From contig JAPHTF010000032.1 of NCBI GenBank assembly GCA_026197095.1, positions 1 through 43,503 on the forward strand: DNA of 43,503 nt. The letters are read 5' to 3'. The notes below the pieces were generated by a model. That model did no database searches. It was not told the origin of the DNA and worked only from the letters and a program-made list of their open reading frames with translations. Each line of letters starts with the position of its first letter. Position 1 is the first letter of the stretch. The translations under genes and the position numbers were made by a program. Source of the DNA: Gammaproteobacteria bacterium. GTDB taxonomy: Bacteria; Pseudomonadota; Gammaproteobacteria; UBA6429; Thiohalophilaceae. This document shows, piece after piece, positions 1-43,503 of this stretch.

Positions 1-1683
1 ATAGTCGATTTATTAAGACTCGCTCCAGGTATGCTCGTAAACTATGACAGTGGACATATTGCAAATGCAGGTTATCAATTTTTATTTGATCGTTACAGAG
101 TACGATTCCAGGTACTTGTGGATGGTAATTCTGTCAGTACACCAATACTTGGAGAAATGCCCTGGACACAGTTAGGTATCACTATTGATGACATTGAACG
201 TATAGAGGTTATACGTGGCGCCAGCTCTGCGAGTTATGGCCCTAATGCCATGACGGGAGTAATAAATATTATCTCTCGCCATCCTGTATTAGATAAAGGC
301 GTAAAATTTAAGTTAAACGAAGGTGTTAATGGAAGAAGTGAGCAATATGTCACTATTGGAGACGGTAAAGGTAATTTTGATTACCGCCTCTCGTTGAATG
401 CAAGAAAAGATGATGGCTTTAAACAAAGATATGATAGTAAAGAATTAGCCGTGGCTAATTTTCGTGGAGATTACCAGGCATCAAATAATGACACCCTTAC
501 TTTTTCGCTAAGCCATAATTCAGGAGATTACCAGGAAGATGTTGTTGACTATTTAGATCCAAGCGTGCCAGACCATGTAAAAAGAGTGACACGTTCATCA
601 CTTTCTGGTAAGTGGACACATAACTTTTCCAGTTCTGATGTTTTTACTTTAAATTACTACCAGCAAAAGTATGAAGATAAAAATAGTTATTACAAAGGAG
701 TTATTTTTTATGATGAAAGTGTCACTACAAATAGAAAAAACCTTGAGCTTATTTTTACTAAATATTCTGATAGTTATAGTTTCGCGCTAGGTTCGCTTTA
801 CAGAATAGATAATACAATCGCGCCACAATATTTATACCAGGTAGATAAAGATATTCATACAAAACAATATTTTATTAATACAGAAACAAAACTAAATAAA
901 AATAACATTATTAATGCCGGTTTACTTTATGATAATAATGATACTGGTGGTTCAACTACTTCACCGCGTATCGCTTTTAATCATAAACCAAGTAAAAATC
1001 ATACCGTACGACTGTCTTATGCAGAAGCTTCACGTAGTCCTTTTGCCTTTGAGGAATATACTAACTATGTAGTCAACTTAACGCCAATGTTGTCAGATTT
1101 ATCTGACTTAAAATCTGAGCTGGTTACGACCTATGATATTGGTTATATAGGAAGCTTGAATAATAATACTACAGAACTTGATATGCGTATTTATAAAACC
1201 AATCTATCCAAAATTATTGTGCTTGATACAGTTTCTGGTGGTTTTAACCAGGGAGGGGATTTTGATATTACAGGTTTTGAAGCAACTTTCTCTCATAAAT
1301 TTTCAAGCAACACTCGAGCCATTCTGAATTATGCCAGAACGAAGATTACCGCTGGTAATATAGTATATGGAACAGCCGCAGACTATGAAACTGGCGCACC
1401 AGAAAATAGCGGTTCATTACTCATTATGCACAATTTTAGTGATAATCTAAAAGGCTCACTTGGATACTATTATACTGGAGAATATCAGCAGCTTTGCTGT
1501 GAAGTGCAACAACAAGCTCCACGAGATCGACTCGATATCACTCTCTCAAAAGCATTTAAGTGGAACACCTACAATTCAAAAGTTAAACTTGTTCTGCAAA
1601 ACGTAACCAATGAGAAAACGGATACCATACTATTTAATAATTATCACAGGCAAGGATATATAAGCTTCAGTATGGAACTATAA
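1..1683 (+). CDS. TonB-dependent outer membrane receptor (5' end missing)
   Basis: The reading frame is open from base 1, so the gene begins outside the window; signal peptide and TonB box are not visible. The first ~100 residues are the plug domain: a DLLRLAPGM-type start, then IERIEVIRGASSASYGPNAMTGVINI, the typical receptor plug ending. The remaining ~450 residues alternate polar and aromatic residues as in a 22-strand beta barrel and end in SFSMEL, a plausible barrel terminus. It would take up a siderophore, chelate or other large ligand using TonB energy. The next gene starts 16 bases downstream and encodes an exported binding protein, followed by a sensor kinase, suggesting ligand uptake coupled to sensing. 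Substrate cannot be told from sequence. Family assignment is firm. Confidence 0.93.
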   Translation: MVDLLRLAPGMLVNYDSGHIANAGYQFLFDRYRVRFQVLVDGNSVSTPILGEMPWTQLGITIDDIERIEVIRGASSASYGPNAMTGVINIISRHPVLDKGVKFKLNEGVNGRSEQYVTIGDGKGNFDYRLSLNARKDDGFKQRYDSKELAVANFRGDYQASNNDTLTFSLSHNSGDYQEDVVDYLDPSVPDHVKRVTRSSLSGKWTHNFSSSDVFTLNYYQQKYEDKNSYYKGVIFYDESVTTNRKNLELIFTKYSDSYSFALGSLYRIDNTIAPQYLYQVDKDIHTKQYFINTETKLNKNNIINAGLLYDNNDTGGSTTSPRIAFNHKPSKNHTVRLSYAEASRSPFAFEEYTNYVVNLTPMLSDLSDLKSELVTTYDIGYIGSLNNNTTELDMRIYKTNLSKIIVLDTVSGGFNQGGDFDITGFEATFSHKFSSNTRAILNYARTKITAGNIVYGTAADYETGAPENSGSLLIMHNFSDNLKGSLGYYYTGEYQQLCCEVQQQAPRDRLDITLSKAFKWNTYNSKVKLVLQNVTNEKTDTILFNNYHRQGYISFSMEL

Positions 1684-1699
1684 GGATGTTATATATTCT

Positions 1700-2626
1700 G
1701 TGAACAGCTATCACGCTAAAATTTCAGCTAGTCATTTTACTTTGTTTATAAAGTGGGTACTTTGTTGCCTCCTGTTACTGCCAGCTTTGTCATATTCACA
1801 AGAAAGTGTTCTGGCTGTAACGAGTAATGATGGAAAAATATACCAAAATTTTTACACCAGGTTAAAAGAAAGCTTAGATAAAGGTACCAAAATTTCAAAA
1901 ATAAGTTATTCTGATATTAATAACACGATCCTAAATTCTAGTAGTACAGTTGTTTCTATTGGTGCCAAGGCTGCTAAGTCCGTTTCAAAATATAAAATAA
2001 ACGCCAACGTCATATATTCATTTATTCCGGATGATGAATTATTACAAAGTAAAATCCCCTGTAAAAAAACAACGTGCTATAAAATATATATAAATCAGCC
2101 TGTTAATCGTTATGTGCAACTATTTAAGGCACTTTTCCCTGAAGGAAAAAAACTCGCCTTTGCACACACAGAAAAAAATTCAATAAAATCACAACAAGTT
2201 AAATCTGCATTAAAGAAAAATGATCTCATCTATAAAGATATCCACATACAGAAAGATAACAATGCCTCTCGAATTTTTATAAATGAATTAAATAATGATG
2301 ATGTTTTACTGGCGTTACCCAATCACTATATATATAACTCAGAAAATGCCAAAAGCATCATCTTGTCAACTTATCATGCAAATGTACCGATAATTGCATA
2401 TTCAAAATCGTTTGCCAAAGCTGGCGCACTGATTAGCTTGTATTCAAGTGTTGATAATGTTGCCGATAAGACGGCAAAAATTATTGGCTCCATTATCGTA
2501 GATGGAACTCTAAGCCAAAAAGAATACTACCCGGATGATTTTATGATTGAGATTAATTCTGCAGTCGCTCGCTCGCTGAATATAAATATCAGTTCAGAAA
2601 ACATACTCAAGAGTAAAATAAGATGA
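1700..2626 (+). CDS. Exported ABC-type substrate-binding-like protein
   Basis: A 308-residue protein with a GTG start, chosen because AAGGA lies just upstream at 1682-1686. Residues ~16-33 form a hydrophobic signal segment ending near LSYSQE. The mature part (LAVTSNDGKIYQNF, VSIGAKAAKSV, ALFPEGKKLAFAHTEKNS, PIIAYSKSFAKAGALISLY) follows the layout of the ABC_sub_bind family (PF04392), periplasmic proteins with two Rossmann-like lobes. No ABC permease or ATPase gene is adjacent, so it may act as a sensory partner instead of in transport. Its stop overlaps the start of the histidine kinase gene (ATGA), implying translational coupling. The family assignment is from pattern recognition and is moderate; the ligand is unknown. 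Confidence 0.6.
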   Translation: MNSYHAKISASHFTLFIKWVLCCLLLLPALSYSQESVLAVTSNDGKIYQNFYTRLKESLDKGTKISKISYSDINNTILNSSSTVVSIGAKAAKSVSKYKINANVIYSFIPDDELLQSKIPCKKTTCYKIYINQPVNRYVQLFKALFPEGKKLAFAHTEKNSIKSQQVKSALKKNDLIYKDIHIQKDNNASRIFINELNNDDVLLALPNHYIYNSENAKSIILSTYHANVPIIAYSKSFAKAGALISLYSSVDNVADKTAKIIGSIIVDGTLSQKEYYPDDFMIEINSAVARSLNINISSENILKSKIR

Positions 2627-4068
2627 TAAGTACTCGATTCCGAACAAAGGTGCTATTAGTCACTGTGTTACCTGTTATAACCACTGCAATTATTCTCGCC
2701 TATATACTTATTTCAGGAAGAGTTGATGAGTTTAATAAACGAATGAATACAGAAGGTAATAATATTGCAAGTTATTTATCGTTAATAAGTGAATACGGTA
2801 TCATCTCGAATAGCTTTGAGTATCTTGAACCGATACTTGCGCACACGGTCAATCAAAAAGATATTGTTGCTATATATATCGAAGACAAAAATAAGTCCGT
2901 TGTTCTAAAAAGGCATAATAGAGAACATGGAAATATTGATAGTGAAAACAATAAAGTCTTTACGTCTAATATTATAAAAACATCCATTAACATAAACGAC
3001 ACAAGCGATGTGACGAATTATAGTTCAGGCAAACGCACTGCTATTGGTGCAGTTAATGTTGTTATGAACCTAAACAATGCCAATGTACTCAAGACCAAAA
3101 TTATACAAAACGGTATTTTTACGACATTATTCTTCACCCTGGTGACAATAGTCATTGCACTGCTCTTTTCGCGCAGTGTAACTGAACCTATAAACAAAAT
3201 TTACACAGGTGTAAATATTATTAAGAAAGGTAGTTTGCAATATAGAATTCCTGTGGATTTTTCGGGCGAGCTTGCGGTACTGGCGGAAGGTATTAACAAT
3301 ATGACCTCATCACTTGAAGCCGCTCAATTTAAAGAAAGAAAGAGTAAAGAGTGGCTAATTAAAGCTAAAAAAGAAGCTGAATGCGCAAATAAAGCGAAAA
3401 GTTTATTCTTGTCTAGTATGAGTCATGAAATGCGAACACCTATGAATGCCATACTTGGATTCTCTCAACTCATTGAGGTTGATGCACAGGATGAAGTTAC
3501 AAAAGATAATTCTCGGGAAATTATTCAGGCAACTAAACATTTATTAGACTTGATTGAAGATTTATTTGGGTTGTCTGAAATAGAGGCAGGCACTATAAAT
3601 TTATGTATTGAAAATTATAATATAAAAAATATTCTTGATTTTTGCTTGTCAATGATGAGATCACCTGCCGAAGAAATGTCAATTCGTATAGAGAATAAAG
3701 TTGAATTGTTACCGGATATACAAATTCTTGTGGACGATAAGCGATTTAAACAGGTTGTACTAAATCTGTTGTCTAATGCAATAAAGTACAATAAAAAGAA
3801 TGGGAAGGTAATAATAGATTACGCACTTGAAGATGAAAAAATGCTCAATCTGTCCATTACAGATACAGGGAAAGGTATTGATGCCCGGTATTATGATAAC
3901 CTTTTTAATTATTTTGACAGGGCGGGACAAGAGTGCTCGAATATTACGGGTTCCGGGCTGGGTTTAGCAATATCAAAGAAATTAATTGAAAAGATGAATG
4001 GTACGATCGGATTTGAAAGTGAACCAGGTAAAGGCAGTCGATTCTGGATCCAGATCCCTGTTGCGTAA
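2623..4068 (+). CDS. Membrane sensor histidine kinase
   Basis: A 481-residue kinase. Transmembrane segments lie at ~9-31 and ~164-183 and enclose a periplasmic sensor of ~130 residues. A HAMP linker (TEPINKIYTGVNIIKKGSLQYRI) follows at ~185-235. The HisKA dimerisation domain carries the H-box MSHEMRTPMNA with phospho-acceptor His268. The ATPase domain has N-box NLLSNAIKYN (~381-390), DTGKGI (~414-419) and GSGLGLAI (~443-450). It ends after the ATPase domain, so it has no receiver of its own, and no response regulator gene is in the window. The overlap with the upstream binding-protein gene suggests that protein signals to this kinase. Function as a kinase is confident; the signal is unknown. 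Confidence 0.92.
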   Translation: MISTRFRTKVLLVTVLPVITTAIILAYILISGRVDEFNKRMNTEGNNIASYLSLISEYGIISNSFEYLEPILAHTVNQKDIVAIYIEDKNKSVVLKRHNREHGNIDSENNKVFTSNIIKTSININDTSDVTNYSSGKRTAIGAVNVVMNLNNANVLKTKIIQNGIFTTLFFTLVTIVIALLFSRSVTEPINKIYTGVNIIKKGSLQYRIPVDFSGELAVLAEGINNMTSSLEAAQFKERKSKEWLIKAKKEAECANKAKSLFLSSMSHEMRTPMNAILGFSQLIEVDAQDEVTKDNSREIIQATKHLLDLIEDLFGLSEIEAGTINLCIENYNIKNILDFCLSMMRSPAEEMSIRIENKVELLPDIQILVDDKRFKQVVLNLLSNAIKYNKKNGKVIIDYALEDEKMLNLSITDTGKGIDARYYDNLFNYFDRAGQECSNITGSGLGLAISKKLIEKMNGTIGFESEPGKGSRFWIQIPVA

Positions 4069-4092
4069 ATATCGACTAATAACGATTGATAA

Positions 4093-4509
4093 TTATACTT
4101 TTCTGAAGGAAAAATATTTGTGTCCAAAATAACTGGTAACGGCAGGAATTCCTAAACCAATTAAATGTGCAATTTCTTCAGGGTAAAAAGTAAAAAAGAT
4201 ATAAGGAAAAAGGTATTCTGCCAATCCAACACTAATAAACCATACTTGTATAACTGCAAAAATATTGACGATAGTAAAGTCCCGAAGTTCATCCTTGAAA
4301 TGCCGCCCACTTTTTTCAAAGACATAATGTTTCGATAAAATAAACGCGGTTAGCATACCGATTAAATAAGCCAGTACGATGGCAACACGATAGCTAACCA
4401 GTTCACTAAAGCCAATCCGGCTGACAAAGTTAATGCCTGCCGCCAGACCGCCTACAAATAGGAACTGAAAAAATTCATCATGATTAGATTTGGCGCTCGC
4501 TTTATTCAT
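4093..4509 (-). CDS. GtrA-family membrane protein
   Basis: A 138-residue protein with four predicted membrane helices and the GtrA pattern: FFQFLFVGGLAAGINF at the N-terminus, a central YLIGMLTAFILSKHYVF, and a C-terminal SYFGHKYFSFRK. GtrA proteins take part in moving or using polyprenyl-phosphate-linked sugars across the inner membrane. It is the last gene of the six-gene minus-strand cluster, and its start overlaps the stop of the upstream oxidoreductase gene by four bases. In mycobacteria a GtrA protein (Rv3789) sits beside DprE1 and DprE2, so the neighbourhood supports a role with a lipid-linked pentose. The gene converges on the histidine kinase with 24 bases between them and no visible terminator. 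Confidence 0.85.
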   Translation of the reverse strand: MNKASAKSNHDEFFQFLFVGGLAAGINFVSRIGFSELVSYRVAIVLAYLIGMLTAFILSKHYVFEKSGRHFKDELRDFTIVNIFAVIQVWFISVGLAEYLFPYIFFTFYPEEIAHLIGLGIPAVTSYFGHKYFSFRKV

Positions 4510-5798
4510 AACTCGGTCATTTCAGCTAATTGTTTACCGAGATGAATGCTTTCTGAAATCGAACGATCCTCTGGATAATAATAAGAAGTATCGGCTATAA
4601 ATAGCCCTTCAATTGCAGAACGCATAGGGGGTAAGTGATGTGCAAAATCAGGCTGGCAAATTGGCTGGGCAAAAGCATAACGTGATACGTTAATATCAAT
4701 AAAATCTGAATCAGTTAATTCAGGATTTAATTTTTTCAAATAGGATTGTGCTTCAACAATAAATTGTTCATCAGACCATTTAAATTTTTCTAACGATTGC
4801 GGCATATAATACGGTACATAAACGGTATGTTCAGGTAATGGACGCAGATTACTCATTTCAATCACACCCGGTATTTCGAAATTATTATCGCTTATATTTA
4901 ACCAGAAATTAGGTGTAACAGGTTTTTTAATTTTAAATAATAAACATACAACGCCAATATTTTGTACTTGTTTGTATTGAGTAAGATGTTCGTCAGGAAG
5001 TTGAGGGATCATTTTAGCAACATACTGCAAAGGTATTGTACTGATAACCTGATCATAATTAATTTCATTATCTGCAACTTTAACACCTGTAACTTTATTA
5101 TTTTGGTTACTTATAACCCGGGTGACAGGTGTATTGAGGTGTATTTTACCGCCCTTACTCTCAATTTCTTGTTGTAAGCGTTTTAGTAATGTTTCTGAAC
5201 CGTTTTCGATATAGCCAAGTGATTCCTGGAATATACTACGACGTGATTGTCCCATACGTCGGATACGCGCCCAAATCCAGGCAGCAGAGAGGTTATCTGT
5301 ATAGTGATGAAATTTGAGTTTAAAGAGACGTTCCCATAAAATTTTATAAGATTTATCTCCGCCACCTTTTTTTAGCCATTTAACTGCATCAACAGAGTCA
5401 AGATCCTTCCACTGCTCTTTTTTTCGCCGGGAAGAAAAAAACATATGCGCACCATAACGAAATTTTGATATGAGATCGAGATGAGGAAAAGTAAGCAGAG
5501 AAAAAGGGTCACCCCATTTATGTAACTGGCCGTTATAGTAATAGCCCATTTTAGTATCAACCCAATGTAACTTATCACGCATATTGAGTTCATCTAATAA
5601 ATCAAATAAGGGTTGATCCTGGCCGCAGACAAAATGGTAATAACGCTCGATGTTCATGCCATTAAAGTCAAAGTGTGCAGTCATACCACCGATACGATCA
5701 TCATATTCATAAAGATCGACTTGCTTGCCTTGTTTAGTCAATTCATAGGCCGCTGCAAGTCCCATTGGGCCTGCACCGATTACCGCAACTTTACTCAT
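4506..5798 (-). CDS. FAD-dependent oxidoreductase (amine oxidase/protoporphyrinogen oxidase-like)
   Basis: A 430-residue protein. The N-terminal dinucleotide-binding motif GAGPMG lies at residues 8-13, followed by the acidic strand end LYEYDDRIGGM typical of the amine oxidase and phytoene desaturase superfamily. The C-terminus has the second FAD contact (GLFIADTSYYYPEDRSISESIHLGKQLA). Similar proteins occur in polysaccharide and polyprenyl-sugar clusters and are usually named only NAD(P)/FAD-dependent oxidoreductase; the substrate is not known. Here it lies between an SDR gene and gtrA in one tight cluster, so it may modify the sugar or lipid made by this locus. UDP-galactopyranose mutase is a more distant alternative. 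The fold is confident, the role is not. Confidence 0.75.
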   Translation of the reverse strand: MSKVAVIGAGPMGLAAAYELTKQGKQVDLYEYDDRIGGMTAHFDFNGMNIERYYHFVCGQDQPLFDLLDELNMRDKLHWVDTKMGYYYNGQLHKWGDPFSLLTFPHLDLISKFRYGAHMFFSSRRKKEQWKDLDSVDAVKWLKKGGGDKSYKILWERLFKLKFHHYTDNLSAAWIWARIRRMGQSRRSIFQESLGYIENGSETLLKRLQQEIESKGGKIHLNTPVTRVISNQNNKVTGVKVADNEINYDQVISTIPLQYVAKMIPQLPDEHLTQYKQVQNIGVVCLLFKIKKPVTPNFWLNISDNNFEIPGVIEMSNLRPLPEHTVYVPYYMPQSLEKFKWSDEQFIVEAQSYLKKLNPELTDSDFIDINVSRYAFAQPICQPDFAHHLPPMRSAIEGLFIADTSYYYPEDRSISESIHLGKQLAEMTEL

Positions 5799-5807
5799 TT
5801 ACAATTC

Positions 5808-6782
5808 CTAAAAGTGTAGAACATGTTTGCTATAGGTTTCATCAAGGTACGTTTCTTTTAAGGCATCATCAAAAGGTGTTGATTTGATCTCAAAAATATC
5901 CCACCAGGGAATAAGTTCAAATTCTTCGCGAATCACAAGCGCCTTAAGTTGTGAGGTTGTAAAAGGGGGATCACGATCAAAGATCGCGTAAATTTTTAAT
6001 AACATCCAAAACAACCAGTAAGGGATGTGCATAATCCAGGTGCGTAGCCCTAGTGTTTTTTTAATGCCCTTAATAATATCGACGTAATCAATTTTTTCAC
6101 GGCCGGTAATATTATAAATTTTATTCTTCGGCTGTTTGTGCATCGCGCTGATAATGATATTACAGAAATCACCGACATAAAGTGGTTGGCGCATAAAACG
6201 GCCATGAGATGGAATAGGAAAGACCGGGATCTTAGCCATAAAGCGTGACAACCAGCCAAGATGTTTTCGATCAAACCAGCCAAACATAAGGGTTGGACGC
6301 AGTATGCAATGTGCGATACCACTATTAATCACTAAATTTTCCTGTTGTTCTTTTGTCTGAGTATAAAAATCGTCAGCCTCGGATTCTAAAACAGAAGAAC
6401 TAATATGAACAATGTAAGGAACATTATATTGCCTGGCTGATTGCAGGATGTTTTCAGTCGAAGTGACATTATTGCGGATAAACGGTTCAATAGTTAAACC
6501 ACCAATCTGGGCTTGTAACATGATAATCATATCAGCATCTTTCAGGCTGGCTTGCCATTCGCCTTTATCTGCAAGATCGGCTTCAATAACCGTGATACCA
6601 GGGTGAAGCTGTGCCAGCATCCGGGTATTGTATTTATGCTTATCAATGGCCACTATATTTGTATAACCGGCTTTGATTAAAAAGACGATGAGGTTCTGAC
6701 CGACCAGCCCGGCAGCACCAGGAATGACAATTTTGCTGTCTTTAGATATTTCTGTTGTTGATATTTCTGTAGATGAATTCAT
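5808..6782 (-). CDS. NAD-dependent epimerase/dehydratase (extended SDR)
   Basis: A 324-residue protein with the NAD-binding motif GAAGLVG at residues 22-28, the catalytic pair Tyr140 and Lys144 (YTQTK), and Ser128-Ser130 on the preceding strand, as in extended short-chain dehydrogenases acting on nucleotide or lipid-linked sugars. Its start overlaps the stop of the DprE2-like gene in an ATGA, so the two are probably translated together. Cluster membership suggests a further step on the lipid-linked pentose or a related sugar. The first ~16 residues (rich in Ser, Thr, Glu and Ile) precede the Rossmann fold and may be non-essential. Exact reaction unknown. Confidence 0.8.
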   Translation of the reverse strand: MNSSTEISTTEISKDSKIVIPGAAGLVGQNLIVFLIKAGYTNIVAIDKHKYNTRMLAQLHPGITVIEADLADKGEWQASLKDADMIIMLQAQIGGLTIEPFIRNNVTSTENILQSARQYNVPYIVHISSSVLESEADDFYTQTKEQQENLVINSGIAHCILRPTLMFGWFDRKHLGWLSRFMAKIPVFPIPSHGRFMRQPLYVGDFCNIIISAMHKQPKNKIYNITGREKIDYVDIIKGIKKTLGLRTWIMHIPYWLFWMLLKIYAIFDRDPPFTTSQLKALVIREEFELIPWWDIFEIKSTPFDDALKETYLDETYSKHVLHF

Positions 6783-7516
6783 AGTGATAAATGTTTAAAT
6801 ATTTTTTCGGGAATAGCTTTAATGATAAGCATAATATAGCGCCAGAAAAAAGGCAGATAGGCCACTTCACGTTTCTTATTAATTGCCTTATATATGCCTT
6901 TACTAATGACCTCTGGTGAAACCCATAACAGGCCTTTTTTAAAGTCTTTGGTCATCGGCGTGTCAACAAACCCGGGCTTAATTGTTAGAACGTGTACTTT
7001 TGATTTGGCCAGACGATTGCGTAAGCCTTGTAAAAATATAGTGAGTGCCCCTTTTGCGGTTCCGTAAATATAATTACTTTGCCTGCCTCGATCACCAGAA
7101 GGTGATGATATAACAGCAATAGAGCCTGAACCCTGTTGTTCAAATTGATTGGCGATAATAGTTAATATTGAAATAACACTTAAACAGTTTATTTGTAATT
7201 CTTTCAATGTATTTGCATAATTTTTTTCAGATTTTTTTTGCTTACCTAATGTTCCATAGGCGATAAGGACAGTATCAATCGAACCCATAACTTCAGTAGC
7301 ACGCTTAATTAATTCTTCATGCTGCTTTTCATCTGCAAGATCAATTGATTCATAGTTAACTTCTTTTGCGCCACGAACTAGCATGTCTTGTTTCATGCTG
7401 GAAAGTTTATTTTTGTTACGCGCGACTAAATACAAATTATGTTCATCTGCGGCAAATAAACGTGTGGTATGTTTTGCAATGGCTGAGGTTGCACCTAGTA
7501 TTAATATATTTGACAT
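6779..7516 (-). CDS. DprE2-like short-chain dehydrogenase (ketoreductase of polyprenyl-phospho-arabinose synthesis)
   Basis: A 245-residue classical SDR. The cofactor loop GATSAIA is at residues 8-14, and the catalytic Ser137/138, Tyr151 and Lys155 (YGTAK) are present. The early GATSAIAKHTTRLFAADEHNLYLVARN and the sequence after the active site (KPGFVDTPMTKDFKKGLLWVSPE) resemble DprE2, which reduces the 2-keto sugar made by DprE1 to decaprenylphosphoryl-arabinose. It lies 14 bases after the DprE1-like gene, the same pairing as in mycobacteria. The C-terminal hydrophobic stretch (YIMLIIKAIPEKIF) suggests membrane association. Family is firm; the assignment within the pathway rests on gene order and similarity. 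Confidence 0.8.
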   Translation of the reverse strand: MSNILILGATSAIAKHTTRLFAADEHNLYLVARNKNKLSSMKQDMLVRGAKEVNYESIDLADEKQHEELIKRATEVMGSIDTVLIAYGTLGKQKKSEKNYANTLKELQINCLSVISILTIIANQFEQQGSGSIAVISSPSGDRGRQSNYIYGTAKGALTIFLQGLRNRLAKSKVHVLTIKPGFVDTPMTKDFKKGLLWVSPEVISKGIYKAINKKREVAYLPFFWRYIMLIIKAIPEKIFKHLSL

Positions 7517-7530
7517 AATGCGGTCCTGAA

Positions 7531-8874
7531 TTATTTTTTCTGGATTTTACTTTCCGGGGCAGGTTTAACTCTGCGCTGAAAGTCGGATGAAAAATGAGGA
7601 TCAATAAAAGGTTCAAAGTCTTTCCAGTTTGGATAATAGTGTGCAAAGGATTCGGGACTCATTCGCGCATCTTTTGCTGGATAAACCGCACCATTATATT
7701 TAAGTGTTATGACATCCAGACTATTTAATAAATCTAACGTTTTTTGACCACGATTCGGGAAATCCAGTGCTAAGGTAATACCCGGACGAGGAAATGAAAG
7801 TAAACCGGGTGAGGTTATATTTCCAAATTCTTTTAATACGCTAAGGAAGGATGCTTGCCCGTTTTCTGATATGAGCATTAACATTTCCTGCATTGCAATT
7901 TCACGGTGCTCAGTAGGAACGACACATTGATACTGCATAAATCCTTTTTTACCATAGAGCCGATTCCAGTGTGAAATAGCATCTAAAGGATAAAAAAATG
8001 GATTGTAATCAACCTTTTGAAATTGTTTAACCGGACGTTTGAAGTAAAGCTTATTAAAAGCACTCACTGTATATTTATTTAATAAAAAACCAGGAGCATC
8101 AAACGGGACTGATAATTTTGATGTTTTAAACTTGAGTTTTTTAGCTGAATTACAATGATTGCCACGCATAAATAATCCACGGCCAAGTTCATCACCTTTA
8201 GCAAGGCAATCAATCCAGGCAACGGTATATTCCCAATCTTTATCCGATTGATCGGATAGCTGGTAAAATTCTTTTAGATTATTAAAGCGAATAGTTTCTT
8301 GTTCAATTTGATGGCCAGGTATCTTTTTTAATGAAAATTCTGCCCAGTTAATTAAACCAGTTAAGCCTAGGCCACCAATGGTTGCATTGAACAGATCACT
8401 ATTTTCAGTCGGGCTACAAAGTAGCCGATCACCATTTGAGCGTAAGAGTTCAAACTGTAAAACATAACGGCCAAAAGTTCCTGCTTTATGGTGATTTTTG
8501 CCATGTACATCATTTGCTATCGCACCCCCTACGCTAATGTATTTTGTGCCAGGTGTAACAGGCAGAAACCAGCCATGAGGCACAATTAGTTGCAGGATAT
8601 TTTCAAAAGTCACGCCCGCTTCACAGCGCAACGTGCCTTTTTCTTTATCATATTGAATAAAGTGATCTAAGTGCTGGGTATCAAGCAATATACCCTCTTC
8701 ATTCTGGCAGACATCACCGTAGCTGCGACCTTGTGCGTAAGGGAGAAATGAGGTGTTATCACTTGATGCCTCATCAAATTCAGGAAATGAAAATGAATCA
8801 GGATAAACATGATAAACATCCTGTTTATTGCTATCGATTTTAGGAAAGCGTCCCCATGACTGATAATTTTTCAT
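7531..8874 (-). CDS. DprE1-like FAD-binding oxidase (polyprenylphosphoryl-ribose 2'-epimerase subunit)
   Basis: A 447-residue protein of the vanillyl-alcohol-oxidase FAD family. The N-terminal FAD domain shows PYAQGRSYGD (residues 45-54), the pyrophosphate loop SVGGAIANDVHGKNHHKAGTF (~114-134), and the rest of the DprE1 arrangement. Near the C-terminus YPAKDARMSPESF carries Lys401, matching the active-site lysine region YTAKD of DprE1. In mycobacteria DprE1 oxidises the 2'-OH of decaprenylphosphoryl-ribose. The gene lies 6 bases after the HAD-UbiA gene and 14 bases before the DprE2-like gene, which strongly supports the pathway reading. Homologues also occur in Gram-negative bacteria, so this is not by itself evidence of transfer from actinobacteria. 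Confidence 0.83.
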   Translation of the reverse strand: MKNYQSWGRFPKIDSNKQDVYHVYPDSFSFPEFDEASSDNTSFLPYAQGRSYGDVCQNEEGILLDTQHLDHFIQYDKEKGTLRCEAGVTFENILQLIVPHGWFLPVTPGTKYISVGGAIANDVHGKNHHKAGTFGRYVLQFELLRSNGDRLLCSPTENSDLFNATIGGLGLTGLINWAEFSLKKIPGHQIEQETIRFNNLKEFYQLSDQSDKDWEYTVAWIDCLAKGDELGRGLFMRGNHCNSAKKLKFKTSKLSVPFDAPGFLLNKYTVSAFNKLYFKRPVKQFQKVDYNPFFYPLDAISHWNRLYGKKGFMQYQCVVPTEHREIAMQEMLMLISENGQASFLSVLKEFGNITSPGLLSFPRPGITLALDFPNRGQKTLDLLNSLDVITLKYNGAVYPAKDARMSPESFAHYYPNWKDFEPFIDPHFSSDFQRRVKPAPESKIQKK

Positions 8875-8880
8875 TTGTAA

Positions 8881-10332
8881 TTACAACGCTAAATATAAAC
8901 TGATCATGACAATTAAGCTGACAATATAGCTTGTTCGATCACGGATTGCGAAAAGAACCGGATCTTCATTCATATTACCTCTAAAGGCTAACAGCCACAT
9001 ACGACTTATCCAGTATAAAATTGTGATGGCAACAAACCATAACCAGTCAGGCTGCGAATACAATTTGTCGGCCTGTAAATCATGGATGTAAAAAACCAGT
9101 ACCATGATCGAGATATAGCCACTGCTGATGCCAAATAAACTGACAGCGGGCAGGTCATCAATATGGTAATCACGCGATACTGATTTTGTTTCACCTTGTT
9201 GAGTCAGGTTTTTTAATTCAGAGAAGCGTTTAATCAACGCAAGCGAAAGAAATATAAACATGGAGAAAGCAAGCAACCAATATGAAAGAGGGACAGCAAT
9301 CGCCACAGCACCGGCAATAATTCGGATGGTGTATAAACTGGTCAGGGTAATAACATCAAGTAATGCAATGGGCTTCAGGTATAAAGAATATGCGGTTGTT
9401 AATAGCAGGTATACGGATAACACCACAATAAAATCAGGATTGGTTTGCCATGCAAAGGCATAAGACAAAATTAACAATAACGGAATAATGATAACCGCCC
9501 ACTGAATAGACAACGTTCCGGCAGCAAGTGGCCGATGTTTTTTTCTTTTATGATTCCTGTCGGCTTCAAGATCTATTAGGTCATTGAAGAGATAAATAGC
9601 TGAAGCAGCAAAACCAAAAGAGAGAAAAGCAAATACACTTAATTGAAGCGCATTGTTATTAAACAGGTTATGAGAAAGTATCAGCGCAGTGAATATGAGC
9701 AAATTTTTAGCCCACTGATGAATGCGCATCGCTTTTAATATTATTTTCAGTGAAGGTTTTTGTATTGATGGATACGATGCTTCAATAGTGGTTACTTGTT
9801 GCGCTTTGGCGGCAAGTGCATCAGAAGCATTTACAACAATAGCTGCTGCGGCATGTCGCCATACATTCAAGTCAATATTAGCATTGCCCGCATATACAAA
9901 TCCTTTTTCTCCAAATTTTTCACACAATAATTTTGCTTTGTTTGTGCCAGATAAATTATGTGTGCCATCACTGGCAAGTATTTCATCAAATATTTTGAGA
10001 TGATGAGCAATCGTTTCTGCAATTTTTTTATTCGCCGCAGTCACTAAAACAATATGACGGTTATGCAGTCGTTGCTGGGTCAGGTATTTTAACAAGGAGG
10101 TATTAAAAGGTAATGACGCTGGATCAAGATTAACCTTCTGAGCGACTTTGTGTTTAAAGCCGGCTTTGCCCAAAAAAAGCCAGAAAGGCAGCAATAGCAC
10201 CATAAAAGGATGTTGGCTAATTAAACGCAGGCATGATTCCCATAATGAGTCGGTTTGGATAAGGGTGCCATCCAGGTCAACACAAAGCGGTAGAGAAGTG
10301 TTACCAAGTGTTTCAGAATCAGTTTGGGTCAT
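8881..10332 (-). CDS. HAD phosphatase-UbiA prenyltransferase fusion (polyprenyl-phosphate phosphoribosyltransferase-like)
   Basis: A 483-residue two-domain protein. Residues ~14-190 form a HAD hydrolase with the nucleophile motif DLDGT (Asp19, Asp21), the motif II region VLVTAAN, and VYAGNANIDLNVW near motif IV. Residues ~195-483 are a UbiA-family membrane enzyme with RIHQWAKN, the metal motif NDLIDLEAD (Asp251, Asp254, Asp258) and about eight membrane helices. The mycobacterial UbiA Rv3806c attaches phosphoribose to decaprenyl phosphate, and a separate phosphatase is thought to remove the 5-phosphate; the fused HAD domain could do that second step. It is the first gene of the cluster. Fusions of this type are known from other bacteria. 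Confidence 0.85.
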   Translation of the reverse strand: MTQTDSETLGNTSLPLCVDLDGTLIQTDSLWESCLRLISQHPFMVLLLPFWLFLGKAGFKHKVAQKVNLDPASLPFNTSLLKYLTQQRLHNRHIVLVTAANKKIAETIAHHLKIFDEILASDGTHNLSGTNKAKLLCEKFGEKGFVYAGNANIDLNVWRHAAAAIVVNASDALAAKAQQVTTIEASYPSIQKPSLKIILKAMRIHQWAKNLLIFTALILSHNLFNNNALQLSVFAFLSFGFAASAIYLFNDLIDLEADRNHKRKKHRPLAAGTLSIQWAVIIIPLLLILSYAFAWQTNPDFIVVLSVYLLLTTAYSLYLKPIALLDVITLTSLYTIRIIAGAVAIAVPLSYWLLAFSMFIFLSLALIKRFSELKNLTQQGETKSVSRDYHIDDLPAVSLFGISSGYISIMVLVFYIHDLQADKLYSQPDWLWFVAITILYWISRMWLLAFRGNMNEDPVLFAIRDRTSYIVSLIVMISLYLAL

Positions 10333-10348
10333 AATTTTTTGCTATTTT

Positions 10349-10375
10349 TAGAGTTAATAATTCATTTTAACTCTA
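10349..10375. promoter_or_regulatory. Perfect 9-bp inverted repeat upstream of the HAD-UbiA gene
   Basis: TAGAGTTAA at 10349-10357 is repeated as TTAACTCTA at 10367-10375 with a 9-base spacer. It begins 16 bases upstream of the start of the minus-strand polyprenyl-sugar cluster and lies in the divergent region shared with the Sel1-repeat gene. The position suits an operator or a 5' leader hairpin. No known regulator consensus was recognised, so the role is inference. Confidence 0.35.
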
Positions 10376-10518
10376 TGATTTTAAAAGGCAATTAAATTCT
10401 TTAAAGACTGCGACGATTAGGTCGATAATTTTTATAGGGAGACGTAATTTGTCGTTGCCCTGAGAGGATATAAGTTGAATAGTTGAAATGGAATTCTTCC
10501 ACTGCGGAGGAAATCTCA

Positions 10519-11298
10519 ATGTCATTGCCAAAACCCGTTTTTAAAGAAAAAGCAGAGAAAATATCAGTTTTATATCGTAATTATTTTTTCATGTTTTTTA
10601 TCCTGCTATTTTTTTGCAGTTTGTTTGTATTTCAAAATGCCATTGCTTCTAGTGCAGGATTTAAAGAATCAATTACGCAGAAAGTGGGGTATGCCCATTT
10701 ACAACAAGCTGCCAACTTTTCACAAGCTCAAGCGGCTTTTGAAAATCAGGATTATGTATATTCAGCACGCTTATTGAGTCCACTCACTATAAGTGGCCAT
10801 GTTCAGGCGCAATACTTGTTAGCTACCCAATATGACCTGGGTTTAGGTGTGAAGAGAAATGAAAATTTATCATTTCATTGGTACAAAAAAGCCGCTGAAG
10901 CGGGTATAGGCATTGCGCAACATAATTTAGCTGTCGCTTATGCACAGGGAAATGGTGTTGATGCCGATTTAACAAAAGCGATTGCATGGTGGGAGCGTGC
11001 AGCGAATGCGGGTAATACTGACTCTCAATATAATTTAGGAATTATTTATGCCGCTGGCCGTGATTCGGTTAAACCAGACATGGAAAAAGCACTGAAGTGG
11101 TGGCGCATGGCGGCGATAAGTGGTGATCCTGCCGCACAATTTAATTTAGGTGCTATATATGCAAATGGAATAGGCTTGTCGAGCCGGACTTGCGAAGCCT
11201 CACGCTGGTGGAAAAAGTCAGCAGCGAATGGTTTTGCGCAAGCAGAAATGGCTTTAGCTGTATTACAAACTAAGAGTGATTACGCATCCTGTCGATAG
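10519..11298 (+). CDS. Sel1-repeat (TPR-like) exported or membrane-anchored protein
   Basis: A 259-residue protein. The ATG at 10519 is preferred to an earlier in-frame TTG because GGAGG at 10506-10510 is correctly spaced for it. A hydrophobic segment at residues ~23-44 (FFMFFILLFFCSLFVF) is a signal anchor or signal peptide. From ~95 to the end come about four Sel1 repeats (AQYLLATQYDLGLGVKRNE; AQHNLAVAYAQGNGV; SQYNLGIIYAAG; AQFNLGAIYANGIG), helical repeats used for protein-protein contact in the periplasm. It is divergent from the polyprenyl-sugar cluster and followed by a strong terminator, so it is probably a single-gene unit. The binding partner cannot be named. Confidence 0.85.
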   Translation: MSLPKPVFKEKAEKISVLYRNYFFMFFILLFFCSLFVFQNAIASSAGFKESITQKVGYAHLQQAANFSQAQAAFENQDYVYSARLLSPLTISGHVQAQYLLATQYDLGLGVKRNENLSFHWYKKAAEAGIGIAQHNLAVAYAQGNGVDADLTKAIAWWERAANAGNTDSQYNLGIIYAAGRDSVKPDMEKALKWWRMAAISGDPAAQFNLGAIYANGIGLSSRTCEASRWWKKSAANGFAQAEMALAVLQTKSDYASCR

Positions 11299-11320
11299 TT
11301 ATTATTCAGAATTAAAAGAG

Positions 11321-11354
11321 AAAAAGCCCGCTTAATCACTTAAGCGGGCTTTTT
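11321..11354. terminator. Bidirectional rho-independent terminator
   Basis: A perfect 15-bp stem (AAAAAGCCCGCTTAA and its complement, loop TCAC) with an A-tract on one side and a T-tract on the other. It ends the Sel1-repeat gene (+) and the converging YqhA-like gene (-). Confidence 0.9.
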
Positions 11355-11378
11355 TATAATTAATAAATAGTTCTGATA

Positions 11379-11936
11379 TTAATTAATGTGCTTCTTACCA
11401 TGCGCTTCAAGTAATGTTTTTGTCATAATGCGATCAGTGTAAGCCATGGCAATAGCTGAAATAATAAAGACAACATGAATAATCACTTGCCACTTCATTG
11501 TGGCTTCAGTCATGTTCTGTGCATTAATGAATGTTTTTAACAAGTGGATTGATGAAATACCGATTAATGCCATTGAGAGTTTGATTTTCATTGTTGCGGC
11601 ATTAACATGTGACAACCATTCAGGCTGATCGGGATGTTCTTTAAGATTCAAGCGTGAAACAAAGGTTTCATAGCCACCAATAATAACCATAATAAGCAGG
11701 TTGGCGATCATAACAACATCAATCAAACCCAGCACAATTAGCATGATTTCTGCTTCACCAATCTTGTTTGCAATTGAAACCAGGTGAACTAGCTCAACCA
11801 TGAAATGATATACATACACTGCTTGTGCAACGATTAAACCAAGGTAAAGCGGTGCTTGTAACCAGCGACTCCAGAAAATCATTTGTCCCATAATCGCGAG
11901 TGATGTATTACGTATAGTATCCGATGTCGTATTCAC
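11379..11936 (-). CDS. YqhA/UPF0114 (TIGR00645) family membrane protein
   Basis: A 185-residue protein with four predicted membrane helices. The family signature is present: SRWLQAPLYLGLIVAQ near the N-terminus, MLIVLGLIDVVMIANLLIMVIIGGYETFVSRL in the middle, and WLSHVNAATMKIKLSMALIGISSIHLL after it. The family is widespread in proteobacteria; its biochemical function is not established. It is the last gene of a minus-strand run after the methyltransferase gene (52 bases apart) and ends at the shared terminator. Family assignment is firm. Confidence 0.85.
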   Translation of the reverse strand: MNTTSDTIRNTSLAIMGQMIFWSRWLQAPLYLGLIVAQAVYVYHFMVELVHLVSIANKIGEAEIMLIVLGLIDVVMIANLLIMVIIGGYETFVSRLNLKEHPDQPEWLSHVNAATMKIKLSMALIGISSIHLLKTFINAQNMTEATMKWQVIIHVVFIISAIAMAYTDRIMTKTLLEAHGKKHIN

Positions 11937-11988
11937 GTTAACCTCTAAAATATGTATTAAGTTAAATGTATTTAAAATTTAAAAATAA

Positions 11989-12573
11989 TTATTTTGTCGC
12001 CATGGCAACGGTATAGTTTGGACCTTGTTTGAGTTTTTTATAGTTCCCAAAAACTTCTTCAAAATTGCGCTTAATATATTTGCGTAAGCCGGTAATAGTT
12101 ACAACATAAATTTTTCCGCCGGGTTTCATTTGCTTGTAAGCATCATACAAAAAAAGACTTAACATTTCATTGCCTACTTTTGCCGGAACATTTGAAACCA
12201 CTACATCAAATTTTCGTTTTTTAATTTGATCAAAGCCATTACTTAACAGCGCTTCGGCATTGTTAATTTGATTAAGTTCCGCATTAATATTGCTGTATTC
12301 CACTGCTTTAAAATCTTTATCAACCAGTGTTGTTGAACCTTTTGGCGCAAGCTTTGCCATGGTTAAGCCAATGGGGCCATAACCACAGCCTAAATCCAGG
12401 CAGTCATCACTTTCATTAATCTCAAGGTATTTAAGTAGCATTAATGTGCCTTCATCAATATTCCGTGGTGAAAAAATCCCCCAGGTTGAATGAAAAACAA
12501 AAGGAAAACCTTTTAGTGTTTCACTAAAAACAATGTCTTCACGTAATTTTTTAATCTCTTGTTCTGAAAGCAT
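11989..12573 (-). CDS. Class I SAM-dependent methyltransferase (MTS/RsmC-like)
   Basis: A 194-residue single-domain methyltransferase. The SAM-binding motif LDLGCGYGPIG lies at residues ~59-69, an acidic loop VDKDFKAVEY follows at ~84-93, and the catalytic-loop position has SNVPAKVG (~127-134). RsmC/RlmG-type N2-guanine methyltransferases normally have NPPF at this place; here it is Asn128-Val129-Pro130-Ala131. The opening WGIFSPRNIDEGTLMLL is typical of the MTS group (FS..R.D.GT..LL). The substrate is therefore uncertain: rRNA, tRNA or a small molecule. It lies 30 bases after the histidine-phosphatase gene. Confidence 0.8.
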   Translation of the reverse strand: MLSEQEIKKLREDIVFSETLKGFPFVFHSTWGIFSPRNIDEGTLMLLKYLEINESDDCLDLGCGYGPIGLTMAKLAPKGSTTLVDKDFKAVEYSNINAELNQINNAEALLSNGFDQIKKRKFDVVVSNVPAKVGNEMLSLFLYDAYKQMKPGGKIYVVTITGLRKYIKRNFEEVFGNYKKLKQGPNYTVAMATK

Positions 12574-12603
12574 AATCGTTTATTTATCTTTAATTAATTT
12601 AAA

Positions 12604-13218
12604 TTAAGTCATGTCCGCTAATTGAACATTATGGTAAAGCAGATGATTACCTAAGTGATCATTTTTAATTCGAGATAGCCCGGCATTGTTTACTTTAATT
12701 CGATACAGGCCAATAGGTGCTGTGTGCAGGGCATGTGCAATAATGGCACGATTAACGCCGGCATGCGCGACAATTAATATATGTTTACCGGCATATTTTT
12801 CAATTGTGTTGTTATAGGCGATCCTTACACGCGTAATAAAAGCATTTAAATCTTCAGCGCCAGCTGGCCGACAATTAACCGGGTCATGATAAAAGTCTTC
12901 ATATTCTTTTAAATTATCAGCTTTAATTTCATCGGGCGTGCGACCTTCCCAGCTTCCGAATCCAACCTCTTTAAAGTTCTCTTCTATGTAGCAGGGAAGG
13001 TTATACAACTCCACTAACGCTTCAGCAAAAGCCCGGCAACGTTGCAAGGGGGAAGTGACAATTTGATCCCAGGGCGCCTCTTTGCCCACCGCATCCCACA
13101 TTTGTTGCCAGCCTTTTTCACTTAGCGGATCATTTATGTTGTGACCACGATAAGCACGGCCACCTTCAGGTTCACCGTGGCGCATAAGATCAATGATTGT
13201 TTCAGTTGTATTTGTCAT
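12604..13218 (-). CDS. Histidine phosphatase superfamily protein (phosphoglycerate mutase/CobC-like)
   Basis: A 204-residue protein with the catalytic LMRHGEPEGG (Arg13, His14), SPLQRCRAFAEAL (Arg60), the EVGFGSWEGRTPDEI stretch typical of this superfamily, and the second histidine in LIVAHAGVNRAII (His152). This set is complete for a phosphomonoesterase. The pattern is closest to alpha-ribazole phosphatase/CobC-like proteins, but no cobalamin gene is adjacent, so only the family is called. It is downstream of purK, separated by a palindromic repeat, and may form an operon with the two following genes. Confidence 0.85.
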   Translation of the reverse strand: MTNTTETIIDLMRHGEPEGGRAYRGHNINDPLSEKGWQQMWDAVGKEAPWDQIVTSPLQRCRAFAEALVELYNLPCYIEENFKEVGFGSWEGRTPDEIKADNLKEYEDFYHDPVNCRPAGAEDLNAFITRVRIAYNNTIEKYAGKHILIVAHAGVNRAIIAHALHTAPIGLYRIKVNNAGLSRIKNDHLGNHLLYHNVQLADMT

Positions 13219-13235
13219 ATCGGAAAAGATTTTTT

Positions 13236-13315
13236 ACCACAGAGGGCACAGAGGCGCACAGCGAAAATCAATTTTTATTTTTAGGACCTCTGTGTCACTC
13301 TGCGCCCTCGGTGGT
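13236..13315. repeat. Palindromic intergenic repeat, copy A (degenerate)
   Basis: An imperfect long inverted repeat starting ACCACAGAGGGCACAGAGG and ending GCCCTCGGTGGT, with the arms joined by a ~20-base AT-rich centre. It lies between purK and the histidine-phosphatase gene. It is related to the copies at 17884-17961 and 18814-18889 but is the most diverged. The family resembles a widespread ACCACAGAGG-type intergenic palindrome of proteobacteria. Confidence 0.85.
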
Positions 13316-13337
13316 TAATTTTTTTGGTTTTATATTT

Positions 13338-14498
13338 TTAGTCTGCTTGACTTAATTGGTCTTTCAGCTTGTTAGCCAGGTTCAGGGCATCATCAATATT
13401 ACTGGCGAGAACATTAAAGTGTCCCATTTTTCTTCCCAGACGTGCTACATGTTTACCATAAAGATGTAGTTTTACATTGGGGTGATCGAGCAGTTTTTGC
13501 CACTTAGGTGCATGTCCACCATGCCAGATATCTCCCAGCATATTGATCATCACAACCGGCGAAAGCAGCCGGGTATCGCCTAAAGGTAAGCCACATATTG
13601 CCCGCACTTGTTGTTCAAACTGATCAGTAACACACGCATCTAACGTGTAGTGGCCACTGTTATGCGGGCGAGGGGCAATTTCATTTACCAGTAATTCACC
13701 ATTAGAAATAAAGAACTCCACCGCCATGACGCCAACATAATCGAGTGCATTAGCAATTTTAGTTGCCATGCTGGTTACTTTTGTTTCCAGCGCTTTATTA
13801 ATTCGGGCGGGCACCACGCTGACATCAAGAATGCCTTCTTCATGAATATTTTCAGCAACAGGATAGGTCATGACTTCGCCGTCAAGACCACGCGCCAGCA
13901 CAACAGAAACCTCGATATCCAGAGGCATGCGTTGCTCTAAGACACAGGCTTCACCCTTTAATGTTTCCCAGCCTTTATCAGCATCACGTTCTGCTTTTAT
14001 GCTGAACTGGCCTTTTCCGTCATAGCCAAAACGTGACACTTTTAAAATCGCTGGAGCACCAATGGTTTTAATAGCTGATTTCAAATTATCGAGAGAATGA
14101 ATAACGGCAAAAGGGGCAGTGGGAAAACCATTATCTTTAAGGAAATTTTTCTCATGGATACGATCCTGAGTAATGGTGACGGCTTGTGCACCCGGGCGAA
14201 CCGGGCAGGTTCTGGCTAAGGCATCGAGCGTAGATGCCGGGACATTTTCAAATTCAGTGGTGACCGCATCACAGCTATTGGCTATCTCATCGAGAGCGGA
14301 TTGATCAGAATAGTCCGCACACAGGTGTTTTGTGGCCAGTTTCCCCGCCGGGCTGGCCTTGTCGGGGTCAAGAACAGCCACTTCATACCCCATGGTACGC
14401 GCAGCGATAGTGAACATGCGGCCTAACTGGCCACCACCGAGCATGCCCAGGGTGCTACCTGGAAGAATTTTATTGTGCGAATCAGGGCTTATTTTCAT
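13338..14498 (-). CDS. purK: N5-carboxyaminoimidazole ribonucleotide synthase PurK
   Basis: A 386-residue ATP-grasp enzyme that makes N5-CAIR from AIR, bicarbonate and ATP in purine synthesis. It begins with [33 protein letters not shown], the PurK N-terminal fold. The ATP-grasp centre shows [16 protein letters not shown] and [16 protein letters not shown], and the catalytic end has [18 protein letters not shown]. Length is normal. Its start overlaps the purE stop by four bases (ATGA), so purE and purK are translationally coupled. Confidence 0.97.
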
Positions 14499-14986
14499 AC
14501 TTTTGGCAATTTCATGGCGCGAACTTGCTTGCGCTGCTTGTTACGGAAGGTATTGAGTTTTTTGGCATATTTTTCTCCATTATTGGCCAGCATGGAAACG
14601 GCAAATAAGCCGGCATTAGCTGCGCCAGGTTCGCCAATTGCAAATGTTGCAACAGGAATCCCTTTTGGCATTTGCGCGATGGAAAGAAGAGAATCGAGGC
14701 CTTTTAATGCGCGAGAGGTCACAGGAACACCTAAAACAGGGACTATTGTTTTTGATGCAATCATCCCGGGTAAATGCGCAGCCCCACCCGCGCCTGCGAT
14801 AATCACCTGGATACCGCGTTCTACAGCCGTTTCAGCATATTCAAACATAGCATCGGGAGTGCGATGCGCTGAAACGACTTTGACTTCATAAGGAACACCA
14901 AAATCCTTGAGGATCTCACAGGCTTGACTCATCACTTTCCAGTCACTGTTACTTCCCATGACGACGCCAACAACAGGCTTTTTCAT
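14495..14986 (-). CDS. purE: N5-carboxyaminoimidazole ribonucleotide mutase PurE (class I)
   Basis: A 163-residue enzyme converting N5-CAIR to CAIR. The ATG at 14986 is chosen because a GGAG stands six bases upstream and the protein then starts [16 protein letters not shown] like the family; an upstream in-frame ATG would add 18 atypical residues. Key motifs: GSNSDW (11-16), VVSAHRTPD with His41, and [14 protein letters not shown]. The gene directly precedes and overlaps purK. The presence of purK indicates the class I (N5-CAIR mutase) type. Confidence 0.97.
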
Positions 14987-15140
14987 ACAAACTCCGGTTT
15001 TTACACAACGAAAGGCGAATATTACCAGTTTAGGCAGCAAATGGCATACTTGGAGGCGGCGTTTTTATCGCTAAAGCGATGAGTGCTTAAAAAGTGCGCC
15101 ATGTAAGAGAGGTTGCACAGCCAATTTTTTGAAGTTTATT

Positions 15141-15548
15141 TTATTCGCTGCTTTTTTTACCTGCCAGGTAAGCTTGCAGGAGTGCCTGTGAGAGTTCGGG
15201 TTGTGCTTTTAAGTCATCAATTTGCATGTGTTCTTTTGCAATGTCTTGCAGAGTATTTAGAATATTATTTTCATTCCATGCTGTATAAAAAGCCTCGATA
15301 TCGAGTGAGTCATCATTAATAAAATGGGTAATGAGACCTTGCGCGTTACTAAATTTAATCGGCTCAGCCTGCATCATTTCGTATTCATACGAATACATAT
15401 CAAAGTTGTTTTCTTTTGCAATTAGCTGACAAAGGTTTGGTAGCGCTCCGGTTGTACTAATATACTTATCCAGCTCAATCGTAATTGAAGGCGTATGTCT
15501 TTTACCTTTAAAAGAAAAATGAATGGAAGCGGTAATAATATTTTTCAT
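15141..15548 (-). CDS. Conserved-looking small protein next to cbbO, function unknown
   Basis: A 135-residue soluble acidic protein without signal peptide or membrane segment. It starts with a strand-rich part (ITASIHFSFKGKRHTPSITIELDKYIS), has a Tyr-rich centre (NNFDMYSYEYEMMQAEPIKFSN) and a helical C-terminus ending LSQALLQAYLAGKKSSE. No domain was recognised. It starts 32 bases after the cbbO stop on the same strand, so it is probably cotranscribed with cbbQ-cbbO and may be linked to RuBisCO or activase function. The upstream ribosome site is weak, which fits coupling to cbbO. Being a real gene is likely from length, codon pattern and position. Confidence 0.65.
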   Translation of the reverse strand: MKNIITASIHFSFKGKRHTPSITIELDKYISTTGALPNLCQLIAKENNFDMYSYEYEMMQAEPIKFSNAQGLITHFINDDSLDIEAFYTAWNENNILNTLQDIAKEHMQIDDLKAQPELSQALLQAYLAGKKSSE

Positions 15549-15580
15549 TATGATATTCAGATTTATCGTGATGTTATAAA

Positions 15581-17845
15581 TTAGGATGTTAACGCTGCAA
15601 ATAACATCGGTAATTTTTCAGGGAGTTTATCTACGTGGTCAATGACAGTGTAGCCATTGCTGCCAAAAATATCCTGAATATAATCATCTGCTTTTTTATC
15701 TAAACTAATGCAATGAGTATAGATACCTTTTGCGGATAATTCTTCAACAGCTTTATGCGTGTCCATAATTAAAAGTTTATCATCAGTGACATCAATATCC
15801 GCAGGTTCACCATCGGTTAAGATCAGTAATAATTTTTTATCTGCTTTTTGACCTTCTAAATAGTGGCTTGCATGACGAACTGCAGCGCCCATGCGAGTAG
15901 AAAAGCCGGCTTCAATATTGGCTAAGCGTGCTTTTACACTATCATCCCAATGTTCACTAAACCCTTTTAAATGGTGATAACGCACATTATGGCGGGTGTC
16001 TGAATGAAAACCTGCTATGGCAAATTTATCACCGAGTTGTTCTATCGACCAGCCGAGTAATGTTACCGCTTCCTGGCTCAGTTCTAAAATAGATTGCGTG
16101 CAACCCTCGGGAATTTCATCCAGTGAGGCAGATAAATCCATTAACAATAAAACAGCAAAGTCACGACCATCATGCCGATGGCTCATGTTAATGCGGGGGT
16201 CGGGTTGCGCACCACTTTTAAAATCAATAATAGAACGAATCGCAACATCCAGATCAAGTTCACTGCCTTCTTCCTGGTAACGCTGGCGCACATAATGTTG
16301 TGGCTTTAATAAATCTAAAATACGTTTTAAATAATTAGCCAGGGCAGAATGCTTTTCCAGTATCTTATCAATGTCAGCAGGATTGCCCGGTGCATGTAGT
16401 GATTCATATAATGTCACCCAGTCTGGTTTATAGCTGGTCGAATTATAATCCCACTCATGATAATGGCGGGGAGGTAATCCTTCAGGTTCAATCGTTTCTT
16501 TGCTTTGTGGTTCACTGGTATCATCTTCCGGCTCATCAGCTTCTTCAATGAAAACCCACATGTGACGGTTATCATCACGGTAATCCACTTCAGTGTTTTC
16601 AAAACGAACCTTAGGAGCAAGATCATTTTGACGACGAGTTCTGGCAGTAAAAGAAATGGCGAGGTTAAGCATTTCTTTGGTGTTTGATTCCGCACCATCT
16701 TTTAATGCATCCCAGAATTTTTCGACATATTCGAGAATATCCGGATTTTGATAGCCATGATTACTGTCCAGGATTGCACGTGAGAACATTGCAAGACGAT
16801 GACGTACACACGATTCTTTTTCTGAGTCACATGAACCTTCAATGGGTACGGGATGTAAGGCACAAAAATATTTTCTTAAGCCCGGATATTCACGCAGTAT
16901 GAGTTGTTCTACACGTGAGTCTTCAAACGCTTCAACCGCAATACGCTGAAATGGCGATAAGTTATCGGCAACCTGTCGGGTAGTCCAACGTTTATGTGCA
17001 GCCATATGAGCAATGGTCATGCGATAACGATTAATTCCAGATACTTCATTAAGATCATCATAAACATCAGGGATGCGCATACCAAGCTCGTCATAATAAG
17101 GTTGCGGTTTACGCAGCTCATCAAAGCCTAATGAATAAGGCACAAAGTATTCTTCTGTTTGCCACATGCTGCGCATATACATATCAAGCTGGCGTTCATG
17201 GTCCATATATAACGTGCCATGACGTTCACGTTGTAACATCGCTTTACTATCTGCTGATTGTATCGCGAAGTAATCTTTTTGACGTTCAGGATGGTTATGG
17301 TAATTACGTACGCCGTATTCAATCCAGTTTTTTAAACCTTCAAGTGATAACTGGCTTAATAAATAAGGAATCTTTTCCAACAGAACAGGAAAGCCCTGGC
17401 TTGAATGTGTTTTATGATGACCGTGGACGGATGTTGTTGTTGTCTCCAGCATGGAGAAAAGAATAGCAAAAAAATGCTGCATTTGTTCCAGCGTACCTAG
17501 TCTGCGACAAGCTTCAGGTAAACACTGCATAAAAGGCGGAATCGCTTTACCATTTGGTGAGCGCGACATATCCCAGACATGTGTGGAGACAATTTCCAGG
17601 ATAGCTTCATCACCTAAGCGATGAACCATTTGCGGCATTTCTTCGAGATAAATTGAAACCGGCTCCCAACCGCGTCCAATCATACAAACCTGCGAAGCAC
17701 CTGCAAGGTATTTTTCAACACCGTCATTGGTTAGGTTACGTAAGGCATCTTTCATATAGTCATCAAAGCAATCTTCAATCTGCTCAAAACTACATTTAAG
17801 TAATTTACGATGATGTGGGTATTCTGTTGTAACTTCAGTTGTCAT
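15581..17845 (-). CDS. cbbO: RuBisCO activase subunit CbbO (von Willebrand A domain)
   Basis: A 754-residue protein. The C-terminal von Willebrand A domain (~555-754) has the MIDAS motif DLSAS (Asp570, Ser572, Ser574), FSTRMGAAVRHAS and ILTDGEPADI. The long N-terminal part is helical, as in CbbO/NorD proteins. CbbO works with the AAA+ protein CbbQ: the complex pulls inhibitory sugar phosphates from RuBisCO, with the MIDAS metal helping CbbO bind RuBisCO. The order cbbM-cbbQ-cbbO on one strand is the classical form II activase locus. A palindromic repeat separates it from cbbQ. Confidence 0.95.
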   Translation of the reverse strand: MTTEVTTEYPHHRKLLKCSFEQIEDCFDDYMKDALRNLTNDGVEKYLAGASQVCMIGRGWEPVSIYLEEMPQMVHRLGDEAILEIVSTHVWDMSRSPNGKAIPPFMQCLPEACRRLGTLEQMQHFFAILFSMLETTTTSVHGHHKTHSSQGFPVLLEKIPYLLSQLSLEGLKNWIEYGVRNYHNHPERQKDYFAIQSADSKAMLQRERHGTLYMDHERQLDMYMRSMWQTEEYFVPYSLGFDELRKPQPYYDELGMRIPDVYDDLNEVSGINRYRMTIAHMAAHKRWTTRQVADNLSPFQRIAVEAFEDSRVEQLILREYPGLRKYFCALHPVPIEGSCDSEKESCVRHRLAMFSRAILDSNHGYQNPDILEYVEKFWDALKDGAESNTKEMLNLAISFTARTRRQNDLAPKVRFENTEVDYRDDNRHMWVFIEEADEPEDDTSEPQSKETIEPEGLPPRHYHEWDYNSTSYKPDWVTLYESLHAPGNPADIDKILEKHSALANYLKRILDLLKPQHYVRQRYQEEGSELDLDVAIRSIIDFKSGAQPDPRINMSHRHDGRDFAVLLLMDLSASLDEIPEGCTQSILELSQEAVTLLGWSIEQLGDKFAIAGFHSDTRHNVRYHHLKGFSEHWDDSVKARLANIEAGFSTRMGAAVRHASHYLEGQKADKKLLLILTDGEPADIDVTDDKLLIMDTHKAVEELSAKGIYTHCISLDKKADDYIQDIFGSNGYTVIDHVDKLPEKLPMLFAALTS

Positions 17846-17883
17846 GTTTGCGCCAGAGGATAAATAAAATCAAAATATTTTTT

Positions 17884-17961
17884 ACCACAGAGGACACGGA
17901 GGTACACAGAGAAAACATTTATAACTAATAAACCTCTGTGAACCTCCGTGTCCTCTGTGGT
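17884..17961. repeat. Palindromic intergenic repeat, copy B (between cbbQ and cbbO)
   Basis: Nearly perfect inverted repeat: ACCACAGAGGACACGGAGG begins the left arm and CCTCCGTGTCCTCTGTGGT ends the right arm; the 28-base arms differ at one position. The ~22-base centre is AT-rich (AACATTTATAACTAATAA). In RNA it would fold into a long hairpin between the cbbQ and cbbO coding regions. Confidence 0.93.
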
Positions 17962-17977
17962 TCAGGCCTTTATAAAT

Positions 17978-18787
17978 TTAAGCAAAAATACTGTCAATTG
18001 AATGCATTAATGTATCGCGAATATCTTTATCATCGGTAATAGGGGTAACGAGTGCCATGTGACAGGCTTCTTTCGCTTCAATGCCTTTGTTCATGAGTGT
18101 TGCTGCATAAACAAGTAAACGTGTTGAAATACCTTCGTCCAGGCCATGACCTTTTAAATGACGCGCAGCATGGGCAACTTTGACTAACTTAGCTGAAGTT
18201 TCTTCATCAATACTGGCTTCTTTTGCAACTATTGCTGCTTCAACTTTAGTGTCCGGGTATCCGAAATCTAAACCAGTGAAACGTTGTTTGGTGGATTGCT
18301 TAAGATCTTTCATCATGCTTTGGTAACCCGGGTTATAAGAAATAACCAGCTGAAAATCAGGATGCGCTGCAATCAGTTCACCTTTTTTATCTAATGGCAA
18401 AGTACGACGATGATCGGTTAAAGGATGAATAACAACAGTTGTATCCTGACGCGCTTCAACAATTTCATCCAGGTAACAAATTGCACCAATGCGTGCTGCA
18501 GTGGTTAATGGGCCATCTAACCAACGTGTGCCATTTGCATCAAGTAAATAACGACCGACTAAATCTGAAGCTGTCATATCTTCATTACAGGCAACTGTAA
18601 TTAATGGCTTGCCGAGTTTATACGCCATGTGCTCGATAAAACGTGATTTACCACAACCCGTTGGCCCCTTAACCATAACAGGCATGCGCGCATCATAAGC
18701 CGCTTCGTATAATTTAATTTCGTTACCCTGGGCTTCGTAATAAGGCTCTTCAGTAATTTTATATTGGGATATATCTATGTCTGTCAT
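17978..18787 (-). CDS. cbbQ: RuBisCO activase AAA+ ATPase CbbQ
   Basis: A 269-residue MoxR-type AAA+ ATPase. Walker A GPTGCGKS lies at residues 41-48, Walker B with the catalytic acid (AICYLDEI) at ~102-109, and LVISYNPGYQSMMKDLKQSTKQRF contains the sensor 1 Asn and arginine-finger region. CbbQ forms hexamers that remodel RuBisCO together with one CbbO. Size and motifs are normal. It is placed between cbbM and cbbO with a palindromic repeat on each side. Confidence 0.96.
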   Translation of the reverse strand: MTDIDISQYKITEEPYYEAQGNEIKLYEAAYDARMPVMVKGPTGCGKSRFIEHMAYKLGKPLITVACNEDMTASDLVGRYLLDANGTRWLDGPLTTAARIGAICYLDEIVEARQDTTVVIHPLTDHRRTLPLDKKGELIAAHPDFQLVISYNPGYQSMMKDLKQSTKQRFTGLDFGYPDTKVEAAIVAKEASIDEETSAKLVKVAHAARHLKGHGLDEGISTRLLVYAATLMNKGIEAKEACHMALVTPITDDKDIRDTLMHSIDSIFA

Positions 18788-18813
18788 TTTAAAATACCTT
18801 TGAAAAATTTTTC

Positions 18814-18889
18814 ACCACAGAGGACACGGAGGTTCACAGAGAAAACATTTTAACTAATAAACCCCTGTGACCTCGGTGTCCTCTGTGGT
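18814..18889. repeat. Palindromic intergenic repeat, copy C (between cbbM and cbbQ)
   Basis: The left arm begins ACCACAGAGGACACGGAGG and is the same as copy B over that stretch; the right arm (CCTCGGTGTCCTCTGTGGT) has a few changes. The centre AACATTTTAACTAATAA is almost identical to copy B, so copies B and C are recent duplicates compared with copy A. Confidence 0.93.
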
Positions 18890-18913
18890 AAAAAATCTTT
18901 TATATTAATATAG

Positions 18914-18948
18914 AAAAAAAACCCCCACCGAAGTGGTGAGGGTTTTTT
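18914..18948 (-). terminator. Rho-independent terminator after cbbM
   Basis: On the minus strand ACCCTCACC pairs with GGTGGGGGT around the loop ACTTC (9 bp with one G-T pair), followed by eight T residues. It stands ~20 bases after the cbbM stop and should end most cbbM transcripts before cbbQ. Confidence 0.88.
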
Positions 18949-18966
18949 CGATACTGAAACGTTCGC

Positions 18967-20355
18967 TTACTTGTGAACGCCCAGCTTGTCTCTCCAGCCT
19001 GGGAAGAGTGCGTCTGCATCGTGCTCGAAAGATTCGAATGCGCGAGCAAATTCTTTGTGCTCTTTTGCGTATTCGATTGGATCTGCACCTTGCTTCCAGC
19101 AATCGTATGCCTGGTGTAAAGATTTAGCACCCGCTGCAGGCGAGTCGATATGACCGTAAGAACCACCACCAGAAGTATTGATGACGTTACCGTGACCCAG
19201 GTTTTCGAAGAAACCAGGTAGACGTAATGCATTCATACCACCAGAGATAATTGGTGTAGTAGGCTTCATACCGTTCCATTTTTGGAAGTACTCAGGTCCC
19301 TGACACTCATCACGTTCAATCATGTATGCGATGATTTTATCTTCAGCGCCGCCTTCCATTTTGCCGTAGCCCATAGTGCCCACGTGGATACCAGAAGCAC
19401 CCATTAAACGAGACATTTTAGCTAAAACATAAGCAGTATAACCACGCTTAGAAGAAGGAGACGTTACCGCACCATGACCTGCACGATGGTAATGTAAGTA
19501 TTGACCTGGGTAGTTACGACGAGCCGTTGTCACCATACCTGGACCACCAACATAACCGTCAACCAGGAATGCTAAACGAGGCGCATCTTCACCAAATAAC
19601 TCCAGACCGTAGTCTGCACGAGCACACATTTCATGGTGATCATCAGCCGTAATGTTCATAGAGAAGATTTTTGCTTCGCCAGTTTCGTCTTGCGCACGTT
19701 TCATTGCGTCATGAACTAAAGGTAATACCTTCTTCATTGGGCAGAAAACCTGGTTACCTTGTGGTTCATCATTTTTGATGAAATCGCCACCTAACCAGAA
19801 CTGGTAAGCCGCGTCAGCGAAAGGCTCTGGACGTAAACCGAGTTTAGGCTTGATGATAGTACCCGCAATGTAACCACCGTTTTCACGTGGGCGACCTAAT
19901 GCGTTCCACATGTCAGAGATATCCATTGAAGGACCATCGAATAAGTTCAACATCTTAGGTGGGATAAAGAAGTCATACATCTGAGCGTTTTTGATATCAC
20001 CCATGCCCTGGTTATTACCAATAGCAAGAGTAAGGAAAGAAACGATCATTGCACGGCCATCAATTACGTTACGATCGAATAATTCGTTCGGGTAAGCAAT
20101 TTTCATGATGCCTTTAGCTTCGTCGATTGAGTAAACTAAAGCGTCAACACCTTTAGTGAAATCATCTGTTGTTGAAACTTCAACGTTAGTACCTGTTGAT
20201 GATTCAGCTGCAAAGTGAGCAGCCGCTTCCAGGTAACCGTAACCTTCAGCAGGTTCCATAGTGTATGCAACCAGGATGTGTTTACCATCTGCAAGTAACG
20301 TATCTTCGTTTAAGCTAAGGTCAGAATAACGACCTGTTTGATCTAATAAAGCCAT
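18967..20355 (-). CDS. cbbM: Form II ribulose-1,5-bisphosphate carboxylase/oxygenase CbbM
   Basis: A 462-residue form II RuBisCO large subunit, the CO2-fixing enzyme of the Calvin cycle. The catalytic Lys169 lies in [10 protein letters not shown] and the carbamylated Lys194 with metal ligands Asp196 and Glu197 in [14 protein letters not shown]; numbering is three above the Rhodospirillum rubrum enzyme. Further contacts are [40 protein letters not shown] and [12 protein letters not shown]. All are intact. The start is supported by AAGGAG at 20364-20369. There is no small-subunit or carboxysome gene nearby, as expected for form II. It has its own terminator and a divergent cbbR. Confidence 0.99.
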
Positions 20356-20540
20356 TGAATGGACTCCTTATTATTTATGAATTCGGTCTGGTCTTAATTC
20401 TAATTCCCCTGAATGCTGGGACTTAAAATGGGTGCGTGAGGTTTTTAATTAACCTCATTGCCAGAAAGTTTTGCGACTATACGTAGGATCATTCATAATT
20501 AATATTCAGATATCTTGATAGGATACATAAGTAATACCTT
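20356..20540. promoter_or_regulatory. cbbM/cbbR divergent control region
   Basis: This 185-base region holds the promoters of both genes. An inverted repeat GAGGTT-N7-AACCTC lies at 20438-20456. Nearer cbbR, ATTCATAA (20491-20498) and TAATATTC (20500-20507) are repeated in inverse orientation as TTATGAAT and GAATATTA at 20539-20550, across the cbbR start codon. Both are candidate CbbR sites: LysR-type regulators bind such dyads between the divergent genes. Which dyad is used cannot be told. Confidence 0.55.
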
Positions 20541-21452
20541 ATGAATATTACGTTTCGACAATTAGAGGTTTTCGAGGTGGTCGCCCGTCTTTTGAGCTAT
20601 ACCAGGGCATCAAAAGAGCTTCATCTCAGTCAGCCCGCTGTTTCTATGCAAATCAAGCAGTTAGAAGAAAATGCTGGGCTGCCCCTGTTTGAGCAAATAG
20701 GGCGGAAAATCTATTTAACCGAGGCTGGGCGTGAAATGTACCATTACAGCCGGGCTATCGCGGAACAGCTGGATGAAGTAGACGATGTGTTTGAACAACT
20801 AAAAGGTGTGAAATCCGGCCGGCTGGAAATTACTGTTGCCACTACGGCCAATGCCTTTGCGACACGTATGTTGTCCATGTTTAGCAAACAATTTGAGGGT
20901 TCCACGGTCAGTTTAGATGTGACTAACCGTGAGCGCTTACTTCGCCAAATCGCAGATAATGAAAAAGATATTGCAATAATGGGGCGGCCACCTGCCGATG
21001 CTGAATTAGAGATTGAACCTTTTGCAGATAATCCGCTTGTCGTGGTGGCTGCGCCAGATCATCCTCTTGTAGCGAAGCAACCTATACCTTTATATATGTT
21101 ACAAGATCAGACCTTCGTGGTGCGTGAGCAGGGTTCGGGCACGCGAACGGCAATGGAACGCTTTTTTGATGAGCATAATTTGAGTATCACCTCGAGTATG
21201 GAAATGAATGAAAATGAGGCAATCAAGCAAGCGGTTCAAGCCGGGATGGGATTGGGTATTGTCTCCATCCACACCATTGAACTTGAATTAGAAACAAATA
21301 GGCTTGTTATATTAGATGTGGAAGACTTCCCTATTATGCGCCACTGGTATTTGGTGCATCGAAAAGAGAAGCGACTTTCACCCATTACCCAGGCTTTTAA
21401 GGACTTTGTGTTGAGTGAAGGGCGAAATCTTATATCCAATATATCGACATGA
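20541..21452 (+). CDS. cbbR: LysR-type transcriptional regulator CbbR
   Basis: A 303-residue LysR family protein. The N-terminal winged helix reads MNITFRQLEVFEVVARLLSY-TRASKELHLSQPAVSMQIKQLEENAGLPLFEQIGRKIYLTEAG. The effector-binding domain follows (GRLEITVATTANAFATRML, VREQGSGTRTAMERFF, AVQAGMGLGIVS), closely resembling CbbR. CbbR activates cbb genes in response to metabolites such as RuBP, PEP or NADPH in characterised bacteria. Divergent placement against cbbM makes the assignment secure. No clear Shine-Dalgarno precedes the ATG, and a dyad crosses the start codon, which suggests autoregulation. Confidence 0.93.
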   Translation: MNITFRQLEVFEVVARLLSYTRASKELHLSQPAVSMQIKQLEENAGLPLFEQIGRKIYLTEAGREMYHYSRAIAEQLDEVDDVFEQLKGVKSGRLEITVATTANAFATRMLSMFSKQFEGSTVSLDVTNRERLLRQIADNEKDIAIMGRPPADAELEIEPFADNPLVVVAAPDHPLVAKQPIPLYMLQDQTFVVREQGSGTRTAMERFFDEHNLSITSSMEMNENEAIKQAVQAGMGLGIVSIHTIELELETNRLVILDVEDFPIMRHWYLVHRKEKRLSPITQAFKDFVLSEGRNLISNIST

Positions 21453-21549
21453 GATTTTTACCTTAATAACCATGTCGTTCCATAAAGAGCGGAATGTTGA
21501 TCTGTATCAACGTTAGCAAGTCAGGTGATAGATTATGATTAGGCATGTT

Positions 21550-21571
21550 AACTGTACCGAAATTGAACTAA
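21550..21571 (+). promoter_or_regulatory. Shared motif AACTG-N7-ATTGAACTAA, copy 1
   Basis: AACTG, seven bases, then ATTGAACTAA, placed 63 bases before the ATG of the first Met/His/Cys-rich gene. The same 15 fixed bases with the same spacing occur before the second such gene (28506-28527). Overlapping it, ACCGA and TCGGT form a wide dyad at 21556-21586. Probably a common operator or promoter element of the copper island; no known consensus was recognised. Confidence 0.5.
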
Positions 21572-21634
21572 TTGATAAATATCGGTTCATATTGTTGATT
21601 GTATTAAGTCCATTATTTGATTAAGCTTAAATTT

Positions 21635-22027
21635 ATGTTTAGAAAAGCACTAACACATTTAATTATCATCGCGCTCGCAGTGTTGCCAGTGCAAGTGATT
21701 AGTGCAAGTGTCGAAAAAGCTGATATGCATATGAGCATGAATCATTCTACTCAGGTTGATAATGAATGCGTGCATGCGTCTAATCATAAAATGACTGGAA
21801 TGGAAGCCGGACAGATAATGAGTGATAAGGAGTGTTGTGACGATCAGTCTCACCAATGTCAAAGTTGTAATAATTGCCCTCAAGCAGCAGCCAGCGCAAT
21901 GTTGTTACTTTTACACTCATCTACAAAAATATCTTCATCAAAAACGCAAAAGTATTTTACAAGCTATTTATTCTTAAATGGCGTTCCCCAAAAAAATCTT
22001 CTAAGACCTCCTCGAACTCTTATTTAA
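21635..22027 (+). CDS. Small secreted Met/His/Cys-rich protein at the head of the cus genes
   Basis: A 130-residue protein with a signal segment at ~5-24 (LTHLIIIALAVLPVQVISAS). The mature part is rich in metal-ligand residues: DMHMSMNHS, NHKMTGMEAGQIM, then ECCDDQSHQCQSCNNCP, which resembles a compact Cys cluster. It ends with a hydrophobic LLLLHSS and a basic LLRPPRTLI tail. The ATG at 21635 is taken, not an earlier TTG; neither has a good ribosome site. It precedes cusC on the same strand. A periplasmic or envelope copper-binding role is likely from composition and context; small proteins of this style occur in copper loci of other gammaproteobacteria. A paralogue lies at 28602-28979. Confidence 0.65.
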   Translation: MFRKALTHLIIIALAVLPVQVISASVEKADMHMSMNHSTQVDNECVHASNHKMTGMEAGQIMSDKECCDDQSHQCQSCNNCPQAAASAMLLLLHSSTKISSSKTQKYFTSYLFLNGVPQKNLLRPPRTLI

Positions 22028-22119
22028 TTTCGACCTGTATTTTATACGGAGTATTTGTGCAGAGTGTTTATTAAACACCGAGGCACAGTGTTTATAAATT
22101 AAATATCGAGGATATACCA

Positions 22120-23376
22120 ATGGCACTTTCTGCCAGATTTATTCAAGTAACAATATCATTTGCATTATTGATTAATTTTTCCGTGCATGCAGAACAAAAT
22201 ATAAGTATCGAACGTGCAGTACAAATTGCATTAGAACATGATTCGTTAACTCATGTTTTCAAATTTCGACGTGATGCATATAAAAATTTATCGATTGCAG
22301 AAGATACGCTACCCGATCCAAAAATTAAATTAGGTGTGGTGAATGCACCTACGGACACTTTTGCCCTGGACCAGGAGCCAATGACTCAAGTTCAGCTTGG
22401 CATTCAGCAAATGTTTCCCCGTGGAAATAGCCTGGAAATAAAATCACAACGCGCATTGAGCATGTCAGTTGCTGAAGATGCTAAAACTGAAAATCAACGT
22501 CGTAAAGTAACACGTGAAGTACGTGAAACATGGTTAGAACTTTATTATTGGTTGCATGCAGAGTCAGTCGTTAAGGAAAATCGAAAACTCTTTACCGAGT
22601 TGGTTTCTGTGACCAAACAACAATACGCAGCAGGGCGGCAGAAGCAACAAGATGTGATTCGTTCTGAACTTGAGCTTGGTATGCTCGATGATCGTGAAAT
22701 GAAAATACAAACTCAAATCGAAACAACACAAGCAAAGTTGGCAAAATATTTAGGTACAGATTATTCGGATATTAAAATCGGAATAAATTTACCAACATAT
22801 GATATTAAAAATAAATCAACTTCATGGCTAGACTCACATCCTATGTTACGGATGGAACAGGCCATGGTTGCGGTGGGCGAAAAAAATGTCGATTTGGCAA
22901 AACAGAGTTACAAGCCTTCATGGTCAGTTGATCTAACCTATGGTCAACGCAATGGAAAAAATCCAAATGGTTCAGAACGCGCTGACTTTGCTTCTGCCAT
23001 GGTGATGTTTGACCTGCCTTTATTTACTGCAGACCGCCAGGACAAACAAGTAGCGGCAAGTAAGTTTCGACTCAATGGTGCATTAAATTCACGTGAAGAA
23101 CAAAAACGTAACTTAATCAAAATGTGGCAAGCCGCATTAGCAAAAGAAAAACGTTTGTTGCAACGGGTAAAACAGTACGATGTTTTATTACTGCCCAAGT
23201 CAGATGAAAATACAAAATCCGCACTTTATGCCTATCAAAGTGGACGCAGTGGGTTTACTGCGTTAATGCGTGCACAAATTACCGAGTTGGAAACACAGTT
23301 ACGTGCTATACGGTTAACTGTTGAACATAAAAAAACTCAGGCCTTATTGCTTTATCTGGTTGGAGAAAATAGCTGA
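22120..23376 (+). CDS. cusC: Outer-membrane efflux channel of the Cus system (TolC family)
   Basis: A 418-residue TolC/OEP-family protein with a signal peptide ending near FSVHAEQN. The mature start ISIERAVQIALEHD and the repeats DTLPDPKIKLGVVNAPTD-type and PMLRMEQAMVAVGEKNVDLAKQSYKPSWSVDLTYGQR are typical of the two halves of this family. Coiled-coil helices lie at ~110-210 and ~320-400. It forms the outer-membrane exit duct for the CusB-CusA pump. It is followed closely by cusB and cusA, so the symbol is given from family and position; similarity to E. coli CusC itself is moderate. GAGG before the ATG serves as ribosome site. Confidence 0.85.
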   Translation: MALSARFIQVTISFALLINFSVHAEQNISIERAVQIALEHDSLTHVFKFRRDAYKNLSIAEDTLPDPKIKLGVVNAPTDTFALDQEPMTQVQLGIQQMFPRGNSLEIKSQRALSMSVAEDAKTENQRRKVTREVRETWLELYYWLHAESVVKENRKLFTELVSVTKQQYAAGRQKQQDVIRSELELGMLDDREMKIQTQIETTQAKLAKYLGTDYSDIKIGINLPTYDIKNKSTSWLDSHPMLRMEQAMVAVGEKNVDLAKQSYKPSWSVDLTYGQRNGKNPNGSERADFASAMVMFDLPLFTADRQDKQVAASKFRLNGALNSREEQKRNLIKMWQAALAKEKRLLQRVKQYDVLLLPKSDENTKSALYAYQSGRSGFTALMRAQITELETQLRAIRLTVEHKKTQALLLYLVGENS

Positions 23377-23404
23377 GGTTTATACCTCCAGCTCTAGGAG
23401 AATT

Positions 23405-24859
23405 ATGATGAATAAAATGAATATTGTTGCTGTTTCATTAGCTGCTATTTTATTAACGGCATATAGTGGAAATGAAAGTAAAGCTGCAGAAGAAAAAGAA
23501 AAGAAGATTTTATATTGGGTTGCACCAATGGATGCAACATATCGCCGGGATGAACCGGGTAAATCTCCTATGGGCATGGATTTAGTCCCTGTTTATGATG
23601 AGGGGGGGGATGGTAGTACTGTTAAAATTTCTCCTGCGGTTGAAAATAATATGGGTGTGCGAACCGCGATAGTTAAAAGAGATAAACTATGGCGGCGTAT
23701 TGATACAGTAGGTTATGTTGGTTTTGATGAAAATAAAATTTCTCATCTTCATTTACGTACCAAAGGCTGGATTGAAAAATTATACGTTAAGTCAGAAGGC
23801 GAACGTGTAACAAAAGGTCAATTATTATTTGAAGTGTATGCACCAGAGTTGGTCAATGCACAGGAAGAATATCTTCAGGCATTACGAAGTAATAATAGAG
23901 GCTTAACCTCGGCATCTCAGGAACGTTTAATAGCTTTGGGGATTTCTGCATCACAAATTAAACAATTAAATAAAACCCGCAGAGTAAATCAGTATGTAAA
24001 AGTGTACGCCAGGCAAGACGGAATTATTGCAAAGTTAAGTATTCGTGAAGGTATGTTTGTTACGCCATCAAAACTTGTTATGAGTCTTGCAGATTTATCC
24101 AGTGTTTGGTTATTGGCCGAAGTATTTGAAAGTCAGGCCGATTGGGTCAGGGTGGGACAGTCTGCTGAAGTGACATTATCTTATCTGCCGGGTCGTGAAT
24201 GGGAGGGTAAAGTAGAATATATCTACCCAAGTTTAGACCCTAAAACGCGAACGTTGAGAGTGAGGTTACGTTTTGAAAATAAGGATGAATCTTTAAAACC
24301 CAATATGTTTGCCAAGGTTGCTATTTATGGCGGCGCAAAACGTGAGGTTATCACTATTCCTCGTGAAGCTTTAATTCGTACCGGAAATGATCAGCGCGTT
24401 ATTATTTCTGTTGGTGATGGTGGTTTTCAGGCACGAAAGGTTACTGCAGGTATAGAGTCCGGTGAGTTTATAGAAATCGTTCAGGGTTTAAGTGAAGGCG
24501 ATAAGGTGGTGACTTCTGGTCAGTTCTTGATTGATTCTGAAGCCAGTTTAAAAGCCAGTATTGCACGCATGTCATCAGTGGATAAAAAGGAAGATGAAAT
24601 GGATCCTGCTATGGACATGTCTGAAAAAATCACAGGCACGGCAGTATTAAATAGCGTGATGCCGGCTCATAACATGATCAATATGGCGCATGATCCTATC
24701 CCGGTATTAGATTGGCCAGCGATGGAAATGGATTTTACGGTTAAAAAAGACGTGTCTCTGGAAGGTTTGAGTAAAGGCGATAAAGTGGACTTTGAGCTTG
24801 AAAAAGCGGATAGCGGTTATGTTGTTAAATCAATTCAGAAATCTAAAAACCAGGAGTGA
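23405..24859 (+). CDS. cusB: Periplasmic adaptor CusB with fused C-terminal CusF-like domain
   Basis: A 484-residue adaptor. The start is set by AGGAG at 23396-23400; the ATG at 23405 or the next codon is used. After the signal peptide a heavy-metal-binding motif follows (YWVAPMDATYRRDEPGKSPM, then GMDLVPVY; ~37-65). The barrel-sandwich and hairpin parts include GWIEKLYVKSEGERVTKGQLLFEVYAPELV and VYARQDGIIAKLSIREG; the beta-barrel has AEVTLSYLPGREWEGKVEYIYP. The last ~70 residues are a CusF-like fold with WPAMEMDFTV, the Trp and Met ligand set of the periplasmic Cu(I)/Ag(I) chaperone. The fusion brings chaperone and adaptor together. Where relatives often have a lipobox Cys, this protein has Tyr (LLTAYSGN). 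Confidence 0.93.
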   Translation: MMNKMNIVAVSLAAILLTAYSGNESKAAEEKEKKILYWVAPMDATYRRDEPGKSPMGMDLVPVYDEGGDGSTVKISPAVENNMGVRTAIVKRDKLWRRIDTVGYVGFDENKISHLHLRTKGWIEKLYVKSEGERVTKGQLLFEVYAPELVNAQEEYLQALRSNNRGLTSASQERLIALGISASQIKQLNKTRRVNQYVKVYARQDGIIAKLSIREGMFVTPSKLVMSLADLSSVWLLAEVFESQADWVRVGQSAEVTLSYLPGREWEGKVEYIYPSLDPKTRTLRVRLRFENKDESLKPNMFAKVAIYGGAKREVITIPREALIRTGNDQRVIISVGDGGFQARKVTAGIESGEFIEIVQGLSEGDKVVTSGQFLIDSEASLKASIARMSSVDKKEDEMDPAMDMSEKITGTAVLNSVMPAHNMINMAHDPIPVLDWPAMEMDFTVKKDVSLEGLSKGDKVDFELEKADSGYVVKSIQKSKNQE

Positions 24860-24865
24860 CTTAAA

Positions 24866-27800
24866 ATGATTGTAAAAATTATTGATTGGTCACTCTCAAA
24901 CCGTTTTATGGTTTTATTGTTGACGGCAGTTTTACTTGTCGGCGGTATTTTTTCTTTAAAAAATACGCCGCTTGATGCGATACCCGATCTTTCCGATGTC
25001 CAGGTCATTATTAAAACCACTTATCCAGGCCAGTCCCCTCGCGTGGTCGAGGATCAAGTAACGTATCCACTCACCACGGCCATGTTATCGGTGCCCGGTG
25101 CAGTCACGGTGCGGGGCTACTCTTTCTTTAATGATTCTTATGTTTACATCATTTTTGAAGATGGAACGGATATTTACTGGGCGCGTTCCCGTGTACTTGA
25201 ATATTTGAGCCAGGTTGCAAGTCGGTTACCGCCTGAAGCACGTTCCGCACTGGGCCCGGATGCAACGGGTGTGGGCTGGGTTTATGAATATGCGTTAGTT
25301 GATAAAACGGGTGGAACTGATTTAGCGCAATTGCGTAGTTTACAAGACTGGTTTTTAAAATATGAACTGCAAACGGTTCCCGGTGTATCTGAAGTGGCAA
25401 CACTCGGAGGCATGGTAAAGCAATATCAAGTTGTGCTTGATCCTGATCGCTTGCGTGCTTATAGCATTCCATTGCAAAAAGTGCGTATGGCCATTAAACG
25501 TGCCAACCAGGAAGTGGGCGGCTCTGTAATAGAAATGGGCGAAGCCGAATATATGATCCGGGCGACGGGTTATATCACCAGGATCGATGATCTGCGGCGA
25601 ATTCCACTAGGGGTAAACAAACGCGGCACACCCATTTTATTGAAAGACGTTGCGGATATTCGTTTAGGGCCACAAATGCGTCGAGGCATTGCCGAACTTA
25701 ATGGGGAAGGTGAAGTAGTCGGTGGCATTATCGTTATGCGCTTTGGTGAAAATGCGTTAAAAACCATTGAACTGGTTAAGAAAAAACTGGAAGAGTTAAA
25801 ACCCGGCTTACCTGAAGGTGTTGAAATTGTTGAAACCTATGATCGCTCTACTTTAATTAATAGTGCAGTCGATAATTTAAATATGAAACTGATTGAAGAA
25901 TTTATTGTTGTCGCTATTGTTTGTATGGTCTTCCTGTTTCATATGCGTTCTGCACTTGTGGCGATCATTAGTCTACCTATCGGTATTCTGGTTGCCTTTA
26001 TGATTATGTATCAACAAGGTATGAATGCAAACATTATGTCATTAGGAGGCATTGCGATTGCGATTGGCGCCATGGTCGATGCCGCCATTGTTATGATAGA
26101 GAATGTGCATAAGCATATTGAGAAGGAGGCACTTACCGACGAGAATCGATGGCGCATTATGCGTGAAGCCACGGTAGAAGTGGGGCCGCCGTTATTTTTC
26201 TCATTACTGATCATTACACTCAGTTTTTTGCCAGTGTTTACCCTGGAAGCACAAGAAGGAAAATTGTTTGCACCGTTAGCCTTTACTAAAACATTTGCCA
26301 TGGCGGCATCGGCAGGTTTAGCGATAACCCTGGTTCCAGTATTAATGGGTTATTTTATTCGAGGTAAAATTAAGCCTGAACATGAAAACCCGGTAAATTT
26401 ATTTTTAATGAAAGTTTATCAACCTATTATTCATTATGTTTTGGATAAACCTAAAAAAGTATTAACGATTTCGTTATTACTTGTATTGGTGGGTATCTGG
26501 CCAGTATCACAAATTGGTTCCGAGTTTATGCCTGATTTAGATGAAGGCGATTTGATGTACATGCCGACAACTTTCCCGGGCGTTTCAGTGGGTAAAGCGC
26601 AAGAGCTTGTACAGCAAACCGATAAGCTCATTAAAACCATTCCTGAAGTTAAACGCGTGTTTGGTAAAATTGGTCGAGCCGATACCGCAACCGATCCCGC
26701 ACCGTTAACCATGATGGAAACAACCATTCAATTCAAACCAAAAAGTGAATGGCGTGAAGGAATGACCCTGGAAAAAATCAAGCAGGAATTAAATCAGTTA
26801 ATTAAATTTCCTGGTTTAACCAATGCCTGGGTTATGCCGATTAAAACACGTATTGATATGTTAGCGACCGGTATTAAAACCCCGGTGGGTATTAAAGTTG
26901 CCGGGCCGGATCTGAAAGTCTTGCAGGATATTGGTAAACGACTTGAAGAGGTGGTAATAAAAGTACCCGGTACTTTATCGGCCTTTTCGGAGCGTGTCGC
27001 CGGTGGACGTTATGTCACGGTAGATGTTGATCGTGTCGCCGCTTCACGTTTGGGTTTAAATATTGCTGATGTACATGATGTGGTTAAAACAGCATTGGGC
27101 GGTATGGTAGTTGCGGAAAGTGTTGAAGGCCTGGAACGTTATCCGATTAATATTCGTTATCCGCGTGATTTACGTGATTCGGTTGAAGACTTGCGTAATT
27201 TACCTATTGTCACCATGACTGGTGCTCGTATCCCGTTAAGTGAAGTTGCAAACATTAAAACAGAAATGGGACCGGCGTTGATCAAAAGTGAAAACTCGCG
27301 CCCAAATGGCTGGACCTTTGTCGATATTGCCGATCGTGATTTGGGCTCTTATGTTGAAGAGGCACAACGTGTCGTGGCAGAAGAAGTTGAGTTACCACCG
27401 GGGTACTCGATTTCATGGTCGGGTCAGTATGAATACATGGTGCGGGCGAAAAAACGTTTATCCGTGGTCGTGCCATTTACTCTGGTCATTATTATCCTGT
27501 TGTTATATCTCAACTTCCGCAACCTTATCGAAGTACTCATTATTATGGGCACCTTACCGTTAGCATTAGTGGGTGGTTTCTGGTTGCTCTATTTGCTCAG
27601 TTACAACATGTCGGTGGCGGTGGGCGTGGGCTTTATTGCCCTGGCCGGTGTTTCAGTTGAGATAGGGGTAATTATGCTGGTTTATCTTAATCAGGCATTC
27701 GAAAAAGCACATTTCGAAACAGAGAAAGAAAATCGTCAATTTGCTTTGAAAGATTTACAGGACGCCATCATCAGTGGTGCCTTGATGCGTATTCGTCCCA

Positions 27801-27991
27801 TTATGATGACTGTTGCAGCGATCATCGCGGGTTTATTGCCGATTATGTTAGGCAGTGGCACGGGTTCAGAAGTCATGCGCCGTATTGCCGCACCCATGGT
27901 CGGGGGCATGGTAAGCGCAACGTTGTTAACGCTGGTCGTTATTCCTGCGGTATTTTTAATATGGAAAAAAAGAAGTATTAAGGAAGTATAG
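24866..27991 (+). CDS. cusA: Heavy-metal efflux RND pump CusA
   Basis: A 1041-residue inner-membrane RND transporter of the heavy-metal (HME) type that exports Cu(I)/Ag(I) using the proton gradient. It starts MIVKIIDWSLSNRFMVLLLTA with the marker DAIPDLSDVQVIIKT of the CusA/SilA group. The proton relay motif GAMVDAAIVMIENVHKH places Asp405 at the same number as in E. coli CusA. The Met-containing periplasmic segment AWVMPIKTRIDMLATGIKTPVGIKV and the conserved end GSEVMRRIAAPMVGGMVS are present. The gene starts six bases after cusB. Full length and intact. Confidence 0.96.
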   Translation: MIVKIIDWSLSNRFMVLLLTAVLLVGGIFSLKNTPLDAIPDLSDVQVIIKTTYPGQSPRVVEDQVTYPLTTAMLSVPGAVTVRGYSFFNDSYVYIIFEDGTDIYWARSRVLEYLSQVASRLPPEARSALGPDATGVGWVYEYALVDKTGGTDLAQLRSLQDWFLKYELQTVPGVSEVATLGGMVKQYQVVLDPDRLRAYSIPLQKVRMAIKRANQEVGGSVIEMGEAEYMIRATGYITRIDDLRRIPLGVNKRGTPILLKDVADIRLGPQMRRGIAELNGEGEVVGGIIVMRFGENALKTIELVKKKLEELKPGLPEGVEIVETYDRSTLINSAVDNLNMKLIEEFIVVAIVCMVFLFHMRSALVAIISLPIGILVAFMIMYQQGMNANIMSLGGIAIAIGAMVDAAIVMIENVHKHIEKEALTDENRWRIMREATVEVGPPLFFSLLIITLSFLPVFTLEAQEGKLFAPLAFTKTFAMAASAGLAITLVPVLMGYFIRGKIKPEHENPVNLFLMKVYQPIIHYVLDKPKKVLTISLLLVLVGIWPVSQIGSEFMPDLDEGDLMYMPTTFPGVSVGKAQELVQQTDKLIKTIPEVKRVFGKIGRADTATDPAPLTMMETTIQFKPKSEWREGMTLEKIKQELNQLIKFPGLTNAWVMPIKTRIDMLATGIKTPVGIKVAGPDLKVLQDIGKRLEEVVIKVPGTLSAFSERVAGGRYVTVDVDRVAASRLGLNIADVHDVVKTALGGMVVAESVEGLERYPINIRYPRDLRDSVEDLRNLPIVTMTGARIPLSEVANIKTEMGPALIKSENSRPNGWTFVDIADRDLGSYVEEAQRVVAEEVELPPGYSISWSGQYEYMVRAKKRLSVVVPFTLVIIILLLYLNFRNLIEVLIIMGTLPLALVGGFWLLYLLSYNMSVAVGVGFIALAGVSVEIGVIMLVYLNQAFEKAHFETEKENRQFALKDLQDAIISGALMRIRPIMMTVAAIIAGLLPIMLGSGTGSEVMRRIAAPMVGGMVSATLLTLVVIPAVFLIWKKRSIKEV

Positions 27992-28021
27992 GTGACGACG
28001 TATTGTCGTAATGTAAACATA

Positions 28022-28063
28022 GATAACATTCCTTTCCACTTTTGAGGAGAAGGGAATGTTATC
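28022..28063 (+). other. Intercistronic hairpin between cusA and the PII-like gene
   Basis: GATAACATTCC (28022-28032) pairs with GGAATGTTATC (28053-28063) around a 20-base loop. There is no T-tract after it, so it is more likely an RNA processing or stability element, or a partial attenuator, than a terminator. A smaller ACGAC/GTCGT hairpin lies directly after the cusA stop at 27995-28009. Confidence 0.6.
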
Positions 28064-28097
28064 GCCGTTGTTTTAGACTGTTACAGGAGTATCCAAG

Positions 28098-28424
28098 ATG
28101 AATTTTGTAAAAATTGTTTCAATTATCAGGCCTGAGGCACTGGAGAAAGTGGAAATGGCCCTTAAAAGTATGAATGTTCCCGGTGTCAGTATTACGAATA
28201 TTCAGGGCTATGGTGAGTATGCGAATTTTTTTCGGCACGATCGTATGGTGCAACATATTCAGGTTGAGATTTTTATTGGAAAAAGGCAAGCCACAGAAAT
28301 TGCTGAGAAAATTATGGAAGTCGCGCACTCTGGAATTGAAGGTGACGGAATTGTGGCAATAATACCTGTCGAAAGTGTTTACCATATTCGTACCAGACAA
28401 AAATGTGGTGATGAAGTTTGTTAA
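28098..28424 (+). CDS. PII-like protein linked to metal efflux
   Basis: A 108-residue PII-superfamily protein: MNFVKIVSIIRPEALEKVEMAL is the PII first strand and helix, GYGEYANFFRHDRMVQHIQVEIFIG covers the T-loop and following strand, and GDGIVAIIPVESVYHIRT matches the PII C-terminal strand. It lacks the classical T-loop GRQKGHTELYRG and thus the uridylylation tyrosine context. It ends with KCGDEVC, two cysteines that could bind metal. A PII subgroup encoded next to CzcA/CusA-type pumps has been described (PII-NG), and this gene fits it by position. It probably senses a ligand or metal and regulates the pump; nitrogen control by GlnB/GlnK is unlikely. Confidence 0.82.
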   Translation: MNFVKIVSIIRPEALEKVEMALKSMNVPGVSITNIQGYGEYANFFRHDRMVQHIQVEIFIGKRQATEIAEKIMEVAHSGIEGDGIVAIIPVESVYHIRTRQKCGDEVC

Positions 28425-28505
28425 ATTACAGGCCCAGAAGTTATGCAGCTTATTACGGTACTAATGAAGGCTATTTATTGCCCTGTGAGCTAAAATCTGT
28501 CATTG

Positions 28506-28527
28506 AACTGCGAAATAATTGAACTAA
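28506..28527 (+). promoter_or_regulatory. Shared motif AACTG-N7-ATTGAACTAA, copy 2
   Basis: Identical in its 15 fixed bases and in spacing to 21550-21571, placed 74 bases before the ATG of the second Met/His/Cys-rich gene. The seven inner bases differ, as expected for a conserved protein-binding site and not for a simple duplicated block. Confidence 0.5.
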
Positions 28528-28601
28528 ACTTATGAAACAAAGTCGAAAATGTATATTTATTTTTTAGAGGTTAACCATAAACTGTTTGTTAATGTCATAT
28601 T

Positions 28602-28979
28602 ATGAAATCTTTATCTGACAATTTACTGATGCTAATTTTGGCTATTGTAATGGGATTATCCCCTTTACAAAATGTTACTGCGTCAGTATCTAAATGTATG
28701 AATATGAATATGAACATGGCTAGTAGCAGCATGCATCATCAGATGAAAAGTTCAGATAAAGTGATGCAGAGTGACATGGCCAAATCAGATAGCCAGCATG
28801 ACTGCTGCAATAAAAATGAATGTAGTACAACACACTGTGCAAGTAGTGTTATGACTGCGGTTATGACTTCAGTTACTATTACAGATGTTACATATACTGT
28901 AAGTACTCTTTATTCAAAACCTTCTCTTTCCCTAATATCTTTCTATCCTTCTTCCTTATATCGACCACCCAAGATCTAA
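28602..28979 (+). CDS. Small secreted Met/His/Cys-rich protein at the head of the cop genes
   Basis: A 125-residue protein with a signal segment at ~6-27 (DNLLMLILAIVMGLSPLQNV). The mature region contains KCMNMNMNMASSSMHHQM, then MQSDMAKSDSQHDCCNKNECSTTHC, potential Cu(I) ligands. It ends SLYRPPKI, comparable to LLRPPRTLI in the paralogue at 21635-22027; the two share architecture more than sequence. It stands directly before copA and copB. A copper-binding envelope role is inferred. The 177-base region upstream contains the shared motif described separately and no further gene. Confidence 0.65.
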   Translation: MKSLSDNLLMLILAIVMGLSPLQNVTASVSKCMNMNMNMASSSMHHQMKSSDKVMQSDMAKSDSQHDCCNKNECSTTHCASSVMTAVMTSVTITDVTYTVSTLYSKPSLSLISFYPSSLYRPPKI

Positions 28980-28991
28980 TTCCTCTCTCTA

Positions 28992-29027
28992 TGCTTGATT
29001 TTATTGTCATCATTTAAATATCAAGCA
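28992..29027 (+). other. Hairpin between the Met-rich gene and copA
   Basis: TGCTTGAT (28992-28999) pairs with ATCAAGCA (29020-29027), followed by an A-rich run and not a T-tract on the plus strand. It could be an RNA processing site or weak attenuator. The rest of the 28980-29123 gap shows the copA ribosome site (AAGAGGAA) but no gene. Confidence 0.4.
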
Positions 29028-29123
29028 AAAATTTAAAACATCTTTATAAAAATTGTTACGTCAGTCAGCTGAGTTGTCCTGTCATATATAACAGAGTCGC
29101 ATGCTGATAAAGAGGAATGAAAA

Positions 29124-31013
29124 ATGTCAAAGATTATTTTGCCCAATATCGAACTGAGCATAGAGCCCGAATCTTTATCCCGGCGTCGCTTTGTTACCGG
29201 CCTCGCCGCGGGTTCTGCGTTAATGGGTTTAGGTTTAAGCGTTAATGCAAAACCTTCAGGCGAGGCAATGAAAAAAATTCTTGCGGGGCCGACAATATTA
29301 AGAGGGACTAAGTTTGATTTAACCTACTCACCGACAAAAGTAAATTTAACCGGTAAAGATCGTATTGCAACGGCAATAAATGGCTCGGTACCTGCTCCAG
29401 TGTTACGTTGGAAAGAAGGTGATACTGTCACACTAAACGTGACTAACAACATGGCCGTAGATACCTCAATTCATTGGCATGGAATTATTCTGCCAGAAGA
29501 TCAGGATGGTGTGCCAGGAATTAGTTTTGCCGGTATTAAACCAGGCACTACACACCAATACCAATTCAAAGTTAATCAAAGTGGTACTTACTGGTATCAC
29601 AGTCATTCTGGTTTTCAGGAGTAAACCGGCGCCTATGGTGCCATCGTGATTGATCCTAAAGAACCGCCACCTTATACCTATGATCGTGACTACGTGGTGA
29701 TGTTATCTGACTGGACCGATGAAGATCCTAATGTTGTTTATCATAAACTTAAAAAGTTAAGCCATTATTATAATTTCCGTGAACGCACTGTCTCTGATGC
29801 AATGAAAGAAGTCAGTGAAGGTGGCTGGAAAAAATTCTGGCAAAACCGTGGCATGTGGAATGACATGCGCATGTCTGATCGTGATATCTCCGATGTAACG
29901 GGTTATACCTATACCTTTCTAACAAATGGCCATGCACCTGCTGATGGCTGGAGCGGCTTATTTAATAAAGGCGAGAAAGTTTTATTACGTTTTATTAATG
30001 CAGCAGCCATGACATTTTTTGATGTACGCATTCCCGGTTTAAAAATGACCGTGGTCGCTGCAGATGGTCAGTACGTTCAACCTGTGAGTGTCGATGAATT
30101 CCGTATAGGGGTAGCAGAAACCTATGATGTGATTGTTGAGCCAAGCTCTGAACAGGCCTATACCATTTTTTCCCAGGCGATAGATCGTTCTGGTTATGCA
30201 CGCGGAACCTTAACGCCCGATCCTGCCATGACGGCAGAAGTACCGCCCATGGATGCGGCACCGTTATTAACACATGGTGATATGGGTATGGATATGAGCA
30301 GTATGGATCACTCTGCTATGGGACACGATATGAATGGTGGTTCAAATACTTCAACAATGGATCACTCAAAGATGGACATGGGTGGTGGCATGAAATGCGG
30401 GGGTGGAATGGATATGAGCGCAATGAACAATTCCAACCAGGGGCGCATGGGTCAACGTGAAATGGGTGATGGTATGGCAGGTTACGGGAGTAATCGAAAA
30501 GTTGTTCATGCCGAAACCGAGTTTGGTCCTCATGTCGATATGCGATCCGAAGCACCACAGTATCGTTTAAATGATCCGGGTGTAGGTTTACGAAATAATG
30601 GCCGTAAAGTACTGACGTATGCAGACTTACGTAATTTCAATAAAACTCCCGATCCACGTGAACCTGGCCGTGAAATTGATCTGCATCTTACCGGCAATAT
30701 GAGCCGATACATGTGGTCAATAAACGGCATCAAGTTTGCTGACGCTGAACCTTTACGACTCAAGTATGGTGAACGGGTCAGGATCAATTTAATCAATGAC
30801 ACCATGATGAATCACCCGATGCATTTGCATGGCATGTGGAGTGATTTAGAAACCGGTGATGCCAGATACATTCCAAGAAAACATACGGCGATTGTACAAC
30901 CCGGTTCAAAAATCAGTTACCTGGTAACCGCAGATGCGAAAGGTAGTTGGGCGTATCACTGCCATCTTGTTTATCACATGCTGGGCATGTTCAGAAAAGT
31001 TGTTGTCAGCTAA
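29124..31013 (+). pseudogene. copA: copA, periplasmic multicopper oxidase, interrupted by one in-frame stop
   Basis: One continuous frame of 628 sense codons with a TAA at 29622-29624 (codon 167). Before it: twin-arginine signal SRRRFVTG (19-26), HWHG (117-120) and WYHSHSGFQE. Directly after it, in the same frame, TGAYGAIVIDPKEPPP continues as CopA does; homologues have Gln at the stop position, so a CAA to TAA change explains it. The second part keeps a Met/His-rich copper segment (MDMSSMDHSAMGHDM and following) and the C-terminal ligands HPMHLHG and HCHLVYHMLGMF. CopA oxidises or sequesters periplasmic copper. Everything but the one codon is intact, so this is a very recent nonsense mutation, a sequencing error, or a suppressed stop. 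A GTG at 29646 could restart translation but lacks a ribosome site. Confidence 0.9.
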
Positions 31014-31025
31014 GGAGAGATGAAA

Positions 31026-31727
31026 ATGAAAAATAAAATAATCTATGCCTTCGTTGGCTGTTTACTTTCAACTTCTGCCGTTGGCATGGGTGAAGATGAT
31101 CCCATTGTGACAAAAGTGATGATCGATCAACTCGAAACCCGTGTCGTTGATGGTGATGATCCATTAGTGCTGGAAGCACAGGCCTGGATCGGTAAAGACT
31201 TAAACAAGTTTGTAATTAAAGCGGATGTGGAACAGGTGAAAAGTGAAACACATGAGCTTGAGCTGCAGGCATTATACAGCCGTGCCATTGATCCTTACTG
31301 GGATTTCCAGCTCGGTGTCAGGCAGGATCAAAAACCTGCACCGGATAAAAACTGGCTGGTAATTGGTTTCCAGGGCTTAGCACCTTACTGGTTTGAAATA
31401 GACACCGCCTTGTTTATTGGAGAAGACGACCAGGTTGGACTTCGCTTTGCTGCCGAATATGAATGGATGATCACGCAACGCTGGGTGTTATCCCCCGAGT
31501 TTAAATTCAATATTTATAGTAAAGATGAAGAAACCCGCGGTATAGGTAAAGGCCTGGCAGATAGCCAGCTCGGGATACGTTTACGCTATGAAATAAAACG
31601 TGAGTTTGCCCCTTATATCGGTGTTAACTGGAACAACAAGTATGGTAACACGGCGACCTTTGCCAAGAGTGAAGGTGAAGAGGTGAGCAGTACTCAAATT
31701 GTTGCAGGTATTCGTGCCTGGTTTTAA
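31026..31727 (+). CDS. copB: Copper resistance protein CopB (outer membrane)
   Basis: About 233 residues with a short signal peptide (IIYAFVGCLLSTSAVGMG). The start at 31026 is preferred because AAGGAG at 31012-31017 is only two bases from the earlier ATG at 31020. The mature protein matches the CopB pattern: MIDQLETRV, LVLEAQAWIGKDLNKFVIKADVE, ELQALYSRAIDPYWDFQLGVRQD, LAPYWFEIDTALFIGEDDQVGLR and a final aromatic GIRAWF, as in outer-membrane beta-barrels. The Met/His-rich N-terminal stretch of longer CopB proteins is missing, so this is a short form. It follows copA by 12 bases. Confidence 0.92.
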   Translation: MKNKIIYAFVGCLLSTSAVGMGEDDPIVTKVMIDQLETRVVDGDDPLVLEAQAWIGKDLNKFVIKADVEQVKSETHELELQALYSRAIDPYWDFQLGVRQDQKPAPDKNWLVIGFQGLAPYWFEIDTALFIGEDDQVGLRFAAEYEWMITQRWVLSPEFKFNIYSKDEETRGIGKGLADSQLGIRLRYEIKREFAPYIGVNWNNKYGNTATFAKSEGEEVSSTQIVAGIRAWF

Positions 31728-31803
31728 TTGAAAGGCTAAGGCGGTATTTATACGCCGCCTTAATTCTTAAATAGCTACATAATAATTAATAAGGATTTTT
31801 AAA

Positions 31804-32265
31804 ATGAAAAATAAGGTGAGACATTTTATAGCGGCAATAGCTGTATTCTCAATCAGTTTGTCTATGAGTTATGTATTTTTAAGCAACACAGCAACTGCTG
31901 AAGAAATTACGGTGTACAAAAGCCCAACATGTGGTTGTTGTAATAAGTGGGTTAAACATTTAGAAGGTCAGGGTTTTGATGTTAAAACCCAGAATATACA
32001 AAATATAAACCAAATAAAAAATGAACATGGTGTGCAACAACAATTTCAATCTTGCCATACAGCAATAATCGGAAAATATTTTATTGAAGGCCATGTGCCA
32101 GCCAATGACATAAAAAAATTACTCAAAGAACAACCAGACATAAAAGGGTTAGCCGTGCCTGGAATGCCAATGGGTTCACCGGGTATGGAAGGGCATCGTA
32201 AAGATCGTTATGACGTAGTTGCTATAGATAAAAATAACAAGGTGAGCGTTTATTCAAATTACTAG
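31804..32265 (+). CDS. DUF411 (CopG-like) periplasmic metal-binding protein
   Basis: A 153-residue protein with an N-terminal signal segment (FIAAIAVFSISLSMSYVFL) and a DUF411 domain: ITVYKSPTCGCCNKWVKHLEGQGFDV with the CGCC site, SCHTAIIGKYFIEGHVPANDI, and GLAVPGMPMGSPGME. DUF411 proteins, including CopG, are thioredoxin-like copper proteins common in copper resistance loci. It lies 76 bases after copB with its own spacing and an A/G-rich ribosome site. A role in periplasmic copper redox or binding is well supported by family and context. Confidence 0.9.
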   Translation: MKNKVRHFIAAIAVFSISLSMSYVFLSNTATAEEITVYKSPTCGCCNKWVKHLEGQGFDVKTQNIQNINQIKNEHGVQQQFQSCHTAIIGKYFIEGHVPANDIKKLLKEQPDIKGLAVPGMPMGSPGMEGHRKDRYDVVAIDKNNKVSVYSNY

Positions 32266-32294
32266 TTAATAATGTTAACAAGGAGGAAAAGACA

Positions 32295-32525
32295 ATGTGG
32301 AATGATGGATATTTTTTTCATGGAGGTGGTTTTATGTGGATATTCTGGATTTTACTCATAATAGCCATCGCTTTTATTTTTCAGAATATTACTAAGGGAC
32401 GCTCATCGGGTGGCTCATCTTCTGCAAGTGATAGTCCGCTTGAAATTCTTAAAAAGCGTTATGCAAGAGGTGAAATAGACGAGGAAGAATATGAGCGCCG
32501 TAAAAACGAGCTTACACAAAATTAA
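32295..32525 (+). CDS. SHOCT-domain small membrane protein
   Basis: A 76-residue protein: an N-terminal aromatic-rich part (MWNDGYFFHGGGFMW), one membrane helix (IFWILLIIAIAFIF), and a C-terminal SHOCT motif (SPLEILKKRYARGEIDEEEYERRKNEL). An AAGGAGG ribosome site lies at 32280-32286. SHOCT proteins are small oligomerisation modules often found in metal-resistance and stress operons; a specific function is not known. It is in line with the DUF411 and DUF2231 genes. Confidence 0.88.
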   Translation: MWNDGYFFHGGGFMWIFWILLIIAIAFIFQNITKGRSSGGSSSASDSPLEILKKRYARGEIDEEEYERRKNELTQN

Positions 32526-32539
32526 CGGAGTAAAAATTT

Positions 32540-33127
32540 ATGATTGAAGTTATACCTAACTGGCATCCAGTATTTGTGCATTTTGCTATTGCCTTATTAA
32601 GCATGTCAGTGGTTTTCTTTGTTTTATTAAAAGTGTTCAGCCAGCACGCGCTTAAAGAGAAATTCAGGGTGCTGGCTTACTGGAACCTGTGGTTAGGAAC
32701 AGGCTTTGCCATAGTTACTGCAATAGCCGGCTGGTTTGCATACAATAGTGTGGCGCATGATACTGCGTCACACTTGGCGATGACTGATCACCGTAACTGG
32801 GCATTGATAACATTATCAGTGTTTATTGTTCTCTCAATCTGGTCAGTTAAACTGTATAAAAGTATCAAAAATGAAAGTATTATTTTCACTATCATTATGG
32901 TGTTTGCTTTAGTGTTACTGGTATCAACCGGCTGGCGTGGAAGTGAGCTAGTCTATCGTTATGGTTTAGGAGTAATGTCGATACCACAAGTTGAAGCTGA
33001 GGGACATGAGCATGCAGCCGATGACCATCATCGCGATTCTTTAACAACCCCTGCTATTGATAATAAAAGAGAGGTGTTAAAGAACGATAAACCAGAAACG
33101 CATGATCACAGTACTCATGAGCACTAG
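32540..33127 (+). CDS. DUF2231 membrane protein with His-rich tail
   Basis: A 195-residue protein with four predicted membrane helices and the DUF2231 beginning IPNWHPVFVHFAIALLSMSVVFF, including the conserved HP..VH. After the last helix (~residue 140) the soluble tail is His-rich (EGHEHAADDHHRD and THDHSTHEH), a likely metal-binding extension. The gene is 14 bases after the SHOCT gene. The conserved membrane histidines suggest metal or heme contact; in copper islands it often accompanies c-type cytochromes, as here. Function unproven. Confidence 0.85.
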   Translation: MIEVIPNWHPVFVHFAIALLSMSVVFFVLLKVFSQHALKEKFRVLAYWNLWLGTGFAIVTAIAGWFAYNSVAHDTASHLAMTDHRNWALITLSVFIVLSIWSVKLYKSIKNESIIFTIIMVFALVLLVSTGWRGSELVYRYGLGVMSIPQVEAEGHEHAADDHHRDSLTTPAIDNKREVLKNDKPETHDHSTHEH

Positions 33128-33146
33128 CGATAAAGGTATTTATAAA

Positions 33147-33605
33147 GTGAAATTAAAATATTTATTAACACTCGCTATTAGCCTGTTATTTTTATCAGCA
33201 TGTTCAGAGGATAAAAATACCGTACCGGTTGAGAAGAACAAAAAAGGTGTTGTTGAGCGAAATTTAACTCCAAAGGATTATTCCGCGGGGCAACGCTTAT
33301 ATCAGCTAAATTGTGCGAGTTGCCATGGTCAGCAGGGCGAAGGGGCGAAGGATTGGCGAACACCCGATAAGGAGGGTAAAAATCAGCCACCGCCATTAAA
33401 TGGAAGTGGTCATACATGGCATCATTCACCTAAAGCACTGGTCACGGTAATAAAAAATGGTACCGGAAAGATTGGCGGCAATATGCCTGCCTGGAAAGAC
33501 AAATTTTCGGATAGTGAAATTACGTTAATTTTGAACTGGATTACTGCTCAATGGCCGGATGAAATATATACAGCATGGTATAATCAGCACCATCAGCAGA
33601 ATTAA
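33147..33605 (+). CDS. Cytochrome c lipoprotein
   Basis: About 152 residues from GTG 33147, which gives a compact lipoprotein signal (KLKYLLTLAISLLFLSAC); earlier ATGs at 33102 and 33117 would overlap the DUF2231 gene and lengthen the N-terminus. The single heme site is CASCH (Cys56, Cys59, His60) in RLYQLNCASCHGQQGEGAKDW. A distal Met ligand is probable in GGNMPAWKD. It is a class I mono-heme cytochrome, anchored by lipid and facing the periplasm. With the DUF2231 protein it may carry electrons for copper redox chemistry. Confidence 0.9.
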   Translation: MKLKYLLTLAISLLFLSACSEDKNTVPVEKNKKGVVERNLTPKDYSAGQRLYQLNCASCHGQQGEGAKDWRTPDKEGKNQPPPLNGSGHTWHHSPKALVTVIKNGTGKIGGNMPAWKDKFSDSEITLILNWITAQWPDEIYTAWYNQHHQQN

Positions 33606-33643
33606 TTATCACCCTTTAAAATATAGGATTTTAGGAGAAACTT

Positions 33644-34027
33644 ATGTACGGATTTAGTACGACATTTTCAGGTAGCTTTGATGATGCAATCACCAAGGTG
33701 ACAGAAGAATTAAGTAAAGAAGGTTTTGGTGTTTTAACAGAAATTAATGTTAAAGCTGTAATGAAAAAGAAACTGGATATCGATAAACGTCCATACACTA
33801 TTCTTGGTGCATGTAACCCGGTACTTGCAAATAAAGCAATTACTGCAGAACCCGACATCGGTTTGTTATTACCCTGTAACGTTTTAGTACGTGAAGAAGA
33901 AGACGGAACAGTGACCGTTGCCTTTATGGATCCTTCAGCAGTATTAACGCTTGTTGAAAAAGACGGTGTTAAAGAACTGGCAGCAGAAGTGCGCGGCAAG
34001 TTAGAACGTGTTCGTGATGCTATATAA
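33644..34027 (+). CDS. DUF302 family protein
   Basis: A 127-residue soluble protein with the DUF302 pattern: [66 protein letters not shown], then [13 protein letters not shown] and [21 protein letters not shown] precedes the ATG. DUF302 proteins often occur in copper and sulfur loci of autotrophs; structure suggests a small ligand or heme-binding role but no activity is established. It is the last gene before a strong terminator and closes the copper island. Confidence 0.93.
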
Positions 34028-34048
34028 ATAAGTATATAAACTTGTTGT

Positions 34049-34075
34049 AAAAAACCCGCTTTGTGCGGGTTTTTT
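34049..34075 (+). terminator. Rho-independent terminator after the DUF302 gene
   Basis: AAAAAACCCGC pairs with GCGGGTTTTTT around TTTGT, and the run of T ends the structure. It separates the copper island from the sigma-54 promoter region that follows immediately. Confidence 0.92.
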
Positions 34076-34077
34076 AT

Positions 34078-34113
34078 TGTCTGATATCAAACAAAAGTGT
34101 CTGATAAGAGACA
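34078..34113 (+). promoter_or_regulatory. Two tandem TGT-N10-ACA enhancer sites (NifA-type UAS)
   Basis: TGTCTGATATCAAACA (34078-34093) and TGTCTGATAAGAGACA (34098-34113) start exactly 20 bp apart, two helical turns. Both fit TGT-N10-ACA, the NifA upstream activator consensus; the second is part of a perfect dyad GTGTCT-N6-AGACAC (34097-34114). They lie ~70-90 bp upstream of a -24/-12 promoter. Another enhancer-binding protein with a similar site cannot be excluded. Confidence 0.72.
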
Positions 34114-34134
34114 CATATATCATGTGGACATTAT

Positions 34135-34147
34135 TAAGCTGTTGATT
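34135..34147 (-). promoter_or_regulatory. Integration host factor (IHF) site
   Basis: TAAGCTGTTGATT is a perfect 13-base match to the reverse complement of the IHF consensus WATCAANNNNTTR. It is placed between the enhancer sites and the -24/-12 promoter, where IHF bends DNA in sigma-54 promoters. Confidence 0.68.
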
Positions 34148-34163
34148 TTTATGATATCTATAT

Positions 34164-34179
34164 TGGCATAACGCTTGCT
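34164..34179 (+). promoter_or_regulatory. Sigma-54 (-24/-12) promoter
   Basis: TGGCAT-AACGC-TTGCT fits TGGCAC-N5-TTGCW with one difference; GG and GC are separated by the required 10 bases. Transcription should start near 34190 and run through the 18-codon ORF into exbB. The rest of the 34028-34355 gap, beyond terminator, enhancer sites, IHF site and small ORF, shows nothing else. Confidence 0.8.
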
Positions 34180-34213
34180 ATATAAATAAGAATTAATATC
34201 TAAAGGAATGCAC

Positions 34214-34270
34214 ATGAAGTCATTCTTGGATATTTTACTCTTAGTTACTTTAGAAAATAGTTTTAAGTAA
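34214..34270 (+). CDS. 18-codon hydrophobic small ORF in the sigma-54 leader
   Basis: MKSFLDILLLVTLENSFK, preceded by AAAGGAA at a spacing of about five bases. It would start ~25 bases after the predicted sigma-54 transcription start and end 85 bases before exbB. It could be a leader peptide, a small membrane peptide, or chance. The good ribosome site and exact placement argue for translation; no homologue is known to me. Confidence 0.4.
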   Translation: MKSFLDILLLVTLENSFK

Positions 34271-34355
34271 AAAATCAAAACACAAAAAATTTAAACGGGA
34301 TTATTTTCAATTTAAGCATTATTGAAATATTTTGCTTTGTTGGATTGAAAAGAAT

Positions 34356-35015
34356 ATGAATATATTAGAAATACTTGATAAGGGTGGTCCGGTTGTCTGG
34401 ATTCTCTTTTGTTACTCTGTTATTGCTTTGACAATTGTTTTAGAGCGTTATATCCATTTCATCAGGATGGGACGCTTACCCCAGGATTTTATTTTTCAAT
34501 TACAAGAAGCATTATCAAAAAATAATCTAACCTCCTTAATTTCTGAATTGCGTGGTCCAGAAGTGGCTGTTATTTCAGGGATACATAAAGCCTCTCAGCA
34601 AGGCGTTAAAGATTTAATACGCACAGCAACCCGGATAGGTTCACAGGAATTACAACGTATGGAACGTGGCTTTCGTACGTTAGGTTTGCTTGGTGATACC
34701 GCTCCATTGCTTGGTTTGTTTGGCACTATTACTGGGATGATTAAAGCTTTCATGGTAATAGAACAAGCCGGTGGCAAGGTAGATGCACAGGCATTAGCAA
34801 CAGGTATCTGGGAAGCCATGGTCACTACCGGTGTAGGACTTGCGGTTGCTTTACCTATTTTGTTTTTGTTGCACTGGTTAGAGAGTTTAGCCACTCAACG
34901 AACTAACGCCATGCATCACTATGCTTCTTTAGTGATTGAAACATTACCGCATCAATGTGAATCGACTTCAGTTGATAGTGTGCATCACCGTGAGGTAACA
35001 AGCAGTGGAGTTTGA
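34356..35015 (+). CDS. exbB: ExbB-type proton channel (MotA/TolQ/ExbB family)
   Basis: A 219-residue protein from the ATG at 34356; an upstream in-frame TTG would add only eight atypical residues. It has an N-terminal membrane helix (VVWILFCYSVIALTIVLERY), the signature GLLGDTAPLLGLFGTITGMIKAF, and a second helix pair with MVTTGVGLAVALPILFLLHW. ExbB forms the pentameric channel that uses the proton motive force to energise TonB. It is the first conserved gene after the sigma-54 promoter; its end overlaps exbD. The ribosome site is weak. Confidence 0.93.
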   Translation: MNILEILDKGGPVVWILFCYSVIALTIVLERYIHFIRMGRLPQDFIFQLQEALSKNNLTSLISELRGPEVAVISGIHKASQQGVKDLIRTATRIGSQELQRMERGFRTLGLLGDTAPLLGLFGTITGMIKAFMVIEQAGGKVDAQALATGIWEAMVTTGVGLAVALPILFLLHWLESLATQRTNAMHHYASLVIETLPHQCESTSVDSVHHREVTSSGV

Positions 35016-35406
35016 AGGCCTGCAACGTAATCGTAAGATACCCAGCCTGACCCCGTTGATTGATATTGTTTTCCTGTTACTGGTTTTTTTTATGCTGACA
35101 GCACATTTTGTAAAAGATGAAGCCCTTGATATCAGTTTACCAGAAGCAGATTCATCGACAGCCATTGAAGATGAAGGCGCGCTGGAGATCGTATTGGATA
35201 ACCAGGGACATATATTGATTGATAAAAAACATGTTGCTGCTAATGAATTAGAAAAAGTTATACAGCAGCAGTTACATAACCGAAGAAATAAACAGATTAT
35301 TTTACGAGGCGACAAAATTGCGCAGCTTGGCTTAACTGTTAGCGTAATGGACGCGGCACGCAAAGCGGGCGCCACTTCACTTGATATAGTTACTCAGAAA
35401 CCCTGA
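35005..35406 (+). CDS. exbD: ExbD-type biopolymer transport protein
   Basis: A 133-residue protein with a GTG start inside the end of exbB (11-base overlap). It has a short cytoplasmic N-terminus, the membrane helix PLIDIVFLLLVFFMLTAHF with the essential aspartate (Asp20), and a periplasmic domain (LEIVLDNQGHILIDKKHV, IILRGDKIAQLGLTVSVMDAARKAG). It works with ExbB and the TonB protein encoded next. All family features are present. Confidence 0.95.
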   Translation: MEFEGLQRNRKIPSLTPLIDIVFLLLVFFMLTAHFVKDEALDISLPEADSSTAIEDEGALEIVLDNQGHILIDKKHVAANELEKVIQQQLHNRRNKQIILRGDKIAQLGLTVSVMDAARKAGATSLDIVTQKP

Positions 35407-35423
35407 GTTAACAAAGTTGTTAT

Positions 35424-36041
35424 ATGAAGTTAAGAGATAAACAAATAAATTTTTATACCTTCCTTTTTTCTTTGCTGATTCATGCAGCATTGTTTATCCA
35501 GTTTTCAGATGCAGCGATGAGTAAAAGCCAGGCACAGGCTCCTGTTTATGATACGCGTGTTTCATTGAATTTATTAAAGCCAGTAAAACCAGAGATACAA
35601 CAAGAAATAAAACCGAAACCGGTTAAAAAAATAAAACCAGTAAAGAAAAAAAGGGAAAAGAAATTAATTAAAAAAGTAAAAGAACAGCCTGTGGTGCAGC
35701 AGGCTGTGGCTAAGAAGGTTGCAGATGAAGTTAAGCGGGATAAAGAAGCATTAAGCAGACAGCGACGCCAGAGTTACCTTGATTACGTGTTAACTCATAT
35801 CGAGGGACATAAGTATTACCCGCACTCGGCACGTTTACGCAATATAGAAGGAAGCATCCAGGTTTCTTTTGTATTACAGAAAGATGGCAGCATCAGTGAA
35901 CTATCAGCAAACGGCTCATCAATTTTGTTACGTCGCGCGGCAAAAGGTTCAGTCAACAAGGCATTGCCACTACCGGCCTGCCCAGAAGATGTGGAGTGCC
36001 CTATACAGGTTAACTATGCAATGCAGTTCCAGATTAAATAA
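35424..36041 (+). CDS. tonB: TonB energy transducer
   Basis: A 205-residue protein with an N-terminal membrane anchor (FYTFLFSLLIHAALFIQF), a Lys/Pro-rich periplasmic spacer at ~50-95 (KPVKPEIQQEIKPKPVKKIK and following), and a C-terminal TonB domain (YLDYVLTHIEGHKYYPHSARLRNIEGSIQVSFVLQKDGSI). The C-terminal domain contains two cysteines (LPACPEDVEC) that could form a disulfide, unusual for TonB. It probably serves the receptor encoded next. No obvious Shine-Dalgarno; 17 bases follow exbD. Confidence 0.92.
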   Translation: MKLRDKQINFYTFLFSLLIHAALFIQFSDAAMSKSQAQAPVYDTRVSLNLLKPVKPEIQQEIKPKPVKKIKPVKKKREKKLIKKVKEQPVVQQAVAKKVADEVKRDKEALSRQRRQSYLDYVLTHIEGHKYYPHSARLRNIEGSIQVSFVLQKDGSISELSANGSSILLRRAAKGSVNKALPLPACPEDVECPIQVNYAMQFQIK

Positions 36042-36066
36042 TAAAATCGTAAGTTGGGAGAGTAAA

Positions 36067-38331
36067 ATGAAACGTAAAAAAATAAGCATGATGATATCGC
36101 TGGTTTTAGCAGGAGTTATTACATCATCACATGCCGAAGAAGCGACCACGAATAAATCACTAGGCAATATCGTGGTTGAAGGAGAGGCTGAAATTACAAC
36201 ATCTGTTGATACGCCATATACCAGTCCAACCTCGGTTGTTACCGAAGAGAAGGCAGAAAGTATCAACACGGCAACGGTTGAAGATTATATTAAGTATGAG
36301 CCTTCTACTGTTGTGCGTCGCCGTTACATTGGTGATCCTAATGGTGTTATTGGAATGCGCGGGAGTGGTATGTTCCAGACAACACGCACCATGGTATTTG
36401 TTGACGGTGTGCCTTTACATAATATGCTGCGGACTCGCTATAACGGTGCACCACGCTGGTCAATGGCTTCTCCTGATGAAACGGAGTCAGTTGAAATTGT
36501 TTATGGTCCGTTTTCTGCTGAGAATTCCGGTAATGCTATGGGTGGTGTAGTCAATATTAATACCCGGCGACCAGATGATTTTGAATTTAATGCTGAAGTA
36601 GGTGTTTTTTCACAGGACTTCAGTCACATGGGCGCAAATGATACTTATACGGGAAGCAAGGCGTTTGTTTCTGCAGGTGAGCGTTTTGGCAAGACCAGCT
36701 TATATATGTCTCATAACCACCTTGAAAATGACAGTCATCCAATGTCATTTCGTTATGATAATACTACAGCTGCAGGTGTTGAACCTGTTGTAAGCGGTGC
36801 GTATTATTCGGTTGATAGTAAAGGTAATCCATCAATGTATTATGGTGATACTGGCTCTGATAAAAGCGTTACAGATCTGACCAAGATAAAAGTCGGACAG
36901 GAAATGGGCGACTGGTTGGCGCGCTTTACCCTTGCGTATGAAGACCACTCTCGAAATAGTACACCGACCAATTACCTGCGTGATGCAGGTAATAACCCAG
37001 TATGGAATGGCTCTTTTCAACAGGATGGCTTTCAATTTGATGTTAAAGGCAGCAATTTTGCATTGAGTGAATCAAGTCGTGAGAACCTGATGTTAGGGGC
37101 GACCTTTGAAGGCCCGCTTACAAATAACTGGAATATGGAAGTAGGGGTTAGCAAGTATGATGTACTTGAAGACCAGTCTATTGATTCAGGTCGTAACCCT
37201 GATGACCCAGCTTACACTGGCGTGGGTAGCCTTAGTGCATTTGATAATACCGGCTGGGTTACGTTAGACGTGAAAGCGCGTTCTAATAAATTCATGAACA
37301 GCAAGAACATGAACTTTATTACGGGCGTACATTTTGATCGCTATAAGATGACATTGAACGGTTATAGTACTGATTATGCTACGGGTGCAATAAATTCACT
37401 GAATACCACGGTAGGTGGTGAAACTGAAACCAAGGCAGTATTTGCCCAGTGGGGATTACAGCTTACTCAGAAGACAGATATTACGTTGGGTGCACGCTAT
37501 GAGCACTGGACCACGATGAATGGTAAAAATTATAACTATTCAACAACTAACCTGGACCTTGCAACGCGCACAGAAACGGGTTTCTCTCCCAAGTTCTCCG
37601 TTGGGCATAAACTCAATAAAAATTGGGTGACACGTTATTCTCTGGCCAGGGCATATCGTTTCCCGATTCTTGAAGAGCTTTATCACAACGAGCAAAAAAC
37701 AACAGGAACAACCATCGCAGATGAAAAACTCAAGCCGGAAGATGGATTACATCATAACCTGATGTTTGAAAAACAACTGGCAAAAGGCGTTATGCGTTTT
37801 AACCTGTTCCAGGAAACAATTGATGATGTTATTTATTACCAGACTGATACCCTGGCAAGTACAACTACGTATTTGCCAATTGATGAAGTTAAAACAAAGG
37901 GCGCAGAGTTCATCGTACAACAAAATCGTATTGGTGGTGGTAATACAGACGTTAGCTTCAATATGACCTGGGTGGACAGTATCATTACAAAAAATGCAGC
38001 AGATCCGACTATTGTAGGTAACGAGATGGCGCGTATGCCGGAATGGCGTGCTAACTTACTGTTAACACAACATCTTAGTAATAAGTGGAGTGTTTCAGGC
38101 GGTATGCGCTATGCGAGTGATAGCTATGGCAATATAGATAACTCGGATACTGCTCAGAACGTAATGAGCGCCATTGATGCATACACATTCTTTGATGTTA
38201 AAACGACTTATAAGATTGGTAAACATGGCAAAATCACGGCCGGTATTGATAACCTGACTGATGAACTTGCTTTTGTTGCTCATCCATGGCCACAACGGAC
38301 TATCTATATGCAGGGTAGCCTGAAGTTCTAA
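36067..38331 (+). CDS. TonB-dependent outer membrane receptor with dedicated TonB-ExbBD
   Basis: A 754-residue receptor; the ATG at 36067 is chosen for the upstream GGGAGAG and the clear signal peptide MMISLVLAGVITSSHAEEA. The TonB-box region GNIVVEGEAEITT and the plug (TVEDYIKYEPSTVVRRR, MRGSGMFQTTRTMVFVDGVPLHN, ESVEIVYGPFSAENSGNAMGGVVNINTRRP) are complete. The barrel ends in IYMQGSLKF with terminal Phe. With exbB, exbD and tonB upstream and propeller and thioredoxin genes downstream it forms a dedicated uptake unit. The ligand may be a metal chelate, but sequence does not show which. Confidence 0.95.
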   Translation: MKRKKISMMISLVLAGVITSSHAEEATTNKSLGNIVVEGEAEITTSVDTPYTSPTSVVTEEKAESINTATVEDYIKYEPSTVVRRRYIGDPNGVIGMRGSGMFQTTRTMVFVDGVPLHNMLRTRYNGAPRWSMASPDETESVEIVYGPFSAENSGNAMGGVVNINTRRPDDFEFNAEVGVFSQDFSHMGANDTYTGSKAFVSAGERFGKTSLYMSHNHLENDSHPMSFRYDNTTAAGVEPVVSGAYYSVDSKGNPSMYYGDTGSDKSVTDLTKIKVGQEMGDWLARFTLAYEDHSRNSTPTNYLRDAGNNPVWNGSFQQDGFQFDVKGSNFALSESSRENLMLGATFEGPLTNNWNMEVGVSKYDVLEDQSIDSGRNPDDPAYTGVGSLSAFDNTGWVTLDVKARSNKFMNSKNMNFITGVHFDRYKMTLNGYSTDYATGAINSLNTTVGGETETKAVFAQWGLQLTQKTDITLGARYEHWTTMNGKNYNYSTTNLDLATRTETGFSPKFSVGHKLNKNWVTRYSLARAYRFPILEELYHNEQKTTGTTIADEKLKPEDGLHHNLMFEKQLAKGVMRFNLFQETIDDVIYYQTDTLASTTTYLPIDEVKTKGAEFIVQQNRIGGGNTDVSFNMTWVDSIITKNAADPTIVGNEMARMPEWRANLLLTQHLSNKWSVSGGMRYASDSYGNIDNSDTAQNVMSAIDAYTFFDVKTTYKIGKHGKITAGIDNLTDELAFVAHPWPQRTIYMQGSLKF

Positions 38332-38347
38332 TATAGAAACGTGATTC

Positions 38348-38374
38348 CCCCTTTCTCTTAACCAGAGAAAGGGG
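38348..38374 (+). other. Intercistronic hairpin after the receptor gene
   Basis: CCCCTTTCTC pairs with GAGAAAGGGG around TTAACCA. There is no T-tract behind it, so it is more likely to protect the 3' end of the receptor message or to tune downstream expression than to terminate fully. Confidence 0.7.
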
Positions 38375-38416
38375 ATAACAATCAGAATTTAAAATTTTAC
38401 AAAATTAAGATTAATT

Positions 38417-39667
38417 ATGAAAAGTAAAAAAACAGGACACGCATTATTTTTATCGTTTTCTTTGCTTTGTGCGGGATTGATTTTATCCCAACCTGGCGTT
38501 GCCATGAAAATGGATCATTCAGCGGTGCCTGAAATTTGTCGAAATAAAAATGCTATCCCGACCATCCAGTGTGCTTCAATAACATCTTCACATTTTGATG
38601 CGAATGGTACTTTATGGGTAGCCTGGTATGCTTCTGGTCATGTCTATGTCAGTCGTTCAAGTGATAAAGGGCAATCATTTAAGCCAGCAGTGATCGTAAA
38701 TCGTAGTCCAGAACTGGTTTATGCTAAAGGTGAAAACCGCCCCAAGCTGGCCTTTGGTATTGATGGCGAAATTTATGTTTCATGGACAGAACAATTAACT
38801 GAAAAAAGATTTAGCGGTCACATTCGTTTTAGTCGCTCTGTTGATGGCGGAAAATATTTTTCCGAACCCATAACGGTCAATGATCATAGGGAAGTAACCA
38901 GTCACCGTTTTGATTCGATGGCAGTAAATAAAAAGGGTGATATTTATATTGCCTGGCTAGATAAGCGAGATTTACTGGCAGCACAAAAGGCAGGCAAGAA
39001 ATATAACGGCTCCGCTATATACTATGCACTGTCAACCGACAACGGTAAATCATTTCTTAAAAACAAAAAAATTGCAGATACCTCATGTGAATGTTGCCGT
39101 ACTGCTATAGCAATTGATACAGATCAACTGCCTGTTATTGTGTGGCGCCATATCTTTGGAGACAATATTCGTGATCATGGTATTGTAAAATTTACACAAC
39201 AAAATCAACCGGGTGAAATGAAACGCCTGAGTTATGACAAATGGCATATCGAAGGTTGTCCACACCATGGCCCTTCAATTTCGATTGCCGATGATGGTAT
39301 TTATCACACAACCTGGTTTAATAATGCAACTGAGAGACATGGTTTGTTTTATGCAAACTCTAAAGATCAAGCTGCTCGCTTTACTACGCCGATAAATTTT
39401 GGAGCTTATGAAAAAGCTGCTGCACATCCTCATGTGTTAAGTCGTGGCAAACAGGTTTATATTGTATGGAAAGAGTTTGATGGAAAGCAATCATCACTCT
39501 ATTTGAAAAAATCTACTGATTCAGGAGATTCATGGTCTTCACCCCAATTGCTCTTAACAACGTCTGCGGCAACAGATCATCCCTTCGTTATTAGTGATGG
39601 GAATAATGTTTATGCCAGTTGGCATCGTATAGGTGAAAAGTATCAGTTACTTAAATTATCTAAGTAA
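38417..39667 (+). CDS. Sialidase-like (BNR/Asp-box) beta-propeller with CECC motif
   Basis: A 416-residue exported protein with a signal peptide (HALFLSFSLLCAGLILSQPGVA). It contains four Asp-boxes: SSDKGQSF, SVDGGKYF, STDNGKSF and STDSGDSW, typical of six-bladed sialidase-like propellers. The catalytic residues of true sialidases are not evident. A Cys-rich loop ADTSCECCRTAIAID (Cys224, Cys226, Cys227), the mature start MKMDHSAVPEIC, and the IEGCPHHGPS segment suggest metal or redox binding. The next gene, ten bases on, is a thioredoxin-like protein that could keep these cysteines reduced. It probably delivers or receives the receptor's ligand in the periplasm; hydrolysis of sugars is unlikely. 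Confidence 0.8.
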   Translation: MKSKKTGHALFLSFSLLCAGLILSQPGVAMKMDHSAVPEICRNKNAIPTIQCASITSSHFDANGTLWVAWYASGHVYVSRSSDKGQSFKPAVIVNRSPELVYAKGENRPKLAFGIDGEIYVSWTEQLTEKRFSGHIRFSRSVDGGKYFSEPITVNDHREVTSHRFDSMAVNKKGDIYIAWLDKRDLLAAQKAGKKYNGSAIYYALSTDNGKSFLKNKKIADTSCECCRTAIAIDTDQLPVIVWRHIFGDNIRDHGIVKFTQQNQPGEMKRLSYDKWHIEGCPHHGPSISIADDGIYHTTWFNNATERHGLFYANSKDQAARFTTPINFGAYEKAAAHPHVLSRGKQVYIVWKEFDGKQSSLYLKKSTDSGDSWSSPQLLLTTSAATDHPFVISDGNNVYASWHRIGEKYQLLKLSK

Positions 39668-39676
39668 AAAATTATC

Positions 39677-40159
39677 ATGTTTCTTAAATTTTTAAAACAC
39701 TATCTTCTTATTAGTGCCTTCATGATGGCAAGTATGTCAGCTATAGCTGATGTTTCACTTCGACCCTTTGTATCAGGCAGTTTTTCTCAAATACTTGAGC
39801 AGCGCCAACAGGAACCTTTCGTCCTGGTGTTGTGGTCACTGGATTGCCCATCGTGTTACAAAGAACTTGAAATGTTAGGGAAGCTTCTCGAGCATGAAAA
39901 TGAGCTCAATATAGTACTGGTCTCTACAGATATTTCTGCAACAGATAATGAAGTTCAAACGGTATTGTCAAAATATAAGTTGGACAATATTGAATCATGG
40001 GTATTTAGAGGTGAATCAGATGAAAGTTTGCGCTATGAAATTGATCACCTTTGGTATGGTGAATTACCACGGAGTTATTTTTTTACATCTATAGATAAAA
40101 AGCAGGTTATTAGTGGAGTCCTTTCTGAAAAAAAATTAATGGAATGGTTAAAACCATAA
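39677..40159 (+). CDS. Exported thioredoxin-like (TlpA-type) protein
   Basis: A 160-residue protein with a signal peptide (YLLISAFMMASMSAIADV) and a thioredoxin fold: FVLVLWSLDCPSCYKELEML carries the CPSC active site (Cys57, Cys60), and LPRSYFFTSIDKKQVISGVL is the cis-proline strand and following hairpin. It is likely a periplasmic reductase for its neighbour, the propeller with the CECC loop. Last gene of the sigma-54 unit; it converges on an unknown minus-strand gene seven bases away. Confidence 0.88.
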   Translation: MFLKFLKHYLLISAFMMASMSAIADVSLRPFVSGSFSQILEQRQQEPFVLVLWSLDCPSCYKELEMLGKLLEHENELNIVLVSTDISATDNEVQTVLSKYKLDNIESWVFRGESDESLRYEIDHLWYGELPRSYFFTSIDKKQVISGVLSEKKLMEWLKP

Positions 40160-40166
40160 CAAAAAG

Positions 40167-40508
40167 CTAATTAATCTCATCAAAAATTAAATCCAGTGTG
40201 ATTTCGTCACCATCCTCCGTTGCACGAATTTGTTTTAAACCTGGTAAGCGGTTAACCAGGTAACCGCAGGTCGCTGAAACCATTCCTTCATTTTTATTTT
40301 CAATGCCGTAAAGTAAACTCATGCTGACATAATTTGCCCGTTGCATTTTATCCGGTGAATCTATCATTTCACCATTGAGCTCGATGCCATCATCCATATC
40401 GAGGTCCATGCCATCGAGAAAGCGGCGTTGTTTTCCCGGTTCACGTTGGTTCTTCTCATACTCAAGTACTTTGCTACCGTTGATATAAATGGATAACATT
40501 GCTGGCAT
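40167..40508 (-). CDS. Small protein of unknown function
   Basis: A 113-residue soluble acidic protein (IYINGSKVLEYEKNQREPGKQRRFLDGMDLDMDDGIELNGEMI). No signal peptide, membrane segment or recognised domain. The start at 40508 is supported by GAGGAA six bases upstream. It lies 21 bases after the GFA-family gene on the same strand, so the two are probably cotranscribed. The alternation of short strands in its first half suggests a small alpha/beta fold. Real gene likely; function unknown. Confidence 0.7.
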   Translation of the reverse strand: MPAMLSIYINGSKVLEYEKNQREPGKQRRFLDGMDLDMDDGIELNGEMIDSPDKMQRANYVSMSLLYGIENKNEGMVSATCGYLVNRLPGLKQIRATEDGDEITLDLIFDEIN

Positions 40509-40529
40509 TCGTTGTTCCTCATGAAGATG

Positions 40530-40934
40530 TTAACGGTTGGTTTTATATTCGGCATAATGGGGAAGCGAATCAGAAATCTCCTCCCAGTTAGCTTTTGATG
40601 ATACAAAAATATGAGCAACTGGACGTTCACTAATGTCAGACTCAATCGTACCTAATCGAATACGTACATTTTCAGGAAAATTAATATTTTTACTCATAAT
40701 AGGTGAGCCACAGTTTTTACAGAAATATTTTGTTTGTTCTGTAGAATATTTATATGACGACAAATTTTCTTCACCACATATAAAATTAAAGCTATATGAC
40801 TTTACATTTGCGTTGGTTGCGAATGCACTGCCTTGTGCTTTTCTGCATTGGGAACAATGGCAATAGACAATGTCGTCTATCTTACCGCTTAATGTGAATT
40901 TTATTTTTCCACAAAGACAACTGCCGTGATACAT
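40530..40934 (-). CDS. GFA/CENP-V family zinc-binding protein
   Basis: A 134-residue protein from the ATG at 40934, chosen for the AAGGAA upstream and because the family begins MYHGSCLCG; an in-frame ATG at 40973 would add 13 residues. Zinc ligands are complete: SCLCGKIKF, VYCHCSQCRKAQGSAF and FCKNCGSPIMS. The family includes glutathione-dependent formaldehyde-activating enzyme (Gfa), but most members are of unproven function. The C-terminus (VRIRLGTIESDISERPVAHIFVSSKANWEEISDSLPHY) is typical. Confidence 0.93.
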   Translation of the reverse strand: MYHGSCLCGKIKFTLSGKIDDIVYCHCSQCRKAQGSAFATNANVKSYSFNFICGEENLSSYKYSTEQTKYFCKNCGSPIMSKNINFPENVRIRLGTIESDISERPVAHIFVSSKANWEEISDSLPHYAEYKTNR

Positions 40935-41141
40935 AGAACCCGTTCCTTTAAATAGTGCACCATAATTACCCATTTAAATATTATGTGTAAATGGGTTTAT
41001 TATTTTAGTTAACTTGATCCGTGCCGATAACGCTATTAAATACCCGTTTTAATCTATGAGGATTATAAGTCATTATATTTCTACTATACTGGTATAGGTA
41101 TTACATTTATAGCCAGATGATATTAATTTCAAGGAATTACC

Positions 41142-41582
41142 ATGTCGACAATTGAAAAGCTGATTGCTGCTAAAGGAAGTGAGGTTTGGACTATTTCACC
41201 TAATGATACCGTCTTTGCTGCGATAAAAAAAACGAACGAGCATTTAGCAGGTGCTTTGCCGGTTGTATCAGGTGACAAGCTTGTAGGTATTATTTCTGAG
41301 CGAGATTATGCAAGAAAAGTCATACTTAAAGATCGCTCATCCAAGGAAACTAAAGTTAAAGATATTATGACGACACGTGTTTTTCATACTTTCCCAACAC
41401 AAAAAATTGAAGAATGTATGGCCGTGATGAGTGAACACCATATTCGCCATCTGCCTGTTATCGTCGATGAAAAATTAGTTGGGATGATTTCAATCGGTGA
41501 TGTAGTTAAGTACATTATCTCAGAACAACAATTTAAAATTGAGCAGTTAGAACATACCATCTCCTGGGGTGAATCCTACTAA
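41142..41582 (+). CDS. CBS-domain pair protein
   Basis: A 146-residue protein made of two CBS motifs: VWTISPNDTVFAAIKKTNEHLAGALPVVSGDKLVGIISERDYARKVI (~15-62) and FHTFPTQKIEECMAVMSEHHIRHLPVIVDEKLVGMISIGDVVKYII (~80-127). Such stand-alone pairs bind adenosine nucleotides and act as energy or redox sensors. CAAGGAAT gives the ribosome site. It stands alone between divergent GFA and downstream rlmG. The 168-base region before it holds its promoter and no gene I can see. Confidence 0.94.
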   Translation: MSTIEKLIAAKGSEVWTISPNDTVFAAIKKTNEHLAGALPVVSGDKLVGIISERDYARKVILKDRSSKETKVKDIMTTRVFHTFPTQKIEECMAVMSEHHIRHLPVIVDEKLVGMISIGDVVKYIISEQQFKIEQLEHTISWGESY

Positions 41583-41634
41583 ACACAGTTTTAAGTTTTT
41601 ACTTTAGTATGATATTTCCCCTACAATACACTTT

Positions 41635-42768
41635 ATGGAATTACTTAAAGTGCCACAAGGTGAGTTTGGTCTCTCACGATACCCAAAACGAAAAAATGAA
41701 TTGCTGCGCGCATGGGATGCCGCAGATGAATATCTTTTAACTTATTTTTATGAAAATGGCCCAACGTCTAAACAATTAAGTATTCTCGTTATTAACGACA
41801 GTTTTGGTGCCCTGGCGACAGCGTTAAACAAACATACTATAACTGTTTGGACAGACTCCTGGCTTGCCGAGGAAGGCATAAAACAAAATATTTCTGAAAA
41901 CAAGTTGCCAAACACCAAGCTTAAAATTGTTAGCAGTATCGAAACGCCTGAGGGTAATTATGATGTTGTTTTTATTAAAATCCCTAAGAGCCTGTCATTA
42001 TTAGAAGATCAACTCATCAGAATCAAGCCGTTAATTTCTAAATCAACAAAAATAATTGCCGCAGGAATGGTTAAATCCATCCATATCTCAACGCTTAAGT
42101 TGTTTGAAAAACTTATAGGCTCAACTAAAACATCACTGGCAAAGAAAAAAGCACGTTTAATAATCAGTACAGTTGATGAAAATATTCCACTTGCAATAAG
42201 CCCTTATCCAAAAAAATATACTTTAGAGGGTACTTCCTATTCTATTGTTAATCATGCGAATGTTTTTTCCCGTGAAAGTTTAGATATTGGCACGCGTTTT
42301 TTTATTCAGCACATTCCACAATCAGGTAAATATAAAAGTATTATTGATCTGGGTTGTGGTAATGGCATTGTTGGCTTGTTAGCGGCAGAAAAAAATCCTC
42401 ACGCTGTAATTACTTTTACAGATGAATCTTTTATGGCTGTTGAATCAGCAAAAGAAACTTTTGCTTTGGCCTTCGATAATCAGCGAAGCGCACAATTTAT
42501 GACAAATGATTGTTTGGCTGGGCTCGAAAAAAACAGCGCTGATCTCATCTTAAATAACCCGCCTTTTCACCAAAGTAATGCAATCGGTGATGAGGTGGCC
42601 TGGCAAATGTTTAAACAGTCGAAAGATGTTTTAAAACAAAATGGGGAGTTGTGGGTAATTGGTAATCGTCATCTCAGTTACCATATAAAGTTAAAAAAGA
42701 TATTTGGTAACTGTGAGAGAGTTGCAAGCAATAAGAAGTTTGTTATTTTAAAAAGTATAAAGCGATAA
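41635..42768 (+). CDS. rlmG: 23S rRNA (guanine-1835-N2)-methyltransferase RlmG
   Basis: A 377-residue protein with the tandem methyltransferase layout of RlmG/RsmC. The N-terminal, degenerate half starts MELLKVPQGEFGLSRYPKRKNELLRAWDAADEYLL, a strong RlmG marker. The catalytic half has the SAM motif DLGCGNG (238-244) and NNPPFH (Asn308-Pro309-Pro310-Phe311). It methylates N2 of G1835 in 23S rRNA. Length is normal. No clear Shine-Dalgarno precedes the ATG. Confidence 0.92.
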   Translation: MELLKVPQGEFGLSRYPKRKNELLRAWDAADEYLLTYFYENGPTSKQLSILVINDSFGALATALNKHTITVWTDSWLAEEGIKQNISENKLPNTKLKIVSSIETPEGNYDVVFIKIPKSLSLLEDQLIRIKPLISKSTKIIAAGMVKSIHISTLKLFEKLIGSTKTSLAKKKARLIISTVDENIPLAISPYPKKYTLEGTSYSIVNHANVFSRESLDIGTRFFIQHIPQSGKYKSIIDLGCGNGIVGLLAAEKNPHAVITFTDESFMAVESAKETFALAFDNQRSAQFMTNDCLAGLEKNSADLILNNPPFHQSNAIGDEVAWQMFKQSKDVLKQNGELWVIGNRHLSYHIKLKKIFGNCERVASNKKFVILKSIKR

Positions 42769-42781
42769 TGATTGAGTTAAG

Positions 42782-42825
42782 CGGGTTTTTAAAAGAGAAG
42801 CGAGAGTGCCTCTTTTAAAAACCCG
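42782..42825. terminator. Perfect 16-bp inverted repeat between rlmG and higA
   Basis: CGGGTTTTTAAAAGAG (42782-42797) and CTCTTTTAAAAACCCG (42810-42825) enclose a 12-base loop. It stands in the convergent gap between rlmG (+) and higA (-), where a shared terminator would be expected, but T-tracts lie inside the stem and not after it. It may also be a small repeat element. Confidence 0.6.
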
Positions 42826-42839
42826 ATTTGAACGCATTG

Positions 42840-43133
42840 TCAGGCTGCTTCAATATTTAGTTTTTTCACTTTACGTAGGTCGATGTTATTTCTAGCATGC
42901 CAAAGATTGTAAGAGTCCTGCATTGAAAGCCAGCTTTCAGGTGAGCGCCCAAGCGTTTTAGAAAGCCTTAAAGCCATTTCAGGTGAAACGTTGCTTTCAG
43001 CATTTACTAACCGATTAAAAGTAGATGGAGACACTAATAATTTTTCATCGACTGTACGGGAGCTGATATTAAATGGAGTTAGATAAACTTCTTTAATGAA
43101 CTCTCCGGGATGAGGTGGGTTATGCATATTCAT
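42840..43133 (-). CDS. higA: HigA-type antitoxin (XRE family)
   Basis: A 97-residue antitoxin with the HigA pattern NPPHPGEFIKEVYLTPFNISSRTVDEKLLVSPSTFNRLVNAESNVSPEMALRLSKTLGRSPESWLSMQDSYNLWHA. The helix-turn-helix lies at ~20-60. HigA binds HigB and represses the operon. It starts one base before the end of the higB remnant (TAATG), the normal higB-higA linkage. The antitoxin is intact, whereas its toxin is truncated. Confidence 0.93.
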   Translation of the reverse strand: MNMHNPPHPGEFIKEVYLTPFNISSRTVDEKLLVSPSTFNRLVNAESNVSPEMALRLSKTLGRSPESWLSMQDSYNLWHARNNIDLRKVKKLNIEAA

Positions 43134-43306
43134 TAGTGATAGTCCTCATAGTTAACAATATAAATATTTCCATTTTCGAATTTAAAAGTAACTCTCCAGT
43201 TAACATTTACTGTCACAGACCATAAACCTTTTAACTTGCCTTTTAGAGGATGAAGCTTGTAGCCAGGTATGTTCATATTATCTATTTCTTGGTCGGTTTG
43301 AATGAA
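43133..43306 (-). pseudogene. higB: higB toxin remnant (N-terminal half missing)
   Basis: The frame reads IDNMNIPGYKLHPLKGKLKG, then LWSVTVNVNWRVTFKFEN and ends NYEDYH, which is the C-terminal part of HigB/RelE-type toxins (GYRLHPLKG..KG.WSI.VN.NWR.TF.F). Only ~57 of the usual ~92 residues are present; the preceding codon in frame is the stop of another toxin gene. A possible start is ATG at 43276, giving 47 residues, without a ribosome site. It ends directly at the higA start. An inactive toxin is likely. Confidence 0.82.
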
Positions 43307-43503
43307 TTATATTTTTTTATTTATCGGAGTATCAGTTAAATTTAATAAACGCTCACTTCGCCACACTCTAATGACTTGAATGATTCTTTCTTCGTTTAAA
43401 TAAACGATACGAAAAGGAGGATGAATTAATTCACGAATATTTTTTTCGTTGAACTCAGGCACTATACGCCCAATTTCTGGGTTAGTTGGTAGAGTTTCGA
43501 TAT
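43307..43503 (-). CDS. ParE/RelE-family toxin, 3' part (5' end outside window)
   Basis: The frame enters from the right edge: ETLPTNPEIGRIVPEFNEKN, then IRELIHPPFRIVYLNEERII and QVIRVWRSERLLNLTD. These are the hallmark C-terminal strands of ParE-type toxins (GRIVPE, IRE...PFRIVY, VIRVWRSER). It stops at 43307-43309, in the same frame as the higB remnant that follows. Its antitoxin, normally just upstream, would lie beyond the window. About 65 codons are visible. Confidence 0.85.
   Translation of the reverse strand, partial: IETLPTNPEIGRIVPEFNEKNIRELIHPPFRIVYLNEERIIQVIRVWRSERLLNLTDTPINKKI

Follow-up and report, generated by a model that had tools for sequence, protein, structure and literature searches.

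To our knowledge, bacterial copper intake and the periplasmic opening of imported chelates are largely open, and only a handful of copper TonB-dependent transporters (TBDTs) are known. We know of no case in which OprC is accompanied by a β-propeller or by a private TonB. The CuZ propeller of N2O reductase is seven-bladed, copper-bearing and periplasmic. OprC has copper ligands in a CxxxM-HxM motif, and NosA was proposed to be the feeder of N2O reductase (PMC8610252). In Bordetella, the cruR-crtA-crpH operon encodes CrtA (BfrG), which transports copper chelates as a TBDT and has a dedicated partner, a PepSY_TM protein in >75% of loci; control is by the CruR uORF (PMC12914433, PMC9426467, PMC13038864). 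The ligand residues of CrtA are Y130, W265, E337, Q356, H358 and R395. MbnT is a TBDT that imports a copper chelate in methanotrophs (PMC9601215), and TlpA reduces the copper-site cysteines of ScoI and CoxB (Abicht 2014, as cited in PMC13038864).

We analyzed a 43,503-nucleotide stretch of gammaproteobacterial DNA (the window), in which six genes at 34356–40159 encode ExbB, ExbD, TonB, a TonB-dependent receptor (TBDR), a propeller and a thioredoxin, and which resembles each of these systems in part. As with OprC and NosA (TIGR01778), the receptor would be an outer-membrane copper TBDR, and in a sister genome a member of that family is preceded by the same tandem operators and sigma-54 promoter; the receptor here (P0002), however, has no match to TIGR01778 and, because it contains no cysteine, no CxxxM-HxM site. 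With the CrtA system the unit would share a chelate TBDT, a dedicated partner, sometimes ExbBD-TonB, and a receptor without conserved Cys or Met, but the partner here is a propeller with or without a thioredoxin, and the control is of the sigma-54 or RegA type. As in the TlpA/ScoI/CoxB system, a periplasmic TlpA-like thioredoxin is the proposed reductant of copper-site cysteines; its target here would be the propeller, and it belongs to a distinct WYGELP subfamily, whose resemblance to AhpC-TSA is only sub-threshold (19 bits vs. a cut-off of 26). The link to N2O reductase and NosDFY is that the nosR promoter bears the same operator and that a NosF-like ABC gene adjoins the propeller gene in Methylobacter, although no resemblance to NosZ was seen at the sequence level, and the putative site is Cys/His here and seven His in NosZ. 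MbnT is comparable as a TBDT for a copper chelate with methanotroph hosts, but genes for methanobactin biosynthesis were not noticed around the propeller loci.

Layout and products of the six-gene unit

All six genes lie on the forward strand. The preliminary description had proposed the set exbB, exbD, tonB, receptor, propeller and thioredoxin, and ORF checking and Pfam confirmed that the reading frames are real and in that order. The exbB gene (34356–35015; PF01618, 4e-25), whose product is the proton channel of this private complex, is overlapped by exbD (35005–35406; GTG start; PF02472, 1e-29) and followed by tonB (35424–36041; PF03544, 2e-10) and the gene for the 754-aa receptor, a member of family A (36067–38331; PF07715 and PF00593; AF2 model pLDDT 82). 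MotA_ExbB, ExbD, TonB_C and Plug plus barrel all score above the Pfam cut-off, and the components of a TonB uptake system, with a plug-plus-barrel receptor, are co-encoded. A PepSY_TM gene is absent from the unit by Pfam, each gene being otherwise assigned.

The terminator of the preceding DUF302 gene, a 12-bp perfect inverted repeat with a T run (34048–34076, forward strand), divides the unit from a copper island. Between receptor and propeller genes lies an 11-bp RNA hairpin (38348–38374, forward strand; −18.9 kcal/mol, z −3.9). Since this hairpin has no T tract, the earlier statement that the unit contains no strong terminator holds in the classical sense only. Generic sigma-70 promoter and terminator scans performed no better than background, neither Rfam families nor tRNAs were found, and no phage families were found.

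The propeller gene (38417–39667) encodes a periplasmic protein of 416 aa with a signal peptide. Structure prediction was confident (AF2 pLDDT 92.6, pTM 0.88) and, with Foldseek, gave a sialidase-type fold with probably seven blades. Pfam returned only sub-threshold matches (BNR_2 and GH43 below cut-off), and searches of solved structures gave no match with the single sequence and weak matches to sialidases with a profile. The Cys224-Glu-Cys226-Cys227 site (codons 39086–39097) is exactly as first described, and its three cysteines are invariant in 48/48 and 51/51 propellers. A fourth invariant cysteine, Cys281, had been missed and lies in a CPHHG motif; in Cys281-Pro-His283-His284 (codons 39257–39268) the Cys and Pro are invariant, and the two His are present in 46/48 and 45/48. 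Among 51 propellers down to ∼20% identity, Cys224, Cys226, Cys227, Cys281, Trp276, Arg244 and Asp253 are invariant, and His163, His283, His284, His297 and His337 are found in 42–47 of 48. The MKMDHS stretch does not start the protein, as had been thought; it comes directly after the signal peptide (MKSKKTGHALFLSFSLLCAGLILSQPGVA-MKMDHS) and probably forms the N-terminus of the mature protein.

The last gene (39677–40159) encodes an exported TlpA-like thioredoxin, with the CPSC active site (codons 39845–39856) precisely as reported. The CxxC is present in 56/56 relatives, which share a conserved WYGELP motif, and Pro131 of the cis-proline segment is invariant, as expected of the thioredoxin/TlpA type. 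Because methanotroph versions of the unit lack this gene, the thioredoxin is not essential.

Promoters, operators and the probable identity of the metal

Two 16-bp operator palindromes, TGTCTGATATCAAACA (34078–34093) and TGTCTGATAAGAGACA (34098–34113), lie 20 bp apart upstream of a candidate sigma-54 (−24/−12) promoter, TTGGCATAACGCTTGCT (34163–34179, forward strand), which is an exact match and the sole one in the window. The same operon in a same-genus genome (locus L147) carries the palindromes with the same position and spacing, and a sigma-54 promoter, TTGGCATAACACTTGCT, at equal distance from them. In the whole genome analyzed here, the TGTCTGATATCAGACA palindrome occurs with ≤2 mismatches at three sites, the tandem pair and a site at nosR, the latter preceding nosRZDFYL. 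In that same-genus genome (G375) it occurs twice, at this operon and at a TonB-copper receptor of the OprC/NosA type (TIGR01778, 8e-91; a fragment with the motif CPNRM), which is preceded by the same tandem-operator and sigma-54 layout. Each of the three sigma-54 promoters has its tandem palindromes 20 bp apart, and the operators lie 85/65, 86/66 and 97/77 bp from the promoter. By chance, a genome would be expected to contain ∼1 match to a single palindrome, which makes the lone nosR site less telling than the tandem sites. A GG-N10-GC promoter with upstream activator sites makes the operon a candidate member of a sigma-54 regulon, and a PspF-like sigma-54 activator (ortholog at G000:C147:1078–2031) is a candidate binder of the tandem palindromes.

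In many relatives, the DNA upstream of the operon carries an 11-fold excess of RegA-type boxes (27 sites against 6 elsewhere, p 4e-10). These other lineages have the features of a RegB/RegA regulon: the operon bears RegA-type sites and regBA lies close by, its best NCBIfam matches being ActS/PrrB/RegB and ActR/PrrA/RegA, both below cut-off. RegA control of the operon in the present genome was considered and ruled out, because no RegB scores over the cut-off there. Rhodobacter RegA binds copper and binds at the cbb3 promoter (PMC9147068), and in Methylomonas DH-1 RegA acts as an activator of TBDR and tonB operons to which a role in iron uptake has been assigned (PMC13274454).

The regulatory data are the strongest evidence on the metal. 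The data suggest that (i) the first proposal, that a thiophilic metal or its chelate is handled in the periplasm, fits well, because the propeller cysteines are invariant, about half of the loci have a CxxC thioredoxin as a neighbor and a TonB-copper receptor has the same promoter layout; (ii) copper is the best candidate for this metal; and (iii) the six genes are likely to form a TonB-energised copper acquisition operon, in which a chelate would be handled via the receptor, the Cys/His propeller and the thioredoxin.

Iron or iron-siderophore uptake, with propeller and thioredoxin aiding reductive iron release, is an unlikely reading. Although most TBDR/ExbBD/TonB systems serve iron, the RegA-activated operons of Methylomonas DH-1 have been assigned to it, and the best generic NCBIfam matches are of siderophore and heme type (each falling far short of its cut-off), the invariant Cys/His site of the propeller, the operator common to a TonB-copper receptor, the nosR palindrome and the copper islands around distant propellers argue against it, and neither a Fur site nor genes for a siderophore were noticed.

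Conserved neighbors and exchangeable receptors

Homologous propellers are encoded in >500 loci of methanotrophs, Nitrotoga, Gallionellaceae and sulfur oxidisers; Methylomonas sp. LW13 and Methylobacter tundripaludum are examples of hosts in culture. Among the 53 scorable loci, those with ≥4 kb on both sides of the propeller, a TBDR lies within 6 kb of it in 49 (92%), TonB in 30, and the thioredoxin in 27, about half. The same neighbors recur in dozens of genomes, so the association is well beyond chance. A gene order without conservation elsewhere had been named as grounds for rejecting the unit; the order is conserved in other genomes, and these grounds fall away.

The copper efflux island reported beside the unit is real here and lies upstream. 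In the same-genus relative, the unit is preceded by a TBDR fragment and not by such an island. Since the adjacency is not conserved, the suggestion that uptake is balanced against the adjacent efflux is unsupported, and the island was dropped as evidence. Except at this locus, copper genes are sparse beside the unit in core loci. In six Methylobacter/Nitrosomonadales loci, an OprC-like receptor precedes the unit at a distance of 1–3 genes, and distant propellers on Roseobacter plasmids stand amid multicopper oxidase, CopC/D, CusA or P-ATPase genes in 8/8 cases examined. Co-occurrence with cbb3 oxidase (ccoN), tried at the genome level as a sign of a copper client, was not enriched (13/21 vs. 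189/369, p 0.37).

These plasmid propellers, in resistance islands without a TBDR, and the CusCBA/CopAB island adjacent here would fit copper detoxification, the propeller serving as a sink in the periplasm and the TBDR operon being a sensor/uptake branch that was recruited beside it. That reading is decidedly unlikely, since 92% of the core family has a TBDR nearby, most also with TonB or ExbBD, and the uptake machinery and the operator common to a copper receptor favor acquisition.

The receptor is the swappable part of the unit: mapped on the propeller tree, it switches between two unlinked families no fewer than nine times, once within this genus. Its fold was rejected as a guide to the substrate, because Foldseek scores for PhuR, PqqU, Cir, OprC and FecA are nearly equal. 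By profile, the nearest solved relative is PqqU/YncD (7e-66 for family B, 2.5e-33 for family A); the family B profile reaches CrtA (PDB 9RVQ) at 1.7e-33, far below its PqqU match, and that of family A fails to reach it at 1e-10. Of the published PqqU signature (Y/F/W99, R304 and R365), family B lacks all three residues, and family A lacks those at 99 and 365, position 304 falling outside the alignment. Membership of the receptor in a family with a non-metal substrate, the other condition set against a metal role, is half borne out, by the kinship with the PQQ transporter PqqU but not by its signature residues. A PQQ-like organic cofactor as substrate, the propeller being a PQQ-binding or delivery protein with a vicinal Cys226-Cys227 pair, would agree with the PqqU relationship and with the many methanotroph hosts, but is highly improbable given the absent signature and a regulation and plasmid context that favor copper. 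A sugar-active sialidase-like enzyme with a glycan receptor is scarcely credible: the fold and the GH33 Asp boxes (four in this propeller, 3–5 in most relatives) are sialidase-like, but the sialidase Arg motif [FYW]R[IL]P occurs in 0/48 propellers, the cysteines are conserved, the hosts are chemolithotrophs and no further glycan genes were noticed.

A possible copper route through the periplasm

In a copper acquisition operon, the exchangeable receptor would pump a copper complex, most likely a chelate, through the outer membrane, driven by the operon's own ExbB-ExbD-TonB. The propeller may then take up the copper, or free it from the chelate, in the periplasm, with Cys224, Cys226, Cys227, Cys281 and nearby histidines as the putative acceptor site. 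The thioredoxin would hold these cysteines reduced, in the way that TlpA acts on the copper-site cysteines of ScoI and CoxB; the four cysteines could also be structural disulfides. Transcription is predicted to start from the sigma-54 promoter with its two upstream operators in this genome, and RegA-type redox operators would drive the same operon in other lineages.

A literature search found no description of this propeller with copper or with a TBDR, and the family, which is widespread, is apparently undescribed. We tentatively raise the possibility that the CxCC/CPHH propeller founds an undescribed class of copper proteins in the periplasm. Such a protein would be an acceptor independent of the receptor, taking copper from any chelate that the exchangeable receptor brings in; its own thioredoxin would recharge it, and it would pass the metal to cuproenzymes such as N2O reductase, methane monooxygenase or cytochrome oxidase.

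The unit brings to light a periplasmic partner that is common and open to testing; it occurs in many methanotrophs, nitrite oxidisers and sulfur oxidisers, groups whose key enzymes may depend on copper. As the propeller persists when receptors are exchanged, it could be used as a genome marker for copper-chelate receptors and possibly for chalkophores. The regulatory connection to N2O reductase is relevant to the limits that copper supply sets on N2O consumption.

Composition and borders of the unit

Six same-direction ORFs encoding ExbB, ExbD, TonB, a TonB-dependent receptor (TBDR), a propeller and a thioredoxin occupy positions 34356-40159 (+) of the window, as the preliminary description had proposed. 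A strong terminator 5′ of the unit splits it from a DUF302 gene and the copper island, and the receptor-propeller gap holds an 11-bp hairpin without a T run. ExbB, ExbD, TonB and the receptor passed the curated Pfam cut-offs; the propeller and thioredoxin had no match above them. MKMDHS had been taken as the start of the propeller, but a signal peptide precedes it, so that it is probably the mature N-terminus.

Positions 34214-34270, which separate the sigma-54 promoter from exbB, include a short ORF (MKSFLDILLLVTLENSFK) that has a good ribosome site; by eye it was not seen at the corresponding locus (L147) of a same-genus genome, G375. Directly 5′ of exbB, a place taken in the window by the copper island, L147 has the C-terminal part of another TBDR (L147:10345-11028). 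In both genomes a conserved protein of 113-114 aa, without Pfam match, is encoded beside the thioredoxin and convergent to it (window 40167-40508; L147:3905-4249).

A constant propeller with exchanged receptors

The propeller is present once in this genome. It was matched in 36 of 369 genomes of the class (∼20 strong, 34–60% identity). Species genomes, when scanned, yielded at least 520 relatives; the 80 best ones belong mostly to Methylobacter, Methylomonas, Methylocaldum, Candidatus Nitrotoga, Gallionellaceae, Nitrosomonadales, Sulfuricella and unnamed gammaproteobacteria. The unit is patchy, being found in 1 of 7 same-genus genomes. Among 53 propeller loci with enough flank, a TBDR lies within 6 kb of the propeller in 49 (92%; same strand in 48); TonB is present in 57% of the 53, the thioredoxin in 51% and ExbB in 34%. 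In thioredoxin-less Methylobacter loci (L078, L081, L085, L087, L092, L102, L103 and L129) a NosF-like ATPase and two DUF3526 ABC permeases stand immediately 3′ of the propeller, where the thioredoxin would be. DUF3570 outer-membrane protein and ApbE flavin transferase genes adjoin the unit in some methanotrophs (L104:189-3771, L108), and in some Methylococcales (L096, L099, L134) a tandem pair of propeller copies is 3′ of two receptors.

The propeller-adjacent receptors fall into two main families, A (n = 55, including the window receptor) and B (n = 33), with no link at 28% identity. Receptor type switches at least 9 times on the propeller tree, and well supported branches force at least 6 switches. 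The clearest swap lies inside one genus: the G375 unit keeps ExbB (87%), ExbD (80%), TonB (59%), propeller (67%) and thioredoxin (68%), but its receptor is of family B and shares about 24% identity with the window receptor over part of its length. A cysteine propeller as constant partner of swapping receptors apparently has no description in the open-licence papers searched.

Cys224, Cys226, Cys227 and Cys281 are invariant across 51 aligned propellers, at identities down to about 20%, as are Ser141, Trp180, Arg244, Asp253, Trp276, Pro282, Trp351 and Trp402. In a 48-row set, His163 (44/48), His283 (46/48), His284 (45/48), His297 (47/48) and His337 (42/48) are largely kept. AlphaFold2 modelled the propeller with high confidence (mean pLDDT 92.6, pTM 0.88), and among solved structures the model comes closest to Photorhabdus propeller lectins and to sialidases. 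Asp boxes are present, and the sialidase arginine motif was found in 0 of 48 propellers. By our reading of the strand list, the model would have seven blades. The Cys and His motifs would then sit in loops joining the last strand of one blade to the first of the next: CECC (Cys224-Glu-Cys226-Cys227) before blade 4 and CPHH (Cys281-Pro-His283-His284) before blade 5. Since this topology would place both loops on one face, a common metal site is plausible.

The thioredoxin belongs to a separate TlpA-like group. All 56 relatives keep CxxC, mostly as CPPC (CPSC in the window protein), and the WYGELP segment. TlpA acts on ScoI and CoxB, and by analogy we propose that the thioredoxin may reduce the propeller cysteines.

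Promoter layouts

Two 16-bp palindromes, spaced 20 bp, and an exact sigma-54 site lie 5′ of exbB, and the G375 unit shares this layout although the rest of its leader has diverged. Both genomes were searched with TGTCTGATATCAGACA (up to 2 mismatches). This genome has three matches, the tandem pair at the unit and one 5′ of nosR; after nosR come nosZ, nosD, nosF and a permease and lipoprotein consistent with nosY and nosL. About one chance match of a single palindrome is expected per genome, and the lone nosR site is therefore only suggestive. A perfect FNR-type box, TTGATCTATATCAA, adjoins it (L165:2270-2330, the nosR locus). The two G375 matches are at the unit and about 120 bp 5′ of a TonB-copper receptor fragment (TIGR01778, E 8e-91, 306 bits, 400/637 positions, motif CPNRM). 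The latter promoter repeats the full layout, with tandem sites spaced 20 bp (the outer more degenerate) and then TTGGCAAGCTGCTTGCT. Operator-to-promoter distances in the three tandem promoters are 85/65, 86/66 and 97/77 bp; three such arrangements are difficult to attribute to chance. A gene for a PspF-like sigma-54 activator lies about 1.7 kb from the G375 unit, beside DsbD_2 and copper-type P-ATPase genes, and its ortholog in this genome (85%) is at the end of contig C147.

In other lineages the switch is a different one, RegA-type sites (GCG[AG]C-N5-G[TC]CGC) rather than the sigma-54 layout. We counted 27 sites in 411 kb 5′ of the propeller versus 6 in 1,013 kb of other sequence (an 11-fold enrichment; binomial p 4e-10), and RegB/RegA genes are next to some of these loci. 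One published RegR consensus is GNGRCRTTNNGNCGC (PMC5506826). No RegB exceeded the cut-off in this genome. Single or tandem RegA-type operators occur immediately 5′ of the propeller operon in L058 (5976-6005), L060 and about 20 other loci, in some of them between that operon and divergent regBA genes.

Copper as the probable substrate

We consider the unit to be probably a widespread copper acquisition unit, a role suggested by regulation, gene context and ligand types. The promoter layout is common to the unit and a TonB-copper receptor, and the nosR palindrome points the same way. Distant plasmid propellers stand amid copper genes in 8 of 8 cases, an OprC-like receptor (OprC being its best solved match) lies just 5′ of the unit in six loci, with CANHM in five of the six, and the ligands are of soft-metal type. 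In Rhodobacter, RegA binds copper, and the Cu-induced RegA dimer binds the cbb3 oxidase promoter (PMC9147068).

Against copper, iron is the metal assigned to RegA-controlled TBDR genes in one methanotroph (PMC13274454), and cbb3 showed no enrichment in co-occurrence with the propeller. PqqU/YncD are the closest solved relatives of the receptors by profile search, and the substrate cannot be read from the predicted fold. Family B has none of the published PqqU signature residues (PMC12124388), and the alignable ones are missing in family A. The window receptor has no cysteine and thus cannot hold the CxxxM-HxM site of OprC (PMC8610252). Copper remains our best reading. TonB-dependent copper uptake is already of a known kind; sigma-54/RegA control tying the unit to a copper receptor, and perhaps to N2O reductase, is apparently undescribed in the open-licence papers searched.

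Elsewhere in the window, a single in-frame stop codon (29622-29624) divides copA (multicopper oxidase, 29124-31013); either the gene is broken or the assembly is wrong at this point. Two ORFs (21617-22027 and 28602-28979), each just 5′ of a copper operon, encode small exported peptides that are rich in Cys, Met and His and have no Pfam match. These peptides end in RPPRTLI and RPPKI, and resemble the CruR copper uORFs with their CxxC and RAPP layout (PMC9426467).
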